A stretch of DNA of 64,000 nucleotides from Natroniella sulfidigena. GTDB lineage: Bacteria > Bacillota > Halanaerobiia > Halobacteroidales > Halobacteroidaceae. The translations under genes and the position numbers were made by a program. Location of the stretch: the NCBI RefSeq assembly GCF_023223645.1, contig NZ_JALKBY010000003.1:62001-126000 (forward strand), in the 5' to 3' direction. Shown piece by piece: positions 1 through 64,000 of this stretch. How positions within the stretch are numbered: the first letter of the stretch is position 1; every line of letters starts with the position of its first letter. The notes beneath the pieces are model-generated. The model had not been told where the DNA came from and did no database searches. It saw only the letters and a list, made by a program, of their open reading frames with translations.

Positions 1-44
1 GCTAACTCTTGTTGTTCAATAGGTAGTATATAAGTCTTATTCAT
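1..44 (-). CDS. Partial gene of unknown product, 5' end only
   Basis: A strong ribosome binding site (AGGAGGTGAAATA) precedes an ATG at 44 on the minus strand, and the frame stays open to the window edge, giving MNKTYILPIEQQEL. Only 14 to 15 codons are visible, too few to assign a family. It would be the next gene downstream of the dehydratase at 442 if transcribed on the same strand, but about 400 bases of repeats and a hairpin lie between them. Confidence 0.45.
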   Translation of the reverse strand, partial: MNKTYILPIEQQEL

Positions 45-120
45 TATTTCACCTCCTTAACTACCATTATTAGTATAACCTAATATTGTATCCAATATAA
101 GCAAAAATATTAATAGCCAA

Positions 121-168
121 TTCATCCCCGCCCTAATTCAAGGGCGAGGCTTTCTTGGCTACAATTCG
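121..168 (-). mobile_element. Possible orphan end of an IS200/IS605-TnpB type element
   Basis: On the minus strand a GC-rich hairpin (CGCCC...GGGCG arms around TTGAATTA) is followed by GGGGATGAATTGGC. From memory this matches the end that follows tnpB genes and forms part of the guide RNA scaffold. No tnpB or tnpA lies nearby, so it would be a solo relic. The assignment rests on resemblance only. Confidence 0.35.
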
Positions 169-298
169 ATAAGATACCTGCTGATTACTGAATCATTACT
201 TCATTATTAAATTTTACAAAATAATCAGGATTTTACTGCTTTTTTGCTTCGTTCAGACAGAATTTCTTCGAATTAAGGGCTTAAAAAATCTTGAAATA

Positions 299-333
299 GA
301 ATAAGATCAGGCATGGAGACCTGACCTTATTCA
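299..333 (-). terminator. Hairpin downstream of the dehydratase gene
   Basis: Arms AATAAG(A)TCAGG and CCTGA(C)CTTATT pair around an 8-base loop. On the minus strand a run of T appears only about 15 bases later, so this is a weak or atypical terminator candidate for the gene ending at 442. Confidence 0.4.
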
Positions 334-371
334 GTGTACAGTTTACGGTTTACAGTTTACAGTTAAAGACC
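332..371 (+). repeat. Class A heptamer array (5 units plus tag)
   Basis: Five contiguous heptamers fitting roughly CRGTKDA occupy 332-366. The last unit is CAGTTAA and the tag AGACC follows. It lies in inverted orientation to the array at 406-444. Confidence 0.85.
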
Positions 372-405
372 TTAAATCCTTTCGTGATGAAAAAATCTGC
401 TCTTA

Positions 406-444
406 GATTTTTTCTATCAACTATCAACCGTCAACCGTCAACTA
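406..444 (-). repeat. Class A heptamer array overlapping a stop codon
   Basis: On the minus strand there are units TAGTTGA, CGGTTGA twice, TAGTTGA and a degenerate TAGAAAA, then AATC. The TAG of the first unit is the stop codon of the dehydratase gene (442-444). The stretch GTGATRAAAAAATC...TAGATTTTTTCTATC next to it recurs near 24946-24985. Confidence 0.8.
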
Positions 445-2322
445 TTCTTTTCCCGCTGCTATCTCATCCTTCGCCTGAGAGATCTCTTCAATATTATCCC
501 GGTTCGGCTTATAAGTCCCTACTAGCTCTACTAAACATCTAATAATTGCTGGCGAGCTATTTAAATTAATCAATCGCTCTAGCTTATCAATACTCTGATA
601 TAAAAACTCCCGCTCGATTGCTTCTAACTTTGCAATATAGATCCTCTCATGTTCCGTCGCTAGATTATCCTCTTTCTCGGTCAATAGCTCCTCGTACATC
701 TTCTCACCTGGTCGCAAGCCCGTAATCTCAATCTCGATATCCTCTCCAACTATCAAACCAGAAAGTTCAATCAAATCCTTTGCTAAGTCAATGATCTTGA
801 CTGGCTCTTCCATATCGAGAATAAAGACCTCTCCACCATCTCCTAATGCCCCTGCCTGAATTACCAATTGAGCTGCTTCAGGAATCGTCATAAAGTACCG
901 TTCTATCTTTTCATGGGTTACAGTTATTGGCCCGCCATTTTTGATCTGCTTTTTAAAAAGTGGAATCACACTACCATGACTACCTAAGACATTACCGAAT
1001 CTAACTGCCATGAACTTGGTAGCACTCTCTTCATTGATCGCTTGAACTACCATCTCTGCAGTCCGTTTGGTAGCCCCCATCACATTGGTCGGATTGACTG
1101 CTTTATCGGTCGAGATCAAGACAAAGCGTTCTACATTGAATTGATCGGCTACTTCAGCGACCTTCTTAGTTCCCAAGATATTATTCTTGACTGCTTCTTC
1201 AGGGTTGGCCTCCATCAGTGGAACGTGCTTGTGGGCTGCTGCATGGAAGACGACATCTGGTTGATAGCGAGCAAAGATGGTCTGAAGCTTGTCTCGGTCA
1301 CGAATACTGGCAATCAAAGGAATGATATTTAAATCATCATACTTCTCCCTCAATTCCAATTCTAAAAAGTAAGTATTATTCTCATAGATATCGAGAATCA
1401 ATAACTGCTCAGGAGCAAAGCGAGCTATCTGACGACAAAGCTCAGAACCGATCGAGCCACCTCCACCGGTGACTAAGACGGTCTTACCTTCTACATAAGA
1501 ACAGATCTCATCAAGATTGAGATCGACCTGCTCTCGTCCTAATAAGTCCTCAACTCTGACCTCACGAATCTGACTCAAGCTGACATTTTCAGTCAAGATC
1601 TCATCTAAGGCAGGTAGGATATTGACCTTGACCCCCTCTTGATTGCTTAAGTCATAGATCTCTTTGATTGCATCACCTCGGACAGATGGAATTGCAATGA
1701 TCACTTCTTGAACATTATACTTTTCGATCACCTCTGGAATAACATAGCGGTCTCCTAAGACCTTGCGTTCATGAATCTCTAAGCCTTGTTTGTAAGGAGC
1801 ATCATCGATCAAGCCGATGATCTCTTTGTTGATTGGATACTTATCGACTTCTCTGATCAATGCTTCGGCAGCATCACCTGCTCCAACGAGCAAGATATTG
1901 GTATTATTCTGATCAGAGCTGATATAATCTATGTAGTAGTCCTTGATGATCCGAAATGTAAAGCGAATTCCTCCTAGAAAGCCGACCTGTAAGAAGCCAT
2001 TAATAATGATGACACTCCGAGAAAACTCCAGCCCTCTAAAGAAGAGTGCTGTGGAAAAGAGGAGATTGATCAGTACTGAAGCTTTGATGATACATTTTAG
2101 CTCTGAGATACTGACATATCTCCAGATCTTGTTGTAAACTTTTAAGAAAAAAAGAACAGCAATCCCAATCGCTGATATAAGTCCTAAGTATGTATAGTCA
2201 AAATATGTTGTCCAATCACTATCAAAGCGTAAGATAAAGCTAGCTATGAGTGCTAAGTTGATCAAGGATAAGTCGGTTAGGATTAGAATTGGTTTTTTGT
2301 AGGTTCTAAGGAAATTTTTCAT
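442..2322 (-). CDS. Membrane-bound nucleotide-sugar 4,6-dehydratase (PglF/WbpM/CapD family)
   Basis: This 626-residue protein has about four N-terminal membrane segments, a first Rossmann-like motif near residue 145 (LLVGAGDAAEAL) and a cytoplasmic short-chain dehydrogenase domain with TGGGGSIGSE near 285. The active-site stretch STDKAVNPTNVMGATKR carries Met where soluble FlaA1/PseB enzymes have Tyr, which is the PglF/WbpM pattern. Known family members convert UDP-GlcNAc to the UDP-4-keto-6-deoxy sugar. The start is fixed by GGAGGTGATAATCTA before the ATG. It probably feeds the aminotransferase at 5017 and was once its near neighbour, before insertions separated them. The stop codon lies in a heptamer array. 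Confidence 0.9.
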   Translation of the reverse strand: MKNFLRTYKKPILILTDLSLINLALIASFILRFDSDWTTYFDYTYLGLISAIGIAVLFFLKVYNKIWRYVSISELKCIIKASVLINLLFSTALFFRGLEFSRSVIIINGFLQVGFLGGIRFTFRIIKDYYIDYISSDQNNTNILLVGAGDAAEALIREVDKYPINKEIIGLIDDAPYKQGLEIHERKVLGDRYVIPEVIEKYNVQEVIIAIPSVRGDAIKEIYDLSNQEGVKVNILPALDEILTENVSLSQIREVRVEDLLGREQVDLNLDEICSYVEGKTVLVTGGGGSIGSELCRQIARFAPEQLLILDIYENNTYFLELELREKYDDLNIIPLIASIRDRDKLQTIFARYQPDVVFHAAAHKHVPLMEANPEEAVKNNILGTKKVAEVADQFNVERFVLISTDKAVNPTNVMGATKRTAEMVVQAINEESATKFMAVRFGNVLGSHGSVIPLFKKQIKNGGPITVTHEKIERYFMTIPEAAQLVIQAGALGDGGEVFILDMEEPVKIIDLAKDLIELSGLIVGEDIEIEITGLRPGEKMYEELLTEKEDNLATEHERIYIAKLEAIEREFLYQSIDKLERLINLNSSPAIIRCLVELVGTYKPNRDNIEEISQAKDEIAAGKE

Positions 2323-2378
2323 TAGATTATCACCTCCGTTTTCAAAAATCTTTTAGCTACAGATCAAAAGCATTCTTT

Positions 2379-2864
2379 GCCACAGATTATCACCGATTTA
2401 ACACGGATTAAATCAAAATCATTAATCAAATTAACAACTATAATAAATAATATATTATTTTCAGTCATTACATCTTACTATTATAATTCTTTCTTTTTAC
2501 TATATCTATACTACTCACTAATTAATGAAAATTAAACATTACTTCAACTAGATAAAAGACTTCTTCAACACTTCTTAAATCAAAAGTATTAATTGGATTA
2601 ACAATTAATTAATAATCAATCTGAAATCCCTCTTCATTAAATTAAATTCTGTCTAATACTCTAGTTTTCCTTCTAAAAATTAAATTTTGGATAATAAGAC
2701 TACATAAATACAATCAACGCTTTACTATTTTTTATGCTTTAATCCATGTTATTATTTAGTTTCCAGTTTATTAAGAAGCAATTTTAATCAACTAGATTAT
2801 ATATCACAATAATTTATTTTTAATCGAATGATTTTATCTGTGCCTATCTGTGTATATCCGTGGC
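2379..2864. repeat. Inverted-repeat element, copy 1 (decamer-word ends)
   Basis: A 486-bp AT-rich stretch is bounded by about 35-bp imperfect inverted repeats that begin GCCACRGAT and are built from decamer words (variants of RCACRGATWN). Its right half resembles the whole of the copy at 3345-3658, for example in shared CTAATACTC and AGCAATTT blocks. It ends 8 bases from the stop of the GxxExxY gene. No open frame of note lies inside. Confidence 0.75.
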
Positions 2865-2872
2865 CACTTGTT

Positions 2873-3244
2873 TTATAATATAAATCTTTCGTACTCCAAT
2901 TTCTCTTCAGCAAAGTTAAGGATTATTCCTACTCTCACATTAGTTGCCTTTAAGTAATTTAAGATCTGGCTTTTATGAGCATTACTTATCTGCTTTACAG
3001 ATTTTAATTCTAAGATAACTTTATCTTCAACAATTATATCTGCTATGTAATTACCTACTGTTTTTCCTTTAAATTCCACTTCTATCGAATGCTGTTGTTC
3101 AGCTTTTAAGTCATTCTCTTCAAGTAAGAGCATTAGTGCATTTTCATACACCTTTTCTAAAAATCCATAACCTAGCTCGTTATATACTTCCATAGCTAAT
3201 CCGATGATTTTATATGTTAGATCTGAGTATAGTAGTTGGCCCAT
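2873..3244 (-). CDS. GxxExxY family protein
   Basis: The 123-residue product contains the signature GYGFLEKVYENAL and the core IADIIVEDKVILELKSVKQI, which resembles a PD-(D/E)XK-like fold with D, E and K in order. The family is widespread in environmental bacteria and its function is unknown. The start at 3244 is chosen because AGGAGGGG stands just before that ATG; an upstream in-frame extension to 3349 reads through repeat DNA and lacks a binding site. The gene sits between two related inverted-repeat elements, which suggests it moved in as a unit. Confidence 0.85.
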   Translation of the reverse strand: MGQLLYSDLTYKIIGLAMEVYNELGYGFLEKVYENALMLLLEENDLKAEQQHSIEVEFKGKTVGNYIADIIVEDKVILELKSVKQISNAHKSQILNYLKATNVRVGIILNFAEEKLEYERFIL

Positions 3245-3344
3245 CTTACCCCTCCTAATATAACTTGTTTTACCAATGAATTGTATTTTTATGAGGGGCT
3301 TTTTAAAAACTTTTTTGCAACGAATTAAATCAAAATCATTTTCA

Positions 3345-3658
3345 GCCACAGATTAACACCGATTGGACACTGATTAAGTTCAAAAGCATTAATTAAATTA
3401 CTCAAATAAAAAATTAACTTGAAATTACTGTTCCTTAAATTAAATTCTATCTAATACTCCAATTCTACTTTTCCAGTTTTCCAGCTTAAATTATAAGTAA
3501 TAAATATACACATTTAATTTAATTTGATCTAATCTATTTTACATTCAATTTATAGTTTACCGAAAGCAATTTAAGTCAATTAGATCAGATACTATAATTT
3601 ATAAATAGTTATTTTAATTTAAAGATTTTATCTGTGCTCATCCGTGTCCATCCGTGGC
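3345..3658. repeat. Inverted-repeat element, copy 2 (decamer-word ends)
   Basis: This 314-bp element has the same style of ends as 2379-2864: GCCACAGAT at the left and, on the minus strand, GCCACGGATGGACACGGAT at the right. Internal blocks match copy 1 in the same order. Its right end is about 10 bp beyond the ancestral aminotransferase stop codon at 3668-3670. Confidence 0.75.
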
Positions 3659-3680
3659 TAACTGTCTTTATTTAGCTAAA

Positions 3681-3684
3681 GCTT
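3681..3684. repeat. Target-site duplication GCTT (left copy)
   Basis: GCTT at 3681-3684 matches GCTT at 5057-5060, directly flanking the TG...CA ends of the IS element. The next flanking bases show no further direct repeat. Confidence 0.85.
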
Positions 3685-3763
3685 TGACCTTGCCCCTAAT
3701 ATTTTGGACAAGAAAAGACTATGCTTTTCTAACAAAAAATTGCTCTAATTTACTCATTGATTC

Positions 3764-4699
3764 TTATGCTATCACTTTAACACCATCGATTAAGTCATTA
3801 ACCAATTGCTTTTGATAATAAGCTGGTGGAACACTTGCTATACTTGAATGTGGACGATTATGGTTGTATTCATTAATAAATTCTTTTATAGAACCTTTAC
3901 AATGTAAAATATTATGATAGTGCTTTTGATAGACTTCTTCTCGTTTTAAGGTACCATGAAAGCTTTCAATATGAGAGTTTTCCTCAGGGGTATTAACAGC
4001 AATTCTTTCATGATCAATACCTAGCTCTGTAATGTATTTTTGAAATTCTCTACTCCTAAACTGGGTACCATTATCAGTTCTTAAAGTTAAGTTAACAATA
4101 TCGCGTGAATTTACTGCTTCTTTTAAAGCTTTAAGTGCTTCCTTAGTACGACATCTAAGACTTACATGATGACCTACTATTTCTCTAGTATAAACATCGA
4201 TAATGTCAAACATATAAACCCAGCGTCCACTCTCATCTATATACATCTGAACCATATCCATCTCCCATAATTGGTTTGGTCCAGTTAATTCATGCTTTTG
4301 CTTTAATCTATAATTATTTGGTTTAGGAGTAATTCTATCTTGCAGCAAATCAAGAACATCCATTATGCGATAAATACGCTTATAGTTAACCTTTAGACCC
4401 TCGCTAAACCTTAAGCGATCTGTTATCATTCTGTATCCTGCAAAAGAATATTTATCACAGTATTCTTTTACAAGTTCAACAACTTCTTTTTCAGGTACTT
4501 TATTACCATCTTTATCATAAGCTGGATAGCCTGAATAAAGTGATTTATTTCGAAACCTTTTATCTTCAATTTTATTATTTTGTCTGTAATAATAAGTGCT
4601 CCTAGATAAATTAAAAGTCTTACAAAGTTCTGTGATTTTATATTCACTTTTTAAGTAATTAACGAGCTTTATTTTATCTGTAATATTTAATCCTGCCAA
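3764..4699 (-). CDS. IS3-family transposase OrfB (DDE integrase domain)
   Basis: The 311-residue frame carries an HTH_21-like region followed by an rve integrase core. The DDE residues are visible in WEMDMVQMY, LRTDNGTQF and PEENSHIESFHG. It begins in the -1 frame relative to OrfA, with a TTG at 4699 as the nominal start. The likely mode of expression is a programmed -1 frameshift that makes an OrfAB fusion, the active transposase in this family. Confidence 0.93.
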   Translation of the reverse strand: MAGLNITDKIKLVNYLKSEYKITELCKTFNLSRSTYYYRQNNKIEDKRFRNKSLYSGYPAYDKDGNKVPEKEVVELVKEYCDKYSFAGYRMITDRLRFSEGLKVNYKRIYRIMDVLDLLQDRITPKPNNYRLKQKHELTGPNQLWEMDMVQMYIDESGRWVYMFDIIDVYTREIVGHHVSLRCRTKEALKALKEAVNSRDIVNLTLRTDNGTQFRSREFQKYITELGIDHERIAVNTPEENSHIESFHGTLKREEVYQKHYHNILHCKGSIKEFINEYNHNRPHSSIASVPPAYYQKQLVNDLIDGVKVIA

Positions 4700-4986
4700 G
4701 GCTTTTTTTTGAGAATTTCTAGTTGAACTTTTTGTTCACCAATAATCTTTTTCATCTCATCAATTTGTTGCTCTTTTTCTTGGAGTTCAACATCTTTTTG
4801 AGATTCAATTTGCTTTTTATTACCAAGGTTTTTAAGTCCACCATCAAGAAATTGATTTTTCCAAGCATAAATTGAATTACGACTTACACCATATTTTTCA
4901 GCAACATCAGAAGGTTTATTACCTTTTAGCACTTCAAGTACTACTTCCATTTTGAATTCATTATCATAAGTAGAACCTTTAGGCAT
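4687..4986 (-). CDS. IS3-family OrfA (helix-turn-helix DNA-binding protein)
   Basis: This 99-residue protein has an N-terminal helix-turn-helix (DVAEKYGVSRNSIYAWKNQF) and a leucine-zipper-like C-terminal coiled coil, as in IS3 OrfA proteins. GGGGGAGATAATT precedes the ATG. Its last codons contain a run of eight A followed by G (minus strand, 4710-4702), the A-AAA-AAG type of slippery site, just upstream of the OrfB frame. Confidence 0.92.
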   Translation of the reverse strand: MPKGSTYDNEFKMEVVLEVLKGNKPSDVAEKYGVSRNSIYAWKNQFLDGGLKNLGNKKQIESQKDVELQEKEQQIDEMKKIIGEQKVQLEILKKKPWQD

Positions 4987-5016
4987 AATTATCTCCCCCT
5001 ATAATTATTATAAGTG

Positions 5017-6153
5017 TTAACTAACTTCTTGTCCAAAAGCTCTAGGGGGCGTAACAGCTTCTTTAAGAACTTGAACTACCGTCTCAATCTCTTCCTTAGT
5101 TAAATCATTATAAAAAGGTAGAGCAATTGTCGAATCAGTTACCTGCTCTGTAATCGGATAATCTCCACGTTGGTAATCAAATTGTTCTTTATAAAAAGGC
5201 TGTAAATGAATCGGTGTGAAATAAGGCTTACAGCTGACTCCATTGTCCCTTAGATAATTCATCACACTATCACGATCAATCTTCTCTGCTACTTGGATAA
5301 CATAAACAAACCAGCTCATCTTGGTTGTACTCTCTTCAATAGTCAAGGTCTTGACTTCATCAACATCTGCTAATAAACGATTGTACTCCTCAGCAACCTC
5401 TGCTCGCTTAGCTAAGATCTCTTCAATCCGTTCTAACTGAGCAATCCCAACGGCAGCACTCATCTCATCTAGACGATAATTATAACCTAACCTAACATGG
5501 TCAAGCCATAGGTCACTCTGTCCACGACCTTGATTTCTCATACTCCGACATAACTTCGCTACTTCATCATTATCAGTGATAATCATCCCACCTTCGCCGG
5601 TCGTCATCTGCTTGTTAGGATAAAAAGCAAAGACGCTGGCATCGGCAAAGGTTCCTACCTTTCGGCCTTTATGCTCTGCTCCGATTGCTTCACAAGAATC
5701 CTCGATCACTTTCAAATCATACTCTTCAGCAATCTTCATAATCTCAGTCATATTAGCAGGTTGTCCGAAGACATCGACTGGTAAGATTGCTTTTGTCTTA
5801 TCAGTAATTGCATCTTTTATCTTAGCTGGATCGATACATAAAGTTTCTGGATCTATATCTACAAAAACAGGTTTAGCTTTTTCAAAAAGAATACAGTTAC
5901 TGGAAGCAATAAAACTGAAAGGAGTAGTAATTACTTCATCCCCTTCTTCAATTCCTAATGCTCTAATCAATAAATGTAAGCCACTTGTCCCACTATTGAC
6001 TGCGATAGCGTGTTTTGTTCCTATGTACTCTGCAAAATCTGCTTCAAAACGGTCTATCATCTTACCCATACTTAGCCAACCTGAGTCTAAGACCTCGTTG
6101 ACTAAATCTTTTTCTCGTTGGCCGATATCTGGCCCGGATAATGAAATTGACAT
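5017..6153 (-). CDS. DegT/DnrJ/EryC1-type sugar aminotransferase, 3' end replaced by IS sequence
   Basis: This is a PLP enzyme of 378 residues; the Schiff-base lysine is visible in FAFYPNKQMTTGEGGMI, and the NSGTSGLH and EDSCEAIGA motifs are present. In this context it would aminate the 4-keto sugar made by the dehydratase at 442, like PglE. The final residues VTPPRAFGQEVS and the stop are encoded by the inverted repeat of the IS3 element, which entered inside an Ala codon. Excising the IS gives the native end KEALAK and a TAA at 3668-3670. The core fold is intact, so the enzyme is probably still active. An AGGAGAG site supports the start. Confidence 0.93.
   Translation of the reverse strand: MSISLSGPDIGQREKDLVNEVLDSGWLSMGKMIDRFEADFAEYIGTKHAIAVNSGTSGLHLLIRALGIEEGDEVITTPFSFIASSNCILFEKAKPVFVDIDPETLCIDPAKIKDAITDKTKAILPVDVFGQPANMTEIMKIAEEYDLKVIEDSCEAIGAEHKGRKVGTFADASVFAFYPNKQMTTGEGGMIITDNDEVAKLCRSMRNQGRGQSDLWLDHVRLGYNYRLDEMSAAVGIAQLERIEEILAKRAEVAEEYNRLLADVDEVKTLTIEESTTKMSWFVYVIQVAEKIDRDSVMNYLRDNGVSCKPYFTPIHLQPFYKEQFDYQRGDYPITEQVTDSTIALPFYNDLTKEEIETVVQVLKEAVTPPRAFGQEVS
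5057..5060. repeat. Target-site duplication GCTT (right copy)
   Basis: This is the second copy of the GCTT duplication flanking the IS3 element. It lies inside the aminotransferase coding frame. Confidence 0.85.
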
Positions 6154-6155
6154 TA

Positions 6156-7157
6156 TTAATTCTCTCCTTTACAATCAATTAATTCTGATTTATGCTTCAT
6201 TGTTACAACATCATGCCTAATCATATACATATTTTCTTCATAACTTCCTATATTAGGCTTGTTTTCAATACCTTTAAGATTATTAATTATATATTGTGGT
6301 GAGTTTTCTCCACATTCATAAGCTATTAAACAACCTCCACCAAAACGTGGGTTGACTTCAGAAATATAAAATTCTCCATCTACTACAAAGACATCTATAT
6401 CTGCCTGTCCGACAACACCTAACTTTTCAATAAACTCTTTAATTAAATTAAATAATTTTTTATTTTTGATAGAAACTGCTTTATCAGTTTCTCCTGCTCT
6501 CATTCTAATTTTTTTCTTAAGGAAAATGGATATTATTTCTTGAGAGATAATATCTACATAAACATCTACACCATACTCTTGACCATCCATATATTCTTGA
6601 ATTAATAACTCTTCATTATGTTTAAGCAAAAGCTTTAGCTCATCTATATTACTTACTTTATTAATACCTAAGCTAGCACTACCATTTCTAGGTTTAACAA
6701 AGACAGGAAAATCAATTTCATTATCTTTTAAATCTTTTTCAAAATTAGCTATATCGATATAGGTTTTAGGCGTCTTAAAATTATGAGCTTTAAGAAAGTT
6801 AAACATTTTATATTTATCAAAACAGGTTTCTATAACATTACTTTCTGAAATAATTACTTCTACACCTATTTCTTTAAATTCTTCTTTTTTTGTTGCTAAT
6901 AAACTCAACTCAGGATCTAACAACGAAATAATAGCCTTAACATTTTCATCTTTACAGATATCTTTTAATTTATCAAGATAATTAGGATCATCTATCCTAG
7001 GAACTATATAACTTTTATCTGCTATATAAAGAGCTGGTGCTGTTTGATTACAATCAACTGCTACTATATTTCCTTTTTCTCTTAACTCTTGTTGAAAATA
7101 TTTGATTAGTTGAGTTCTACGACCTGCACTAGTCATTAATATATTCATATCTTCCAC
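6156..7157 (-). CDS. ATP-grasp ligase, carbamoyl-phosphate-synthase-like
   Basis: The 333-residue protein opens with an MTSAGRR nucleotide-fold segment. It has the ATP-grasp lysine region FPVFVKPRNGSASLGI near residue 150 and the metal-binding end FYISEVNPRFGGG. Family enzymes join a carboxylate to an amine through an acyl phosphate. Next to an amino-sugar aminotransferase it may attach an amino acid or similar acid to the sugar amine, but the substrates are unknown. The GTG at 7157 has GGGAGGAG 8 bases upstream and lies 3 bases after the preceding stop, so tight operon coupling is likely; an ATG three codons in is an alternative start. Confidence 0.8.
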   Translation of the reverse strand: MEDMNILMTSAGRRTQLIKYFQQELREKGNIVAVDCNQTAPALYIADKSYIVPRIDDPNYLDKLKDICKDENVKAIISLLDPELSLLATKKEEFKEIGVEVIISESNVIETCFDKYKMFNFLKAHNFKTPKTYIDIANFEKDLKDNEIDFPVFVKPRNGSASLGINKVSNIDELKLLLKHNEELLIQEYMDGQEYGVDVYVDIISQEIISIFLKKKIRMRAGETDKAVSIKNKKLFNLIKEFIEKLGVVGQADIDVFVVDGEFYISEVNPRFGGGCLIAYECGENSPQYIINNLKGIENKPNIGSYEENMYMIRHDVVTMKHKSELIDCKGEN

Positions 7158-7160
7158 TAT

Positions 7161-8117
7161 TTACTCCTCCCTAAACTTTTCAGCATTAGAAAATAATATT
7201 GGAGTGCCCCCTGTATGTATAAACAAAATATTCTTATTACTGATATTATTTTTAGCCAAATAATCCATCATTCCATAAAATGCTTTTCCTGTATAAACAG
7301 GGTCTAGTAATATTCCTTCTCGTTTAGCTACTTCGCTTACTGTATCTAAGACCTCAGCATAACTATCCCCATATCCTTGACCTACATATTCATCAGTAAA
7401 ATTAATTTTCAGCTTAATATTGTTAATTTTAACTTCATTTTCTTGACAATAATTTTTGATATTCTGCTCTATAACCTCGCTACCTCTTTCTTCATTCCTA
7501 GCAATGCTGATCCCTATAATTTCTTCATCACCATTATAAATCTCTTTACCGGTAATTAATCCAGCTTGAGTAGTTCCCGTTCCAGAGGCAAAGAATATAT
7601 AATCAAAATTAACTCCTAATTCCTCTCTTTGAGCTTTAATTTCTTTATAAGCTTCAACATACGCATGAGTTCCTAAATTACCATGACCACCACCATAAAT
7701 GAAGTATGGATTAATGCCATCTTTTTTCAATTCATCTAGCTCTTGATCAATGGTTTCACTAACTTTATTAGTCGAAGTATATTTTATTTCTGCGTTAAAA
7801 AGATCATATAAAAAGAAATTACCTTTATATTTGGGTTCTTCATCAGGTTCAGCTAAGATCAATAAACATGGAAGATCTAGTTTTGAAGCTGCTGCTGCTG
7901 TCATTCGACAGTGATTAGAATGAGTTGAACCATAAGTAACTATATAATCTGCACCTTTATTTAAAGCATCCTGCATAAAATATTCTAGTTTTCTTGCTTT
8001 ATTTCCTCCTAAAGCTAAATCAGTCATATCATCTCTTTTTATATAAAAATTATTTTTCCAATTAATATTTAATCTTTGAAGCGAAGTAGGTAAACAACAG
8101 AATTCTATTTTTTTCAT
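7161..8117 (-). CDS. PLP-dependent D-cysteine desulfhydrase / ACC deaminase family protein
   Basis: The family motif LGGNKARKLEY holds the PLP lysine, and TYGSTHSNHCRMTAAAA and FASGTGTTQAGL bind the cofactor phosphate. Relatives act on D-cysteine, 1-aminocyclopropane-1-carboxylate or sulfonates. The start is placed at the ATG at 8117 because AGGAG lies 8 bases before it; an upstream GTG frame would include the binding site itself. Its position between an ATP-grasp ligase and a formyltransferase suggests a role in making or recycling an amino-acid-like decoration, which is inference. About 318 residues is normal length. Confidence 0.85.
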   Translation of the reverse strand: MKKIEFCCLPTSLQRLNINWKNNFYIKRDDMTDLALGGNKARKLEYFMQDALNKGADYIVTYGSTHSNHCRMTAAAASKLDLPCLLILAEPDEEPKYKGNFFLYDLFNAEIKYTSTNKVSETIDQELDELKKDGINPYFIYGGGHGNLGTHAYVEAYKEIKAQREELGVNFDYIFFASGTGTTQAGLITGKEIYNGDEEIIGISIARNEERGSEVIEQNIKNYCQENEVKINNIKLKINFTDEYVGQGYGDSYAEVLDTVSEVAKREGILLDPVYTGKAFYGMMDYLAKNNISNKNILFIHTGGTPILFSNAEKFREE

Positions 8118-8141
8118 TATATCTTCTCCTTTTTTATTCAC

Positions 8142-8894
8142 TTAAAACTTAGTTCTTAAATAAATTTTTTCCCCATTAATATAAGTAAAAGCAGGTTCAT
8201 GATAAGGAGAATCAAAAGCTTTAATTATTTTTAAAGTTCTAGAAGTATCTAAATTTTGTATTGAAATTTCTTTAAGGTTACTAATATCTTTAGATTTATA
8301 TAATCCATCCTTACAATTGTTTATCTTAATAAATTCTTCTTGAGTTATTGAATTAATTTCACCTTTTAATAATTCATCTAAGTTTTCTTTTAAAATTTGA
8401 TAACATAGCTTTTCACTTCTAAGATATAAATCAAATCCAGTATCTTTAGAATTAATTTCACTCTTCTTTATATCTATAATATCCCCTGTATCTATTCCTT
8501 CATCTATATAATGTAAAGTTACTCCATATTCATCTTCTTCATTTATTATAGCATGTATATTGGTATAAGTTCCTCGATATTGAGGTAAAATCCCTCCATG
8601 AGTATTTACAATACCTTCTTTAAATTTATTTCTAACTTCACTACTAATAATTCTGTGGTATCTTACAGAAATCCCCAAGTCAGGATCCAAATCTAAGATT
8701 TCACTATGAGTTAGTATTCTAATTTTATTTTTTTGGCAATATTGATAAACTGGAATATTATCTTGCTTTTTTCTCCAATTAGAATTTAAACTAGTACAAC
8801 ATACTCCTAATAGATCTGCTTCTTTATTTTGAATTAATAATCTTAGACATTTAGTAGCTATAGGAATAGAACCAAAAAATACAATTTTCTTCAT
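8142..8894 (-). CDS. Sugar N-formyltransferase (methionyl-tRNA formyltransferase fold)
   Basis: The 250-residue protein has the formyltransferase core NTHGGILPQYRG (catalytic Asn and His) and the downstream Asp in DEGIDTGDI. It is shorter than Fmt and lacks its tRNA-binding tail, resembling enzymes that formylate 4-amino sugars (VioF, WbkC, ArnA N-terminal domain) with N10-formyl-tetrahydrofolate. With the dehydratase and aminotransferase nearby, the expected substrate is a UDP- or dTDP-4-amino-6-deoxy sugar. Start ATG with GGAGAGAG upstream. Confidence 0.85.
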   Translation of the reverse strand: MKKIVFFGSIPIATKCLRLLIQNKEADLLGVCCTSLNSNWRKKQDNIPVYQYCQKNKIRILTHSEILDLDPDLGISVRYHRIISSEVRNKFKEGIVNTHGGILPQYRGTYTNIHAIINEEDEYGVTLHYIDEGIDTGDIIDIKKSEINSKDTGFDLYLRSEKLCYQILKENLDELLKGEINSITQEEFIKINNCKDGLYKSKDISNLKEISIQNLDTSRTLKIIKAFDSPYHEPAFTYINGEKIYLRTKF

Positions 8895-8913
8895 CTTTCT
8901 CTCTCCTTTTTAA

Positions 8914-9531
8914 TCAACCTTGCAATTTTTTATTTTCTTCCTTTGCTTCCTTAGTTAAATAAATATCATTATTACCACAAAAAACCTTTTTAAATGTAAA
9001 TAAAATAATTCTTATATCTAAAAAAATAGAATAATTCCGTACATACCATATATCCTTTTCTATTCTACTATCCCAGCTTAAATGATTTCTACCTTTTATT
9101 TGAGCATAACCTGTAATTCCAGGTAAAACACAAAATCTCAATTTCTGTTCTTCAGAATACTCATTATATTCATAAGGATGATAAGGAACTGGAGGCCTTG
9201 GACCTACTAAACTCATCTCTCCTTTAATCACATTAATAAGCTGAGGTAACTCATCTAAGCTTGTCTTTCTAAGAAACTTTCCTACTTTAGTTATTCGAGG
9301 ATCACCTTTACTAGTAAAGAGTCCACTACCTTTATCTTCTGCATTTTGAACCATAGTTCTAAATTTATATATTTTGAATACTTGACCGTCTTTTCCTAGT
9401 CTATCTTGTTTGAAAAAGATTGGCCCTTTTGAATCTAGCTTAATTGCTACTCCAATCAATATAAATAAAGGAAATAATATAATTAATCCAAACAAACTAC
9501 CAATAAAATCAACTACTCGTTTAATAATCAT
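8914..9531 (-). CDS. Undecaprenyl-phosphate phosphosugar transferase (PglC/WbaP C-terminal type)
   Basis: This is a monotopic phosphoglycosyl transferase of about 205 residues. It shows an N-terminal re-entrant hydrophobic helix (FIGSLFGLIILFPLFILIGVAI), the KFRTM motif, the catalytic region TSLDELPQLINVIKGEMSLVGPRP and PGITGYAQIKGR. It would load the first sugar phosphate on undecaprenyl phosphate. The ATG at 9531 is chosen because GGAGGAG stands just before it. It adjoins the modified-sugar genes, so its donor may be the amino sugar made by them. Confidence 0.92.
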   Translation of the reverse strand: MIIKRVVDFIGSLFGLIILFPLFILIGVAIKLDSKGPIFFKQDRLGKDGQVFKIYKFRTMVQNAEDKGSGLFTSKGDPRITKVGKFLRKTSLDELPQLINVIKGEMSLVGPRPPVPYHPYEYNEYSEEQKLRFCVLPGITGYAQIKGRNHLSWDSRIEKDIWYVRNYSIFLDIRIILFTFKKVFCGNNDIYLTKEAKEENKKLQG

Positions 9532-9576
9532 CCAACTCCTCCTTACTTTAAACTCCAGCATCATCCAGATTATAAT

Positions 9577-10719
9577 TTAATTTTTATCATCCAATAGTTC
9601 TTTGTACAGCTTATCTATTCTTTCAACGACAATCTGTTCTGTAAATTCTTCTTCAATTACTTCCCTAGCTCTTTGACCAAAATCTTTTCTTTTCTCCACA
9701 TTATTTAATAGATCATTCAAAGCCTCAGCTAAAGAGTCTCTAGCCCCTAACTGAACTAAATAGCCACTTTGATTATCGCTGACCACATCTCTAGTCCCTA
9801 ATACATCAGTAGCGACAATCGGTTTAGAAAAAGCCATCGATTCCATTATTATTCTAGGAACTCCCTCTTTTTTAGAAGTCAAAGTAACAATATCAGCTAA
9901 TTTAATATAGGAAAAAATATTAGTCTGATAACCGATGATTTTAACCTGTCCTTCTAAATTATACTCTTTAATCTGAGATTCGATTTCTTCTTTTAAATAT
10001 CCTTTACCAGCCAAAAGACAGATAAAATCAATATCATAATTAGCTACTAGCTGTTTTAATCCTGCTAACAGAAACTGATGGTTTTTAACCGATTCAAAGC
10101 GAGCCGCCATCAAAATAACCTTCTTATCCTCGCTAATATTCCACTTATCTTTTATCTGTTTTAAATCCTGTCCTGAGATACTTGCTAACTTCTGATCTAA
10201 AGCAGGCAAATCAACTCCATTTCCTTCATAATATACTTTCTGTCTCGGGGAATAATCTTTAATTTTGGCTAAATCATCTTTATTCTGTGAGCCGATTGCA
10301 TCACAAAACCACGATCCTACTTTCTCAAATAAGCGATACAAATGATATCTAAAATTAGACTGTCCTTCAAAAAAAGGAAGTCCGTGGGCTGTATGAATTA
10401 TAATAGGAACATCTGCCAACCAAGCGGCTACCCGACCGATAACCCCGGCTTTAGCCGTATGTGTATGAACAATATCATAATTCTTTCGCTTTAGCAATTT
10501 ATACATCTTGAATATAGAGATTAAATCAGCAACTGGACTAATGCTTCGACTCATCTCAATAAATTCTTTATTAAAGTCATATTTCTCAAATTCGTCTCTA
10601 TAGCTACTTTTCGATGATATAGTTTCGATCTCATAGCCTTTTTCTTGTAGTAATTGTAATTTATCTCCTAATATTTTATAACTACCACCAACAGTAAATA
10701 TATGAGCTACTTTCTTCAT
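9577..10719 (-). CDS. GT4 family glycosyltransferase
   Basis: The two-domain GT-B protein has an N-terminal HIFTVGGS segment, the pattern DIVHTHTAKAGVIGR, and the C-terminal donor site EGVPRIIMESMAFSKPIVATDV. Length (380 residues) is typical. It probably adds the second sugar to the lipid-linked unit. The ATG at 10719 is preferred over a GTG four codons upstream because AAGGTG is properly spaced from it. Confidence 0.9.
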   Translation of the reverse strand: MKKVAHIFTVGGSYKILGDKLQLLQEKGYEIETISSKSSYRDEFEKYDFNKEFIEMSRSISPVADLISIFKMYKLLKRKNYDIVHTHTAKAGVIGRVAAWLADVPIIIHTAHGLPFFEGQSNFRYHLYRLFEKVGSWFCDAIGSQNKDDLAKIKDYSPRQKVYYEGNGVDLPALDQKLASISGQDLKQIKDKWNISEDKKVILMAARFESVKNHQFLLAGLKQLVANYDIDFICLLAGKGYLKEEIESQIKEYNLEGQVKIIGYQTNIFSYIKLADIVTLTSKKEGVPRIIMESMAFSKPIVATDVLGTRDVVSDNQSGYLVQLGARDSLAEALNDLLNNVEKRKDFGQRAREVIEEEFTEQIVVERIDKLYKELLDDKN

Positions 10720-10764
10720 CCCTAACCACACCTTTTTATATTTCTTCTATGATTTAATATCACT

Positions 10765-11706
10765 TTAATAGATTTTCTGTAACCAATCCACTTCTCGTTC
10801 TACTCCCTCTCTTAATCCTACTTGAGGCTCATAACCTAACATTTCTCTGATCTTGCTTTCATCAGCTTCGGTATGTCGGACATCGCCTTTGGCTACTGCT
10901 TGATGTTCTTTAGCTACCTTCTTACCGATAATATCTTCCATCATCTGAATAGTAGTGTTCAACTTGACTCGCTCACCGCCACCGCCGACATTAAAGACTT
11001 CACCTTCGAGATCGCTTTCAGCAGCCAAGACATTGGCTTGGACAACATCACCAACATAAGTGAAGTTGCGAGACTGCTTGCCATCGCCAAAGATAGTAAT
11101 CTTCCCGTCAGTTAAGATCTCCTTAATGAAGATATGAAAAGCCATATCCGGTCGCTGGCGGGGGCCAAAGACAGTAAAATAACGTAGAGAAATCGTCGGC
11201 ACACCGAAATTCTTCCAGTATAAATAACATAAGTGCTCTGCTGCTAGTTTGGAGACACCATAAGGTGAGACGGGCTGTAAACGGTTTGTTTCTTTCATTG
11301 GTAGATTATCTGTATCTCCATAAACTGATGATGAAGAAGCATAGATAAACTTCTTAATATCACTCTCTTTTGCTACTTCTAATAAACGCTGAGTTGCACG
11401 AATATTACAATCAGTATAAATATCAAAGTCCTTACCCCAGCTGGCTCTAACTCCTGCTTGAGCTGCTTGGTGAAAGATATAATCTATATCTGATAATAAT
11501 TCTTTCAGATCCAGATTAATTATATCTGCTTCAATAAATTTAAAGTTTTTATGGTCTCTAAAAAAGCTTAAGTTTTTCTCTTTTAAATCTCGTGAATAAT
11601 AATCAGTAAAGCAATCAACACCGATTACTTGATAGCCTTCTTCTAATAATTTTTCTGCTAAGTTAGAACCGATAAATCCTGCTACTCCTGTGACTAATGC
11701 TTTCAT
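10765..11706 (-). CDS. NAD-dependent nucleotide-sugar epimerase/dehydratase
   Basis: This extended short-chain dehydrogenase has TGVAGFIGSN at the N-terminus, ASSSSVYGD, the catalytic SPYGVSKLAAEH (YxxxK) and RYFTVFGPRQRPDMA. It resembles UDP-glucose or UDP-glucuronate 4-epimerases. The exact substrate cannot be read from sequence. Its DNA looks less AT-rich than the following seven genes, suggesting a more conserved flank of the locus. Confidence 0.9.
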   Translation of the reverse strand: MKALVTGVAGFIGSNLAEKLLEEGYQVIGVDCFTDYYSRDLKEKNLSFFRDHKNFKFIEADIINLDLKELLSDIDYIFHQAAQAGVRASWGKDFDIYTDCNIRATQRLLEVAKESDIKKFIYASSSSVYGDTDNLPMKETNRLQPVSPYGVSKLAAEHLCYLYWKNFGVPTISLRYFTVFGPRQRPDMAFHIFIKEILTDGKITIFGDGKQSRNFTYVGDVVQANVLAAESDLEGEVFNVGGGGERVKLNTTIQMMEDIIGKKVAKEHQAVAKGDVRHTEADESKIREMLGYEPQVGLREGVEREVDWLQKIY

Positions 11707-11742
11707 TTTAAGCTCCTTCCTATCAATTCTTTCATCATATAC

Positions 11743-12444
11743 TTATGCTAATAATTGATCAATTTCATTCTTGATCAAACATTTACTATTCAGTAACTGT
11801 TCTTCTGTATTATTTTTAACTTTAATTATACTAACCTGATTTTTTTCTGCTAGACCATTTAATAAATTAAATAGTTTTTCGCTTGCTTTAAAATCACGAT
11901 TTTCACTAGTTATTTGTCCTAATCTACTTTGATTACTACTTCTTTTTTCAAGTCTATTATTTAATATTTGATGATCAACCTCAACTTTAATTATTAAATC
12001 AGGAATAATAAATTCAAATAATTCATATTTAGATAACTCGCCAAAAGTTAGCCTTGAACTTAAAAATACTGACCATAAAGCTTGTAATATTCCTTGATCC
12101 AAAATTGTAATACTATTATTATTTTCGCTTTTCCTCATTAGATAAGAAATATAAAATAAATTCAAAGTTACCTTTGAAAAATCTTTAAAGCTTTTTTGTT
12201 TAGTAAAAAATATAAATCTCATATAATTAAGTGCAGCTAGTGGATGAAACAATAACTCTAATCCAAAATAAATTAACTTAATCATAACTCTTATTAGACG
12301 ATTTTTAGAAGCAATATCAGCGGTAGGATTTTCTACATCAAATTCATTCTGTTCTAATGTTTCTTTCACCTTATTATTTAAAGTAGATTTTCCACTTCCA
12401 GGCATGCCAATGAATTCAACAATTAAACCGCTACTATTCTTCAT
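11743..12444 (-). CDS. P-loop kinase-like protein in polysaccharide locus
   Basis: The 233-residue protein begins near a Walker A motif, EFIGMPGSGKSTL, and has TILDQGILQALW as a likely Walker-B-like or lid region. It resembles thymidylate-kinase or deoxynucleoside-kinase folds. It overlaps the end of the upstream gene by 11 bases, so the two are probably translated together. A role in phosphorylating a glycan or lipid intermediate is a guess from context. The ATG at 12444 is chosen because the kinase fold begins just after it. Confidence 0.65.
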   Translation of the reverse strand: MKNSSGLIVEFIGMPGSGKSTLNNKVKETLEQNEFDVENPTADIASKNRLIRVMIKLIYFGLELLFHPLAALNYMRFIFFTKQKSFKDFSKVTLNLFYISYLMRKSENNNSITILDQGILQALWSVFLSSRLTFGELSKYELFEFIIPDLIIKVEVDHQILNNRLEKRSSNQSRLGQITSENRDFKASEKLFNLLNGLAEKNQVSIIKVKNNTEEQLLNSKCLIKNEIDQLLA

Positions 12445-13912
12445 ATTGATTACCCCAAATAATATTCTTAATTTCCAAAACAGTTTCTTCAATTGATCTA
12501 CTTGAATCCACATCACAAACTTTAGTCTTTTGATTAAATTTCAAGTTTTCAATGACATTTATTTTCTCTTTTATTCTGTACAATGGTGTATCCTTTTTCC
12601 TTTCAATTGCAATTTCTGCAGGAATTTTTAATTTTATAGCAATATCAGGTGTGAATTCTTCTGATAATTTATAAATACTATACTCCCAATCTGAAATTTT
12701 TCTCTTTAAAGCTATTTTGCTATCTGCCCAATCTCTTAATAGTGGACCATCGTTAAACCCATAAAATTGAGCTTGAGGATATCTATCACATAGTACTACC
12801 ATCCCTCTAGTTCTAGCCCTCCACATTTTCTTAATTTTTTTCTTCTTTTCTAAAGCCAAAGTTAAAGCCCATAAAATCTTCATAAACCTAATAAGTAGAG
12901 ATTTTTTCTTTTCTTTATCTTCTTTCTTACTTCGATTAACACTATTACCCTTAATGTTACTCCTTAGTTTTGCTATCAGTTTTAAAGGCAGTCTTAATAA
13001 TGAACTTCTTCCATCTCCACTACCGAAATAAATCTGTTGACTATCAAATTTCCAAGAGATCCAATTCTTTATTTTACTAAGCATTGTTGATTTTCCTGCT
13101 CCATCAACACCAAAGAAAGCAACCACTACCCCCCCTTCTTTCAGCCCTCTCTTATAAGGAATGGGATGTCTTAAAAATTTAGACCTTATATAATTAACTC
13201 CAATTTTAAATTTTCTAATATGATATGTTAAATACCTATTTAAACTTGAGTATAAACTATATTTATCAAATCCTTTTTTTACTTTTTTGGAAATTTTATT
13301 AAATTTACTTCCTGAATCTATAAAATCTATAAGTAAAGAACTAAATTCTTTATTTATAATTTCTTCAGCTATTTGAGCTACCTTATCTAAATTAACTCTT
13401 TCTAATAACCATAAAAATTCTTTTTTCTCTCCTTTTGGAAAAACACCTTGCCAAAATTTAATTCTATCAAAAAAACTACACTTTAATGCTCGCCTGATTA
13501 TCAACAAAACAATTTCATAATTCGGCGAGATAATATACACATTATTTTTTTTATCGAGAATTCGTGTATCCAAAATTTCTTTTTCTAAGGGAAGATGATA
13601 TCCTTTTATAAATTTCTTTCCTATTACTAATTCATAATGTAAATGTATATGAACTAGTTTACCTGTTTTTTGATCAAAGCCTACGAAATCTTCTACTGAA
13701 TAATAATCCAGATAATCAAGGGTTTTACACCTTTTATAACCTAATTCCAATAATATTTGATTAACTTCAGCAAAACTTTCTCTAGCAATAAGTATATCTA
13801 AATCAGTTTTACCATTTAATCCTGGTTCTAAATGTTCATTGCTCTTCCAATGGCAGTATAATATATTATTTTTATTAAACTTAATAAATAACGCTTTAAC
13901 TATATATAAAAT
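12434..13912 (-). CDS. Fusion of a nucleotidyltransferase-like domain and a thymidylate-kinase-like domain; probable AUU start
   Basis: Residues about 1-130 look like a nucleotidyltransferase-fold protein (LNGKTDLDILIARES, D-x-D). The C-terminal half begins with Walker A VAFFGVDGAGKSTML and has VVLCDRYPQAQFYG, a dTMP-kinase-like DRY motif. Such proteins occur in polysaccharide clusters with unknown substrate. The start is unusual: GGAGG (13925-13921) is followed 8 bases later by ATT (13912), with no ATG, GTG or TTG at a workable distance. A TTG upstream (13927) overlaps the binding site. Confidence 0.7.
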   Translation of the reverse strand: MLYIVKALFIKFNKNNILYCHWKSNEHLEPGLNGKTDLDILIARESFAEVNQILLELGYKRCKTLDYLDYYSVEDFVGFDQKTGKLVHIHLHYELVIGKKFIKGYHLPLEKEILDTRILDKKNNVYIISPNYEIVLLIIRRALKCSFFDRIKFWQGVFPKGEKKEFLWLLERVNLDKVAQIAEEIINKEFSSLLIDFIDSGSKFNKISKKVKKGFDKYSLYSSLNRYLTYHIRKFKIGVNYIRSKFLRHPIPYKRGLKEGGVVVAFFGVDGAGKSTMLSKIKNWISWKFDSQQIYFGSGDGRSSLLRLPLKLIAKLRSNIKGNSVNRSKKEDKEKKKSLLIRFMKILWALTLALEKKKKIKKMWRARTRGMVVLCDRYPQAQFYGFNDGPLLRDWADSKIALKRKISDWEYSIYKLSEEFTPDIAIKLKIPAEIAIERKKDTPLYRIKEKINVIENLKFNQKTKVCDVDSSRSIEETVLEIKNIIWGNQYEE

Positions 13913-13943
13913 ATCAATCCCCTCCAAAAATTCTAATAAAAAA

Positions 13944-15062
13944 TTACTCTAATAATTTATAATATAATTCTTCATATCTTTGAGCAGTTTTTTCTATTGT
14001 ATAATTTTTTTTTACTGTTTTTTTAGCATTTTTAGCATAATTTAATGCTACTTTGGGATTATTAATAATTTCTTCCATTGTTTCTGCTAAAATTTCTGAA
14101 TTTTTAATTGGTACAATCCTCCCTGAATACCCATCATTTATTGCTTCTCTAAAAGATGGAATATCTGTTAATATAAGAGGGTTATTAGTTGCCATAGCCT
14201 GTAATACTACTGCACTAAACCCCTCCCATAATGAAGTCATTACAAATAAATCCAAAGAATATAAAATTTTGTAGACTTTTTTTCGTTCAATATAACCGGT
14301 AAATATAATATCTTCTAAGACTCCTAACTCGGTAGCAAACTGTTTTAAATCTTCTTCTAATCTGCCTTTACCAATAATCACTAGTTTGACTCCAGAATTG
14401 CTCTTTTTTACTCGAGCAAAGGCCTCAATAAGAGTTTTCTGGTTCTTTTGGGGTATCAACCTTCCTATACTTCCTATTAGAAATTCATCAGCTTTATTTC
14501 TTAGTTTTTTCTTTTCTAATTGCTTATCAACTTTTGTATGCTCAATTTTTTCTATATCTACACCGTTATATACTATATAGGATTTATCTTTTATTAAAAA
14601 TTCTTCTAACTTATTAAAGGATTTTCTAACTCCTCTAGAAACAGAAATCATCCCGTCTTCAAGCCAAAATGTTAAATTATGAGCTAAACGTGCCAACACA
14701 GAAAAACTATCATATCTATTTCCAAAACTGTGAATTTTTATTGAAGACGAACTAAAAAAGTTTAAAACTCTTGCTATCAAACCTGTCAAATGATGATGAG
14801 TATGTATAATGTCAAAGCTCTCTTTTTTAATTAGTCTTTTGAGTTTTAACCAAGTTTTTATATCAATTTTTTTCTTAGCGTCTAAAGAAATTATTTTTTT
14901 CTTAGTATCTTTAAGTAAAAAATTAATATCATCTTCAATACTGTAATATGAACAAATAGTAACATCAAATTTATCAGAATTTATTGCTAAAGCTCTTTCT
15001 CCTGGTCCAGAACTCAAATTAAAAGTATTCAAAACATGTAAAACTTTAGGCTTTTGATTCAT
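13944..15062 (-). CDS. GT4 family glycosyltransferase
   Basis: The 372-residue GT-B enzyme has LNTFNLSSGPGERAL near the start, FDIIHTHHHLTGLIAR, GRLIPQKNQKTLIEAF and WEGFSAVVLQAMATNNPLILTD. It is one of several glycosyltransferases for the repeat unit; donor and acceptor are unknown. GGGGTGAAATAA before the ATG supports the start. The gene is very AT-rich, in keeping with horizontally exchanged O-unit genes. Confidence 0.9.
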   Translation of the reverse strand: MNQKPKVLHVLNTFNLSSGPGERALAINSDKFDVTICSYYSIEDDINFLLKDTKKKIISLDAKKKIDIKTWLKLKRLIKKESFDIIHTHHHLTGLIARVLNFFSSSSIKIHSFGNRYDSFSVLARLAHNLTFWLEDGMISVSRGVRKSFNKLEEFLIKDKSYIVYNGVDIEKIEHTKVDKQLEKKKLRNKADEFLIGSIGRLIPQKNQKTLIEAFARVKKSNSGVKLVIIGKGRLEEDLKQFATELGVLEDIIFTGYIERKKVYKILYSLDLFVMTSLWEGFSAVVLQAMATNNPLILTDIPSFREAINDGYSGRIVPIKNSEILAETMEEIINNPKVALNYAKNAKKTVKKNYTIEKTAQRYEELYYKLLE

Positions 15063-15093
15063 TTATTTCACCCCTAAATATAAAATCAATTAA

Positions 15094-16407
15094 CTATAAA
15101 TTATAACCCAAATCATTTTTTAAACTGTATAAAAAAGCATTACAAGTAATTAACATTGTAAATATTCCTCTTCCTATAAGCCCACTCATAAAATTTTGAT
15201 TTATAGAGTGTATAATAATTATAAATAAACAAATAATACCTAATATATGAATACTATAAAAATTATTCTTATACTTAATTAATAAATAAAATGAATATAA
15301 TAAAGTTAATATAAAAATAGGAATTAATAAAATTCCTCCTTGAGAAAGCAAAGTGATATAATACGAATCAATAGTAGATGAATCAAGAACCCAAGAAGGA
15401 TTAGCTAAAGTACCAAATACAGAAGAATATTCAGTAAATGCTTCTTCAATTGCATTTAGCCATCTTCCAGTCCTACCTGAAGCTTCTTGAAAAGTAATTT
15501 GACCAATTAAAGAATAATACATTTGTACATAACGTTCAGAAGAAGAACCTAATCTTCCTAAATTAAAATTTCTTATATTAATAATAAATAATATAATAAT
15601 AGTTCCAAAAATCTTAATAATATTGCTTAAAACATATCTATTGATCATATTATCTTTAAAAACTTTGCTTTGAATAATTAAAATAATAATAATAATAGCT
15701 ATTATAGATGTTCTAGTACCGGAGGCAAATAAAAGTATAATTGAAATTATTAAATATAAATAATCCGATCTTTTATTTACTTTTCTTTTGTTCAAAATTT
15801 CATAAAAATAAAATCCAGTAGATAATGTAGAAATAATTCCTAATCCAGAAGGACCATTAAATGCACCACTAAACCTACCAATATGATATCCATAACTATA
15901 CCATCCTGTTGTCTGTCTACGGAACCAAAAGTCTAATATAGCTGAATTAGATATTATACCAGAATAATGAGCAAATTGAAAAATAAAAATAAATAAGTTT
16001 AGTAAAATTGAAACTTTTAATGCTTTATCAACATCTTCAAAAAAAAGTTTCTTTTTACTATCGCTATTATAAATTACTAATGAAGTAAAAAATAATATAA
16101 TAAATTGAAACCATCTAATAGATTCATAAATATAATAAATTGGATAATTATATACTATCACTCCTAACAATGGTAGCAATATCAATAATATTATATATAT
16201 TAAACTAAGTAAAATTGAGTTTAATGATATTTTCGATATAATAATTTTAGGATTAAACATAATTTTTATAATTAATAGAAAAATTAATACTACTGATATT
16301 AAATCAAAAACATTTATTCCTAAATTTCTAACTCCTTGTAAAGATTTTCCACCTATAAAAATAATAATTAAAGCTAATATATATGCATACCTTAATATTT
16401 TATTCAT
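15094..16407 (-). CDS. O-antigen/exopolysaccharide polymerase-like membrane protein (Wzy/WaaL type)
   Basis: This is a hydrophobic 437-residue protein with about ten membrane segments and a long external loop (residues about 290-350) holding ASGRTGRW, as in polymerase and ligase families. Given the flippase and Wzz-like genes nearby, a Wzy role in the Wzx/Wzy pathway is most likely. Sequence in this family is poorly conserved, so the call rests on topology and context. Confidence 0.75.
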   Translation of the reverse strand: MNKILRYAYILALIIIFIGGKSLQGVRNLGINVFDLISVVLIFLLIIKIMFNPKIIISKISLNSILLSLIYIILLILLPLLGVIVYNYPIYYIYESIRWFQFIILFFTSLVIYNSDSKKKLFFEDVDKALKVSILLNLFIFIFQFAHYSGIISNSAILDFWFRRQTTGWYSYGYHIGRFSGAFNGPSGLGIISTLSTGFYFYEILNKRKVNKRSDYLYLIISIILLFASGTRTSIIAIIIIILIIQSKVFKDNMINRYVLSNIIKIFGTIIILFIINIRNFNLGRLGSSSERYVQMYYSLIGQITFQEASGRTGRWLNAIEEAFTEYSSVFGTLANPSWVLDSSTIDSYYITLLSQGGILLIPIFILTLLYSFYLLIKYKNNFYSIHILGIICLFIIIIHSINQNFMSGLIGRGIFTMLITCNAFLYSLKNDLGYNL

Positions 16408-16443
16408 AAATTATCATCACCTAACATTACTAGGGAATTTTAT

Positions 16444-17559
16444 TTAAATTATTTCATCAAAAAGATTTTTATATTTATTTGTAATCTTTCTTACTTTAAA
16501 ATCTTTTGCTCTTTTTAATCCGTTCATACGAATATTTATTCTTAAATCTTCATTTGTTAGTAATAATATTATTTTCTCTGCTATTTCTTTTTCATTTCCA
16601 ACAGAAGTTAATATACCATTCTCACCATTATCAATTATTTCATTAGGCCCATAAGGACAGTCAGTTGATATAACCGGACAACCACAAGCCATTGCTTCAA
16701 CAATTACATTTCCAAATCCTTCCCACTGTGAAGAAAGAACAAAAAGATCTGCTTTCGACATATATGCAAAAGGATTATCTACAAAACCTATTAGCTCAAT
16801 ATCATCATTTAATTCTAACTCACTAATTAATTTCTCTAACTCTTTTCTTTTTTTTCCTTCTCCCAAAACAATTAATTTTAAATTATTAACTTTTTTCTTT
16901 GCAATTGAAAAAGATTTAATTAAAGTAGGATAATCCTTTGCTTCTCTTAGATTGCCTACTGCTATTATTACTTTAATATCAGGGTTATTTATCCAACTAT
17001 GTTTTACTTCATTATTTTTCTTTTCAAATAATTCCGTAGTTACAATTGGATTATATATGGTTTTAAAATCATATTTTTCCCCTTCAAATCCTGCTAGTTT
17101 TAAACTCTTTGCTACTCCATCAGAAACAGTTACTATTTTATCTGTAAGTTTATAAGTCATCTTTAATAAAAAATCAAAAAATTTTTTTCTAATTTTATTT
17201 TTTTTCTTTCCAGCTAAATAATTGCTATGTTCAGTTACGATAATTTTAGACTTAACTCTAGCCAATTTAGCTGCCATAACTGCTATTATATTGGCATAAT
17301 TCAAATGAGAAAATATTATATCTGGATTCTGTTCTTTAAAAATTTTAGCTAATTCAAATACTGAAGTCAAAACCCTGTCCTTTTCAAGTTCAATAAATTG
17401 TACTTCTTCTGAAATTTGAAATGAAAATAGACCTTCTTTATCTACTACTATTAAAGTTAAATCAAATTCTAACTTATCAAAACCTTTTAATAAATTAATT
17501 ACAACTCTTTGTGCTCCACCACATATTAAATATGGAATAAAAATTATTATCTTTTTCAT
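16444..17559 (-). CDS. GT4 family glycosyltransferase
   Basis: The 371-residue enzyme begins IFIPYLICGGAQRVVINLL, a common acceptor-side motif. It has AVGNLREAKDYPTLIKSF and WEGFGNVIVEAMACGCPVISTDCPYGP, typical of GT4 donor sites. It ends 36 bases before the polymerase gene and its start touches the pyruvyl transferase stop, so these genes form one transcript. Confidence 0.9.
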   Translation of the reverse strand: MKKIIIFIPYLICGGAQRVVINLLKGFDKLEFDLTLIVVDKEGLFSFQISEEVQFIELEKDRVLTSVFELAKIFKEQNPDIIFSHLNYANIIAVMAAKLARVKSKIIVTEHSNYLAGKKKNKIRKKFFDFLLKMTYKLTDKIVTVSDGVAKSLKLAGFEGEKYDFKTIYNPIVTTELFEKKNNEVKHSWINNPDIKVIIAVGNLREAKDYPTLIKSFSIAKKKVNNLKLIVLGEGKKRKELEKLISELELNDDIELIGFVDNPFAYMSKADLFVLSSQWEGFGNVIVEAMACGCPVISTDCPYGPNEIIDNGENGILTSVGNEKEIAEKIILLLTNEDLRINIRMNGLKRAKDFKVRKITNKYKNLFDEII

Positions 17560-18776
17560 TATTTTGTCACCTTATCAATATTATTCTGATCATCTAACAA
17601 ATAAGTTTTCATTTTCTTTACTGAATTAGTAGCATTATTCCTTGAATCAATCAATTCATTTTCCATTTTATTGCATATAGTATCTTTAAAATTAATTGCC
17701 TTTAAAATTTTTTTAGTCGCTTTTGAAATAGAATTTTCAACTTCACTAAAATATAAAATCCACTCTTCTAAATCAATACTTTTCATATAAGCTTCTGTTT
17801 TAGGATGATACGCTAAATTTATAGTTGGAATTCCTAAATTAGTAGATATGATACATGCATGCATCCTAGATCCAATAAATAGATCTAAAGGAGGGATTTT
17901 TTTTAATTCCTTATATGGATCTGAACTTTTTAATAATAAAGAACCTACACAATAATTTTCATTTTTTTCTTTTATTTTTTTGTGTATTTTATCATCAGAT
18001 TTAGTCGTTGCAATAAAAAATATTTTTTTACCTGTTTTTCTTGAAATCTCACTTAAAAAATTACTCATTAAATTAATATACTTATTTCCAATTATCAAAT
18101 TACCAACCTTATTATTATATTTGTTTCCAGTTTTAGCTAAATTGACTCCAATATAGTTACTTTTCTTGTTATTCTGTTTTAATTTATTATTTTTAAAAAA
18201 ACTATGTGCTATATCACAAATTTGATCCGAAACAGTATTTATACTAAGTTGCTTAGATACATTTAATGAATATTTATCTCGCAAAGCTAAATAATCATGC
18301 TCATTTAAAATTTTTTTCAAAACTTTAGAACCTAAAAAACCATTAGGAGCAGTTACTCCTACCCCTAAACCAAACACCTTTTTTCCTAGCATTTGTGCTA
18401 GCATTAATACAGGTGTTAGTGATAATATAAAATTATATCTAGGATCAAATAATTTATAATCAAAAAAAATACCTGCAGTCGTTATTATGGCATCTACATT
18501 CTTTATTTCAGACAAAACTTTTGAACCAAAAAATCTATATGTTAAATTACATTTCATATTTATATCAATATATTTAATATTAGTATCAAAAGAAGATAAA
18601 ATTTTTGAACATTCATTTGGCCTGCTTGATGGAACAACAAAGGAAACTTTAGCATCAAACTCATTTTTAACTGCATTAATCATAGAATATAAAACTAGAC
18701 TATCACCAAAATTACTTCCTGAAAAAGATCCAATAATCATAAATTTATATTCTTTCTTTTTCTCAACATTCATCAT
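17559..18776 (-). CDS. Polysaccharide pyruvyl transferase family protein
   Basis: The 405-residue protein has the FMIIGSFSGSNFGDSLVLYS opening of the family, then VFGLGVGVTAPN and FIGSRMHACIISTNLGIPTINLAY near residue 310. Members move pyruvate from phosphoenolpyruvate to a glycan as a ketal, adding negative charge. Two adjacent ATG codons (18776, 18773) both sit close to GAGGTGAG; either may be used. Confidence 0.85.
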   Translation of the reverse strand: MMNVEKKKEYKFMIIGSFSGSNFGDSLVLYSMINAVKNEFDAKVSFVVPSSRPNECSKILSSFDTNIKYIDINMKCNLTYRFFGSKVLSEIKNVDAIITTAGIFFDYKLFDPRYNFILSLTPVLMLAQMLGKKVFGLGVGVTAPNGFLGSKVLKKILNEHDYLALRDKYSLNVSKQLSINTVSDQICDIAHSFFKNNKLKQNNKKSNYIGVNLAKTGNKYNNKVGNLIIGNKYINLMSNFLSEISRKTGKKIFFIATTKSDDKIHKKIKEKNENYCVGSLLLKSSDPYKELKKIPPLDLFIGSRMHACIISTNLGIPTINLAYHPKTEAYMKSIDLEEWILYFSEVENSISKATKKILKAINFKDTICNKMENELIDSRNNATNSVKKMKTYLLDDQNNIDKVTK

Positions 18777-18788
18777 CTCACCTCAATT

Positions 18789-19760
18789 TTATTTACTAAC
18801 TGATTCATATATTTCTTTCTTAAACCAGTTATTATATTTCCTCTCATTTAATAAGATATTATTTAAAAAATCAGTTGCTATTTTTATTTGTTCAGGATCT
18901 TGTTTTTTAGAGGCTATTATTTGAATAATTCTCCTTAAAAGTGCTATTCTAATTTGACATTTTAATTGTAATGGAACATTTATAATTTTGTTTTTCTTTA
19001 ATTCAAATAAATATTTAGCTATTAAATCTGCATTAATTTTTATTTTCTCTTCTATATCTAAAGCTAAATCAATTATATCTATCAAAAACCACTTTTTTTC
19101 CTTAACAATACTTTCAAAATCACAATAATAAATTTTATCTTTACACTCGAACATATTATTAGAAAAAAAATTAGAACCAAATAAGTCATTATGAATTAAT
19201 AAATAATCTTTATTTTTATCTTGAAGCAAATTACACATTAATACTACATAAATCATCTTCAAAATGGTAAATAAGTTAAATTGTGACTCAGTCTTAAACA
19301 AACCAAATTGGATAATCTTCCAACTTGGTTTTCTTGTTAAATTAACCATCTTATTTTCCAAAAAAGAATAATTTAATTGTAAATCAAAAGTTTGAAACTC
19401 TAATAAGGATAAAATCAAATTATCTGATGATATATCACTTATATCAGATATATAAGAACTATTAGAAATATATTGAGTTAAAATATAGCTTTCAGGATCT
19501 GTCTCTAATAAAGATGGGTAATTAAAATATTTAAATTTATTTTTAATTAATTCTTTATAAGTCATAACCTCAGATTTAAAAGATAAACTATTTCCTATAA
19601 AAAAACGTGAAATAGTTTGCAATATACCTTTTTTAGGTGCTACATATTTTAACAAAAACTTCTCTTCTTTAGTTTCTAGTATATAACTAGCCTTACTAAC
19701 TTTAGTTTTATTAATCACCTCTAGATCTAATTTCTCTAAAATATCATCTAGTTTATACAT
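18789..19760 (-). CDS. Aminoglycoside-phosphotransferase-fold kinase
   Basis: The 323-residue protein has a degenerate kinase lobe and the catalytic loop LLIHNDLFGSNFF followed by KIYYCDFES, the HxDxxxxN and D motifs of the APH/choline kinase group (here with Asn between His and Asp). In a glycan locus it may phosphorylate a sugar or a lipid-linked unit. It lies between the flippase and the pyruvyl transferase in the same operon. Confidence 0.7.
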   Translation of the reverse strand: MYKLDDILEKLDLEVINKTKVSKASYILETKEEKFLLKYVAPKKGILQTISRFFIGNSLSFKSEVMTYKELIKNKFKYFNYPSLLETDPESYILTQYISNSSYISDISDISSDNLILSLLEFQTFDLQLNYSFLENKMVNLTRKPSWKIIQFGLFKTESQFNLFTILKMIYVVLMCNLLQDKNKDYLLIHNDLFGSNFFSNNMFECKDKIYYCDFESIVKEKKWFLIDIIDLALDIEEKIKINADLIAKYLFELKKNKIINVPLQLKCQIRIALLRRIIQIIASKKQDPEQIKIATDFLNNILLNERKYNNWFKKEIYESVSK

Positions 19761-19801
19761 AAATTGATAAGTCCTTTCTTAAGTAAATTATACTTTAAAT
19801 T

Positions 19802-21337
19802 CTAAGTAATACTTTTTAAAACCTTATTAGCTATAATAAACTTATCAGGCAAATAATCACCTAATGTTTTTATTAACCATAATCCATCTTCACCTAAAAT
19901 ATAATTAGAAGTAAATTTAATCAATAATAATATACTTAACATAACTACAATACCAACAGACAAAATAACACCCAAATCAAAAGACAATATACTTCTAAAT
20001 AATAAAACTAAAAACCATGACTCTACCCCCACAAATATAGCTAACTTAACTCCAGGAAAATGAATTCTAAAAAAAGTATTCCAATCTATATCAACTAACT
20101 TTAAGCTTAGCTGAGCCATATACATAAAGTTTATAAATAAAGCTATTACTACTCCAAAAGCTACTCCATTAATCCCCCAATAATGACCAATAAAAGTCCC
20201 CACAACTATTAAAATGCCATAAACAGCCTGTCTAAAGGCTTTACCATAAACTGCACCAGCTGCTTGAGCAAGAGAGTAGCTTAATCTATAACTTGTCCTA
20301 AATAACATTCCAATTGAAAAAAACCTAAATGGAATAATGGCTCCACTCCAGTTTTCTCCTAAAACAACTCTGATTATTTCTGGAGCTAAAACAAACATAA
20401 CTAAGCTTATTGGTAATACAAATAATGATACTAAAGCAACTGTACGTCTATATACTAATAATAATCGTTTAGGATCATCTTTCAATTTAGACATTGTAGG
20501 GAATAAAATTCTATTCAATACCTGTGCAAAAGCTTCCGCACCAGAAGCCATTAATTGATAAGCACGTTCATATAATCCTAAAGCTCCTGAACCAAGCAAA
20601 CGACCAATTACAAAATAGTCACCTTTAAGAGCAAAATATTCAAAAACTCGTCCTAATGTAAAACCTGTCCCAAAATATAATAAATCTTTAAGGGCTTTAA
20701 AATTAAACTTAGGTATTAAAGAATATGGAACTGACATGAAAAGTAATAAAACTTTTAGACTTGTTTTAGCAAGATCTGCACCTACTAAAGCCCATACTCC
20801 AAAATCTAATAATCCAAGGACTACTCCAACTAAGCAATAACCAATAGCATAAGCAATAGCATCTATCTGAGCAAGTCTATCAAATTTTAGCCTTCTATTT
20901 AAAAGTGATGAAGATACTACCGAAAAACTACGAATAATAAAAGAAATAGATAAAATTCTTAAAATAGAAATAAGCCTTTCTTCCTGAAAGAATTGAGCTA
21001 TCAACGGAGCAGATATTACTATAATACCACTTATTAATAAAGATAATATAAATGAAAAAATAAATCCAGTTCTTAAATGTTTTTCAGTGACTTCAGAACG
21101 TTGAACTAAAGCTGGTCCAATTCCTATTTGATAAAATATTTTAGAAAAACCTATTACTACACCTGCAATCCCAACCAATCCAAAATCTTCTGGAGTTAAT
21201 AATCTAGCTAATACAACTGTCACTAAAAATTTAAATATCTTTTTTACTCCTGCACCAGATACCATCCATAACAATCCATCTAGAGTACTATGAGTTAAAC
21301 TTTTCTTATCACTTTGACTATTCTTATTATTATTCAT
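19802..21337 (-). CDS. Oligosaccharide flippase (Wzx, PST family)
   Basis: The 511-residue integral membrane protein has about 12 to 14 segments and the family signature near the N-terminus (GVKKIFKFLVTVVLARLLTPEDFGLVG). It would flip lipid-linked repeat units across the inner membrane for the polymerase at 15094. The ATG at 21337 follows AAGGAGATACTTGT; an in-frame upstream extension to 21388 lacks a site. Directly upstream lies a decayed glmU fragment. Confidence 0.9.
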   Translation of the reverse strand: MNNNKNSQSDKKSLTHSTLDGLLWMVSGAGVKKIFKFLVTVVLARLLTPEDFGLVGIAGVVIGFSKIFYQIGIGPALVQRSEVTEKHLRTGFIFSFILSLLISGIIVISAPLIAQFFQEERLISILRILSISFIIRSFSVVSSSLLNRRLKFDRLAQIDAIAYAIGYCLVGVVLGLLDFGVWALVGADLAKTSLKVLLLFMSVPYSLIPKFNFKALKDLLYFGTGFTLGRVFEYFALKGDYFVIGRLLGSGALGLYERAYQLMASGAEAFAQVLNRILFPTMSKLKDDPKRLLLVYRRTVALVSLFVLPISLVMFVLAPEIIRVVLGENWSGAIIPFRFFSIGMLFRTSYRLSYSLAQAAGAVYGKAFRQAVYGILIVVGTFIGHYWGINGVAFGVVIALFINFMYMAQLSLKLVDIDWNTFFRIHFPGVKLAIFVGVESWFLVLLFRSILSFDLGVILSVGIVVMLSILLLIKFTSNYILGEDGLWLIKTLGDYLPDKFIIANKVLKSIT

Positions 21338-21403
21338 ACAAGTATCTCCTTGAAATATAATTTTTCTTTCAAATGTAATTGTCCTCAACTAAATTACTAT
21401 TCA

Positions 21404-21930
21404 AATCTTGACCTCAGCATCTATGTAAGTTATCAGGATCGATAATCGTAACTCCTCTATCCAGATTATAATTACAGATTCTCTTTCTTAAGGTCTTTTC
21501 TGCCTTAGCCAAATGCCTTCTACTATTTAACCCCAATCGTCTCTTGCTGATCAGGTGTCAATAAAGCACTGACTCGCTCTCCCTTTTCAACCAAAATACC
21601 GACCAAATCGGTCAAATAATACTCCCCTTGAGCATTATCAGCTTCAAGTTCAGTCAGATTTTCAAGTAATACTGACTATCAAAAGCACAAATTCCAGTAT
21701 TGATCTCATTTATCTTAGCCTCTTGAGAGCTTGTATCCTTCTCTTCAACTATCCTTGCAAGCTAACCATTATCATCCCTAACTATCCTACCATAACCTGT
21801 CGGATCAGCAACCTCCGTCGTTAAGACTGTCATTGCAGAATTGCTGCTATATTATGTACAAGCTCCAAAGCAGAAACTGTATCAACCATATGCTGTACCA
21901 TACCCTTACTTCTCACAAACTTCCATAAGT
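21404..21930 (-). pseudogene. glmU: Decayed fragment of glmU (GlcNAc-1-P uridyltransferase)
   Basis: Minus-strand translation in shifting frames gives, in order, RLMEVCEK, MVQHMVDTVSALELV, MTVLTTEVADPTGYGRIVRDDNG, IVEEKDTSSQEAKINEINTG, ENLTELEADNAQGEYYLTDLV, NSRRHLAKAEKTLRKRI, GVTIIDPDN and YIDAEVKI. These match GlmU in order. There are in-frame stops (one after DDNG), at least three frameshifts, an internal deletion of roughly 70-90 codons before MTVLTTEV, and the acetyltransferase domain is missing. A working copy must be elsewhere. Confidence 0.88.
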
Positions 21931-22094
21931 CTTAAAATAGCTAAAAAAGATACTTATCATTGCTCAAGCAAACTCTCTTAAAAGCTTGGCCAAAGATAAA
22001 CATCCTTTCCCCCAAAAAAACATCTATCAGCCATCCACCTTCGATTATAACTTCTCTCAAGTTAAATTTATGTAATCGCCATCACCCTTTTCGT

Positions 22095-22133
22095 TAGTTG
22101 ACAGTTGACCGTTTACGGTTGACGGTTAAAAAC
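22095..22133 (+). repeat. Class A heptamer array, left bracket of four-helix-bundle gene
   Basis: Five heptamers (TAGTTGA first, CGGTTAA last) are followed by AAAAC. It is inverted relative to 22638-22677. The two arrays agree at 33 of 39 positions, and five of the six differences are spaced exactly 7 apart. Confidence 0.85.
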
Positions 22134-22187
22134 ATAAAATCATTACAAACCATTCCTTTTCTTTGAAATTTCAACTATAAACTATCA

Positions 22188-22550
22188 TCACTTTATTGAT
22201 TCCTTAGTAGTCTTTAATATATTATTGAGCATCTTAATTAATATTTCTACATCAGTTAACATCGAATCAGTAAATTTCTCTTCTAAAATCTCAGTAGCAT
22301 TAAATAATTCTAACCAATACTCTGTTTCAGCTGCTTCTTTTAAAGAAATAGATAGTTTAGCAATAAAATCTTTCCTGCTCTGCCCTTCAATCCCTTCTCT
22401 AATATTTGCAGCAATACTGGTTCCAGAACGTAATATCTGCTTAGCTAAATCATACTCCCTCTTTTCATCACATAAATACTTATATAATTTCACTATCCTA
22501 ACTGAAAAGTCAAAAGCTCTATTATAGACAATGCTATTCTCTTTAGCCAC
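22188..22550 (-). CDS. Four-helix-bundle protein (S23/IVP family)
   Basis: The product of about 120 residues has the family pattern ILRSGTSIAANIREG and SISLKEAAETEYWLELF. Related proteins are encoded in 23S rRNA intervening sequences and as free-standing genes; their function is unknown. A GTG at 22550 is chosen because AAGGAG lies 8 bases upstream. The gene is bracketed by inverted heptamer arrays (22095, 22677), as if it were part of a small mobile unit. Confidence 0.88.
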   Translation of the reverse strand: MAKENSIVYNRAFDFSVRIVKLYKYLCDEKREYDLAKQILRSGTSIAANIREGIEGQSRKDFIAKLSISLKEAAETEYWLELFNATEILEEKFTDSMLTDVEILIKMLNNILKTTKESIK

Positions 22551-22637
22551 TAAACTCACTCCTTAGAAATTTATTTATTGTTTATTATTTCTAAAAAGTG
22601 TTGAATTATACATTTAAGACTTTGATCTTAAGGACTT

Positions 22638-22677
22638 GATCTTTAACTGTCAACTGTAAACTGTCAACCGTCAACTA
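22638..22677 (-). repeat. Class A heptamer array, right bracket of four-helix-bundle gene
   Basis: Five heptamers on the minus strand (TAGTTGA to CAGTTAA) are followed by the tag AGATC. The array ends 6 bp before the stop codon of the Wzz-like gene. Confidence 0.85.
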
Positions 22678-22683
22678 CTAATA

Positions 22684-23580
22684 TTAAATGCTGTCATCCC
22701 AAAACTCCTTCGCAAACGCCACAAAAACCCCAAGCATCAACCCTAACACTCCCGCAATCGCTAGATTGAGCTTCTTATTTGGCGCTACAGGATCGTCCGG
22801 AACAAACGGTTGATTAAGCACTCGCATCTCTTCCATATCACCTAACTCTTCTTGAATTTCATACTTTTGTTCAAACAAAGAGAGCTTCACTTCCTCTAAA
22901 TCTCTCATCCGGCCACTAAAATCATTACTCAAAATAACCTTTTCAGTCGTAGAAAGATCCTCAGCCTCCAACAACATCCCTATTCTCTCTTCTCGTTCCT
23001 GGATCTCTCTTTCTAACTCAGCAATTCTTCCCTCAACCTCTTGTAAATTGCTCTCTATCCTATCTTGATTCTCTTCAAAACGCTGCTTACTCTCCATCTC
23101 AAATAACTCAATTAAGCCATCGAAAATCGACTTAGCCTGCTGTGGTTCCTTACTCTGCAAACTAAGATCTAAAATTCCTCCTCTAAACATATATAATGAC
23201 AGATTATCTCCTTCTAACTTCTGAGCATTATTTAAACCTACCTCAGTTATATCTATCTCTAGATTATTTCTCAAACTATTAAGCTGATTTTGAGTCAGTC
23301 CTAATTCAAACTTCCTATTTATTCTATCAAAATATTCCAAACTTCTCAACATTTGTCGAGCATTATCCGACTCTGAATAACTCCCTGCTTGATTACTCAA
23401 ACTGATCGTCGCCTCTGTCTGATAGATTGGCTCTAGCATAAAAAAACTAATAACCGCACTGATCAGCACTGCTACTAGAAAAACCCCTAAAATCATTTTC
23501 TTCCTCTGTAACAAAACTTCAATATACTCCCGTAAATCAATCTCTACCATATCAGCTTCATACTCATGTCTACTATCCAT
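22684..23580 (-). CDS. Wzz-type chain length determinant protein
   Basis: The 298-residue protein has two membrane segments (about 34-54 and 272-290) around a periplasmic coiled coil (residues about 170-250). The proline-rich FVPDDPVAPNKKLN before the second segment is the Wzz/GumC hallmark. It would set glycan chain length with the Wzy-like protein. No tyrosine kinase domain is fused. GGAGGG upstream supports the start. Confidence 0.92.
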   Translation of the reverse strand: MDSRHEYEADMVEIDLREYIEVLLQRKKMILGVFLVAVLISAVISFFMLEPIYQTEATISLSNQAGSYSESDNARQMLRSLEYFDRINRKFELGLTQNQLNSLRNNLEIDITEVGLNNAQKLEGDNLSLYMFRGGILDLSLQSKEPQQAKSIFDGLIELFEMESKQRFEENQDRIESNLQEVEGRIAELEREIQEREERIGMLLEAEDLSTTEKVILSNDFSGRMRDLEEVKLSLFEQKYEIQEELGDMEEMRVLNQPFVPDDPVAPNKKLNLAIAGVLGLMLGVFVAFAKEFWDDSI

Positions 23581-23779
23581 CCTCTTTTCCCTCCAACTCG
23601 ACTATTTTATTGAAAAAAGTACCATTTATTCCTTGAAATTTGATTATCTTCACTATAACTAATTCAAGTTTATAATTCAAAATCCTCCCTCTAATTCATC
23701 TTTTTGATTTTTAAAATATCAACATTAAAGGTTGAATAATCCTTCTCATCTTTAAGTCGATATATATATGCTTAAAAAA

Positions 23780-23804
23780 GGGCCAACACAAAGTTGACCG
23801 CTAC
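23780..23804 (-). repeat. REP-like hairpin with GTAG foot
   Basis: On the minus strand GTAG is followed by CGGTCAAC, a short loop and GTTGGCCC, an imperfect palindrome of the type seen beside the RAYT gene at 50602. Confidence 0.6.
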
Positions 23805-23883
23805 AATGATTACCTTACTATTTTTGATCTTAAGCTCTTGCTCTTTTAGTTATTAACTATTTTTAAGGTTTTGACTCTAATTA

Positions 23884-23913
23884 TTCAATATTAAATATTC
23901 AGTATTCAATGCT
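23884..23913 (+). repeat. Class B heptamer array
   Basis: Four clear ATTNAAT-like heptamers (a fifth degenerate unit precedes them) end in ATTCAAT followed by GC. Confidence 0.75.
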
Positions 23914-23923
23914 CTTCCCACTA

Positions 23924-23952
23924 TTCAATATTCAGTATTCAATATTAAATGT
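23924..23952 (+). repeat. Class B heptamer array containing a stop codon
   Basis: The units are ATTCAAT, ATTCAGT, ATTCAAT and ATTAAAT. The stop codon of the Rpn-family gene (23945-23947, minus strand TAA) falls inside the last unit. Confidence 0.8.
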
Positions 23953-24796
23953 TTTTTAACTCCTCCACTTCCTCCCTAGCTAAATCAGTATATCTAACTA
24001 TCTTCTCTATACTTTCATTATCCTTTAACATCTCCCTTGCTACCTTAATTGCTTTCTTTCTTTCTCCTTCTTTCAGACTTCTTTCCTGTGCCGTTCTGAT
24101 CTCCTCTTTCTTATCCATAACCCACTTTCTCTCCGCCTCATAGACTTCCTGTTCCTTCTCATCAAAATACATTCTCTCTAAACGCTTAATTGCTTCCTCA
24201 ATCTCCCTTTCCTCTCTTAACTCCGCAGGGATATTATTCTCATCATACTCATAAGCCTTATTCAAAAAAGTAATCCAGCGATCCAACACAGTCCTTGCTT
24301 CCTTTAAATCCTTATCGAACTTACTCATCTCTATAAAAAATAACTCCTGATAATCAAGCTCTTGATAGCATTGATCAGTCTCATTATCTTTTAAAGTCAC
24401 CTGTCTGATATACCTCTCATCAGCAAAATAATCAAAATCTAACAGATGAATCCCAATCGTCTTTCGTAACTCCCGATAATCTTCAGCCCTTTGAATTTGA
24501 TTACTATAGACCTTACTCCAATAATATAACGCCCTCTTACCATAAGCACCCTGCTCAGCAAGCTGCATCTCTATATCATACCAGACCCCTTTCTCATCAA
24601 CAGCCTTAATATCGAGAATACTCATCTTACCCTTTAAATAATCTGCTATATTATAGGGATTTTTAAGCTCTAAATCTTTAATCCTAGGTTCTCGATCAAG
24701 CACAGCATTAATAAATGATAACAGTAAGTCTTTATTATCCTCACTGCCAAACAACTTCCTAAAGACCAGATCTGTCTTAGGATTATACTTACACAT
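23945..24796 (-). CDS. Rpn family recombination-promoting nuclease / PD-(D/E)XK transposase-like protein
   Basis: The 283-residue protein starts with NPKTDLVFRKLFGSEDNKDLLLSFINAVL and has ILDIKAVDEKGVWYDIEMQL, the D...ExQ nuclease core of the PDDEXK_2/Rpn family. The charged C-terminus ends in AREEVEEL, as in relatives. Such genes are common, multicopy and probably selfish or recombination-related. AAGGGGGGG stands before the ATG. A class B array overlaps its stop and a class G array lies just upstream of its start. Confidence 0.9.
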   Translation of the reverse strand: MCKYNPKTDLVFRKLFGSEDNKDLLLSFINAVLDREPRIKDLELKNPYNIADYLKGKMSILDIKAVDEKGVWYDIEMQLAEQGAYGKRALYYWSKVYSNQIQRAEDYRELRKTIGIHLLDFDYFADERYIRQVTLKDNETDQCYQELDYQELFFIEMSKFDKDLKEARTVLDRWITFLNKAYEYDENNIPAELREEREIEEAIKRLERMYFDEKEQEVYEAERKWVMDKKEEIRTAQERSLKEGERKKAIKVAREMLKDNESIEKIVRYTDLAREEVEELKNI

Positions 24797-24815
24797 TCAA
24801 TCCCCCCCTTAAAAG

Positions 24816-24855
24816 CAGTTAATATTTAACAACTAATAATTAATAGTTTAAAACC
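24816..24855 (+). repeat. Class G heptamer array (5 units plus tag)
   Basis: The five units are CAGTTAA, TATTTAA, CAACTAA, TAATTAA and TAGTTTA, then the tag AAACC. It is very similar to 57415-57453. Confidence 0.8.
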
Positions 24856-25108
24856 AAAACCATATAGCATTCCTGCTAGCTTCTTTATTAGTATCAATTG
24901 CTCTTGATCTCTTAACTGTAAACTACTATTTAAGCTCTCCTCCGTGATAAAAAAATCAGCTCTTAGATTTTTTCTATCCACTATCAATTGTTTGTATGCT
25001 CTTGCTCTTTAATTGTATATTGTAAATTGTCAGTGATTAACTATCTTTAAGCTCTTGATCTGAACTATTCACTATTCACTATTCATTATTAACTATTAAT
25101 TGCTTTTT

Positions 25109-25132
25109 GATTAGTGTCAATTAGTGGTTCCA
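25109..25132 (+). repeat. Decamer word ATTAGTG type
   Basis: The block GATTAGTGTCAATTAGTGG and TTCC recurs with changes at 36951-36983 and, shortened, at 63797-63814. Confidence 0.6.
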
Positions 25133-25153
25133 TGGCTTTAATCTTTTGAATTT

Positions 25154-25193
25154 GATCTTTAACTGTAAACTGTCAACCGTTAACCGTCAACTA
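25154..25193 (-). repeat. Class A heptamer array (5 units plus tag)
   Basis: On the minus strand the units are TAGTTGA, CGGTTAA, CGGTTGA, CAGTTTA and CAGTTAA, followed by AGATC. Confidence 0.85.
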
Positions 25194-25292
25194 ATTTTAA
25201 ATATTCTCTATTCACTACCTCCGAGTTTTTATAAACCAAAAAACTCTCCGTGAGCCACTGATAAATCATCGCTTTAAAATTGCAATTTCCTA

Positions 25293-25700
25293 CTAGTGGC
25301 TCTTCAAAAACTCTATAATCTCCCTATTATAATCCAAAAAATCATCCAGATTATTCTCAATAATACTCCGCAAAATATCTAAATCCAACTCCTGATACTC
25401 ATGGATCGCTATATTTCTAAAACCAACCATTCGCTGTAATCTATCAGCTACCTCTTCAGAGATTATCCCTTCCTCTTCTAATAATTCAAAAGCCTCTCTA
25501 CTCTTTTTAGGAACACCCAGCCCTAACTTCGATACCAGATACATCCCTAGATCTATAGCCTGCTGGCAAGCTCGTTGTAGATTCAAAACAATCGCATCTT
25601 GGTACAGATAATCATCCAAACTACCTTCAGAATAAACTTCTTCTATCCTATTAATACACCGCTCAATCGACTCAATCTTGTTTAAGATTACTCTTTCCAT
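25293..25700 (-). CDS. hepT: HepT-like HEPN toxin (DUF86)
   Basis: The 135-residue all-helical protein carries the HEPN RNase-type motif RNIAIHEYQ (R-x4-H-x-Y) near residue 100. The partner MntA-like gene overlaps its 5' end by 29 bases. In known HepT/MntA pairs the nucleotidyltransferase neutralises the HEPN toxin by adding AMP to the tyrosine of this motif. The start has AAGGGG 8 bases upstream. Confidence 0.88.
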   Translation of the reverse strand: MERVILNKIESIERCINRIEEVYSEGSLDDYLYQDAIVLNLQRACQQAIDLGMYLVSKLGLGVPKKSREAFELLEEEGIISEEVADRLQRMVGFRNIAIHEYQELDLDILRSIIENNLDDFLDYNREIIEFLKSH

Positions 25701-26103
25701 AAACAGAACCCCTTTTATAAATCTCTTCTATTACAATCCTTCTATCTTCCTCTAAAGTCAGATACTTAGCTAAAATCTTCATCTCATAATCCTCTTTAAC
25801 CTCTTGGGCTACAGCATAGATGTTTTGACCACTTGCTATAATCTCAGTAGCAAAATTGACATCTACCTCTGTTAGATTAACCAGATCAACCTTCCTATCT
25901 ACAAGCCCCTCCAAATCAGACATCATATCTATTCTTTGTTCAAAACCAAGCCCTTCTACAAAGATCGCAATGTCTATATCACTCTCATCAGTGAAATTAG
26001 AAGTCAAGATAGATCCAAATAGATAAATCAACTTAACATCATAATTCTCCAGCAAATACGATTTTATTTTATCGGTTATCTTTTCTAAATCATCTCCAAA
26101 CAT
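25672..26103 (-). CDS. mntA: MntA-like minimal nucleotidyltransferase antitoxin
   Basis: The 143-residue protein has the motif LFGSILTSNFTDESDIDIAIFVEG (GS-x(n)-D-x-D), typical of MNT-type nucleotidyltransferases, then a C-terminal helical part. Paired with the HEPN gene, it is the expected antitoxin. The ATG at 26103 is taken as start; a GTG three codons upstream is possible because the ribosome site is weak. Confidence 0.88.
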   Translation of the reverse strand: MFGDDLEKITDKIKSYLLENYDVKLIYLFGSILTSNFTDESDIDIAIFVEGLGFEQRIDMMSDLEGLVDRKVDLVNLTEVDVNFATEIIASGQNIYAVAQEVKEDYEMKILAKYLTLEEDRRIVIEEIYKRGSVYGKSNLKQD

Positions 26104-26145
26104 ACTTAACACCCATTTTCTTTCTAGATAATAAATTAATCATCT

Positions 26146-26173
26146 CAAGGTGAACACACGAGTTCACCTCTAC
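26146..26173 (-). repeat. REP-like hairpin with GTAG foot
   Basis: On the minus strand GTAG is followed by AGGTGAAC, a short loop and GTTCACCT, a near-perfect palindrome. It lies upstream of the MntA/HepT pair. Confidence 0.7.
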
Positions 26174-26296
26174 TTGTTAGCCAGCATTTTTTGATCTTTA
26201 TTTCTAAGCTTTTGATTTTTAACTATTCCTATTAATTATTCATTGCTTTTATTATTCCCTGTTGGCCGCTTTTCATTATTCAATGCTTTTCTCATT

Positions 26297-26333
26297 ATTC
26301 AATATTCAGTATTCAATATTCATTATTCAATGC
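26297..26333 (+). repeat. Class B heptamer array containing a stop codon
   Basis: The five units are ATTCAAT, ATTCAGT, ATTCAAT, ATTCATT and ATTCAAT, then GC. The last codons of the glycosyltransferase gene, including its TGA (26327-26329, minus strand), lie inside. Confidence 0.85.
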
Positions 26334-27337
26334 TTTTCAAGTAGGTTCATCTCCACAAACCCCGTAATCGTCTCCACCTCAATATCTTCTAAATCATCAC
26401 TAGAGCTTTTAAGTACCAAATTATTCCCTCGATACGGGCCAACCCTCCCAGGCTCTCCCGAGCCAAATAAAGATATAACAGCACTCTCTTGCACTACAGC
26501 CAAATGGCTTAAGATTCCATTAGGAGTGATCAAGAGATCAAGCTCTTGTAGTAATGCCCCCAGCTCCAAAATAGTCAGATTGCCGACTAGATTAAGAGCT
26601 TGTTCTTTCATCTTATTGACAACCTTAGTCACCTGTTCTCGTTGCTCCTTAGTCCCCAATAATAAGACCCGCTCATACCTCTCAGCTAACCAATCCCCTA
26701 GCTGAACTGCTTGTAATGTCTTTAACTGCCCCTCTTGATCAGCTAAATTGATCGCTACTAGACTCTCTTGCTCACCAATCCGATACCGCTCCAACAACCG
26801 CTCGATATACTCCTCTTCCTTAGCAGTAATCGGCACCCTAAACTCTGTCTGATACTTAGCTAGCTCAATTCCTAGCTCACTCAAAAGCTGTAAGTACTGG
26901 TCTACCAAAAACTGATTGGGATCAGCAGCTAATTTATTATTATAACAGATGCTAGGCAAACCACTAGTTAACCCAACCTTCCTTCCTCCTGCTACCACTG
27001 CTGTTAACGCAGTAGATAACTTCCCAGTAAAGTCGATTACAAGATCAAATTTCCTTCCCTTTAATTCTTTGAGCAATCCTTTAAAGGAGTTAACAATCGT
27101 AGTCTTACCTTGTTTATGTACTTCTAAGACTTCTTCTTGATCTTTGATGATTACTTCATCAAGATCAGAGTTGGTACCGATTATTTCTTGAGCTTCACTC
27201 TCAGCTACAAAGACTAACTGGCTATCACTAGCAATCTGTCTTAAGATCCTAAGAGCAGGGGTTGTTAATAAAACTTCACTAGCTGAGCCTAAGTTAATCA
27301 ATAAAATTCGGGACATCTTTTCTGTATTATAAATCAT
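26327..27337 (-). CDS. ADP-heptose:LPS heptosyltransferase-like (GT9)
   Basis: The 336-residue GT-B enzyme shows ILLINLGSASEVLLTTPALRIL at the N-terminus, DLVIDFTGKLSTAL, and the C-terminal LITPNGILSHLAVVQESAVISLFG, all GT9 features. It would extend the LPS inner core; whether heptose is the donor cannot be told. GGAG supports the ATG at 27337, and an internal ATG at residue 8 matches family starts. The stop codon lies in a class B array. Confidence 0.88.
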   Translation of the reverse strand: MIYNTEKMSRILLINLGSASEVLLTTPALRILRQIASDSQLVFVAESEAQEIIGTNSDLDEVIIKDQEEVLEVHKQGKTTIVNSFKGLLKELKGRKFDLVIDFTGKLSTALTAVVAGGRKVGLTSGLPSICYNNKLAADPNQFLVDQYLQLLSELGIELAKYQTEFRVPITAKEEEYIERLLERYRIGEQESLVAINLADQEGQLKTLQAVQLGDWLAERYERVLLLGTKEQREQVTKVVNKMKEQALNLVGNLTILELGALLQELDLLITPNGILSHLAVVQESAVISLFGSGEPGRVGPYRGNNLVLKSSSDDLEDIEVETITGFVEMNLLEKH

Positions 27338-27407
27338 TCATCACTCACTCCTAACAACCATTTATTTCTAGCCATTATTTCAATATTTAATTAAACAATT
27401 TTTTAAT

Positions 27408-28184
27408 TTAGCTAAAACTTGATTCTTCTACTACATTGATAAAAGCTTCCTTATCTAACTTCAAAAAACCTTCGCAAAACTTTACCTCTTTATCTAATTT
27501 TATCGAACGATAAGCATTTAAACCAACAATTTTTTCTACATAATCTACAAGTTCTAATTGTGATTCATGAAAAGATATCGCTCTCTTTTTCTGCTCAATA
27601 CTATCAGTTATATCTATTAATGAATTTGGAATAGTCGGTGACCAAACTTCATAATTCCAAATTTTTATATTTTCTATCTTTAACCCCTGTAATACTTGAT
27701 ACAGAGCTAGAGTAGTAAATTGATGATCCTTATGACCATCTTCAATAAAAGGAGTGAAAATATGTTTATAATTTGGCAAGATCGATTCCAATCTCCTCTT
27801 GATCTCAATTATATTTTTATAGACTTTACCATCTTTGATATCAAAAAACTCAAAGTCATTAACCCCTAAACTATTCAAAGCTGCTTCTGCCTCAGACTTT
27901 CTTTTAGTAATCAACCTTTCAACCGAATCAGCTTCTCCTGCTTTTCTACCATCAGTTATATAAATAACTTTGAGATTCAAATCTTGATTCAAGTTGATAT
28001 ACTTAGCCATTGTCCCTCCACATCCAATCACTCCATCATCAGGGTGTGGAGCTAAAACCAATATATCATCTATTTCATCAGTAACTACTTTAGGAGAATG
28101 ATTAGTCCCTATATATTTTCTGATAAAATTGTATTTCTTCCACTTCAACTTCCACTTTAAATTCTTCCTTATTTCTTTCAGCAT
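27408..28184 (-). CDS. PIG-L family deacetylase
   Basis: The 258-residue protein has the zinc-binding motif LAPHPDDGVIGCGGT near residue 53 and the later histidine in EDGHKDHQFT. PIG-L enzymes remove acetyl groups from GlcNAc-containing lipids or glycans. Lying among LPS-core genes, it probably deacetylates a core or lipid A sugar. AGGAGGG precedes the ATG. It is divergent from the WaaL-like gene across a 154-bp region that should contain both promoters. Confidence 0.88.
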   Translation of the reverse strand: MLKEIRKNLKWKLKWKKYNFIRKYIGTNHSPKVVTDEIDDILVLAPHPDDGVIGCGGTMAKYINLNQDLNLKVIYITDGRKAGEADSVERLITKRKSEAEAALNSLGVNDFEFFDIKDGKVYKNIIEIKRRLESILPNYKHIFTPFIEDGHKDHQFTTLALYQVLQGLKIENIKIWNYEVWSPTIPNSLIDITDSIEQKKRAISFHESQLELVDYVEKIVGLNAYRSIKLDKEVKFCEGFLKLDKEAFINVVEESSFS

Positions 28185-28338
28185 CTATCTTCCCTCCTTT
28201 TACAAGTTACAAGTTAAAATAATTATTTCTATATAAAAAAATAATTCCCTTCTAAAAAAGAGCAGGAAATTAATCAACTATCTAGAATTAATAAGAGATA
28301 GTTACATTTAATTAAAGTAAATGGAGGGAATAAACTTA

Positions 28339-29556
28339 ATGAATTTATTAACAATTACAAAAAAAAATCTAACTCACAAAAAAGATTCTAAAGCGAAATT
28401 AACAGTAAAAATAGGATTACTATTAGCATTAATCTTTTACCCTGCTTTTAATGGACTGCATTATCTAGGACTCTTTATTTCCCTAATTGGTTGGTCTATA
28501 GAACTAAAAAGGAAAGAAGATAAGCTTAATTACCTGCTCAATATCCCTTTTATTAAACAATTAAGTGCTATATTAATTTTTAGTACTTTTTCCTTACTCT
28601 ATGCTACACACTTTGATTATGGGATTAGATATTGGAGCATGATCTTTCAAGCATTAATATCATATATTATGTTATATGAAATATTGGATACAAAAAAAAC
28701 TCTGATGCTCTTTCATAAAATAACTCTATTTGCATCTTTTATAATTTCAGCAATTGCACTTTATGAATATATAGCTGGAATAACAACCAGAAGAGCGTTA
28801 TCAGTCTTTTCTAATCCAAATCATTTAGCAACTTATCTTTTACTCTTAGCTCCACTAGCTTTAGGTTTAGCTACTGACAAGAAATTATCTAACTTTGCTA
28901 GAAGCTTCTTCTTGCTTGCTTCTATTACAGGATTTATTACACTTATTTTAACCATGACCAGAGGTGCTTGGGTCGGTATAGCAGCGGGCTCAATTATCTT
29001 TGCCTTTTTAAAAGACAAACGTTCTTTACTCTTGATATTAATTGTCGTTATAGCTATTACTTCTTTTGCTTCTGAAGATATTATTACCAGAGCAACATCA
29101 ATAATCAGTCTAGAATCAAATACAAACCGACTGGAAATTTGGCAAGGAACATTCGATATAGGCCGTGAACAACCAATTTTAGGACAAGGCATTGGCAGCT
29201 TCAGACCATTATATCCCGATTATGCACCAAAGGGAGCTACAGAGTTTAGACACCACAGTCATAATTTATTATTACAGACCTTTGCTGAATTAGGTTTAAT
29301 AGGCTTATCCTTAATCTTTTGGTTTGGTTTTTCCTTACTACAAGGAATTTTTCGGCTAATAAAAAAGGATGTTTTTAAGAATAATGGCCTATTATTAGGT
29401 AGTATTTTCTCTCTTACTGCATTAAGCTTACATCTCCAATTTGACTTAACAATTCACCACCGCGGTATAGCCCTAACAACGACATTTTTATTAGCAACAA
29501 TAGGTTTCTTTGTCTCTAAGATTAGGGGAACAGAAGTAGATATATCTTCTAACTAA
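28339..29556 (+). CDS. O-antigen ligase family protein (WaaL-like)
   Basis: The 405-residue protein has about eleven membrane segments, SNPNHLATYLLLLAPLAL, MTRGAWVGIAAG and the external loop with GQGIGSFRPLYPDYAP and HHSHNLLLQTFAELGLIG. This last His region is characteristic of Wzy_C/WaaL proteins. It probably joins the O-chain to lipid A-core. It is the only long plus-strand gene in the window. The start is set at 28339 because GGAGGG lies between the first ATG (28321) and this one. Confidence 0.85.
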   Translation: MNLLTITKKNLTHKKDSKAKLTVKIGLLLALIFYPAFNGLHYLGLFISLIGWSIELKRKEDKLNYLLNIPFIKQLSAILIFSTFSLLYATHFDYGIRYWSMIFQALISYIMLYEILDTKKTLMLFHKITLFASFIISAIALYEYIAGITTRRALSVFSNPNHLATYLLLLAPLALGLATDKKLSNFARSFFLLASITGFITLILTMTRGAWVGIAAGSIIFAFLKDKRSLLLILIVVIAITSFASEDIITRATSIISLESNTNRLEIWQGTFDIGREQPILGQGIGSFRPLYPDYAPKGATEFRHHSHNLLLQTFAELGLIGLSLIFWFGFSLLQGIFRLIKKDVFKNNGLLLGSIFSLTALSLHLQFDLTIHHRGIALTTTFLLATIGFFVSKIRGTEVDISSN

Positions 29557-29577
29557 AACTTAATTCCTTTATCAATA

Positions 29578-29624
29578 AAAAAGTAGAAGGTGTTGCTGCT
29601 TAAACTACAATACCCTCTACTTTT
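29578..29624. terminator. Bidirectional terminator
   Basis: Arms AAAAGTAGA and TCTACTTTT with A and T runs on both sides serve the converging genes ending at 29556 (+) and 29600 (-). It overlaps the last codons of the minus-strand gene. Confidence 0.7.
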
Positions 29625-30433
29625 AATTTTCGATGAATTGAATAATTTAAGAGTTTCTCTTCCAAAAAATTAACTGATAAATTATTTATTACTTTATTCC
29701 TATAATAATTTAATTCATCTTTAGCCAATTTATTATTTAGAGAAGAAGAGTTCACAAGCATATTAATCCAATTTGCAATAAACTTCCCCCAACCTTTTAT
29801 CTTAAGCAGTTTTGATTGGCAATTAATTTTGGCTCGTTCCTTATCGATTAAGACCAGCTTAAATTGTTCAGCTTCTAATTCAACAAATAATAAATTTCTG
29901 AATTTATAATCGCTATCAACAATATCAAAACTATGCAACCTAAATAAATAATCACAAGCCTGCTCCATGATTTTTCTTTTGAAATCGAAATCATATTCTT
30001 CAGAAGCAATAACCTCTCTAGCTTCAATCCCAGGACAACCTAAAGTAACTATTATACTCTCCTTAACTAAAGGTATGACTTCCCTTTCTACTACTATTAA
30101 TGGTTTTACAACCGGTAATTGTAGCTCTTCTAACCGTAATAAGATTTCAAACTCCTTCAGTGCTGTACTCTTAAATAAGGTTATATTCTTTAACTTATCA
30201 CCAAAATTATCTGTATGGGTTGGAGAATAACTCTTGATATAAACTTCTTCATCCTGTAATTCTGTTTTAATTACCTTTCTATGCCGCCTTTGAGTGTGAA
30301 ATTGGCTACCCTGAAGAAATTCTAACCTAGCAAATAATTCATCCCTTATCTCCTGAAACTGATAATTAGCATTTTGATTGATAAAAATATTGGTCTTCGA
30401 ATCATACTTGATCTTATCATATTTCTCTTCCAT
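29600..30433 (-). CDS. LPS-kinase-like protein (KdkA/WaaP type), catalytic loop altered
   Basis: The 277-residue protein has a basic N-terminal lobe with EVYIKSYSPTHTDNFG (possible ATP lysine) and the loop DIVDSDYKFRNLLF followed by KLVLIDKERAKI. The usual HGD is read here as DSD, so His is lost while the Asp, Asn and following Asp-like residues remain. It may be a weak kinase or a binding protein. GGAGG is placed 5 bases before the ATG at 30433. Confidence 0.75.
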   Translation of the reverse strand: MEEKYDKIKYDSKTNIFINQNANYQFQEIRDELFARLEFLQGSQFHTQRRHRKVIKTELQDEEVYIKSYSPTHTDNFGDKLKNITLFKSTALKEFEILLRLEELQLPVVKPLIVVEREVIPLVKESIIVTLGCPGIEAREVIASEEYDFDFKRKIMEQACDYLFRLHSFDIVDSDYKFRNLLFVELEAEQFKLVLIDKERAKINCQSKLLKIKGWGKFIANWINMLVNSSSLNNKLAKDELNYYRNKVINNLSVNFLEEKLLNYSIHRKLKVEGIVV

Positions 30434-30459
30434 AAAAACCTCCAAAACAAATCATTAGA

Positions 30460-31380
30460 TTATAAATTACTCTTAAACTGATCAATGAAATCTCGATAAA
30501 ATAAAGCTAGATCTTCCTGTTTTTCATCATTAATGATTTTTTTAGTTGCGCCTTTAAAAATATACCTTAATTCCTTGGAGCTAAAATCCATCTTTTCAAC
30601 TAGAAAATCAGATACAAAAATGGAAAACTGCTCAAACACCTCTTCCTTTTGTTGAAAAGAAAATTTAGGGTGCATTAAATTTCTAAATAAATATCGGTTT
30701 AACTTTGAAAAATCCTTTAATAATATCAACTGACTTCTACAATTAACTACTGCCCGATCCAGATCGATTAAAAATAGTTGCTCCTGCTCTGTATCAAAAA
30801 TAAAATTTCTGGGATAAAAATCACCATGAAAAATTCTATGTTGATATAATTTATTACCCATATTATATATCATATTTATAATCTTTTCCTTATCAGAATA
30901 ATCATAATCAGGAGCAGTTAAGATCTGTTCTGTATTCTCTCCTTTGATTTCTGGAATAACTAAAATACTATCTTTACTTAAAAGTCCTCTGTGATAATTA
31001 ATTGCTAAAATAGGATTGCACGTTGAAAGATCTATTTTATCTAAAATTAACATCACCTTAAAATTCTTAACTGCTTTAGTTGCCAAACTTAAAGACAATG
31101 GATTAAACAGATCACGTGACTTAATGTTTTTAAAAGCAATAAATTTCTTAAAATAAAATCTTTTCCCATCAACCTTTACAAAAAAAACAGCTCTACCTTC
31201 TTCTTGCCGTACAACATTGGGATAATCATCAATATGTATAAACTTGATAGCCAACTCCATTAATCTCTTTACTGAATAAACTTCATTATCCGTATGGTAC
31301 AAGGTTAGATCATTATATTCTTCTCTGTGATATGAAATTGATATCTCTTTCTGCCCAACCCTAAAATCATCTGTAACCAC
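30460..31380 (-). CDS. LPS core kinase (KdkA/InaA type)
   Basis: The 306-residue protein carries VDGKRFYFKKFIAF (ATP lysine) and the intact catalytic loop RIFHGDFYPRNFIFD followed by LFLIDLDRAVV. It probably phosphorylates Kdo or a heptose of the core. A GTG at 31380 has GAGGG 6 bases upstream and is preferred over a TTG two codons earlier. It is 26 bases upstream of the altered kinase gene. Confidence 0.85.
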   Translation of the reverse strand: MVTDDFRVGQKEISISYHREEYNDLTLYHTDNEVYSVKRLMELAIKFIHIDDYPNVVRQEEGRAVFFVKVDGKRFYFKKFIAFKNIKSRDLFNPLSLSLATKAVKNFKVMLILDKIDLSTCNPILAINYHRGLLSKDSILVIPEIKGENTEQILTAPDYDYSDKEKIINMIYNMGNKLYQHRIFHGDFYPRNFIFDTEQEQLFLIDLDRAVVNCRSQLILLKDFSKLNRYLFRNLMHPKFSFQQKEEVFEQFSIFVSDFLVEKMDFSSKELRYIFKGATKKIINDEKQEDLALFYRDFIDQFKSNL

Positions 31381-31404
31381 AACCAACCCTCACTTAATTT
31401 TATA

Positions 31405-32508
31405 TTATTTGTTAATCAAACTTTGATAAAGATCACAAGTTTGATTAACCATCCTATTAATTGAGAATTCTCTAGTTACAAATCTATTTCCTTCATCTGC
31501 TATCTTTTTTCTTAATTTTTTTTGCTGATAGAGTTGATATATTTTTTCAGCTAAATCTGTTTCATCCTTTATTTCTGCTAATAATGCTTCTTTACCATCA
31601 GTTATCTCTTCTGCTAAGCCACCACTTTTAGTCATAACTACTGGCTTATGAGCAGCCATTGCTTCCAGAACAGACAAGCCCAACCCTTCAGAAATAGAAC
31701 TCAGTACAAACAAATCCATAGCTGATAAAACTTTAGAAACATCCTCGCTCGCTCCAGTAAAGATAACATTTTCTTCAACACCTAATTCTCTAACAAGTTC
31801 CTCAAGTTCTTCTCTTTTGGAGCCATCCCCTACAATTAATAAGCAAACTTTTGAGACCAACTCAGCTTCTAACTTATCAAGTAGAATAGCTAGTGCTTTA
31901 AGTAAATACTGATGCCCTTTAACTTCAGTCAATCGAGCAACATTACCTATAACCAATTCATCTTCACTGATATCCAATTCGTTTCTGATTTCTGCTCTAT
32001 AACTATCTGCTTTTTTAAACATCTTAATATCTATTCCTGGGGAAATTTGTACTATCCTTTCAGATGATAAATCAAAGCCTTCTTGCAAATGTTGAGCCAC
32101 ACCATCACTGACTACAATCACCTTCTCACCTTTAGCCATAATGCTACTACCAAGGTGAATACTATACTGACTATGTGCTGTTGTAATGAAAGGAACATCT
32201 ATTTTTTTAGTTGCAAAATAACTTATCCAAGCAGGAACCCGAGAATGGGCATGAACAACTTGGATACCTTCCTCTCTGATAATTTCTTTCAGCTTCCAAA
32301 TAGCAGGAATAGCTGTCAGCAATGATTTACGCTTGACTTCTCTTTGATAGTGAACAACTCCTGCCTCCTGCAACTTAGCAACCTTTTCTCCACCAGCAGA
32401 AACAACAACCACATGGTGACCTGCCTTCTTTAAAGCTCGAGATAAATCAAAAATATGGCTTTCTACCCCACCACTGTTCAATGCAGGAAGTGTCAATAAG
32501 ATTCTCAT
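31405..32508 (-). CDS. GT4 family glycosyltransferase of the LPS core region
   Basis: The 367-residue GT-B enzyme opens LLTLPALNSGGVESHIFDLSRAL. It has VVHAHSRVPAWI, ARLTEVKGHQYLLKAL and ISEGLGLSVLEAMAAHKPVVMTKSGG. Start ATG with AAGGAG. The gene order suggests it adds a core sugar that the adjacent kinases then phosphorylate. Confidence 0.9.
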   Translation of the reverse strand: MRILLTLPALNSGGVESHIFDLSRALKKAGHHVVVVSAGGEKVAKLQEAGVVHYQREVKRKSLLTAIPAIWKLKEIIREEGIQVVHAHSRVPAWISYFATKKIDVPFITTAHSQYSIHLGSSIMAKGEKVIVVSDGVAQHLQEGFDLSSERIVQISPGIDIKMFKKADSYRAEIRNELDISEDELVIGNVARLTEVKGHQYLLKALAILLDKLEAELVSKVCLLIVGDGSKREELEELVRELGVEENVIFTGASEDVSKVLSAMDLFVLSSISEGLGLSVLEAMAAHKPVVMTKSGGLAEEITDGKEALLAEIKDETDLAEKIYQLYQQKKLRKKIADEGNRFVTREFSINRMVNQTCDLYQSLINK

Positions 32509-32536
32509 CTAATTACTCCTTCTTTGATAGTTTTAT

Positions 32537-33628
32537 TTAATAAAATCTCTTCTCTATTTCTCTTGCTGCTACATAAGTATCCTGTAATAATCTCTCTTCT
32601 CCATCGCTCAAATAAACTTGTTTCATTAATTCAGTCAACTGACCAGCTCTTAAATTCGCTAACTCACAATATTTAATATAATTTTGTTCTTCTAAAGACT
32701 GAAGTGTCTGATGTGAGCGAGGTAGATTATTCTTTTTCTTATTAAGTCCGGCAACAAGTACTCGACTATTACCACTAACCGCCTCCGAAACCATAGAAAC
32801 ACTATCTTCAGTCACAACAACTAAATCACTAACCCCTAACATCATCGGCACTGGATTTATTCCCCATTCATCAGCAATAATTAATAATCGACATCTATTA
32901 TGATTTGCTAATCGTTCTTTTAGTACTTGCTCAACTGCTTTAGGTGTCCTGCGAGAAGTAGTTAGAATGATTTCTCCATTTTTTGTAGCGATAAAGTCCA
33001 TTATCTGATCTAATAATAAAGAAATCGTCTCTACTGTAATATCAAAATAGGAATTGCTCCCTCCTACCATTAAACCAATCAATGGTGATTTAAGCTCTGT
33101 TAAATTAACTTTTTTTATTTCATTCCATCTTCTTACTTCTTGGTTAATAAAATCAGATGTAATACGATTAGGAGCGCCATAAGTTTGAATAATATTCTTC
33201 CTTTTAGGAGGTTGGTCATGCTTAGGCACAATAGCTAAATCAAAAGATCTTGTTCCAATTAAGCTTGGTGTCATGCAAACAATTGCCTTTGCTTGTTTTA
33301 CTTTGCTTAATATTAGATTAAGAGCAGCTACTGAAGAACCTGCTGAAAGAATTAAATCAGCCTCTACAGCAATAATTTCCTTATACTTTTGCTCTGGTAA
33401 AGCTAACTTTAATATTTGCTCAGCCAGCTTAACATTAAATCTTAAGAAATTATTAATAACTCCACTTAACCGTGTTAACAAATCGACCCATTTTGCTTTA
33501 TATTCTATTTCAATTACTTCCACTTCTGTATTCTTAAGCTGTTCTGCTATACCAAGTGATTGATTAAGATGACCTGGTTTACCATCACTTAAAACTACAG
33601 CTTTTTTTAAATCTCTATCCGCCTTCAT
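32537..33628 (-). CDS. ELM1/GtrOC1-like protein (mitochondrial fission ELM1 family)
   Basis: The 363-residue protein has VLSDGKPGHLNQSLGIAEQL at the N-terminus, ICMTPSLIGTRSFDLAIVPKHD and GLMVGGSNSYFD, all typical of the ELM1 family, which has a GT-B-like fold. In bacteria it occurs with LPS-core and lipid A genes; its reaction is not established. Possibly a nucleotide-sugar transferase. GGAGGAATC precedes the ATG. Confidence 0.85.
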   Translation of the reverse strand: MKADRDLKKAVVLSDGKPGHLNQSLGIAEQLKNTEVEVIEIEYKAKWVDLLTRLSGVINNFLRFNVKLAEQILKLALPEQKYKEIIAVEADLILSAGSSVAALNLILSKVKQAKAIVCMTPSLIGTRSFDLAIVPKHDQPPKRKNIIQTYGAPNRITSDFINQEVRRWNEIKKVNLTELKSPLIGLMVGGSNSYFDITVETISLLLDQIMDFIATKNGEIILTTSRRTPKAVEQVLKERLANHNRCRLLIIADEWGINPVPMMLGVSDLVVVTEDSVSMVSEAVSGNSRVLVAGLNKKKNNLPRSHQTLQSLEEQNYIKYCELANLRAGQLTELMKQVYLSDGEERLLQDTYVAAREIEKRFY

Positions 33629-33669
33629 TATTTTGATTCCTCCTAAAGTATACAGAAAAATTATGTACT

Positions 33670-34509
33670 TTAAACTTCTATGTAATTAACTAGATCTTCT
33701 CTATTCCATTTTATTAATTTTTTTATAGTTCCTTGATTGATTCTACTCAATATAGTTTTATAATCCGACTTAAACTCATAACCCTCAATTAATTCTGTTA
33801 AAAATAATACTCTCTCTTTTCTACTTAAGAACCTACTATTAGTTTTATCAAAGTAAATACAACTTTCTGCATTAAATCTAACTAATGCATCAATAATCAA
33901 GCTTTCAAATAAAACTGGCAAATGATACAGATGGTCTATATCTACTAAACTTAACCTTAAATCCTTATTAATTAAAAAATTTTCTAATGTAGGGTCACGA
34001 TGTAAGAAATTATTGTTCAAAAGCTTGGCCCATAACTTTGCCATTCTTTTAATTAAAATCTTTCTATTTTTATAATTATAATTATAATTCTTAAGATAAT
34101 TATACAGATCAATTCCCTTAGATTCTTTAGTAACAAAAATATTATCAGTAGTAAATAAATTTCGTTTAAACGTTACAGTTAACACAGGATTAATAGTTGA
34201 AATATCAAAGTCTAATAACTTATTAGCCGTCTTAAAATGTCTAATTGCTTCAACCTCTCTAAACAAGTTCTTTACCCTTTTAATTGTCTTTCTATAAAAA
34301 TATTTTTTTAAATAATAAGTTTCTCCCTTAAAATCTAATTTAAAAACTTCAGTTCCTTTTCTATCATTTTTAATTAATGTAAACTCTTCACCTCTATCCT
34401 CTTCTCCATAAAACAGATAGTTAATTATCTTCTCTGCTAACTCTAAATCCAATTTCTGATTAGAATACAGTTTAATTTTTGAATTATAATCCTTCTTTGT
34501 TAATTGCAT
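33670..34509 (-). CDS. LPS-kinase-like protein
   Basis: The 279-residue protein has GETYYLKKYFYRK (ATP lysine) and the loop NFLHRDPTLENFLINKDLRLSLVDIDHLY, with His, Asp, Asn and the DID metal site intact. It overlaps the end of the KdtA gene by 26 bases, so it may phosphorylate the Kdo just added by that enzyme. The ATG at 34509 is chosen because GGGAG precedes it. Confidence 0.8.
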   Translation of the reverse strand: MQLTKKDYNSKIKLYSNQKLDLELAEKIINYLFYGEEDRGEEFTLIKNDRKGTEVFKLDFKGETYYLKKYFYRKTIKRVKNLFREVEAIRHFKTANKLLDFDISTINPVLTVTFKRNLFTTDNIFVTKESKGIDLYNYLKNYNYNYKNRKILIKRMAKLWAKLLNNNFLHRDPTLENFLINKDLRLSLVDIDHLYHLPVLFESLIIDALVRFNAESCIYFDKTNSRFLSRKERVLFLTELIEGYEFKSDYKTILSRINQGTIKKLIKWNREDLVNYIEV

Positions 34510-35833
34510 TAGCACTCCCACTTTCAAATCTCACTTTACTATCAATTATCTTCTTTACCAACTTTGCATTCCGCTCAGCTGCTCCTTGATTATCCTCGAT
34601 CATCTGAACAGCTTGTCTACCCTTCTTCTTTAATTCATCCTCATTCTTAAGATAATAGAGCATCTCTTCTGTCAACTCAGCTACATCCTCTATTTGAATC
34701 CCTACTCCATAATCAAGTACCAAACGAGTATTGGCCTTAAAGTTGAACATATACGGGCCAAAAAATACCAGCTTCCCATGAACTGCTGGCTCTAAAATAT
34801 TATGTCCACCCTTTTCGATCAAGCTACCTCCAACAAAGACCAGATCAGCTATCCCATAAATCTGGGCCAACTCCCCAATCGTATCAAGGATGATCACGCT
34901 ATCTTGACTGGGATCTCTAGTCTCAATCTCAGTTCGTAAAACCGTCTTAATTCCTGCTTGCTGATATAAGCTCTCTACTTCACTTGCTCGTTTGATATGG
35001 CGTGGAGCTAAAATCATCACTAACTCAGGAAACTCATCCTTTAATTTCTGATAGAGAGGAAGTAACTGCTCCTCTTCATTAGGATGGGTACTACCAACTA
35101 CCAAAATTGGTTGTTCTTTATTTAACTTGAAGACCTGATAAAGCTCCTCTTCCTTACTGGAATCAGGTTGGGCATAATCCTGATCAAATTTGGTATTGCC
35201 ATTATTATAAACCTTAGTCTGTTCAGCACCTAAGCTCTGGATATACTCCAAATCCTGCTCGGACTGCATACTGAATAGATCGACATTAGCCAGCATATCC
35301 TTTAGGATTGGCCCTAGATATTTATAACCAGCAAAGCTACTATCACTGATTCGACCATTAGCCAACATAATCTTAGCTTCATTCTCCTTAGCCAATCTAA
35401 TAAAGTTTGGCCATAGTTCAGTCTCAGTCAAGATCACCACTTCGGGGTTGATCTTGCTCAAAGCTCTACCAACCACCCAAGAAAAATCCAACGGAAAATA
35501 GATCGTCTCATCTGCCTCTTTAACTATCTGGCGTGCCATCCCTTGGCCAGTATCAGTCACCGTCGAAAATAAGATTTTATGTTCAGGATAACGCTCCTTG
35601 ACCTCGGTTACTACCGCACTCGCTGCCACCGTCTCCCCGACTGAAACAGCATGAACCCAGATTGTAGGTTGACCTTCAAACTGCTCTATCTTTTCAGCAG
35701 CCAAAAACCCAAACCGCTCTAAGATCCCCTCTCGATACTTGCCCTTGACAATCATCTTATATAATAATACCGGTAGGTAGAGCATGAATAATATCAGTAA
35801 TAATATATCGTAAATTATGTAAATAAGCTTCAT
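34484..35833 (-). CDS. waaA: 3-deoxy-D-manno-octulosonic acid transferase
   Basis: The 449-residue GT30 enzyme has an N-terminal membrane anchor, WVHAVSVGETVAA near residue 60, LANGRISDSSFAGY, VVGSTHPNEEEQLLPLY and LVFVGGSLIEKGGHNILEPA. It transfers Kdo from CMP-Kdo to lipid IVA on the cytoplasmic face. It marks the organism as making Kdo-lipid A. It is upstream of the kinase and core genes in one operon. Confidence 0.95.
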   Translation of the reverse strand: MKLIYIIYDILLLILFMLYLPVLLYKMIVKGKYREGILERFGFLAAEKIEQFEGQPTIWVHAVSVGETVAASAVVTEVKERYPEHKILFSTVTDTGQGMARQIVKEADETIYFPLDFSWVVGRALSKINPEVVILTETELWPNFIRLAKENEAKIMLANGRISDSSFAGYKYLGPILKDMLANVDLFSMQSEQDLEYIQSLGAEQTKVYNNGNTKFDQDYAQPDSSKEEELYQVFKLNKEQPILVVGSTHPNEEEQLLPLYQKLKDEFPELVMILAPRHIKRASEVESLYQQAGIKTVLRTEIETRDPSQDSVIILDTIGELAQIYGIADLVFVGGSLIEKGGHNILEPAVHGKLVFFGPYMFNFKANTRLVLDYGVGIQIEDVAELTEEMLYYLKNEDELKKKGRQAVQMIEDNQGAAERNAKLVKKIIDSKVRFESGSANAINKEGL

Positions 35834-35910
35834 AAATAATCATCCTTTGTATAGTTCTCCACTTTTAAAATTGGAGAACAGTGACTAGTAATTAGTGAAA
35901 ATCAAAAGTA

Positions 35911-36276
35911 TTAATTTCTTTCTTCAACAAATTTAAATATCTCTTCTGCCATTTCAATTGCTTCTAATACATCTTCTTTATCTGGTTCTAACCATTCTGT
36001 AGGGTATCTAAATTCCACAGCATAAGGAGTTAATTCTTCTGCTAAATTCCGCAAATCATTAAAATCTTCATCTATCTCGACACAGATATCAATTAACAAT
36101 CTCAAATCATGCGTACGTTTAATCGATTGCTTTTGATAAACTAAAAATCCCTTTAAAGCCTTTTCAGCACATTGTTGAGTATGATAAATAGCTGTATCTA
36201 ATAGATCATTTTCCACAAGTGCTTGAGCAGATTTCAAATCATTTAGAGCCTTTTTCAGCCAAGCTTTATGATCCAT
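35911..36276 (-). CDS. HEPN domain protein
   Basis: The 121-residue protein has the HEPN pattern KALNDLKSAQALVEND and YHTQQCAEKALKGFLVY, then KRTHDLRLLI. It forms a pair with the overlapping nucleotidyltransferase at 36266, resembling other HEPN/MNT modules. AAGGGG before the ATG supports the start. Function as toxin or nucleic-acid-binding partner is inferred from the pairing. Confidence 0.85.
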   Translation of the reverse strand: MDHKAWLKKALNDLKSAQALVENDLLDTAIYHTQQCAEKALKGFLVYQKQSIKRTHDLRLLIDICVEIDEDFNDLRNLAEELTPYAVEFRYPTEWLEPDKEDVLEAIEMAEEIFKFVEERN

Positions 36277-36610
36277 ATACCTTCACCCCTTCATTAATAA
36301 TCTTATAGCAAAGAGTATGTTCATTGTTCTTTTCCACATCAAATTCTTCTGCAGTATAAACTAAAATATCAACTGCAACCATTACCCCTCTTAAGGCTCT
36401 ATGTCCTTTTACAGCTCTTTTATAAGGTTTTTTATCTGAATCTTCAACTACTATTAATAAATCCAAATCGCTATCTGCTGTTGGGCTTCCCCAAGCATAA
36501 GAACCAAATAAATAAATATTTTTAACTTCAGGACTATAGGCATCAACTAGTTTATTAATAATTTCATCTATTTTATCTTGATTGATTGTCCTATCAATTA
36601 ATAATTCCAT
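36266..36610 (-). CDS. MNT-type nucleotidyltransferase
   Basis: The 114-residue protein has LFGSYAWGSPTADSDLDLLIVVED, the GSxxxG...SDxDL catalytic motif, with a later Asp in VAVDILVY. It overlaps the HEPN gene by 11 bases. The ATG at 36610 follows AAAGGGG and is preferred over an upstream TTG. Confidence 0.87.
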   Translation of the reverse strand: MELLIDRTINQDKIDEIINKLVDAYSPEVKNIYLFGSYAWGSPTADSDLDLLIVVEDSDKKPYKRAVKGHRALRGVMVAVDILVYTAEEFDVEKNNEHTLCYKIINEGVKVYGS

Positions 36611-36774
36611 CCCCACACCCCTTTCCAATTAAAAATACTCAACTAGCTTTACTTTTATTTTACCCTATCTAATCTATTCAATCAACCAATCAACTGTCAA
36701 GCACTGGTTATTTATTATTTTCTATTTTTTGAATTTCCCTTTAACTATTAATTATTCAATGCTTTTTACTATTT

Positions 36775-36801
36775 CAGGGTGAACAAAATGTTCACCCTTA
36801 C
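36775..36801 (-). repeat. REP-like hairpin (GTAA foot)
   Basis: On the minus strand GTAA is followed by GGGTGAAC, ATTTT and GTTCACCC, a perfect 8-bp palindrome. Its foot differs from the usual GTAG by one base. Confidence 0.65.
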
Positions 36802-36912
36802 TTTATTTATTTTCTCTTTTTCTAATTCGTGCTTATTAATTATTTTAAGGTTTTATTGATCGATTTTTTATTTATTCTTTACTCAATCTTTTAATTCATG
36901 CTTTAGCTTTCT

Positions 36913-36945
36913 TGATCTTTAACTATTAATTATTAGATATTAACT
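36913..36945 (-). repeat. Class G heptamer array
   Basis: On the minus strand the units are CAGTTAA, TATCTAA, TAATTAA and TAGTTAA, followed by AGATC, the same tag as class A. Confidence 0.75.
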
Positions 36946-36950
36946 GTTTT

Positions 36951-36983
36951 ATTAGTGTTGATTCGCGTCCATTAGTGGTTCCA
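36951..36983 (+). repeat. Decamer word ATTAGTG type
   Basis: Words ATTAGTGTTG, ATTCGCGTCC and ATTAGTGGTT, then CC, show a 10-base period. They match the repeat at 25109 and the ends of the elements at 2379 and 3345 in style. Confidence 0.6.
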
Positions 36984-36998
36984 AATTTTAAGATTTTG

Positions 36999-37038
36999 AC
37001 CTTTAACTGTCAACCGTAAACTGTACACTGTAAACTGC
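36999..37038 (-). repeat. Class A heptamer array next to the lptD stop
   Basis: Five units on the minus strand end in CAGTTAA and AGGTC. The array begins 1 bp downstream of the LptD stop codon. Confidence 0.85.
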
Positions 37039-37039
37039 A

Positions 37040-38935
37040 CTAATACTTAAGTTCCATCCCAAAGTTAACCTCTCGCTCAACCTGATCAAACCCTACATGA
37101 GCACTAAAGCAATCAAACTCCCTAATCAAAGAAGTTTGCAACCTAGAAAATTCCCCTTCTTTCAAATCATAACCAGCATCTATCTCTACATCATTATAAG
37201 GGTAGACCCGCTCATTGGTCTGAAAGCGATAACTTCCTTCCAGATGACTTGTATAATCTACTTCATCATCCTCTAGAGGCGTACTCCCTGAATACTGCTG
37301 ATAACGATAACCCAAGCTTACCTGCTGATAATCATTGAGTTCATAATCAAAACCGGTGCGATAACCATAACTGTTATATTCTTGCTCTTCTCGCCCCTTC
37401 TCTTCATCACCTTCATAAATCCTCTTCGTTCCTTGTACTTGCCAATCAAAGTCTAAACTATCAGTCATCTCATGCTGAGCACCCCAGCTTCCGCTGAGAT
37501 AATCCCTGCGACCAATACTCTCTTCAGTCAAGCGATCAAATTCAAAAGGACTCTCTCCTAGTTCATCATAATAACGATAATCGATATTTAGATCTGTTGG
37601 CCCTAATCTCTGGTTGGCCCCTAGATTGAAGGCATAATTACGATAGTCATCTTCAGTATCATAATAACTATCCTCTACACGCCCTGCCCAATAAAGCTCA
37701 GTCGAATCAGTGATCTCCTTACCTCGATTCTCAAGTCCTAAACTGAACTGCTCTCGCCTCGCTTCAACTCCATCTTCTTCGATCTCTCCTACCTTCATTC
37801 CAGCAGATAATAAATTACCATCTCCTAGATCACGATTATTAATCCCTAATGAGAGTTGAGGTTGGCGATTGACATCTCGATTACGATTAGCTTCTAATTC
37901 CCAATAGTAATCATCCCAACTATCCCCATAAGTAATCGTCTCTTTCATCGCTTCATCATCTTGATCTTGTTCTAGCTGTAAGTTCAGGTCATTATTCAAC
38001 AGCTTAGTCTGCAAATCCCAACGACCTGACCACATTCGATCTTGATACTCATCCTCTTCATCATCACGTTCGATATAATACCTTCCCTCAAAATTACTGA
38101 CTGTATCTGATCCAATCTTATTTTCTAAATTGAGATAAGTCTCTAAGCCATAATCTTGATGATAATAAACTCTAGGATCAACTTTTAACCTATCATCCGG
38201 TTGATAAAGATAATCCAAATCAATCCGACTGGTCTCATTAGTAGTTGCTGTCGCTGAAATATCACCACCAAAATCTTGATTAATAAAGTGATAATAATCA
38301 ACCCCAACATAGAGACCATCTGCTTCACTATAACCGACCTGTGGTTGAGGGATCGCATGCTTCTCCTCTTCACCTTCTACTAAGCTTTGCTTATAAGTCG
38401 GTAGCGGCATCACCCGCCGCTCATTGATCCATAAATGAACCCCTTCAGCAATCAACTTATCCTCTGGATAGACTGTAATCTTCTCTGCTGATAGTCTGTA
38501 ATGTGGCTCATCAGTGTCTTCACACGGAATTAAGGTAGTCTCTTCTAAGACAATATCATCCTCTCCAAAATTGACTACTTCTCCAAAGAAAGTAATCTGC
38601 CCTTCTTCAGTCTCACTATCAAAGACTTGTCCTTCTTCCTTACGATAGTCATACTCCAAAGCTGAACCTGTCATCTCTCGTTCCTCAGTCTTAAGTATAA
38701 TATTTCCTTTGGCCTTAATCACTTCTTGATTTAAATCAATCTGGATCCGATCTGCTCTGATTGAATCTGCTTCCATTTCGATAATTACATTTCCTGCTGC
38801 TTCGATAATCTCCTTTTCTTCATCAAAGATAATATAATCATTAGCATCGATAGTAAATGGTGCGTCTTCTGCTGCATAACTTGGTTGAATAACTACGACT
38901 AGTGCTAAGATTATCAATAGCAATAACTTCTTCAT
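37040..38935 (-). CDS. lptD: LPS-assembly outer membrane protein LptD (OstA)
   Basis: The product of about 631 residues has a signal peptide (ending near SYAAEDAPF), an N-terminal OstA/LptA-like domain (residues about 30-150, with IIEAAGNVIIEMEADSIRADRIQIDL) and a long barrel of tyrosine-rich alternating strands. It is shorter than the E. coli protein. It inserts LPS into the outer leaflet after transport by the Lpt proteins at 59.7-62.7 kb. The start is the ATG at 38935 with GAGGTGGG upstream. Confidence 0.9.
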   Translation of the reverse strand: MKKLLLLIILALVVVIQPSYAAEDAPFTIDANDYIIFDEEKEIIEAAGNVIIEMEADSIRADRIQIDLNQEVIKAKGNIILKTEEREMTGSALEYDYRKEEGQVFDSETEEGQITFFGEVVNFGEDDIVLEETTLIPCEDTDEPHYRLSAEKITVYPEDKLIAEGVHLWINERRVMPLPTYKQSLVEGEEEKHAIPQPQVGYSEADGLYVGVDYYHFINQDFGGDISATATTNETSRIDLDYLYQPDDRLKVDPRVYYHQDYGLETYLNLENKIGSDTVSNFEGRYYIERDDEEDEYQDRMWSGRWDLQTKLLNNDLNLQLEQDQDDEAMKETITYGDSWDDYYWELEANRNRDVNRQPQLSLGINNRDLGDGNLLSAGMKVGEIEEDGVEARREQFSLGLENRGKEITDSTELYWAGRVEDSYYDTEDDYRNYAFNLGANQRLGPTDLNIDYRYYDELGESPFEFDRLTEESIGRRDYLSGSWGAQHEMTDSLDFDWQVQGTKRIYEGDEEKGREEQEYNSYGYRTGFDYELNDYQQVSLGYRYQQYSGSTPLEDDEVDYTSHLEGSYRFQTNERVYPYNDVEIDAGYDLKEGEFSRLQTSLIREFDCFSAHVGFDQVEREVNFGMELKY

Positions 38936-39037
38936 CAATTCCCACCTCTTCCTAACTGAGCAGAATCAGTCCACTTCAACTTAATCAATTCCTGATTCGA
39001 TCCCTAATTCCTCTAAGTAATCATTAGTTAAACAGGT

Positions 39038-39070
39038 CAATTTATAATTTATAGTTTATAGTTGGTAATC
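39038..39070 (+). repeat. Class H heptamer array
   Basis: The units are CAATTTA, TAATTTA, TAGTTTA and TAGTTGG, followed by TAATC. Confidence 0.65.
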
Positions 39071-39093
39071 TTAAAAGTTGAACTATATTGATA

Positions 39094-39196
39094 AATAGCT
39101 TAAGTTTAAGGCTGAGTCTAAGTTTAAGTAAAACCTAAACCCTTAGGCTTTTAACGATTGGCTTAGCCTCAAAGTCAACCTTAGACTTAAGCTATT
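39094..39196. repeat. Foldback element with hexamer words
   Basis: An 11-bp perfect inverted repeat (AATAGCTTAAG, CTTAAGCTATT) closes a 103-bp stretch whose arms are made of CTTAAA, CTTAGA and CTCAAA-like hexamers. It lies upstream of lptD. Confidence 0.7.
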
Positions 39197-39260
39197 TTGT
39201 AATAAAGCTTCACTTCAAACATCTATATTGACAAAAGCTTGCTTAAATTAACGTGTACGA

Positions 39261-39599
39261 TTATTCACTCACAGTTTGATTCTTTTCAGCTTTAGCCGCT
39301 ACATCTGTTGTCAAGGTAATATTATGATGGTGATTCTTTAATTTGTCGATTTCAATCTCTAATTTATTCAACTTTATCTTTCTGACTTTCTTATCTTCTT
39401 CCCAGCCTTTTAAAAGATGATACATCTCATCTTGGCGCTGCTTCATACCATTAAATTCTTTTCTTAACTCTACTTGGCCCTCTTTTAAATTATTTACTTC
39501 CCCTTTTAGATTACTTACTTCTCCTTTTACATTAACCACTTCTTCTTTTACACTCTTCATTTCTGATAATATCTGTTGTAGTATTTGTTGGTTATCCAT
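39261..39599 (-). CDS. Small coiled-coil protein
   Basis: The 112-residue protein has a heptad and tandem repeat of the form VKGEVSNLKGEVNNLKEG in its first half, then a charged helix and KNHHHNITLTTDVAA. Similar short coiled-coil proteins are common in Clostridia and their function is unknown. No membrane segment or signal is seen. The ATG at 39599 has AAGGAG 9 bases upstream; ATG and TTG codons upstream are too close to it. Confidence 0.7.
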   Translation of the reverse strand: MDNQQILQQILSEMKSVKEEVVNVKGEVSNLKGEVNNLKEGQVELRKEFNGMKQRQDEMYHLLKGWEEDKKVRKIKLNKLEIEIDKLKNHHHNITLTTDVAAKAEKNQTVSE

Positions 39600-39671
39600 T
39601 TGCATCAACTCCTTAAATTTAATTATACATTATTCTTCCCCGAGCCACAAGGATTTATAGTTACTCGAGAA

Positions 39672-39695
39672 TAAAAAAAGACCAACGGAATGTTG
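39672..39695 (-). terminator. Rho-independent terminator of the envelope operon
   Basis: On the minus strand GGCCAACATTCCGTTGGTC forms a 7-bp stem followed by TTTTTTT. It lies 8 bases after the stop at 39703. A runs on the other side make it possibly bidirectional. Confidence 0.8.
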
Positions 39696-39702
39696 GCCTT
39701 TT

Positions 39703-41115
39703 TTAAAAATTATAACGATAATTCATTCTTAAACTCCTAGTTAAATCTGAAGAAGCATGATTATAGCCTAAATTCAAGTTGGCCCTTAAATTATGATTAT
39801 CTTTAAATGGATAAGATAATCCCTGACTCAAGTTAACCCTAGTAGCACTTTGACTATTCAAATTAAACCTTAAGTTCGAATCATAATCAAGCTTTTCTCT
39901 CAACTGACGCCGATAGCTTGTCTCAAAGATAAAGTCATGCTCTAGTCCATCATCTTGAATCACTTGGTAATTACCTGTTAACCTCCATGGTTCAGGATCA
40001 AAACCAGCATTGAGCAATAATCTATTACTCTTTGCCTTATTGTTTTCACGATTATGAGTTAAACGTAAATTATATCTAGCTATCTGCCGATTATAACCTA
40101 AACCTAACTGGTACCTTTCTTCCTTATCCTCTCTAATACCATCTTTATAATCATTATTTCTCCTATAATCGAAATCTAACTGATAAACATGATCAGTATA
40201 ATAATTGATTTGAAAGTTTTGCCCCCAGTTTTTATTAGTCACTTCAGCTTCTCCACTTAAATTATTTCGACTATAATTACTTCTACTTTTGACTAAAAAA
40301 TCACCTACCTGCTCATGCCCTCTCAAATCAATTCTATATCTACCATAGCCCCGATTCAGGTTGCTCTTTACAGCTTGAAAGTCTGGAGATTCATAATTTC
40401 CTGCTAGGTTATAACTAACCCCTCTCAATCGAGAAGCAAAATTAAGATCAACTGCTTCTCCAACCAACTCAGTCTCTTGATTATAAGCTACTGCTGTGTC
40501 AAGATTTAAAACTGAATCAAAAAATCGATAGCGATCTTGATAGCTTAAATAATGATTATGATCTATTCTATCATCTTCATCTCCAGTTGTGATTACCTCA
40601 TTTCTATCTAACTGATACCCCAATACACGACTATTCCCTAAATCATATTTGGCTCCTAACCTTCTATTTTCCTCAGTACCAAAAGCAGGTCTTCCATACC
40701 AAAATTCAGTTTTCTCTCCTGAAAAATAAGTTCCTTCGAGGGTACCACTCGAAATAAAACTAGAAAGATTACTGCTAGAAGTAATTCCTAAATTTAAATA
40801 CCGCTTCTCTCGCCTAATCTGTAAAGAATAATTACGATAATGAAAATCGTCCCATAATAACTCATAAATAGAATTATCCTCTAGATCACTTCGAGCAATT
40901 GGAAAATCATTCTCAAATGATAAGTTAACTCGACCACGCAAAGTATAATCTCCAAAAACTTGCTGATAATCGATATTAAATATATTCCTAAGATCCATAC
41001 TATCTTCTCGTGCTACAACATTCAAATTATAAGTACTATTATTACCTGCTAAAGCAGTTCCATTGATTAAAATCATAAACAACAATAACAATAATAATCT
41101 CTTTTTCGGCATCAT
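39703..41115 (-). CDS. Outer-membrane beta-barrel protein of unknown function
   Basis: The 470-residue protein has a signal peptide (LLLLLLFMILINGTALAG). The rest is alternating polar and aromatic strands with many Tyr, Asn and Arg residues, ending LRMNYRYNF, an aromatic C-terminus as in barrels. About 18 to 20 strands are plausible. It is last in a three-gene operon with a lipoprotein and a large acidic exported protein. I do not recognise a family. Confidence 0.75.
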   Translation of the reverse strand: MMPKKRLLLLLLFMILINGTALAGNNSTYNLNVVAREDSMDLRNIFNIDYQQVFGDYTLRGRVNLSFENDFPIARSDLEDNSIYELLWDDFHYRNYSLQIRREKRYLNLGITSSSNLSSFISSGTLEGTYFSGEKTEFWYGRPAFGTEENRRLGAKYDLGNSRVLGYQLDRNEVITTGDEDDRIDHNHYLSYQDRYRFFDSVLNLDTAVAYNQETELVGEAVDLNFASRLRGVSYNLAGNYESPDFQAVKSNLNRGYGRYRIDLRGHEQVGDFLVKSRSNYSRNNLSGEAEVTNKNWGQNFQINYYTDHVYQLDFDYRRNNDYKDGIREDKEERYQLGLGYNRQIARYNLRLTHNRENNKAKSNRLLLNAGFDPEPWRLTGNYQVIQDDGLEHDFIFETSYRRQLREKLDYDSNLRFNLNSQSATRVNLSQGLSYPFKDNHNLRANLNLGYNHASSDLTRSLRMNYRYNF

Positions 41116-41130
41116 TCCCCACCTTAATTG

Positions 41131-41718
41131 CTAGCTAGTCCCATCATTTTCTACTGCTTCTATTTCAACCACACCCAAACGTTGAAAGTTAATCTCCAGA
41201 TCATCAATCAACCAGTTATCACCTTCTCTAGTCAAATCAAAATCTATATAGCCATTATCAGTTAAAATCCATCTTTCTTGATCATCTATAGTTTCAAAAA
41301 CTTTAAACCAAACTATATAGGAGACAGAAGAATGAGTCATTTCTTCATCACGAAAATTATAATCTCCATATCTAAAGGTCAAGCTATATCCTTCTTTTAA
41401 GTTACTATTATTATCTTCATCAGTAACGAAAAAATGATCTCTTAGTTCACTGCGCAACTCGTTAAATCCTTTACTATACCTTGAACCTCTCATCGGGTCT
41501 ATTGTCAGCGAACCATCTCCACTCAATAAATCAATAAGTTTATCTTCATCAAAACCAGGATATTCATTATATTCAAAAAAGTCAACAGTTGCTTCATGAG
41601 CATCTTGTCTTACTTGTTCTTCTTCTTCTCGACTCAACTCAAATTCACTCCGATCATAGACCAAACATCCTGAAAGAAGAAAACTAAATATTAATACTAT
41701 AACTAATTTCTTCTTCAT
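41131..41718 (-). CDS. Lipoprotein with NTF2/SnoaL-like features
   Basis: The 195-residue protein has a lipobox LLSGC (Cys near residue 18). The mature part begins with an acidic helix and continues with HATVDFF-like helix and strands (SVSYIVWFKVFE, DNWLIDDLEINFQ) that recall nuclear-transport-factor-2 folds; this is tentative. It should be anchored in the inner or outer membrane. GGAGGGAGGAG precedes the ATG. It lies 15 bases from the barrel gene and 16 from the acidic protein gene. Confidence 0.75.
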   Translation of the reverse strand: MKKKLVIVLIFSFLLSGCLVYDRSEFELSREEEEQVRQDAHEATVDFFEYNEYPGFDEDKLIDLLSGDGSLTIDPMRGSRYSKGFNELRSELRDHFFVTDEDNNSNLKEGYSLTFRYGDYNFRDEEMTHSSVSYIVWFKVFETIDDQERWILTDNGYIDFDLTREGDNWLIDDLEINFQRLGVVEIEAVENDGTS

Positions 41719-41734
41719 TCTCCTCCCTCCTTTC

Positions 41735-44700
41735 TCAATCTTTAAGTATCAATCTGCCAAATCCAAAACCTTCTCGATAATTCTCAACTGTAAATGTAAC
41801 ACTATTGCTAGCTTCTTCTTCAGCCTCAGTTCCTACTCTAACAACTACTTCATTATAACTACCAAAAGGCATTCTAGAAAAAATCACAATTCTCCCTTTA
41901 GAATTCCCATTATAGTCATAGAAGAATATATCAAAATCACTAGCATCAAAATCATCATCGAAATAATAGTCATCATCATAATAACCATCATCCCAATCTT
42001 TCCTATATCTATTCTCATTATCTTCTGCTCCACTATCCTCTACTATCTCACCTTCTTCTACTATTCTCCGACCATTAATAATAACTTCCAATTTATCCTC
42101 AGTTCGATAACTCTCCTCATCAATCATAATTTCTAATGCAGAGGACTCATTGACATTACTGAAATATTCTCCATCAGTAATACTGAAATGTATAGCATCT
42201 GTTCCAAGTTCACCAATACTAAAGATATCATCTAGCTCTATCTCATCCCTATTTCCAACCTCATCTTCAATTTCAATTTCAATACTATATCTATCTTCCT
42301 CAAAATCTTCTCGTGGCTCAAAATATATAACACCATCATCATCAATATCAAGTATTCGAGCATCATTAGGATAAATACCTCTCCGATAAAAAATAATATC
42401 AATTTCTTCTATAGCAGAAACACTTTCAAACTCTACTGCAAAAACTGGACGTCTGCGATAAATTGTTTTATCATCATCGTCGTCAGGTATTGCATCATCT
42501 TCATTATACAACTCATAGCCATCGAGATTATCGATATTACCATCACGCTGATGATAGTCATCAATATAATATATTCTTTCTTCTCCATCTTTCAATCTAG
42601 GTGCACTATCATCAACAACAGCTGTAAACTCTACATAATCTAGTGTTGCATCATCACTATCAAATTCTGTATCTATTATACTGTTCCCGAATCCATCTTC
42701 ATCTTCAATAACAATATTACCATCTTCATCTTTTTCTATCCCGTTAAAATCATTAGGATCAATACTACTTTCATCACCAAGAATAAAGACTTGATATGAA
42801 CCACCTTTAATATCATCATCTTTACCTGAAAAATCATTCTCTACAAATTGAGTTATATGCCTTAATTCTAAATCTTTCTCTATTTGCCATTCACCATCTT
42901 CCCATAAATCTCCATTATCCTCACCATCTATATGCCTAATACCATAGACCATATCTTGAATTCCAAATGCTTCAAAATAAAGCTCTAATTCGCCAGCAGA
43001 AACATTTATTTCATCTTCCCCACTAATTAATTGACCATTAAATCTAGGATTATGAATCCGAGGATCTGAGGCATCTATTTCAAGATGAAATAATTCTTCA
43101 AATTCATTCCCTGCTCTATCTTCTACCTGAATCTTCACAGCATAATGTCCCTCACCTAACTCATCAAAAGGAACAAACCTAGCGGTTTGATAAGTATTAC
43201 CATCTTCATCTTCATCTAGATCTTCTTCCACCCGACGAACTTCCATTTCATTATCAAAATCAAGATCTTCTTCATTATAAGTTTCTGAATCAACTTCTGC
43301 ATACTCTACCGTAATATCGTCTCTACTTCCAACTCCAGAAATAGAATTCTCTATTCTCGTTCGCAATTGAGGTCTACGACTTCCAAAAACCCCAAGCTCA
43401 TCCTCTCTCTCTCCATCTTCATCTTCTACACTTATGTGAGTATCTTCTCCCTCATCTAATACAAAATAATAAGTTGCCCAAGCAGTTCCTGTAGTCCCTC
43501 GTGTTTCAGCTCCAATTCTAATCGCCTGTATTATATCATTCTCATATCCTTCTAACACTCCCTGCTCTATCTCCCAATCAGATACATCATACCAATCTCT
43601 ATCTTCTACATTCCAATCTTCATCATCATCATCCCAGATAGGTTCGATAGGAAAACCAAAAGCATCTGTTTCCCTACTTCCAACTATAGAAGTACTGAGA
43701 CTATCATTGTGCAACATTCTATAACGCAGTCGCGTAATCTCATCAGTAGGAGAAGCATCCGTAATATCTAATCTTACACCTTCCAAATCAATTGAATCTG
43801 AATAATATATATCTCCTCTTGATAAAACTTCTCCTGTATCAATAAAACTTGCTTCTATTTCCGGAGTTCCAAAGTCATCTATATATTCTATAGTTAAAAA
43901 TCTTGTCTGTGTATCATTATTAAAATATACATTCTCTGTTTCCCCAGGATTATTCAAGTCCAAATAGTTAGAGTTTGTTATAATATTAGAAACTGGATTA
44001 TTAACTTTAACTTCCATATCATCAGTAATACTTACATCCTCCTCACTGATATCAGGTGCTCTTTCAGGCCATAATGTTCCATCACCTGACGGAGGAAAAG
44101 TATCATCATGTCCAAGTCTATTTGCTATTTGACCTTCTATGTCACTTTCATCAATACCTTCCTCTTCTAAAAAACTAGCTAATCCATCCAATCTAAAAAA
44201 AAGTTGAATATCACTTCTATTTCCTGGTTCAGGAGCAATAACAGAAAAATGTCTATCTCCTCGGTCTAAGACATTGTGGTCACTCCATTCATTACCATCT
44301 TCCTCAACCTTAATTCTAACACTATCCCAATCAAGAGCATCTATAAAAGCAGACAAACTAGAATAATAATCTTCCAGTATTTCATCTACATCAATATAAT
44401 CTATAATATCAAAATTAATATCAACCTTAATTGCTTCATCTCCTTCAAAATATTCTTCCTTTGAAATATCAAATTTTTCACTTTCATAATTCTCAATATC
44501 GTCCTCATCAATAGTTAATTCATAACTCTCTCCATTATCCTCATAATATATTATATAATATTGTTTATCTTCATCCTTATTAAATACTTCATCTCTTAAT
44601 ATATTCCCATCATCATCAGAATTAACTCTAACCTTTTCTTCAAATATATTCTCCCCATCCATATCAACAGTTAATAAACCTCGATAATATGGAGCTTCTA

Positions 44701-44776
44701 TTGCTAAAGCTGATATTGAAAAATTAATAATAAATAAACTCGCCAATATAAAAACTAACAACCATCTATTCTTCAT
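41735..44776 (-). CDS. Large acidic exported protein with Ig-like domains
   Basis: The 1013-residue product has a signal peptide (LLVFILASLFIINFSISALA) and a mature chain dominated by Asp and Glu, as expected for exposure to high salt. Repeated beta-rich segments such as YAVKIQVEDRAGNEFEELFHLEIDASDPRI, DDSAPRLKDGEERIYYID and YSIEIEIEDEVGNRDEIELDDIF look like cadherin or bacterial Ig-like modules. No anchor is visible. As first gene of the operon it may be displayed through the lipoprotein and barrel encoded after it. No known family is recognised. Confidence 0.75.
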   Translation of the reverse strand: MKNRWLLVFILASLFIINFSISALAIEAPYYRGLLTVDMDGENIFEEKVRVNSDDDGNILRDEVFNKDEDKQYYIIYYEDNGESYELTIDEDDIENYESEKFDISKEEYFEGDEAIKVDINFDIIDYIDVDEILEDYYSSLSAFIDALDWDSVRIKVEEDGNEWSDHNVLDRGDRHFSVIAPEPGNRSDIQLFFRLDGLASFLEEEGIDESDIEGQIANRLGHDDTFPPSGDGTLWPERAPDISEEDVSITDDMEVKVNNPVSNIITNSNYLDLNNPGETENVYFNNDTQTRFLTIEYIDDFGTPEIEASFIDTGEVLSRGDIYYSDSIDLEGVRLDITDASPTDEITRLRYRMLHNDSLSTSIVGSRETDAFGFPIEPIWDDDDEDWNVEDRDWYDVSDWEIEQGVLEGYENDIIQAIRIGAETRGTTGTAWATYYFVLDEGEDTHISVEDEDGEREDELGVFGSRRPQLRTRIENSISGVGSRDDITVEYAEVDSETYNEEDLDFDNEMEVRRVEEDLDEDEDGNTYQTARFVPFDELGEGHYAVKIQVEDRAGNEFEELFHLEIDASDPRIHNPRFNGQLISGEDEINVSAGELELYFEAFGIQDMVYGIRHIDGEDNGDLWEDGEWQIEKDLELRHITQFVENDFSGKDDDIKGGSYQVFILGDESSIDPNDFNGIEKDEDGNIVIEDEDGFGNSIIDTEFDSDDATLDYVEFTAVVDDSAPRLKDGEERIYYIDDYHQRDGNIDNLDGYELYNEDDAIPDDDDDKTIYRRRPVFAVEFESVSAIEEIDIIFYRRGIYPNDARILDIDDDGVIYFEPREDFEEDRYSIEIEIEDEVGNRDEIELDDIFSIGELGTDAIHFSITDGEYFSNVNESSALEIMIDEESYRTEDKLEVIINGRRIVEEGEIVEDSGAEDNENRYRKDWDDGYYDDDYYFDDDFDASDFDIFFYDYNGNSKGRIVIFSRMPFGSYNEVVVRVGTEAEEEASNSVTFTVENYREGFGFGRLILKD

Positions 44777-45027
44777 ATAATGTCCCTCCTCTCTTTTTAG
44801 CTAATAGTTATTATCTTTCAACCATCGGCTAAAACCTAAAACAATTTTTTAAAATCAACTTATCTAAAACATTCTAGCTCAAACATAAATCTCCTCTTTT
44901 CATCATAATACTAATTTTTTGACCAATTATATAATAACCTCTCCTTTCAATATCATTTTTCTGTTTAGTTCATCAATAATTCTATCATAATAACTAGAAA
45001 ATATATGTATCCAAGCACACATCTGCA

Positions 45028-45111
45028 CTAAGTTTAAGGTTAAGTTTGAATCTAAGTAAAAACATTAATCACTTGATTTTTTGAATTCAATCAAGCTCAC
45101 CTTAAACTTAG
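45028..45111. repeat. Foldback element with hexamer words
   Basis: A 13-bp perfect inverted repeat (CTAAGTTTAAGGT, ACCTTAAACTTAG) encloses a second hairpin TTGATT...AATCAA at the centre. The arms are CTTAAA-type hexamers as at 39094. Confidence 0.7.
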
Positions 45112-45162
45112 ACTCTATGCTAATAATACCGCCTCGCCTCTTTTAATACAATGAAAATTGAA

Positions 45163-45197
45163 ATCAGTTACTAGTAACTAGTGACAAATAACTAGTT
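45163..45197 (+). repeat. Class C heptamer array
   Basis: The five units are ATCAGTT, ACTAGTA, ACTAGTG, ACAAATA and ACTAGTT. Confidence 0.7.
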
Positions 45198-45511
45198 TAA
45201 TAAAGCAGATTAAAAACTAACACCTTCATGTTTTTAAATAAGTTTATGGCTCACGATATCTAAAAAGCTTTATAAAAATTTCAATTATTAATAATTACTA
45301 GTTATTATTTCTATCATTAGTATATTTTCACTTTAAAATTAGATGGTTATAATATACTTATCGAAACTTCATAAAAAAGACTTAAACCTCCTCTAACTAA
45401 ATTTAAACTACTATACTAACTATAACTCCCATTATCAACCATTAACTAGCTTATTTTGTTTCATGCTTTAATTCTCCTGTCTTTATCTTTTTTTGTATAT
45501 TGGTGCACTGA

Positions 45512-45547
45512 TTTAATTATTCATTATTCAGTATTCAATATTAAATG
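45512..45547 (+). repeat. Class B heptamer array
   Basis: The units are TTTAATT, ATTCATT, ATTCAGT, ATTCAAT and ATTAAAT. It lies just beyond the terminator of the TetR gene. Confidence 0.75.
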
Positions 45548-45549
45548 TA

Positions 45550-45577
45550 CAAAAAGCATCTGCTCAACTGCAGATGC
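45550..45577 (-). terminator. Terminator of the TetR gene
   Basis: On the minus strand GCATCTG CAGTTGAG CAGATGC is followed by TTTTTG, directly after the stop at 45578. Confidence 0.85.
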
Positions 45578-46150
45578 TCACTCCTCTAATACCCCAGCAA
45601 AAAAAAGCTCAATAATATCATTCTTCAACTCTTCCATCGGAAACTCCTGATTAAACATCATCCAATGCAAAGCATTGATATTGATCATCCCCATCAGACT
45701 GACTGCCGCTGTCTCGACATTAACTTCTTTAAACTTGCCAACTGCAATCCCTTCTTCAATAATCTCTTCCAAGATTACAGTATGATTCTCCCTAATCTGC
45801 TGGATATGATCCTCAAACTGATCTTTATGACCCCAGACTTCTCGCATCAAGAACCTACCAAAGTCATAATTTTGATTATAAAACTCCAACTTAGCAATGA
45901 TCACCGCTTCCAACTTCTCGACTGGATCATCTAAGCCAATTAACTTCTCTTTAATTGCTTTGGTCACCTTATCGATACCAAATTCAATCAACGAAGAGAT
46001 TAATCCTTCCTTATTATCAAAATAACGATAAATTGTTCCCTTACCTACTCCAGCAGTTGTAGCAACCTCCTGGATTGTGGTAGTGTTGGCCCCTTGTTGT
46101 GAAAACTTTTCAATTGCTGCTTCTATTATTCTCTCTTCTTTTGGGTGCAT
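45578..46150 (-). CDS. TetR/AcrR family transcriptional regulator
   Basis: The 190-residue protein has the N-terminal helix-turn-helix TTTIQEVATTAGVGKGTIYRYFDNKEGLI and a ligand-binding helical domain. Target genes are not obvious; the gene is monocistronic with its own terminator, and the GntP operon next to it has its own regulator. The ATG at 46150 has AAAGGAG upstream; a GTG three codons earlier overlaps that site. Confidence 0.9.
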   Translation of the reverse strand: MHPKEERIIEAAIEKFSQQGANTTTIQEVATTAGVGKGTIYRYFDNKEGLISSLIEFGIDKVTKAIKEKLIGLDDPVEKLEAVIIAKLEFYNQNYDFGRFLMREVWGHKDQFEDHIQQIRENHTVILEEIIEEGIAVGKFKEVNVETAAVSLMGMININALHWMMFNQEFPMEELKNDIIELFFAGVLEE

Positions 46151-46169
46151 TGGATTCACTCCTTTGTGA

Positions 46170-46204
46170 ACTAGTGATTGGTAATTAGTACTTAGTGATT
46201 AGAA
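46170..46204 (+). repeat. Class C heptamer array
   Basis: The units are ACTAGTG, ATTGGTA, ATTAGTA, CTTAGTG and ATTAGAA, then AAAA. The following AGTTCAAAGAACTCG block also follows the class C array at 53633. Confidence 0.8.
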
Positions 46205-46314
46205 AAAATTCTATTACGAATAGTTCAAAGAACTCGGATGATTTATAGCTTGTTATTATTATATAACATTTTTACCTGAATTCCAATATTCTACTAGGGA
46301 TTAAACTAAATTGT

Positions 46315-46351
46315 AAAAAAGCACTACCAACCCAAAAGGTTGACAGTGCTT
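46315..46351 (-). terminator. Terminator of the GntP-glycerate kinase operon
   Basis: On the minus strand GCACTGTCAACC TTTT GGGTTGGTAGTGC is followed by TTTTTT. It is almost the same sequence as the terminator at 50238. Confidence 0.9.
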
Positions 46352-46356
46352 TAACT

Positions 46357-47691
46357 TTAAATAAACATAACTGATAAGATAAAGACAACAGTTAGAGCTG
46401 TTAGTCCTTGAACTAAGGTTCCTATTGAATGTGTTTTATAAGCTGTTGAAGTATCAAGATTAGAGAACTGACTTACCACCCAGAAATAACTATCATTAGC
46501 ATGTGAAATCGTCATTGCTCCAGCACCGATAGACATTACAACTAAAGCTTTAGCTATTTCAGAATCCAATCCTAACTGCGATAACATCGGGCCAACCAAT
46601 GAAGCAGTAGCTACCAATGCTACTGTTGAAGAACCTTGTGCCGTCTTCAAAGCAGCTGCAATAATAAAAGGTAAGAAGATTCCTAATTGATATTCAGATA
46701 AAGTAGCTCCTAAATAATCTCCAATTGGAGTAGCCTGTAAGATCGAACCAAAAGCTCCACCAGCTCCAGTAATCATAATAATAGAAGCGGCATTCTTTAA
46801 TCCTTCTCCAACCCAACCATTGATATACTCCTTATCCCAGCTTGGTAGCAATCTAAAGGATAAAAAGATACCTAATATTAAAGCAACAGTTGGATCACCA
46901 AAGAAATCAAAGAAGGTCTTAATACTTCCAGTCCCAAATGGATGGCTTGGAAAGTTTGCTATTGAACTTAAAGTAATTAAAATAATTGGAATCACAATTG
47001 GAGCAAAAGCACTAAATACTGTAGGTAACTCCTTCTTCTCATCTTCAGCCTTTAATTCAATATCAGCTTCGATATAATAATTAGATGCAAATTTAGTAGC
47101 CCACAGATAACCAGCAAAGATCGTTGGAATAGCAGTAACCACACCAAATATAATTACCAGTCCTAAATCAGCATCAACAGTTCCTGCAGCTGCTATAGGA
47201 CCAGGTGTCGGCGGAATCAAGGTATGAGTCGCATATAGCCCAGCCGATAAGGCAACTGCCATTGTAGCCATAGATATCTTTGCTTTTTTAGCCAATGACT
47301 TATTTAAAGAAGATAGGATTACAAATCCACTATCACAAAAAACAGGAATCGAAACTATCGCTCCTGTAATAGACATTGCTAACGCTGATTTTGACTTACC
47401 AATCAAACCTAAAACTGTATCAGCCATCGTCAAGGTTCCCTGTGATTTTTCCAAAATAGTTCCGATTATCGTTCCTGCAATAATCACAATTCCAATATAG
47501 CTTAAAATCCCCCCAAAACCATCAGTTACAGTCTCAACTACCTTCGTAGCCTCCATGCCTGAAGAAAGTCCTACCCCAAAAGCTGCTAACAACAGGACTA
47601 AAAAAGCATGCATCCTCAACTTAGCAGTCATAAAGACAATAAATGCAACTGAAACTGCCAAAATAACAAGCAATAATGGTCCTTCTACCAT
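46357..47691 (-). CDS. GntP family permease (gluconate/glycerate-type transporter)
   Basis: The 444-residue inner-membrane protein has about 12 to 14 segments, with LIPPTPGPIAAAGTV and SHANDSYFWVVSQFS, both GntP landmarks. The kinase gene lies 1 base upstream and a CdaR regulator precedes it, so the substrate is probably glycerate or a related sugar acid. AGGAGGAG precedes the ATG. Confidence 0.92.
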   Translation of the reverse strand: MVEGPLLLVILAVSVAFIVFMTAKLRMHAFLVLLLAAFGVGLSSGMEATKVVETVTDGFGGILSYIGIVIIAGTIIGTILEKSQGTLTMADTVLGLIGKSKSALAMSITGAIVSIPVFCDSGFVILSSLNKSLAKKAKISMATMAVALSAGLYATHTLIPPTPGPIAAAGTVDADLGLVIIFGVVTAIPTIFAGYLWATKFASNYYIEADIELKAEDEKKELPTVFSAFAPIVIPIILITLSSIANFPSHPFGTGSIKTFFDFFGDPTVALILGIFLSFRLLPSWDKEYINGWVGEGLKNAASIIMITGAGGAFGSILQATPIGDYLGATLSEYQLGIFLPFIIAAALKTAQGSSTVALVATASLVGPMLSQLGLDSEIAKALVVMSIGAGAMTISHANDSYFWVVSQFSNLDTSTAYKTHSIGTLVQGLTALTVVFILSVMFI

Positions 47692-47692
47692 A

Positions 47693-48844
47693 TTAAATCT
47701 CCTCCTTAGATAATTTAAATTTTAAAATTCGTCCTATATTCTCTCCCAACCCCTCTAATAACCTAGCTGCCTCTTTTGATGCTTGATCCAAATCCATTGG
47801 TCGATTAACAATAGAAAATAACGTGTCAATCCCATGTTCATAAACCTTTCTTGCCTCAGAACCTAAACTACCTGCCACCCCAATTACAGGACAAGAGTAC
47901 TCTTTAGCAACTTTTGCTACTCCAATTGGTGTTTTACCACAGATAGTCTGAGCATCTATCTGTCCTTCTCCAGTTATCACTAGATCAACATCTTTGATTA
48001 TTTCCCTAATCTTACTAGCTTCAATTACAATCTCAATCCCTGGCTTCAATTCAGCTTCTAAAAAAGCCAATAATCCTGCCCCTAATCCTCCAGCAGCACC
48101 AGCCCCTGGAATCTGAGCAACTTCTTTACCCAACTCTTCTGCAATCACTGTAGCAAACTCTCTTAAGCCCTCATCTAGCTCTTTGACCACCTCAGCTGAA
48201 GCACCTTTTTGGGGCCCATAGATATAAGCTGCTCCATTCTCGCCATACAGGGGATTATCTACATCACAAGCTACTTCAATCTGAGCCTCTTCTAATCTAG
48301 GATCTAAGTTGCTCAGATCAATCTCTTCAATTTCTGTTAATGCTCCACCACCATAAGCAACATCATCTCCTGCTACATTCAAAAACTTGGCCCCTAATGC
48401 CTGAGCCATCCCTACACCACAGTCATTAGTAGCACTACCACCAATTCCAATAATCAACTTTCGACAGCCTTCCTCTAAAGCCGCTTTAATTAACTCTCCT
48501 GTCCCATAAGTAGTCGTCTGTAACGGATCCCGCTTTTCTTCAGGAACCAGCGGCAAACCAGAAGCTGCTGCCATTTCAATTACAGCCGTCCTTTCATCAC
48601 CCAATACCCCAAAAAATGCTTCTACTTCCTCTCCTAACGGGCCAACAACCTCTCTATATACTATTCTTCCACCTGTAGCATCAACTAAAGACTGAACCGT
48701 CCCTTCTCCACCATCAGCCATCGGCAATTTCTCAATTTCAAAATTAGCATCTGCTCTTTTTAAACCTCGTTCCAAACTATCTGCTACCTCAAGAGCAGTT
48801 AAACTCCCTTTAAATGAATCAGGTGCCAACAACAGATTAATAAT
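47693..48844 (-). CDS. garK: Glycerate kinase (GarK/GlxK family), probable AUU start
   Basis: The product of about 383 residues has the family N-terminus APDSFKGSLTALEVADS, PMADGGEGTVQSLVDATGG, GIGGSATNDCGVGMAQALG and VITGEGQIDAQTICGK. It phosphorylates D-glycerate for entry into glycolysis. The start lacks a usual codon: GGAGG (48857-48853) is followed after 8 bases by ATT (48844), then another ATT (48841) aligned with the usual initiator Met of MKIVIAPDSF proteins. A GTG at 48859 lies just upstream of the binding site and has none of its own. Confidence 0.88.
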   Translation of the reverse strand: MINLLLAPDSFKGSLTALEVADSLERGLKRADANFEIEKLPMADGGEGTVQSLVDATGGRIVYREVVGPLGEEVEAFFGVLGDERTAVIEMAAASGLPLVPEEKRDPLQTTTYGTGELIKAALEEGCRKLIIGIGGSATNDCGVGMAQALGAKFLNVAGDDVAYGGGALTEIEEIDLSNLDPRLEEAQIEVACDVDNPLYGENGAAYIYGPQKGASAEVVKELDEGLREFATVIAEELGKEVAQIPGAGAAGGLGAGLLAFLEAELKPGIEIVIEASKIREIIKDVDLVITGEGQIDAQTICGKTPIGVAKVAKEYSCPVIGVAGSLGSEARKVYEHGIDTLFSIVNRPMDLDQASKEAARLLEGLGENIGRILKFKLSKEEI

Positions 48845-48894
48845 TTTACTCACCTCCACAAAACTGAAGTACTATTTAAAATTTTCTTACTTTT

Positions 48895-48923
48895 ATTTTA
48901 TATTTTATATTGCACAAATTCAA
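48895..48923 (-). promoter_or_regulatory. Promoter of the glycerate kinase-GntP operon
   Basis: On the minus strand a -35 box TTGAAT (48923-48918) is separated by 17 bases from a -10 box TAAAAT (48900-48895). An AATTTGTGCAA block overlaps the -35 and spacer. Confidence 0.6.
48910..48920. promoter_or_regulatory. Candidate operator, copy 1 (TTGCACAAATT)
   Basis: This 11-bp word is repeated exactly at 48973-48983. Copy 1 overlaps the promoter, copy 2 the end of the regulator gene. CdaR is the natural candidate to bind it; this is inference. Confidence 0.45.
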
Positions 48924-48937
48924 TTCGCATAAAATAA

Positions 48938-48971
48938 AAATAATCGGCTAAAAAACCATTATTTTTAGGCA
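48938..48971 (-). terminator. Weak terminator of the regulator gene
   Basis: On the minus strand GCCTAAAAA...TTTTTTAGCC forms a stem with one mismatch, followed by ATTATTTTTATTTT. Confidence 0.5.
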
Positions 48972-48972
48972 C

Positions 48973-48983
48973 TTGCACAAATT
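48973..48983. promoter_or_regulatory. Candidate operator, copy 2 (TTGCACAAATT)
   Basis: This is a direct repeat of the word at 48910-48920, 63 bases away (about six helical turns). Confidence 0.4.
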
Positions 48984-50172
48984 AACCCTCTTTTTCAAGT
49001 TCATCACATAGTAGGCCTAACTTCAGCTTAATAAGATCTGTAAACTTTTTAGGATCAAGCCCTGTCTGCTCCTTAATCTGATTCAGCCTATATAGAATAG
49101 AATTACGGTGTAAAAAGAGCTGATTTGCTGTCTGACTGACATTTAAATCATTAGCAAAATAAACTTGCAAAGTCTCTGCTAGTGGCTCTGCCAAGGGAAG
49201 ATCACTAGTCAACTTAGATCTTAAATCAATAGATAGACTACTAGCTAAATCTTCAATCAATAGATCATCATAATAATAAACCTCTTCTTTATTATAAAAT
49301 TTCTTCCCTAACTCTAAAGCAGTTAAGGCCTCCTCAAAGGATTCTCTAACTGAATCCAACCCTTTCTTGTCATCACCAACCCCAATTTTGCACCTAAAAT
49401 CGGTAGTACTACTTAAATACTCCACCAACCTCTCAGCTTCTTGCTCAGAAAATCTACTTCTTTGACCATCAATCATCTCAATCCTTAAGATCACAAACTG
49501 TTCCCCTTCCCAGTGAGCTACTTTAACCTTTTCTGACTGATCATAGAAGGTTTGAACCTTATCTTGTATCTCCTGTTTAATCTTCTGCAATTTAGTATCT
49601 ATATTCTGTTGTAGATTCTTCAATAAACCTTCCCACAGATTGCTCAACTCTAAAAGCAATATTATATATTCCCCATCTAACCGATAACCCATAGATTCTG
49701 CTCTATTCTTCAAAATTTGATCTGTCAAATCGACCTTTTTATCCAACAACTTCTTGATAAATTCTTCTTCAGCTTGTTCTTTAAACTGTAATCTTTTCAG
49801 ATAAAAATTCTGTTGTAACATCAACTCTGCTGTCATCTTGACTAGACCAGCATATTTTTCAACATCTTGAGGAGCTCCAGTAACTCCTACCACTCCTATA
49901 ATCTGATCATCAAAATAGATCGGCCAATTAACTCCAGGTTTAACCCCTTTTAACCTTTCTTCATCCTCTTCATAGATTTCAAATACCTCTTGCTTCTCAA
50001 TTACAAATTTGGCCCCTTCATGAAGTGTTCCTACTCTAGCTGAATTACCACTCCCAATAATAACTCCATCTTGATTCATAATGTTTATATTTTCTCCTAC
50101 AATCTCTATAGTCTGATCAACAATTGTCTGGGCCAACTTCGCTGTTAGAACTACTGCTTTATCCTGTTCCAT
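48982..50172 (-). CDS. cdaR: CdaR-type sugar diacid recognition regulator
   Basis: The 396-residue activator has an N-terminal sugar-diacid recognition domain (KLAQTIVDQTIEIVGENINIMNQDGVIIGSG), a central GGDEF-like region (CKIGVGDDKKGLDSVRESFEEA) and a C-terminal PucR/HTH_30 domain (NDLNVSQTANQLFLHRNSILYRLNQI). In E. coli CdaR responds to glycerate and activates glycerate and diacid genes. Its position directly upstream of the kinase and permease genes fits local control. Confidence 0.93.
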   Translation of the reverse strand: MEQDKAVVLTAKLAQTIVDQTIEIVGENINIMNQDGVIIGSGNSARVGTLHEGAKFVIEKQEVFEIYEEDEERLKGVKPGVNWPIYFDDQIIGVVGVTGAPQDVEKYAGLVKMTAELMLQQNFYLKRLQFKEQAEEEFIKKLLDKKVDLTDQILKNRAESMGYRLDGEYIILLLELSNLWEGLLKNLQQNIDTKLQKIKQEIQDKVQTFYDQSEKVKVAHWEGEQFVILRIEMIDGQRSRFSEQEAERLVEYLSSTTDFRCKIGVGDDKKGLDSVRESFEEALTALELGKKFYNKEEVYYYDDLLIEDLASSLSIDLRSKLTSDLPLAEPLAETLQVYFANDLNVSQTANQLFLHRNSILYRLNQIKEQTGLDPKKFTDLIKLKLGLLCDELEKEG

Positions 50173-50237
50173 CTTACTATTCCCCCTTGTCTAACTTTAG
50201 CAGTAATTATATCATACCATTAAATAATCTTCGAAAT

Positions 50238-50275
50238 TAAAAAGCACTGCCAACCCAAAAGGTCAACAGTGCTTT
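50238..50275 (-). terminator. Terminator of the small secreted protein gene
   Basis: On the minus strand GCACTGTTGACC TTTT GGGTTGGCAGTGC is followed by TTTTT. It differs from the terminator at 46315 by few bases. Confidence 0.9.
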
Positions 50276-50283
50276 AAAATAAT

Positions 50284-50559
50284 TTAATTCAATTGATAAT
50301 AAATCTTCAACTGATCATCTTCAATATAGCCAAAGTCAATCACCTTAACTTCCTCTTCCTCCTCAATCTCCTCTGCTAGATTGAGATAGACCAACTTTTC
50401 TATCATCTCAGTTAACGTCTCAAATTTCTGTTGGCCGGCTAATTGGATCAGCTCAGACTCAGCTACTTCTAATGTATCAGTCGCTGCTAACGCCAGTGGC
50501 ATCTGCAACATTAAGAGCATGACTATTAAACATGTTATTGCTAATTTCTTCACTCTCAT
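50284..50559 (-). CDS. Small secreted protein of unknown function
   Basis: The 91-residue product has a signal peptide (LAITCLIVMLLMLQMPLALAAT) leaving about 65 acidic residues with a EEIEEEEEVKVIDFGY stretch. AGGAGG is close before the ATG, and it has its own terminator, so it is probably a real gene. I do not recognise a family. Confidence 0.65.
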   Translation of the reverse strand: MRVKKLAITCLIVMLLMLQMPLALAATDTLEVAESELIQLAGQQKFETLTEMIEKLVYLNLAEEIEEEEEVKVIDFGYIEDDQLKIYYQLN

Positions 50560-50601
50560 CGACCTCCTAGTTAGAAATTTCTACATTTCCACAATCATCT
50601 C

Positions 50602-51147
50602 CTACTTTAATTCCCACTTTCTTGGGTTGTTAATAATATATTTTCGCGTTTGATTCAGCTCATCTTCACTTCTAATAACTCGATCATAAAATGAACGTTG
50701 CCATAACTTCTTGTTAAACGGTTGCCAATCATCTTCTCGTACTTTACGAATATATTCATTTGTTGTCATTGTTTTAAACCACTGCATTATTTTAGATAAA
50801 CTAGGTAGAGGTAGACCAGGGTGTCTACCTGCTTTTTCTATACAAATATCATCTTCTTCTGAAATTGAATCAGCACATGAGTTAGTTTTCAGTTGAATAA
50901 TTCCATGAAAGTGGTTAGGCATTATAATATATTTATCTAACCTTAGATTAAATTTATCTTCTAATTTAATCCACCATTTTTCAATCATTTGCCCTGCTTC
51001 ATTCAAACTAGATTCATTATTAATTATTTCTCCAAATAAAGATTCTTTATTTTTTGTACATAACGTTACAAAATAATATCCATTTTGAGAGTAATCATAT
51101 TCCTCTAACCTCAACCTTTTTCTTTGAAATTCATTTGCTTTTTTCAT
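50602..51147 (-). CDS. REP-associated tyrosine transposase (RAYT, TnpA_REP)
   Basis: The 181-residue Y1/HUH protein has RLEEYDYSQNGYYFVTLCTKNK at the N-terminus, the HUH motif YIIMPNHFHGIIQL and the later region WQRSFYDRVIRSEDELNQTRKYIINNPRKW. The catalytic Tyr is probably that of SFYDRVI or the later RKYI. RAYTs nick REP hairpins at a GTAG-type foot. Two such hairpins stand within 220 bases upstream. GGGGG before the ATG marks the start. Confidence 0.92.
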   Translation of the reverse strand: MKKANEFQRKRLRLEEYDYSQNGYYFVTLCTKNKESLFGEIINNESSLNEAGQMIEKWWIKLEDKFNLRLDKYIIMPNHFHGIIQLKTNSCADSISEEDDICIEKAGRHPGLPLPSLSKIMQWFKTMTTNEYIRKVREDDWQPFNKKLWQRSFYDRVIRSEDELNQTRKYIINNPRKWELK

Positions 51148-51221
51148 AACCTAACCCCCTAAGCCTTATCTTTCCATTAAGGGCTCAGATTATGCTCTTT
51201 AGGCCTTTAGGCTCCTTTATA

Positions 51222-51250
51222 CTGGGGTCGACACATGGGTCGACCCCTAC
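51222..51250 (-). repeat. REP-like hairpin with GTAG foot
   Basis: On the minus strand GTAG is followed by GGGTCGAC, CCATGT and GTCGACCCC, a perfect palindrome. It pairs head-to-head with the hairpin at 51339. Confidence 0.8.
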
Positions 51251-51338
51251 TTTTATATAATCAATATAAATGTCTAACTCTAAATTGAAGCTGATTTGAT
51301 TTTTGGTGGAAATTTTAATTTGTAAAATAATATACCTT

Positions 51339-51366
51339 GTAGGGGCGAACCCATGTGTTCGCCCTC
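51339..51366 (+). repeat. REP-like hairpin with GTAG foot
   Basis: GTAG is followed by GGGCGAAC, CCATGT and GTTCGCCC. It has the same loop as the inverted copy at 51222, about 90 bases away. A shorter GTAGGGTTACCCT lies at 51398. Confidence 0.8.
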
Positions 51367-51603
51367 TGTGAGTTTTACAAAGAGTCCGAAAGGACTTGTA
51401 GGGTTACCCTTGTTTTAGAAGAATGATTACTTAAGGTGACACAGAATTGTAATTAAACTTCATCTTAAAATCCAATAATTATTTATAGCTATGCAACTCT
51501 AGAATAAAATTTGAGTCTTTTTACTAGTCACTAATTACTAGTCACTGCCATCTAACTTATCGTTAATATTTCTTCCAGTTTAAAGTTGGATGACTATAGT
51601 AAG

Positions 51604-51635
51604 AAAAAAGCCCTTGGAAAAAATCCAAGGACTTT
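51604..51635 (-). terminator. Terminator of the SLH porin gene
   Basis: On the minus strand GTCCTTGGATTTTTTCCAAGGGC is followed by TTTTTTC. Confidence 0.88.
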
Positions 51636-51652
51636 AATCTATCAAGATTCAA

Positions 51653-53377
51653 TTAAAAGTTAACACTTACTTCACCAGTAATGCTTTGTGCATCAAAGCT
51701 ATCAGTATCTACAGCACCTGTGAAGTCAATAGTTTCGTAATTGATTGATGCAGTAGCATCATCACTTACTCTATAATCTGCTCCTAATTGAGAAGTTACC
51801 TTCTCACCTAATAAACCATCAACTCGAGCTTCTTTGTCAGCCCAAGCATAACTTCCAGTTAAAGTTACTCTATCATTTGCTTCATAAGCTGCATCTACAC
51901 CAGCTTCAGTGTTTAAGTGTCGTTCATTATCGATATTGTCATAAATACTTGCTAATTCAGCATATGGTGCAATACTAGTATTAGCAAATTCAAACTCCGG
52001 TGCATAAGCTACACTCATTACTGTATCAGCTAAGTCTTCAGTATTATCATAGTCATAGATTGCAGCTAAAGAGATATCATTGAAATCTTTGTTAGCTTCA
52101 ACATATCTTACTTCCTCTTCAGAATCTAATCCATACTCATAGTTACCGAATACATCTACACCATATAGAGTATATGGATTCTCATCAGTAACCTCAGCAG
52201 TCAAGATAGTATCTTGACCTTCTACATCATAATCTTCGTAAACAGCTCCTAACTCAAACTTATCTAAGTCAGTAAATAATCCAATGTCATACCCTTGCTC
52301 ATTTGCTTCAAAGTCATCATCAGCTTGAATTCCTTCAAAGTCATTAGTATACTTATAGTTACCTTCAACTGTGAACATTCCTAAGTCTTGTTCAGCACCT
52401 ACTCTAGCTAACTTGCTATCTAATTTAGAATCATTAGTAGCAACCTCACCAGTAAAGTCAACACCTACTAAGTTGAATGCAGTATCTAACCCTGCAACTG
52501 TAGTTCTTCCTTCTGTATCATCATCTTCAATACCTGCAAATACATTCAATGGTAAATCAAATAAGTTATCTTGTCTTAAAGCAATATCTCTAACATTTCT
52601 TGCTTCATCATCTTCTCCTACTTCATCTTGTCCTACTGCAACAGTAGAATCATTTGCTTTAAAGATGATACCGTGAATATTCTCTTCATCGTCATACAAG
52701 TAATCCTTCCAGTCTAAATCTTGATCTTCACCAACAGTCGCTACAAAATCTTCAGTTGCAATTTCACCAGAAATGCTGTCTAATTCAAAAGCATTAGTAG
52801 CTTCATCTTCAGCTGTAAATTCACCAAAGTAATTTCCAACTACTGCTAAGTCAAGATCAGCAGTCACACCATCCTTCTCAACATTTACATTAAAGTCTGC
52901 ATACTGCTTGAAGAAATCTTCTGCATCAATATCATCCCAGTCATCTTCATCCTCAAATGGATTTTCAACTGCATCTCCATCAGTCTTAACATTTGTATAC
53001 TCTACTCCAGTCTCACCAGAGATAGTTACTACTTCTACATCAGTTAATCGGCTATCAATTGCAGCTAACTCTTGGTCAAACTCAGTAGCCAATTGATTGA
53101 TTGCCTCTACAACTTCTGCTTCTAACTCATTGTTATCAGCTTCAACTTCGTCTAACATTCTAGCTGTCAAAACTGCAACTTGGTATCGAGTTAATTCTTC
53201 TTCACCTCGATAAGTTCCATCTTCATATCCTTCAATAATTCCTGTCTCTGCTACTTGATTCAATGCGTCATATGCCCAGTGATGTCCTTCTACGTCTGCG
53301 AACGGATTAGCAAGTGCTGGTACAGTTAATGTTACTAGCATTGCTAATGTTAATAATGCTGTTATTGTCTTTTTCAT
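51653..53377 (-). CDS. SLH-domain outer membrane porin (OmpM-like)
   Basis: The 574-residue protein has a signal peptide (ending TVPALA), one SLH domain (NPFADVEGHHWAYDALNQVAETGIIEGYEDGTYRGEEELTRYQVA, residues about 24-75), a coiled-coil linker (about 85-120) and an acidic barrel ending TGEVSVNF. In Negativicutes, OmpM-type proteins tether the outer membrane to peptidoglycan by the SLH domain and form pores. A long 5' leader with a predicted fold precedes it. AGGGGG supports the start. Confidence 0.92.
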   Translation of the reverse strand: MKKTITALLTLAMLVTLTVPALANPFADVEGHHWAYDALNQVAETGIIEGYEDGTYRGEEELTRYQVAVLTARMLDEVEADNNELEAEVVEAINQLATEFDQELAAIDSRLTDVEVVTISGETGVEYTNVKTDGDAVENPFEDEDDWDDIDAEDFFKQYADFNVNVEKDGVTADLDLAVVGNYFGEFTAEDEATNAFELDSISGEIATEDFVATVGEDQDLDWKDYLYDDEENIHGIIFKANDSTVAVGQDEVGEDDEARNVRDIALRQDNLFDLPLNVFAGIEDDDTEGRTTVAGLDTAFNLVGVDFTGEVATNDSKLDSKLARVGAEQDLGMFTVEGNYKYTNDFEGIQADDDFEANEQGYDIGLFTDLDKFELGAVYEDYDVEGQDTILTAEVTDENPYTLYGVDVFGNYEYGLDSEEEVRYVEANKDFNDISLAAIYDYDNTEDLADTVMSVAYAPEFEFANTSIAPYAELASIYDNIDNERHLNTEAGVDAAYEANDRVTLTGSYAWADKEARVDGLLGEKVTSQLGADYRVSDDATASINYETIDFTGAVDTDSFDAQSITGEVSVNF

Positions 53378-53540
53378 TTCTTAGTTCCCCCTAGATTTTT
53401 AAGTTTAATTGATTTGATTTATCTAGGTATTCTAGCTATAACGTACATAATCTAGAGGAGCTTCCAGTTTGAGTTGCCTTGTTTCCTCAATCTTTCCTAC
53501 TCCCTGTAACTATGCCTTGTCCAGCTAAAATACCTGTTCT

Positions 53541-53623
53541 AAGTATCTTTTTATCCTGCTTTACGGTCTCTCTGGGGGACACCTCCTTTCTCGACCAGGA
53601 TCAAAGCTAGGATCAAGATACTT
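53541..53623 (-). ncRNA. Candidate structured leader RNA, copy A
   Basis: On the minus strand the outer stem is AAGTATCTT with AAGATACTT, then ATCCT with AGGAT, then GGTC with GACC. They enclose a core GAAAGGAGGTG, CCCC and, after GACC, GTAAAGC. The same core lies in the leader of the gene at 55417 with different stem sequences. It ends about 164 bases before the porin start. No known class is recognised. Confidence 0.55.
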
Positions 53624-53632
53624 GAACACTAT

Positions 53633-53667
53633 ATTAGTGACTGGTGACTAGTGATTAGTGACTAGAA
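53633..53667 (+). repeat. Class C heptamer array
   Basis: The units are ATTAGTG, ACTGGTG, ACTAGTG, ATTAGTG and ACTAGAA. Confidence 0.8.
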
Positions 53668-53772
53668 AAATTCCTAATTGAATTTTTCCATCACGAAGAG
53701 TTCAAAGAACTCGTAGGACTAATTACCAATCATGAAAAGCTACAATTTATATTAATTTCAGTAACTAACTAA

Positions 53773-53860
53773 TTTAAGTTTGAGGCTAAGTTTTAGTTTA
53801 AGCCAACCATCAAAACCATAAAGGTTTAGATCTTACTTAGACTTAAACTCAGACTTAACC
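53773..53860. repeat. Imperfect foldback with hexamer words
   Basis: The left arm has TTAAGTTTGAGGCTAAG-like hexamers, and the right arm has CTTAGACTTAAACTCAGA, its imperfect complement. It is related to 39094 and 45028. Single-arm words recur near 53980, 56905 and 57500. Confidence 0.6.
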
Positions 53861-54064
53861 TGAAATGAACTCTGTTCATTTCGTTATTTTTCGACAAAAT
53901 TCGACATTACAGGTAAAAAAATATATGTAGTCTGCTCTTGTCTTATTTTAAGCTCAAGACTGAATTCAAATTTTAGACTCAAACTCAGACTTGAACTCAA
54001 AATCAATTTTCTTATGCTCTAATATAAGTATTAAACACATCCTGCTAAAATCCTGTTAGTAGTT

Positions 54065-54104
54065 ATTGGTAACTAGTGATTTGTGATTAGTGACTAGAAA
54101 GACC
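54065..54104 (+). repeat. Class C heptamer array with class A tag
   Basis: The five units are ATTGGTA, ACTAGTG, ATTTGTG, ATTAGTG and ACTAGAA, followed by AGACC, the same tag as class A arrays. Confidence 0.8.
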
Positions 54105-54191
54105 AAAACAAATTCATAATCTTTGTTTTGAAATTTTACGCTTGCTATATTTATTAATTTGACGCTTCCTTCTAAAATCCTCTTGGTAGTT

Positions 54192-54226
54192 AGTGGTAAC
54201 TAGTAACTTGTGATTAGTGACTAGAA
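54192..54226 (+). repeat. Class C heptamer array
   Basis: The units are AGTGGTA, ACTAGTA, ACTTGTG, ATTAGTG and ACTAGAA. It is the second tandem copy. Confidence 0.8.
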
Positions 54227-54368
54227 AAAACAACTCAGAACTTTTGTTTTTGAAGTTTTTGCTCTTGCATTATTATTTATTTGACGTTTCCTTCTAAAAT
54301 CCTTTTAGTAGATATTTGCAATTTATTATTAAGCGATTGCTCTAGATCAATCATTGATTTTTTTGCTC

Positions 54369-54405
54369 TTCAGTTATTCAATATTAAATATTAAGTATTC
54401 AATGC
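54369..54405 (+). repeat. Class B heptamer array
   Basis: The units are TTCAGTT, ATTCAAT, ATTAAAT, ATTAAGT and ATTCAAT, then GC. Confidence 0.75.
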
Positions 54406-54447
54406 TTTCCCGCTGTTTCCTTTAAGTAAATAATTCTTGCTTAACCA

Positions 54448-54485
54448 TAAAAAAGAGCTATTAGTCAATTATAATGACTAATAAT
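54448..54485 (-). terminator. Terminator of the 242-residue barrel gene
   Basis: On the minus strand TTATTAGTCATTATAATTGA then CTAATAG forms a stem around ATTATAAT and is followed by CTCTTTTTT. Confidence 0.75.
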
Positions 54486-54493
54486 TCCAACTA

Positions 54494-55222
54494 CTAAAAA
54501 TCAAGCTCAGCTCCTAGCGAAAATCCATCTACAACAGTTATAAATTCTCTGTTCCTTACTCCACTATCCTCTGTAAAGTAAAGTTCATTCTTAATCAAAT
54601 AACTGGCCTTGACTCCAAGCCACTCTCGCAGTTGATACTGCAAACCCAGATCAATTGCGACATCAATTAGATTTCCTTCGTACTCCCCTTCCGAAAAATC
54701 TGTATATTCTAGTTGGTACTGACCGATAGGTGCATGAGAAAGTCTCAAACTCACCCCAAGCTGTTGAGATAAATCAAGAGCTGCTTTGACACTCAGCGGT
54801 AGACTGATAGCTGTCAATTCTGCAAGATCATCGATTATAGCCTCTTGCCTCTTTCGTTCCCGATAATCAAGGCCAGCTCCTAGTGCTAAATCAAGCCGAC
54901 CTAAACTAAAGGGACGATATATCTCAGCTCCAACTGCTAAATAATCAGAATCACCAGTTCCTTGGGATTGATCGTAATCGCCTACTATTCCCTTACCTTT
55001 AAGATAATAACTGCCTAGCCTTGTTTCTGCTAGGAAACGAATTGCTCCTAACTCCTTCTCGCCAGCAATCCAGCTAGCTTGATTGCTTTCTTGACTACGC
55101 AATATCTCATCATTTAAGCTAGCATATCCAACACCGAAACGAAATCTATTTTCTGCTGCTTCCCCTGGTAAAGAGAACAATACAATAATCAAAAATACTA
55201 AGAAAAAAATATTTTTCTTCAT
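54494..55222 (-). CDS. Small outer-membrane beta-barrel protein
   Basis: The 242-residue protein has a signal peptide (NIFFLVFLIIVLFSLPGEAAE), then about eight to ten amphipathic strands (FRFGVGYASL, YYLKGKGIVG, LDLALGAGLDYR, LGVSLRLSHAPIG, LGVKASYLIKNELYF) and a C-terminal Phe (SLGAELDF), as in OmpX/PagL-size barrels. Function is unknown. GGGG before the ATG and its own terminator suggest a single-gene unit. Confidence 0.8.
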   Translation of the reverse strand: MKKNIFFLVFLIIVLFSLPGEAAENRFRFGVGYASLNDEILRSQESNQASWIAGEKELGAIRFLAETRLGSYYLKGKGIVGDYDQSQGTGDSDYLAVGAEIYRPFSLGRLDLALGAGLDYRERKRQEAIIDDLAELTAISLPLSVKAALDLSQQLGVSLRLSHAPIGQYQLEYTDFSEGEYEGNLIDVAIDLGLQYQLREWLGVKASYLIKNELYFTEDSGVRNREFITVVDGFSLGAELDF

Positions 55223-55361
55223 AATCAGCCCCCTGATCTATACTATCTTATGTCTTGACTATTCTTTACCAAGGTAATTAATTCCTTTTAATGCTGGGCA
55301 GATTTTTGGTTTTAGCTCTCAGCTCATGCCTCATGACTCACGACACATAGCTGATAAAAGT

Positions 55362-55397
55362 AAAAAACCTCCAGAGCCGTTGGCCCTGGAGGTTTTT
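55362..55397. terminator. Strong terminator of the 55417 porin gene
   Basis: CCTCCAGAGCCGTTGGCCCTGGAGG forms a GC-rich stem, with AAAAAA on one side and TTTTT on the other. It is probably bidirectional. Confidence 0.9.
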
Positions 55398-55416
55398 ATT
55401 TCTAATTAGGTTGTAA

Positions 55417-56490
55417 TTAGAAGTTAGTAGTTAGAGTTGTAGTGATAGTATCTTCATCTACATCATCACCAGCAAGTTCACCATCTCTATTTTCAAACTC
55501 AAACTCTAACGTAGTATTTTCAGCTAAGTCATACTCAGCACCTAGAGTTAAGACATCCACTTCATCATCGTCAGCATCATGCATAGCATACTCGAAGCTA
55601 GCTACTAAGCTTGGAGCAACATCATACGCAGCATTGAATGCGATAACTGTTTCATCATCATCAAGGAATCCAAAGTCTCCAGCTATAACATCGTCACTAT
55701 CTAAATCTAAACCACCTTCAAACAAGTCAGCTTCACCTAGATACCCTTCATCCATTTGACCATAGTCAAATCCAACAGTTAAACCTGGAGCCAATACATC
55801 AGTCTCTGCTCCTAATTGAAAAGCACTTTCTTCAAAATCAGCAAATGTTACATAGAAGTCAGCCATTTCATGGCTATTATCCACTGCAATACTGAATCCA
55901 TTTTCATCTAGATCATTAAGATCTACCTCATAAGCATCCTTAATACCTTCAATATCACTTTCTGTAAAGTCTGCTATATCTCCAGCATGTACATTATCAA
56001 CAAAGTTCAAAGTAGCTGTAGAAGTAACCTCTCCAAATACAAGATCACTTACACTAGCTTCAACAAACTTCTGAGAATCATCATTGTCTAAGTCACTAGC
56101 AAAAGAAACAGCAACATTTTCTACTGCATAAGAGAACTCTGCTCCATGTACATCAGTATCATATAGTAAATCTTGTGGTGCAGCTATTGTCCAACCATAA
56201 CCTGCTTTTAGAGCAGCTCCTGGTAATTCTACTAGATCAACATTGATCCATGCTTCGTCTACCCATGTGTCCTCATTTTCTGCTTCTAATCCTACAAAAG
56301 CTGTTACATTATCAGCTGGATTAGCTGTGAAATCTAACTCAATACTAGTTGTATTATTTACCCAACTATCATCATCATTATCCTCATACTCTCTTTCAAA
56401 CTCAACCTCACCTGCAATGTCTACTGCCATAGCTGGTACAGCCATAGCTAAAACTAACGCTAACGCTAACAAAATTGAAATCTTTTTCAT
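55417..56490 (-). CDS. Outer-membrane porin-like barrel protein
   Basis: The 357-residue protein has a signal peptide (ILLALALVLAMAVPAMAVD) and an acidic barrel with regular strands (GEVEFEREYE, SIELDFTANP, NVTAFVGLEAENEDTWVDEAWINVDL) ending TTTLTTNF. It resembles general porins but has no SLH domain. The ATG at 56490 follows AAGGGGG; an in-frame TTG extension is unlikely. The 5' leader holds a structured core shared with the SLH porin gene and a 9-bp hairpin right before the ribosome site. Confidence 0.85.
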   Translation of the reverse strand: MKKISILLALALVLAMAVPAMAVDIAGEVEFEREYEDNDDDSWVNNTTSIELDFTANPADNVTAFVGLEAENEDTWVDEAWINVDLVELPGAALKAGYGWTIAAPQDLLYDTDVHGAEFSYAVENVAVSFASDLDNDDSQKFVEASVSDLVFGEVTSTATLNFVDNVHAGDIADFTESDIEGIKDAYEVDLNDLDENGFSIAVDNSHEMADFYVTFADFEESAFQLGAETDVLAPGLTVGFDYGQMDEGYLGEADLFEGGLDLDSDDVIAGDFGFLDDDETVIAFNAAYDVAPSLVASFEYAMHDADDDEVDVLTLGAEYDLAENTTLEFEFENRDGELAGDDVDEDTITTTLTTNF

Positions 56491-56504
56491 TATAATCCCC
56501 CTTA

Positions 56505-56528
56505 ACAATTTTATCTTGGTAAAATTGT
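56505..56528 (-). promoter_or_regulatory. Hairpin next to the ribosome binding site
   Basis: Perfect 9-bp arms ACAATTTTA and TAAAATTGT surround CCAAGA immediately upstream of AAGGGGG. It could stabilise the mRNA or control translation. Confidence 0.6.
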
Positions 56529-56570
56529 ATTTAATTTTTTTATAAAATTAAACTGAATAAGCTTATATAT

Positions 56571-56614
56571 CAAGCTTACCGGTTTACGGGGTTTCACCTC
56601 CTTTCCACCGCTTG
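56571..56614 (-). ncRNA. Candidate structured leader RNA, copy B
   Basis: On the minus strand the stem CAAGC with GCTTG and inner GGT with ACC enclose GGAAAGGAGGTG, CCCC and a GTAAACC/GGTAAGC tail. The core matches copy A at 53541 while the stems differ. It ends about 80 bases before the start codon. Confidence 0.55.
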
Positions 56615-56926
56615 TTAAATATCTCTCAGCTACAATAACTACTTTCTATACAAAACTACAATCTCCTGCTTAAATATGAAACTTTTTTGAAAAAATCTAA
56701 ATTAAATCTTAATTAACATATTTAAGACATTCATAGAAGATTTAAGTTAGTTAGCAAAAATTATAATCAATAATATGTATTTATTACCATTAGAATTTTG
56801 AATGATTACCAGTTTGTAATTTTCCAAAAATATCATATTAATTCAAAATTGTAAATAGAGTATCAAATTTTATTCTATTTAACCTTGACTCTTTATTTTT
56901 ACTCAAACTTAAACTTAACCTCAAAC
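56615..56926. other. Gene-free stretch upstream of the porin leader
   Basis: No gene is seen. A possible minus-strand promoter for the porin gene is TTGTAG, 18 bases, TATTGT near 56632-56661 (weak). Hexamer words (CTCAAA, CTTAAA, CTTAAC) fill 56902-56932 and include the CheW stop codon. Confidence 0.4.
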
Positions 56927-57391
56927 TTAATCAACTTCTTGGCCCACCTGCTGAATCTCCTCTACTTCCTGCTTGCTCAACAGACCTGCAAAATCCAACA
57001 AGATGATCAATCGCTCATCTCGCTTAACAACCCCCTGCAATAAATCAGCCTGAATTCCTTCAATCTGCTTAGGAGGTGGAGCAATCTCATCTCCTTCAAC
57101 TCGCAAGACTTCGGAAGCATCATCAACAATAAATCCTACCTTTGTCTCAGCCAACTCTGCTACTATAATCCTTGTATCAGAATTAACTTCAGCTTGTAAG
57201 CCAAACTTCTTTCTTAAATCAACAATAATTATGATTTCTCCGCGTAGGTTAATAATCCCAGCAATAAAATCTGAACTCTGTGGTACCGGACGAATCTCTT
57301 CCGGCCGAATAATTTCATTGACATTGTTGATATCAATCCCAAATTCCTCTTGATTCAACTCAAAAATAATCATCTGTCTTGTCACAGCCAT
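56927..57391 (-). CDS. cheW: CheW-like chemotaxis coupling protein
   Basis: The 154-residue protein is a single CheW domain with FELNQEEFGIDINNVNEII, PDFIAGIINLRGEIIIIVDLRKKFG-type strands and VDDASEVLRVEGDEI. It links chemoreceptors to the CheA kinase. No other chemotaxis gene is nearby, so it may serve a distant cluster. GGGGGG before the ATG at 57391 supports the start. Its stop lies in a hexamer-word repeat. Confidence 0.92.
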   Translation of the reverse strand: MAVTRQMIIFELNQEEFGIDINNVNEIIRPEEIRPVPQSSDFIAGIINLRGEIIIIVDLRKKFGLQAEVNSDTRIIVAELAETKVGFIVDDASEVLRVEGDEIAPPPKQIEGIQADLLQGVVKRDERLIILLDFAGLLSKQEVEEIQQVGQEVD

Positions 57392-57414
57392 CAAATCCCC
57401 CCAAACTTTAAAAG

Positions 57415-57453
57415 CAGTTAATAGTTAATAACTAATAATGAATAGTTAAGATC
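57415..57453 (+). repeat. Class G heptamer array (5 units plus tag)
   Basis: The units are CAGTTAA, TAGTTAA, TAACTAA, TAATGAA and TAGTTAA, then GATC. It lies just upstream of cheW, as the related array at 24816 lies just upstream of the Rpn gene. Confidence 0.8.
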
Positions 57454-57615
57454 AAAAAATCTAAAGTTCATTTAATATTTAAAAAATAGTTAGCTCTTAC
57501 TTAGACTCAAACTCAAACTTAGACTTAATACCTATTATAACATAATCAACCAGCTTGAACAACTTATGTTAGGGATTAATTTGTTCTTTTTTCTCAATTG
57601 TACTAATACAATTGT

Positions 57616-57645
57616 TTTACAAAAACAGTATTTTGGTGTTATAAT
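57616..57645 (+). promoter_or_regulatory. Promoter of the Spo0E-like gene
   Basis: TTTACA (57616-57621) and TATAAT (57640-57645) are separated by 18 bases, a good vegetative-type promoter on the plus strand, about 36 bases upstream of the start codon. Confidence 0.6.
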
Positions 57646-57680
57646 ATTAATATAGTAGAAAAATATGGAGTGATTAACTC

Positions 57681-57812
57681 ATGAAGGAAAACATTGAAAG
57701 GTTGAGGCAAAAATTGAATAGAACATCATCTAGTCAAGAAAGGCTCAAATTAAGCCAGGAATTGGACAAGTTAATCTTAAAATATATGAAGAGTAAAATC
57801 ACCGACAGCTAA
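57681..57812 (+). CDS. Spo0E-like aspartyl-phosphate phosphatase (43 residues)
   Basis: The short frame MKENIERLRQKLNR...SQELDKLILKYMKSK holds the SQELD signature of Spo0E/YnzD/YisI proteins at residues 25-29, on a two-helix hairpin. These enzymes dephosphorylate Spo0A-P and delay sporulation. It has a GGAG 10 bases upstream and a clear promoter. It converges on the RuvX-like gene and overlaps its 3' end by 14 bases. Its presence implies that the organism sporulates or had a sporulating ancestor. Confidence 0.88.
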   Translation: MKENIERLRQKLNRTSSSQERLKLSQELDKLILKYMKSKITDS

Positions 57813-58182
57813 AGTACCTCCGGGCCAAAATAATCGCCACATAATCATCTACCGGCTCAGGAGGGGTCTGTAAGGAGAGAGGAAGGAACTTTCTCCAGCC
57901 TGAAGGAGGGTTTTTAGTCCAATATAGATCACGTGCTTCTAAAGTCGAATTTGTCTCATCAACTAGACTGTACTCAATCATTTCAGCAACCTGCTCTTCA
58001 ATCAACTGACTTGCTGTTCCATTTCCTAGAACAACCTGCTCTATTTGATAACTATCCATTAATTTACTAATCTCTTCAACAACATCTTCTGTAGAGATTA
58101 CCTTTTGATAGGCAACCGCCAAATCAGAATCAACTACCGCAATTCCACATTTACCACGACCTGGATCAATAGCTAGTATCAT
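57799..58182 (-). CDS. RuvX/YqgF-like RNase H-fold protein
   Basis: The 127-residue protein starts ILAIDPGRGKCGIAVVD (first catalytic Asp in DPG), has VVLGNGTASQLIEEQ and ends PEPVDDYVAIILARRYF with a further Asp pair. This is the RNase H-like fold of YqgF nucleases, but it is not the housekeeping RuvX by its C-terminal half. It follows the DUF3084 gene, with which it is often paired. The ATG at 58182 is used here; a GTG at 58191 overlapping the upstream stop is an alternative. Confidence 0.8.
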   Translation of the reverse strand: MILAIDPGRGKCGIAVVDSDLAVAYQKVISTEDVVEEISKLMDSYQIEQVVLGNGTASQLIEEQVAEMIEYSLVDETNSTLEARDLYWTKNPPSGWRKFLPLSLQTPPEPVDDYVAIILARRYFSCR

Positions 58183-58187
58183 CTCAA

Positions 58188-59333
58188 TCACCTTTCAACC
58201 TTTAATTCTATATTATCGACCAATTGGTCACTGCGCCAAATATCTTCAGTAGCAGTCAACTTAATTCTTTCTACATCTTCTGTCAATAATTCTTCTAAGA
58301 CTGGATAAAGATGAATCAGACTAAGACTTCCGATTTCTCCTTTATCATTAGGTAAGACTCCATCACGAACTACTTTTTGATTTAACTCGACTAAGAATTG
58401 GTTCAACTCTGCTTCCAAATCAGTCAGATCATCAACTTGGGCCAACTGATAATCAAAGATAAGCTGCTCAGTTTCATAAACTTGATAATCCTGATACAAC
58501 TCAAATTCCAGTAATAGATCTTCATCCTTGAATGTATTTTGAGCAGCTACCAAACGAACAACATTCCTACCTTCTCGTTCAGTTAACAGCTCGACTACCT
58601 CTTCAAAGTCATGCTGCTTATATTTAACATTTTCCAAGTTTGGCCCTTCTTCTAATGATCCCTTAGCAGTTTCAAGAGCAGCAAGTAGGTCTTTTTCAAT
58701 CTCTGTCTCTTTTAGATCAACCTCAAGTGAGCTATCCAAGATCACTTCACCCTTCTGGTAAGCAATATCTCCAGTTAAAGAATGAAGGTATTTTTGCCCA
58801 AAGAGGCTTAGATTATGGGCCAAATTATCGACCTGCTGGGTCAGATCTTCCCGTTGGACAGCAAGCTGATCGACTTTAGTCCCTAGCTCCTCCTTACTTG
58901 CTCTAACTTGTTGATACTCTTCTTTAGTTGAACTCAACTGCTCTTCTAACTCCAACTTATCATCCTCTAGAAGAGCTTTATCCTCTTCTAAAGTCAAAAG
59001 ATCATCGATCTTAACCCCGATTTCAGCTTGCAGTTCGGCTAACTCATCATCCTTAGTAGTCACCTGCTGATCAAGTAGATCGATTCGCTCCACTAGCTGT
59101 TGCATATCAAATAAAGCCAACCGTACATTTTCTGAGGCAACCAATAGTAGAACCAAAGAACTGACTGTGATCAGTACTCCAGTCAAAATTGTAATAATGA
59201 TTGACGTATGCTTAGGTCTTAGACCTAGCAGGGATAATCGCTTCTTACCAACCTTCATCCCAATCTTATCACCAACATAAGCTATCGCCCCACCCATGAT
59301 TACTAGGACTATGACTAATCTGATTCCATACAT
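58188..59333 (-). CDS. DUF3084 family membrane protein
   Basis: The 381-residue protein has two N-terminal membrane segments (IRLVIVLVIMGGAIAYVGDKIG and IIITILTGVLITVSSLVLLLVA) separated by the conserved KKRLSLLGLRPKHTS, a long coiled coil (residues about 80-165) and a C-terminal domain. The family occurs in Cyanobacteria and diderm Firmicutes and its function is unknown. GGGGG precedes the ATG. Location beside Lpt genes hints at an envelope role. Confidence 0.88.
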   Translation of the reverse strand: MYGIRLVIVLVIMGGAIAYVGDKIGMKVGKKRLSLLGLRPKHTSIIITILTGVLITVSSLVLLLVASENVRLALFDMQQLVERIDLLDQQVTTKDDELAELQAEIGVKIDDLLTLEEDKALLEDDKLELEEQLSSTKEEYQQVRASKEELGTKVDQLAVQREDLTQQVDNLAHNLSLFGQKYLHSLTGDIAYQKGEVILDSSLEVDLKETEIEKDLLAALETAKGSLEEGPNLENVKYKQHDFEEVVELLTEREGRNVVRLVAAQNTFKDEDLLLEFELYQDYQVYETEQLIFDYQLAQVDDLTDLEAELNQFLVELNQKVVRDGVLPNDKGEIGSLSLIHLYPVLEELLTEDVERIKLTATEDIWRSDQLVDNIELKVER

Positions 59334-59352
59334 ATTGGCACCCCCTTAATAT

Positions 59353-59392
59353 CAGTTTACAGTTAACAGTTGACAGTGTACAGTTAAAGACA
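59353..59392 (+). repeat. Class A heptamer array (5 units plus tag)
   Basis: The units are CAGTTTA, CAGTTAA, CAGTTGA, CAGTGTA and CAGTTAA, then AGACA. It begins 20 bp upstream of the DUF3084 start. Confidence 0.85.
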
Positions 59393-59520
59393 TGAAAACA
59401 TTAAAGTCAAGAACTTAAAATCAAAATCTATTCAATTATGAGGAATGTCTCGTAATGACACCTAGATTTGTTCATCTTTCAATCTCTTGTGCAATACAAT
59501 ATACTTATAAACATCTTAAA

Positions 59521-59703
59521 AATATGAAAAATGTTTCGCAGTAATCTTAAGATTTTTTCGTTTAGTTTCTTGACGAATCGAGAACAAATAAGAGTATGAA
59601 TTAGCTAATTTTCCACTTTAAAATTAGCTTGCTCTTATTTGCTCGCAGGTGAGTCCTAGAAACTCAGAAAAAATCTTTTAAATCAAGAAGCATTTTTCAT
59701 ATT
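59521..59703. repeat. Long 183-bp foldback (near-palindrome)
   Basis: Five paired blocks run inward: AATATGAAAAATG with CATTTTTCATATT, AAGATTTTTTC with GAAAAAATCTT, AGTTTCT with AGAAACT, CAAATAAGAG with CTCTTATTTG, and AGCTAATTTT with AAAATTAGCT around a loop of CCACTTT-like bases. It lies 12 bp downstream of the lptF/G stop. It may be a MITE-like remnant or a structured RNA. Confidence 0.85.
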
Positions 59704-59714
59704 ATAACGTAAAA

Positions 59715-60809
59715 TTAATGCTTTTTAGCTAAAAGCCAAATCCCAACTCCCGCGAAAACAATATTCTGCAACCAAGCCCCTAACCACGGAGCAACTGTTC
59801 CAGCTTGCCCTAAAGCTGAACCGACCGTCATCAGTACATAATAAATAAAGACGACAATAATACTCAAACCCAATCCGATTGATGAACCAGAACGGTTAGG
59901 CTTCAATCCTAGCGGTGCTCCTACAATCGCAAAGATAAAGGAGGCAAAGGGAACTGCATACCGTTGATGATAAGTAATCAACAATTCACTGACATCTCGT
60001 CCTTCTTCCTCCATCTGACCGATATGCTCCCGCAGTTCAGCTAGCGTCATCTCATCAGGATCGGTGCCACTTCGTGAGACATCACCAGGATCTCTAGTGA
60101 TCTTATCTTGCATATTCAACCGCTCAAACTCGGTCTGAGGAACTCGACCATCATCTTCAATCTGATAGATCTTACCATCAATAAACTGCCACTGCTCCTC
60201 TAGCCAGACAGCTTTTTTAGCCTGAATAATCGTCACCAACTCTCCATCCTCAAAGTCCTGCCAACTGACCCCTTCTAATGTCTGGGTTGCCCCATCAAAC
60301 TTATCGGCTACTAAGACAAAATCAAGCCTTCCCGTATCAGAATCAACCGGTGAAATCCGTAAATTCTCTTGAGTCGTTGGCCGCTGCTCTCCTTGTCTAA
60401 TCTCCCAAACTAAATCTTCATAGACTTGAATACTAAATGGCACTAAAGTATCACTTAACAAGACAGTCAGACCACTGACTAAAAAAGCCACTATTAAGAC
60501 TGGAATGATCAATTTAGTAAAGCTGATTCCACCTGCCCTTAAAGCTGTAATCTCACTATCACCGGATAGACGACCAAAGGCCAATAAGGTGGCCAATAAC
60601 ATCGACATCGGAAAGGTAAAGATGATAATTTGAGGCAGACTTAAGAAGAATAATTGAATTACAGTCCACAACGAAGCACCATAATCCATCATCAATCCTG
60701 CCAACCTTCTCAAGACATCTGACCCGATAAATATACTAGTAAACGCAAATACACCAAAGAGAAAAGGCTGAATCAATTCGCTCAATATATAGCGATAAAT
60801 AATCTTCAT
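59715..60809 (-). CDS. LPS export permease, LptF/LptG family
   Basis: The 364-residue protein has six membrane segments: three N-terminal (with IIFTFPMSMLLATLLAFGRLSGDSEITALRAGG, the family motif) and three C-terminal (GAPLGLKPNRSGSSIGLGLSIIV). A periplasmic jellyroll-like domain lies between. With LptB it extracts LPS from the inner membrane. Only one such gene is present in the cluster, so it may work as a homodimer or with a partner elsewhere. It is the last gene of the operon. Confidence 0.92.
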   Translation of the reverse strand: MKIIYRYILSELIQPFLFGVFAFTSIFIGSDVLRRLAGLMMDYGASLWTVIQLFFLSLPQIIIFTFPMSMLLATLLAFGRLSGDSEITALRAGGISFTKLIIPVLIVAFLVSGLTVLLSDTLVPFSIQVYEDLVWEIRQGEQRPTTQENLRISPVDSDTGRLDFVLVADKFDGATQTLEGVSWQDFEDGELVTIIQAKKAVWLEEQWQFIDGKIYQIEDDGRVPQTEFERLNMQDKITRDPGDVSRSGTDPDEMTLAELREHIGQMEEEGRDVSELLITYHQRYAVPFASFIFAIVGAPLGLKPNRSGSSIGLGLSIIVVFIYYVLMTVGSALGQAGTVAPWLGAWLQNIVFAGVGIWLLAKKH

Positions 60810-60826
60810 CTAATTGGCACCTCACA

Positions 60827-61543
60827 TTACATTTTGAATTTCTCTCCTAAATAGAATTTCTTAGCTATTTCACTATTGGCTATTTCATCAGAAGTACCTG
60901 ATAATAGTATCTCACCTTGGTGCATAATATAAGCTCGATCAGTAATAGCTAAAGTTTCCCGAACACTATGATCTGTAATCAAAACACCTAAGCCTCGCTC
61001 TTTTAAATGAGAGACAATATCTTGAATATCATTGACAGCTATCGGATCAACCCCCGCAAAAGGCTCGTCTAATAAAATATAATCAGGATCTGCAGCCAAA
61101 GAACGGGCTATCTCTACCCGACGCCGTTCTCCTCCTGACAGCATATAACCTTTTTGATCCCTGACATACTCAATATCAAATTCAGCCAATAACTCTTCCA
61201 TAATCTCTTGATCATCCTCTGGGCGATCGATCATCTCCAAAATAGCCATGATATTCTCTTCAACGGTCAACTTTCTGAAGACAGAAGCCTCCTGAGCCAA
61301 GTAACCAATTCCCTTTCTAGCTCGCTGATGCATTGGTAATTTAGTAATATCATTACCATTTAGCTCAATTCTACCAGCATTGGGGCTGACCAATCCAACT
61401 ACCATATAAAAGGTAGTCGTCTTTCCTGCCCCATTTGGCCCTAAGATTCCTACGATCTCACCTTGCTCAACCTTAAAATTAACTCCATCAACAACATCCT
61501 TACCATCATAAGTTTTGACCAAATCAACTGCTCTAATCGGCAT
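60827..61543 (-). CDS. lptB: LPS export ABC transporter ATPase LptB
   Basis: The 238-residue ABC ATPase has Walker A GPNGAGKTT, Q-loop region LAQEASVFRKLTVEENI (an LptB hallmark), signature LSGGERRR and Walker B YILLDEPFAGVDP, then the H-loop in LITDHSVRETL. Its start overlaps the lptA stop. It powers LPS transport with the LptF/G permease. Confidence 0.96.
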   Translation of the reverse strand: MPIRAVDLVKTYDGKDVVDGVNFKVEQGEIVGILGPNGAGKTTTFYMVVGLVSPNAGRIELNGNDITKLPMHQRARKGIGYLAQEASVFRKLTVEENIMAILEMIDRPEDDQEIMEELLAEFDIEYVRDQKGYMLSGGERRRVEIARSLAADPDYILLDEPFAGVDPIAVNDIQDIVSHLKERGLGVLITDHSVRETLAITDRAYIMHQGEILLSGTSDEIANSEIAKKFYLGEKFKM

Positions 61544-62175
61544 TAATTATCACCTCGCTGCCTACTAGGAAGGATCAATCTCGTCTCCCCTTGAGCCTTC
61601 ATCTTTCTTGTTGTCAGATCAAATACAATCTCTTGGGCATTCATCTTCTGACCACCCCGCTCAGCTTCGACATTGCCAGTTAAAATAACCTGCTCACGCT
61701 GTTGATAAAAGTCAAGCCGATCTGCATAAGCCACAAAATCATCCTCTTGATCTTCAAGATAGACCTGATCAGTAGCGGTAAATTGCTCAGCAGCTACATC
61801 AAAGTCAAATTGCCCTGCTGTAATCAATAAACCATCAGCTTCAACCCTAGGGTTACCTTCTAATCTCCCTTGTTGGGACTGATTATCATAGATTAAATAA
61901 TCACCGATCATCCGTTGTTGTTGCTGTTTAAAGACTACGTCTCCTTCAGCCTCTATCTGCTCTAACTCTTGATTGGCCATTAACTTTTGTGTCGTTAAGC
62001 TGAGATCACCTTCTCTAAAACTGACATTACCTGTAGCAATTACTTCACCCTCTAAGTCATCAATAATTAATTCATCAGCTTTCAATTCAACTTCTTGGTA
62101 TTCCCCTGCTACTACTGCTGTCACCATTAAACAGAGTAAGACTGTAACGATAACTCCCATTAAATATTTATTCAT
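61543..62175 (-). CDS. lptA: LPS transport periplasmic protein LptA
   Basis: The 210-residue protein has a signal peptide or anchor (LMGVIVTVLLCLMVTAVVAGE) and OstA-type beta-jellyroll repeats (GEVIATGNVSFREGDLSLTTQKLMANQELEQIEAEGDVVFKQ). It forms the bridge between LptC and LptD. The ATG at 62175 overlaps the lptC stop by 8 bases and has AGGTG upstream. Confidence 0.92.
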   Translation of the reverse strand: MNKYLMGVIVTVLLCLMVTAVVAGEYQEVELKADELIIDDLEGEVIATGNVSFREGDLSLTTQKLMANQELEQIEAEGDVVFKQQQQRMIGDYLIYDNQSQQGRLEGNPRVEADGLLITAGQFDFDVAAEQFTATDQVYLEDQEDDFVAYADRLDFYQQREQVILTGNVEAERGGQKMNAQEIVFDLTTRKMKAQGETRLILPSRQRGDN

Positions 62176-62749
62176 TCTGCTCACCTACTTTTTGTTGAGT
62201 AATTGCCTCTACTTCACCACTGAGCCTTAATCTTCTCAGATCTATCTGACTAACAAACTGTTCTCCAGTAATCTCCATCCCTGATTGCTTAAGTAATACA
62301 TTACCTTGACCAATCAATTCATTCCGCACTTGATTCCAATTTAAGCTATCAGCTTGGAGTAATTTATCCTCACTCTCAATCGTAATTGGACCAGTAAAGG
62401 AGAGATGGCCTGTTCTGGGATCAAAATCTCCTCTAGCCGCCCTTAGACTTGTCTGTTCTACCCCATCTTCTGAAATTGTAGCCTCAACTTCTTCTAAGAC
62501 TACCTGCTCTGGCTCTGTAAATTGTTGAATTGATTTAGCTCCTAGCTCCCATTTAGTAGTTTCATCTTCACTATATAGAGTAATAGCAGCATCCTCTAAC
62601 TCTACTTCTGCCATCCGCTCTTCCGTTGCTTCATCTCGGGCAGGTTCTGGTGTGATTCTGGTCTCTTCTTCAGTTGAGTTGTCATTTAATAAGACTACTG
62701 CTCCAATTGCTACCACAATTACTACTAGCAGAATCTTTTTCTTATTCAT
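62168..62749 (-). CDS. lptC: LPS export protein LptC
   Basis: The 193-residue protein has one N-terminal membrane anchor (ILLVVIVVAIGAVVLL), an acidic linker and a jellyroll domain (VELEDAAITLYSEDETTKWELGAKSIQQF, ITIESEDKLLQADSLNWNQ) typical of LptC/YrbK. It receives LPS from the LptB-permease complex. It overlaps both neighbours, indicating translational coupling. Confidence 0.9.
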   Translation of the reverse strand: MNKKKILLVVIVVAIGAVVLLNDNSTEEETRITPEPARDEATEERMAEVELEDAAITLYSEDETTKWELGAKSIQQFTEPEQVVLEEVEATISEDGVEQTSLRAARGDFDPRTGHLSFTGPITIESEDKLLQADSLNWNQVRNELIGQGNVLLKQSGMEITGEQFVSQIDLRRLRLSGEVEAITQQKVGEQNE

Positions 62750-63630
62750 TAATCAGCCTCCTCAGGCCTAGTCTTCCATCTTCGATGTAACCATAACCAC
62801 TGCTTAGGATACTCTCTAATCTTTTCTTCTAAAGAAGAAGTTAACTGTTGTAATTTATTCTGTTGTTCCTGGGCAGTTGCATCTTTAGCAATCTTGAGTG
62901 GTGGCTCAATCAACAATCGATACTGGTCTAACTCTTCTCGCACCAGATAAACAGGCAGAATTAAAGCCCCAGTCTTTTGGGCCAACACCACTGGCCCCTT
63001 AGGCGTCGATGCCAAGCGGCCAAAGAAGTCAACAAACTCTCCCTTGCTATGTGCATCCTGATCACCAAGGATCAACAGACACTCCTTCTTCAATAAAGAA
63101 CGAAAGGCCTTTTTGACCCCCCGACCCTTCTTATCATAGACGTTGGCCCCGCGTTCTTCTCTAATTTGTAGTATCTCTTTGTTGATCTTAGGATTTTGAT
63201 ACATCCGGGCAATCGCATTCATAGGATAACCCAATGCAGTCAAATAAATCCCTAATAACTCCCAATTACCAAAATGACCTGTAAATAAGATGACCCCTTG
63301 CTCCTGTTGATAGGCTTCTTCAAGATGCTCCATCCCTTCGACCTCAATCTTTCCTTCAAAATCAGCCTCACTCCACTTCTCTAAACCTAAAATCTCAACA
63401 AACTTGACGGTCAGATCTTGAAAGACCCCTTTAGTCAATTCGTTTGCTTCCTCTGTAGAACAATCAAAAGCCAATTTAATATTCTTAACTGCTAACTCCC
63501 TACGACGTTTAGCCAGATAAAAAGCTAGACTACCTAACAACTTAGCTAACCAACAGCTAACCCGCTTAGGTAGGAACTTAACAACTGCTTTAAATATTTT
63601 AAATGATAAATAACCGATCCAATCTCCCAC
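62749..63630 (-). CDS. Lipid A late acyltransferase (LpxL/HtrB family)
   Basis: The protein of about 293 residues has the catalytic HX4E motif in FTGHFGNWELLG near residue 120, LILGDQDAHSKGEFVDFFGRLASTPKG and the C-terminal YPKQWLWLHRRWKTRP. It adds a secondary acyl chain to lipid A at the inner membrane. A GTG at 63630 with AGGGG 8 bases upstream is chosen over the GTG at 63639. It heads the lpt operon in this window. Confidence 0.92.
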   Translation of the reverse strand: MGDWIGYLSFKIFKAVVKFLPKRVSCWLAKLLGSLAFYLAKRRRELAVKNIKLAFDCSTEEANELTKGVFQDLTVKFVEILGLEKWSEADFEGKIEVEGMEHLEEAYQQEQGVILFTGHFGNWELLGIYLTALGYPMNAIARMYQNPKINKEILQIREERGANVYDKKGRGVKKAFRSLLKKECLLILGDQDAHSKGEFVDFFGRLASTPKGPVVLAQKTGALILPVYLVREELDQYRLLIEPPLKIAKDATAQEQQNKLQQLTSSLEEKIREYPKQWLWLHRRWKTRPEEAD

Positions 63631-63652
63631 CAGATACACCCCTATCTAAAAT

Positions 63653-63692
63653 CAGTGTACAGTTTACGGTTAACAGTTTACAGTTAAAACCT
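63653..63692 (+). repeat. Class A heptamer array (5 units plus tag)
   Basis: The units are CAGTGTA, CAGTTTA, CGGTTAA, CAGTTTA and CAGTTAA, then AACCT. It lies 22 bp upstream of the acyltransferase start. Confidence 0.85.
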
Positions 63693-63698
63693 CTAAAG

Positions 63699-63733
63699 CA
63701 ATTGATAATTGATAGTTTAAAATTGATAGTTAT
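63699..63733 (+). repeat. Class H heptamer array
   Basis: The units are CAATTGA, TAATTGA, TAGTTTA, AAATTGA and TAGTTAT. It follows the class A array by 6 bp. Confidence 0.7.
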
Positions 63734-64000
63734 CTAAACAACTTCAGTAATTAACTTCTTAAAACCCTAAAGATCAAAAAATTTAAAGTTTTTGATCTAG
63801 TGTCAACTGGTTCCATATTACTCTTTTAAGGTATAAATTGACTTTTAGTTGCTCTTAATTATCAATTATTTTTAACTGTTCTTTTTCTTGATTTTCAACT
63901 GTACATTATACCATCCAGTCCAAAACTGGCTGTGAAAACCATAAAAACCATATTCACTGTGAATTGTAAATTGTTTTTTACTCCCTCCGGGTTCTTCGAA
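63734..64000. other. Gene-free stretch at the window end
   Basis: No gene is visible. The stretch holds a shortened decamer word (GTGTCAACTGGTTCC near 63800) and several partial heptamer words of the CAATTTA and CAGTTGA kinds near 63850, 63895 and 63960. Confidence 0.6.

Follow-up and report, generated by a model that had tools for sequence, protein, structure and literature searches.

Comparative analysis suggests that a GxxExxY gene and the arrays of short, regularly spaced DNA words on its two sides probably form a minimal selfish mobile unit, which has MITE-like derivatives and whose sole protein is a nuclease. GxxExxY is a widespread family of small proteins whose function is not known, and a defined DNA target would give this family a testable function. 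The link might also account for a large class of dispersed repeats with a period of about 10 nt. Mentions of GxxExxY found in the literature were incidental, and searches with PF13366, the word strings and repeat-nuclease terms found no description of its association with repeats, subscription papers and most preprints being outside these searches.

Results

Two gene-less elements with inverted ends built of decamer words lie on either side of a single GxxExxY gene in the window (the whole stretch of 64,000 nucleotides that was analysed). Element 1 (2379–2864, 486 bp, no strand assigned) begins with a left word array (GCCACAGATTATCACCGATTTAACACGGAT, 2379–2408, plus strand) and ends with an inverted right array (ATCTGTGCCTATCTGTGTATATCCGTGGC, 2836–2864, plus strand). 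Element 2 (3345–3658, 314 bp, no strand assigned) has its left array (GCCACAGATTAACACCGATTGGACACTGAT) at 3345–3374 and its inverted right array (ATCTGTGCTCATCCGTGTCCATCCGTGGC) at 3630–3658, both on the plus strand. Both elements open with GCCACAGATT and close with CCGTGGC. The positions and the terminal words of 10-nt period given by an earlier, sequence-only reading of this DNA proved exact, with words in arrays at both ends of both copies, and its view that the copies are related is borne out by 245 identities, with 59 mismatches plus gaps, when the elements are aligned in direct orientation. Matches to ATCYGTGNNNATCYGTG with at most 2 mismatches occur 7 times in the window, compared with 0.62 expected, and none of 100 shuffles reached 7. 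The exact double word is found 4 times in the 2.6-Mb genome, each time at element 1 or 2, and its reversed control pattern has no occurrence genome-wide.

The GxxExxY gene itself (2873–3244, minus strand, 123 aa) is the genome's one match above the family cut-off. Its end is 8 bp from element 1 and its start 100 bp from element 2, in agreement with the distances first proposed. The host genes at the flanks code for a polysaccharide nucleoside-sugar dehydratase (442–2322, minus strand) and a DegT/DnrJ-type aminotransferase (5017–6153, minus strand). These two had been described as split by the elements, which do lie in the gap between them; however, an IS3-family insertion sequence with two ORFs (3764–4986, minus strand) shares this gap outside the GxxExxY unit, which is hence not the sole splitter. 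Two ORFs of about 550 aa that lie on this contig upstream of the window (G000:C23:51960-52154 and 58706-58900) show a weak match to the second half of the GxxExxY profile (E 7e-5 and 6e-4), and ORFs of this kind are present in many relatives too.

The usual unit is about 420–570 bp long and consists of an array, the gene and an inverted array, with GxxExxY as the sole gene inside typical units. The gene between two complete gene-less elements, as laid out in the window, is a compound variant of this form. Each array usually holds two or three words at 9–10-nt spacing (for example CCACGAATTAACACGAATGGACACGAAT), with the consensus CRCNRATNNN on the left and its inverse on the right, and the outer word is preceded by TTAGC, TTAAC or AATRGAA. 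Small palindromes nested in word arrays were also seen, namely CCCTGTTAGATAGTAAACATCTAACAGGG in G247 (L298, L302, L310) and an insert beginning with AGCCCAAGACTACTT in G005 (L009).

The GxxExxY protein of the window matches TIGR04256 with 142.7 bits (cut-off 35) over profile positions 1–116 of 116, and PF13366, its sole Pfam match in hmmscan, with 139.4 bits (cut-off 22). A search by sequence gave no convincing solved structure. The AlphaFold2 model has a pLDDT of 95.7, and the nearest solved fold is that of Cas4 SSO0001 (Z 9.6, 3.3 A over 98 residues); next come nucleases of the restriction, RecB/AddB and Holliday-resolvase types. In 79 sequences, G27, E30, Y33, G64, D69, K81 and Y97 (window numbering) are invariant or nearly so; the first three form the motif that gives the family its name, D69, K81 and Y97 are invariant, and E79 and Q93 are conserved in at least 90%. 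Both the fold and the D, ExK and QxxxY motifs are those of the Cas4/RecB branch of the PD-(D/E)XK nucleases. From this fold and the conserved catalytic residues, GxxExxY is likely to be a catalytically competent DNA nuclease. We also considered a defence system, a reading set aside because the anti-phage models of PADLOC gave no match at a useful score, only weak and partial Cas4-like ones (best E 4e-4, 17 bits). A phage-borne gene was likewise rejected, as there was no phage match and the searches made of phage records and viral contigs found no GxxExxY relative.

A scan of 84,980 species yielded 80 GxxExxY loci from many phyla, which are best tblastn hits and not a random sample. With a generic word pair, 55 of 79 loci had left-type arrays at most 250 bp upstream of the gene, and 51 of 77 had right-type arrays at most 250 bp downstream. 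The background for this pair was 2–3% per 250 bp in distant bins, and reversed control words gave 1–5. Such words had been predicted near other GxxExxY genes, a prediction to be abandoned if they were missing at other loci or equally common away from them; this test was run and the prediction held. The upstream and downstream flanks resembled each other above every same-contig control position in 30 of 64 loci (2 expected). Of the 75 loci with 300 bp on each side, a quarter lacked the generic pair, and many loci missed by it bear other periodic words or repeats, with 8–9-nt spacing in L008 and L236 and unrelated words in L011, L097 and L083. One pattern therefore misses about a quarter of loci, because spacing and words vary among families.

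The same association was seen in relatives and at the level of whole genomes. Among 121 relatives, the window words occur in 5 of the 8 genomes with GxxExxY over the cut-off, versus 6 of the 113 others. In all of the five relatives checked by eye, the gene has copies of some repeat on either side, with differing words: ATTTGTGTACATCCGTG in L009, CTCTGTGACTCTGTGG in L008 and L012, TGACTAAACC/CTTGTC in L010, and CCACGAAAACGT in L011. Of 198 genomes, a sample of one phylum, 33 of the 70 with the gene and 6 of the 128 without it had at least three triple-word arrays (p 1.7e-12). In Sphingomonas, GxxExxY lies between fabD and fabG (L238:2983-3411), with its left array present and its stop 2 bp from fabG; the right array seems lost, and this is possibly a fixed copy. 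In the Halanaerobia-like genomes G000, G003, G005, G006, G007 and G009, GxxExxY copies are close to genes matching the polysaccharide dehydratase, whose vicinity is a possible local hot spot.

Word types were placed on the GxxExxY tree, where they change 27 times, versus 42.8 times with shuffled labels (whole word; 0 of 500 shuffles). Host phylum changes 35 times on this tree (minimum 18). Word identity is 0.72 for similar proteins from different phyla and 0.33 for dissimilar proteins from the same phylum, and no dependence of word type on G+C content was found. Judged from these comparisons, word type tracks the protein and not host phylum or G+C. Between the two arms, words of equal rank are 0.831 identical and those of unequal rank 0.807; for spacers the values are 0.619 and 0.635 (42 arm pairs). 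Since equal-rank words and spacers are no more alike than unequal-rank ones, base-pairing between the arms is not the conserved feature, and regularly phased binding sites on double-stranded DNA would be the simpler reading of the arrays. Taken together, the flanking arrays, the covariation of word and protein, and the co-occurrence in genomes strongly support the earlier view that protein and repeat form one unit.

The triple word was found in 26 of 30 gene-bearing genomes, one of which has 234 hits, and most gene-bearing genomes have short gene-less left-right pairs scattered through them, with greatly differing copy numbers. Tandem units of 95–97% identity also exist. In G247, near-identical copies with defined ends have differing flanks; no consistent target-site duplication was seen in the copies of G247 and G300. 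As in MITEs, there are terminal inverted repeats, no complete gene, and several dispersed copies. Internal-deletion derivatives, with GxxExxY fragments between intact ends, are present as well. L345, from a genome that also has intact copies, carries terminal repeats TATTCAGCCACAGATT and joins positions 2–26 of the GxxExxY profile in frame to 89–120, and in L163 full word arrays enclose the ~33 N-terminal residues. Many copies may be old and inherited. In G247 and G412 (loci L282–L311), 102 and 30 triple-word arrays were found, many of them near-identical, and no GxxExxY gene was detected; these assemblies may be incomplete, and the partner gene is either lost, unassembled or different. These elements without a detected gene, and the quarter of loci lacking the generic word pair, count against the mobile-unit reading.

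Units lie between genes that are normally adjacent, such as carA/carB, bioF/bioD and gyrB/gyrA (L087, judged from its flanks), and also within the nuo operon, and in many relatives such junctions have no unit. Of the 27 carA-carB junctions resolved in one order, a unit is present in 2 and absent from 25, and three of these 25 keep an apparent right-end relic. Of 30 Flavobacterium bioD loci, 8 have the unit; another 7 lack the gene and have only a short gap between bioF and bioD, with just the right end left in one of them; seven others carry an unrelated gene of ~135 aa at the junction (L253, L255, L257, L258, L265, L267, L272). Several Flavobacterium species keep the unit at one site by vertical persistence, and the bioF/bioD unit could be an old insertion with losses. 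Orthologues of the aminotransferase and the dehydratase adjoin in two relatives (G011 and G012), and the intergenic DNA of G006 and G007 is too diverged for insertions to be called from empty sites. The mobility suggested by the sequence-only reading gains comparative support from the dispersed gene-less copies, the deleted derivatives and the unit-free junctions; the arrangement it had in mind is not the usual one, which has the gene inside one inverted array pair.

Two further observations concern the dehydratase locus of relatives. The aminotransferase-dehydratase gap of gene-less relatives holds a different inverted periodic element with GACACAGAC / GTCTTGTGTCC words (L242:3366-3598, L243). 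In G010, an Rpn-type PD-(D/E)XK 'transposase' (L240:389-1294; PF12784, 232 bits) lies directly upstream of the same dehydratase, which places a second nuclease of the superfamily at a site of this kind.

Both neighbours are co-directional with the GxxExxY gene in 55 of 65 loci, versus 53% for other same-contig genes (p 8e-8). This bias and the short leader suggest that units persist at sites of read-through from host transcription.

Discussion

We propose the following course of events, in which movement and cleavage by GxxExxY are inferred from comparison. Several GxxExxY protomers would occupy consecutive words along one face of the double-stranded DNA, at one word for each helical turn, and the two inverted arrays would come together. 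The Cas4/RecB-type nuclease could then cut at or near the ends of the unit, and the break would allow the unit either to move or, by way of host repair, to be copied to a new site. The protein may also act in trans on the gene-less, MITE-like copies. The unit has hardly any space for its own promoter and would persist mainly where operon transcription reads through in the sense direction. We know of no lone PD-(D/E)XK nuclease that moves DNA by itself. The broader claim, that this autonomous mobile element belongs to an entirely new class, in which a 120-residue Cas4/RecB-type nuclease with phased decamer ends and no recombinase spreads itself and its MITE-like derivatives via host repair in many phyla, is made tentatively and with less than even confidence.

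The main rival, which we consider rather improbable, is that GxxExxY is a resident nuclease with a host job in repair, recombination or replication control. The arrays would then be its dispersed binding sites, with a role akin to that of Chi sites, and those next to the gene would regulate or protect it. Such a role suits the RecB/Cas4-type fold and the persistence at one site in several Flavobacterium species, as does the finding that GxxExxY was rare on plasmids and not found in phages or viral contigs in the searches made. However, the gene is patchy, being present in 70 of the 198 genomes of one phylum sample (in 68 of them over the cut-off), words and protein cross phyla together, and copy numbers per genome are very different. 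Moreover, a role as binding sites would not readily account for internally deleted copies that keep both ends.

A passenger role for GxxExxY is what the architecture of the window alone would suggest: an unrelated transposase would move the repeats, as a MITE family, and the gene would be cargo trapped between two of them. The many elements without a detected gene in G247 and G412 point the same way. Yet the association recurs with many different word families, the words co-vary with GxxExxY itself, and the deleted copies keep pieces of GxxExxY and not of another gene. In addition, the gene neighbours span 134 Pfam families, with no transposase family in the 25 most frequent. We therefore regard this role as unlikely, more so than that of a resident nuclease. 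Action at the RNA level, with the arrays serving in the operon transcript as a stem between cistrons or as a processing site that flanks the gene, is very improbable: the co-directional placement inside operons and the inverted arms would fit it, but the arm comparison does not support a hairpin or RNA stem, there is no Rfam match, gene-less elements also sit outside operons, and the fold is that of DNA nucleases.

Under the favoured reading, a selfish mobile unit, a lone nuclease may drive the mobility of a very small autonomous unit, and a small nuclease whose DNA words are readable and specific to the protein would be a useful tool. Among known systems, REP/REPIN sequences with their RAYT (TnpA-REP) proteins are similar in that a small nuclease gene, in single to few copies, is flanked by short inverted repeats that are dispersed gene-less in the same genome, and in that the repeat type goes with the protein. 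RAYTs, however, are HUH Y1 transposases acting on single-stranded hairpins, whereas GxxExxY is of the PD-(D/E)XK Cas4/RecB type, matched only by PF13366 and without a Y1 HUH domain, and its word arms show no selection for pairing and no conserved hairpin. With MITEs and their autonomous insertion sequences the unit shares inverted ends, gene-less dispersed copies and internally deleted derivatives; in contrast to classical insertion sequences, it has no DDE, HUH, serine or tyrosine recombinase inside its ends, which are helically phased decamer arrays.

Two nuclease families also invite comparison. Rpn / PD-(D/E)XK family transposases (PF12784, PF04754) have been linked to DNA mobilisation and, in a preprint, to phage defence (PMC5350276, PMC10327210). 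The likeness lies in a PD-(D/E)XK nuclease linked with DNA mobilisation, but Rpn proteins are longer and of another Pfam family, and GxxExxY has no PF12784 or PF04754 match (hmmscan). To our knowledge, the Rpn family has no defined repeat ends. Cas4/RecB-family exonucleases share the fold and the motif order GxxxxD..ExK..QxxxY, whereas GxxExxY is small and single-domain, without a helicase, and sits in its own repeat-bounded unit. In summary, the GxxExxY unit would work like REP/RAYT and like insertion sequences with MITEs, yet it is a member of neither, because it lacks the Y1 domain and hairpin that define the former and the recombinase that defines the latter. Judged from its sequence, it seems to be a minimal mobile element of a kind not described before, which settles between operon genes.

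Follow-up and report, generated by a model that had tools for sequence, protein, structure and literature searches.

A conserved leader RNA with a Shine-Dalgarno mimic upstream of outer-membrane protein genes in Natroniella sulfidigena and other Firmicutes

The leaders of two outer-membrane protein genes of Natroniella sulfidigena (Bacillota; Halanaerobiia; Halobacteroidales), both on the minus strand of the 64,000-nucleotide stretch of DNA that was analysed (here termed the window), carry a conserved folded RNA with compensatory changes. Among related genomes the leader is built of two domains, with element A occurring alone or followed by element B, both having covarying stems and lying just upstream of outer-membrane genes. 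This leader RNA probably serves the outer envelope as a general control, either of an on/off kind or through stability. The reading that we favour, and to which we give a probability of about one half, is that it represents a cis-acting RNA family controlling outer-membrane porin and tether genes after the start of transcription, by way of an exchange between a Shine-Dalgarno (SD) mimic, a short run of cytosines (C-run), and the GGGGG Shine-Dalgarno of the gene itself. To our knowledge, the manner in which two-membraned Firmicutes adjust the synthesis of their outer-membrane proteins is not well understood, and a leader RNA that tracks Omp85 and precedes the genes of OmpM tethers and porins offers a concrete handle on this control.

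Element A in the window and its conservation

It had originally been predicted that the leaders of genes 51653 and 55417 share sequence blocks in the same order, enclosed by stems that differ in sequence but pair in both, and this was borne out (Table 1). In the leader of gene 51653 the order is GAAAGGAGGTG-T-CCCCC-AGAGAG-ACCGTAAAGC, with an outer stem in which AAGTATCTT (53615-53623) pairs with AAGATACTT (53541-53549). In that of gene 55417 it is GAAAGGAGGTG-AAA-CCCC-GTAA-ACCGGTAAGC, with CAAGC (56610-56614) pairing with GCTTG (56571-56575). The leader of gene 51653 folds far better than its shuffles (z -5.2), while that of gene 55417, taken alone, gave a weaker signal (z -1.8). The minimum-energy fold of this second leader favours the hairpin AAGCUUGAUAUAUAAGCUU over CAAGC/GCUUG and, speculatively, this hairpin could compete with the outer stem of element A, a suggestion drawn from the folding of the two sequences known. 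The product of gene 55417 has an ortholog of 65% identity in Natroniella acetigena, the only match among the genome contigs searched, and gave no match in a Pfam search. Two features lay beyond the original prediction. The leader of gene 51653 contains another conserved hairpin, element B (53429-53531), and both genes have an unusual Shine-Dalgarno, GGGGG.

Table 1. Features of the two leaders and their genes (positions in the window)
Feature	Position	Strand	Basis
SLH-domain outer-membrane protein (SLH-OMP), OmpM-like	51653..53377	-	Pfam SLH, E 5e-11; N-terminus matches V. parvula OmpM1 8BYS, E 2e-19
Shine-Dalgarno GGGGG in CUAGGGGGAA, SLH-OMP gene	53387..53391	-	sequence
Element B, SLH-OMP leader: outer stem AUUUUAGCU/AGCUAGAAU, inner stems, apical hairpin	53429..53531	-	whole-leader fold, z -4.8; conserved in relatives
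Apical hairpin of element B: UUGAG[GAAACAAGGCAA]CUCAA, loop GHAACNNGGNNA	53469..53490	-	loop pattern; stem covariation; whole-genome search
Element A, SLH-OMP leader: long hairpin GUUCAAGUAUCUU...AAGAUACUUAGAAC, inner helix GGUC/GACC	53536..53627	-	fold, z -5.2; 13/13 order genomes; helix covariation
C-run CCCCC of element A, SLH-OMP leader; predicted partner of the SD mimic	53574..53578	-	fold; C-run nearly invariant
Shine-Dalgarno mimic AGAAAGGAGGUG within element A, SLH-OMP leader	53580..53591	-	complements 16S 3' end CACCTCCTTTCT from own genome
Outer-membrane beta-barrel-type protein with signal peptide; ATG 56488-56490	55417..56490	-	ORF; ortholog
Shine-Dalgarno GGGGG (AAGGGGGAU), second OMP gene	56497..56501	-	sequence
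Hairpin AAGCUUGAUAUAUAAGCUU, overlapping the 3' arm of element A, second OMP leader	56559..56577	-	minimum-energy fold
Element A, second OMP leader: CAAGC-GGU...ACC-GCUUG	56571..56614	-	fold; orthologous copy in sister genome
C-run CCCC, second OMP leader	56588..56591	-	sequence; fold
Shine-Dalgarno mimic GAAAGGAGGUG, second OMP leader	56595..56605	-	sequence; 16S complementarity

Orthologues of the SLH-OMP were sought by protein search in 13 genomes of the order, the motif itself not being used. All 13 genomes contained one, each with GAAAGGAGGTG-nn-CCCC approximately 180-230 nt upstream of the start, one of them in the deviating form AAAAGGAGGTG...CCCT. As these genomes were found by protein and without the motif, the recurrence of the block order in them is not a matter of chance. 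Element A can be described as a hairpin whose stems vary in sequence yet stay paired, and whose tip, GAAAGGAGGUG-nn-CCCC, is almost fixed. GGAGG is fixed in 91/91 aligned copies and the C-run is nearly invariant, an invariance that is partly one of construction given that the aligned copies were picked by a motif model, and that is equally seen in the 13 unselected genomes.

The stems were found to vary in a compensated manner. An ACCG(G)TAAAGC-like conserved block that had been proposed earlier proved instead to be the 3' strand of the inner helix, the sequence of which changes by genome (GACC, GCC, GAGC, ACC, CCU) with pairing preserved; the core helix was accordingly seen as GGUC/GACC, GCUC/GAGC, GGC/GCC, GGU/ACC, and AGG/CCU. 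In a hand-fitted alignment of the core, which was fitted to the structure, 98% of the helix cells are paired and there are 17 double changes compared to 4.8 in shuffles, with sliding of the helix partners giving no comparable signal. RNAalifold applied to a MAFFT alignment of 19 other class members, which was not fitted, returned this hairpin as well, with compensation at six pairs of the two stems. Covariation of the inner helix is far above both controls, and the earlier view that the compensation reflects a conserved RNA structure was upheld. The tip GG-A-GG/CCCC is invariant, and its pairing is supported by folding rather than by covariation.

Distribution and association with the outer membrane

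A covariance-model search had been proposed together with the original prediction and, when conducted, it revealed a spread of the element through the class and a sample of the phylum. Using R1, a covariance model of the 31-nt core of element A, matches were identified in 41 of the 59 genomes of the class, with an additional two weak matches upstream of SLH-OMPs. The phylum sample gave matches in 48 of 398 genomes, reduced to 41 after dropping those inside unrelated genes. Several weak matches within genes (for example G054:C48, G050:C15, G260, G376, and G377) were considered false as no outer-membrane gene follows them. Downstream of nearly all copies of element A, the next gene starts 66-314 nt away and encodes a protein in which a signal peptide is followed either by SLH and a barrel or by a barrel-like sequence. 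No element was found with the genes of a different kind of short SLH protein (L030-L039). Element A is also present in other families of the phylum, outside the class, and was not seen in the Negativicutes-type leaders examined.

A model of element B, R2, was run on the same 398-genome sample and matched in 122 genomes at E<=0.3 and in 77 at E<=0.01, with 75 of these 77 possessing Omp85. Element A occurs in 40 of the 101 Omp85-positive genomes of this sample and in 1 of the 297 Omp85-negative genomes, and at E<=0.01 element B occurs in 75/101 and 2/297 of these, respectively (Fisher, 1e-55). The best correlate of the element appears to be the presence of an outer membrane and not salt. The idea of an ion signal, or of a control specific to halophiles, found no support, and the element is found in many families outside the class.

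The Shine-Dalgarno mimic, the C-run and the start of the gene

The fixed strand of element A, GAAAGGAGGUG, is the complement of the 3' end of 16S rRNA, the tail of which (GCTGGATCACCTCCTTTCT) was found in the organism's own genome. The U and G following GGAGG are fixed, yet unpaired in the hairpin, and it is complementarity to 16S that explains them, not the structure of the hairpin. With regard to the buried GGAGGTG, for which both an anti-Shine-Dalgarno target and a ligand pocket had been suggested, the first suggestion stands insofar as the stretch is SD-like and complementary to the organism's own 16S tail, and no evidence was found for the second. Although GAAAGGAGGUG would make an ideal ribosome-binding site for a short upstream reading frame encoding a leader peptide, an ATG, GTG, or TTG located 4-11 nt after GGAGG is absent in 85 of 90 copies, and in the other five it lies at 11 nt in every case, mostly opening frames of 7 codons. 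With start codons at normal distance nearly absent, a leader peptide is extremely improbable and an upstream reading frame was rejected.

A mimic of this type is reminiscent of the STAB-SD of Bacillus thuringiensis cry3A, an SD-like sequence close to the 5' end of the message which, without initiating translation, binds the 3' end of 16S rRNA and acts as a block to RNase J1 (PMC4113751). Element A could similarly be a 5' stabiliser, where a 30S subunit parked on the mimic would block 5'-3' decay, the messages of abundant outer-membrane proteins would become long-lived, and the hairpin would merely present the site. The likeness lies in the complementarity of the sequence to the 16S 3' end, in the lack of start codons, in a location in front of genes for abundant proteins, and perhaps in a position near the predicted 5' end, the products of such target genes being among the most abundant outer-membrane proteins of V. 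parvula (PMC10628300). Strong promoter matches were found approximately 42-54 nt upstream in about ten genomes. In several genomes a near-perfect TTGACA-18-TATAAT promoter ends 51-54 nt upstream of the A core, from which element A is predicted to begin no more than ~20 nt into the transcript; for the copies in the window no convincing promoter was found. Unlike the STAB-SD, the mimic forms part of a hairpin that is itself conserved and that contains a C-run and a covarying helix. It is also coupled to a gene Shine-Dalgarno of an unusual form, and in most cases a second conserved element comes after it. A STAB-SD accounts for the mimic and its position but not for the C-run, the covarying closing helix, element B, or the GGGGG of the gene, none of which it needs, and in the predicted folds the mimic is largely paired. 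It is possible that stabilisation is the whole function of element A, but we regard this as rather unlikely.

GGGGG serves as the Shine-Dalgarno of the gene in 119 of the 122 start rows with a complete element A, where the other three rows are one gene at three start codons and a few other genes are also counted repeatedly. By comparison, among the 67 leaders that have B and lack a complete A it does so in 35, and among the 53 genes of the window in 9. The association of A with GGGGG persists when stratified by family (p 4e-6), with the contrast being seen also inside genomes G001, G002, and G005. Paralogue group and phylogeny are to some extent confounders of it. The GGGGG pairs with the C-run of A free of any bulge, while GGAGG of the mimic pairs with it only by way of a bulged A. 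These pairings suggest, but do not prove, that the C-run may exchange partners between the mimic and the GGGGG of the gene.

In thermodynamic folding, the hairpin of the mimic is the default in most leaders, with the mimic mostly paired, and the C-run is predicted to be paired with the gene's Shine-Dalgarno approximately 15% on average and >50% in a minority of leaders. A stable pairing of the C-run with this Shine-Dalgarno as the default fold was thus not predicted in most leaders. Sequestering of the gene's Shine-Dalgarno by the 3' strand of B (CCCCTnGATTAT versus TAATCTAGGGGG, noticed by eye in Halobacteroidales leaders) was also rejected, as many leaders with B only have a GGAGG Shine-Dalgarno. 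As a counterpoint to the exchange, the pairs between mimic and C-run and between C-run and Shine-Dalgarno never vary, so covariation cannot prove either of them.

With respect to the level of control, no terminator was found on the coding strand within the leader, and a T5 run between A and the Shine-Dalgarno is present in only 6 of 91 leaders. Transcription attenuation was rejected on these grounds. Given that terminator-like features are rare between A and the gene, control is more likely to act on translation or decay than on the termination of transcription.

In the exchange that we favour, the mimic in domain A would pair with the short C-run through a bulged, weak helix and would act as a docking site for the ribosome (30S). 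The C-run would have two candidate partners, these being the mimic, when the hairpin is closed, and the GGGGG Shine-Dalgarno of the gene. If the mimic were opened or occupied, the C-run would be released and could cover the start of the gene, and closure of hairpin A would leave this start exposed, so that the state of A would set the translation of the porin and probably the life of the message as well. Domain B with its fixed 12-nt loop would be a likely input site for a protein or ligand. The most complete version of this proposal is a strand-exchange switch in which decoy and GGGGG compete for a single C-run, the level of porin translation follows from how far ribosomes occupy the 5' decoy, B provides the input, and the circuit is common to two-membraned Firmicutes; in this full extent it is tentative and we hold it to be more doubtful than probable. 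Such a switch would resemble translational riboswitches and other RNA switches that mask a Shine-Dalgarno, in that an alternative pairing may hide or expose the ribosome-binding site, but it differs from such riboswitches in matching none of the known aptamer classes (Rfam 15) and in giving no indication of a ligand. As decoy and gene Shine-Dalgarno are linked, a ribosome-based switch is open to direct test.

Element B and its relation to known RNAs

Folding of the whole leader of gene 51653 places A and B in two separate domains (z -4.8). The pattern of element B, stem-AG[GHAACNNGGNNA]CU-stem, was found in 76 of 91 leaders, with chance occurrence of the loop pattern estimated at <1% of leaders of such length. 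Its stem covaries and sits on a longer irregular stem. Leaders of more than ~130 nt almost always possess element B, and short leaders, including that of gene 55417, are without it.

Short hairpins with a fixed loop and a covarying stem are typical of protein sites, and B, perhaps along with the GGA in A, could be bound by a CsrA-like or other RNA-binding regulator or by an autoregulating envelope factor. Many of the B loops read ACANGGAN, which we take to resemble the targets of CsrA. However, the final position of GGN in this loop is A in 47 of 76 cases, C in 15, U in 13, and G in 1, a variation at odds with CsrA. A conserved GGA in a hairpin loop, as would be looked for in CsrA targets, was not found in B, and the GGA of A is inseparable from the mimic. 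A protein site is possible, although we would not expect it to be the explanation.

No match to Rfam 15 was obtained at the gathering threshold, c-di-GMP and Na+ classes included, in the window or in 27 related loci, and a search of the leaders at E<5 gave nothing plausible, in keeping with the initial statement that no known riboswitch could be matched. The very high conservation of the B loop and the A tip would nevertheless suit a riboswitch aptamer for a small molecule or ion in A and/or B, and a role of this kind was proposed by Stav et al. (2019) for an RNA motif before SLH genes (PMC6429828). Against this, B is a simple hairpin with no multi-stem junction and no evident pseudoknot, there is no match to c-di-GMP, sodium, or other Rfam classes, the conserved strand of A is accounted for by 16S complementarity, and the genes suggest no evident ligand common to so many families. 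An aptamer is accordingly considered unlikely.

This SLH motif was described as a structured riboswitch-candidate RNA, approximately 60% of it upstream of SLH genes, occurring in Firmicutes (Clostridia, Negativicutes) and Synergistaceae, with c-di-GMP suggested as its ligand (Stav et al., 2019; PMC6429828). Elements A and B are likewise found upstream of SLH-OMPs in Firmicutes, and B is shared with putative Negativicutes (family f40), where its targets are of the OmpM type and A was not seen. Unlike the leaders described here, the motif is presented in the text of that paper with no mention of an SD mimic, a GGGGG Shine-Dalgarno, plain porins, or an association with Omp85 (PMC6429828). The SLH motif is probably B or overlaps with B, the two being likened by gene targets and taxa and not by consensus. 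If B is the SLH motif, what is new is element A and the SD mimic that it contains, the link to the Shine-Dalgarno of the gene, the occurrence before plain porins, and the outer-membrane-wide distribution. Other surveys of structured RNAs made no mention of S-layer, porin, or outer membrane. In family f40, which from its sequences would belong to the Negativicutes, OmpM genes are arranged in arrays with one B per gene, and the N-terminus matches V. parvula OmpM1 at E 2e-18.

Degenerate elements and paralogue arrays

Element A, the leader hairpin with a GGAGGTG Shine-Dalgarno mimic, was found to be degenerate at three loci (L176, L228, L251), where GGAGGTG is retained, the C-run is gone and the genes behind have GGAGG or GGGGG as Shine-Dalgarno. 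These loci represent a natural series on which the proposed link between C-run and Shine-Dalgarno is testable. The OmpM paralogues of both arrays are spaced at ~1.5 kb, each with its own B hairpin (the second, conserved-loop leader hairpin) and a GGAGG Shine-Dalgarno.

Features of the leaders and the surrounding region
Feature	Location	Strand	Remark
Degenerate element A	L176 (G304)
Degenerate element A	L228 (G391)
Degenerate element A	L251 (G208)
OmpM paralogue array	L204 (G199:C3)
OmpM paralogue array	L205 (G386:C31)
Third outer-membrane barrel gene	54494-55222	-	weak Pfam OMP_b-brl match
Hairpin AAGCUUGAUAUAUAAGCUU	56559-56577	-	leader of gene 55417
TAGTGACTAGTGATTAGTGACTAG-like repeat, scattered copies	51520-51560, 53636-53665, 54058-54105, 54180-54228

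Outer-membrane genes of the window

The third barrel gene sits between outer-membrane genes 51653 and 55417 and has a GGGGG Shine-Dalgarno; the GGAGGTG/CCCC element A was not seen on inspection of its leader. In the gene 55417 leader, the 3' arm of element A shares nucleotides with hairpin AAGCUUGAUAUAUAAGCUU, so the outer stem of the element and this hairpin could be competing folds. Intergenic DNA around these genes also holds the TAGTGACTAGTGATTAGTGACTAG-like repeat copies.
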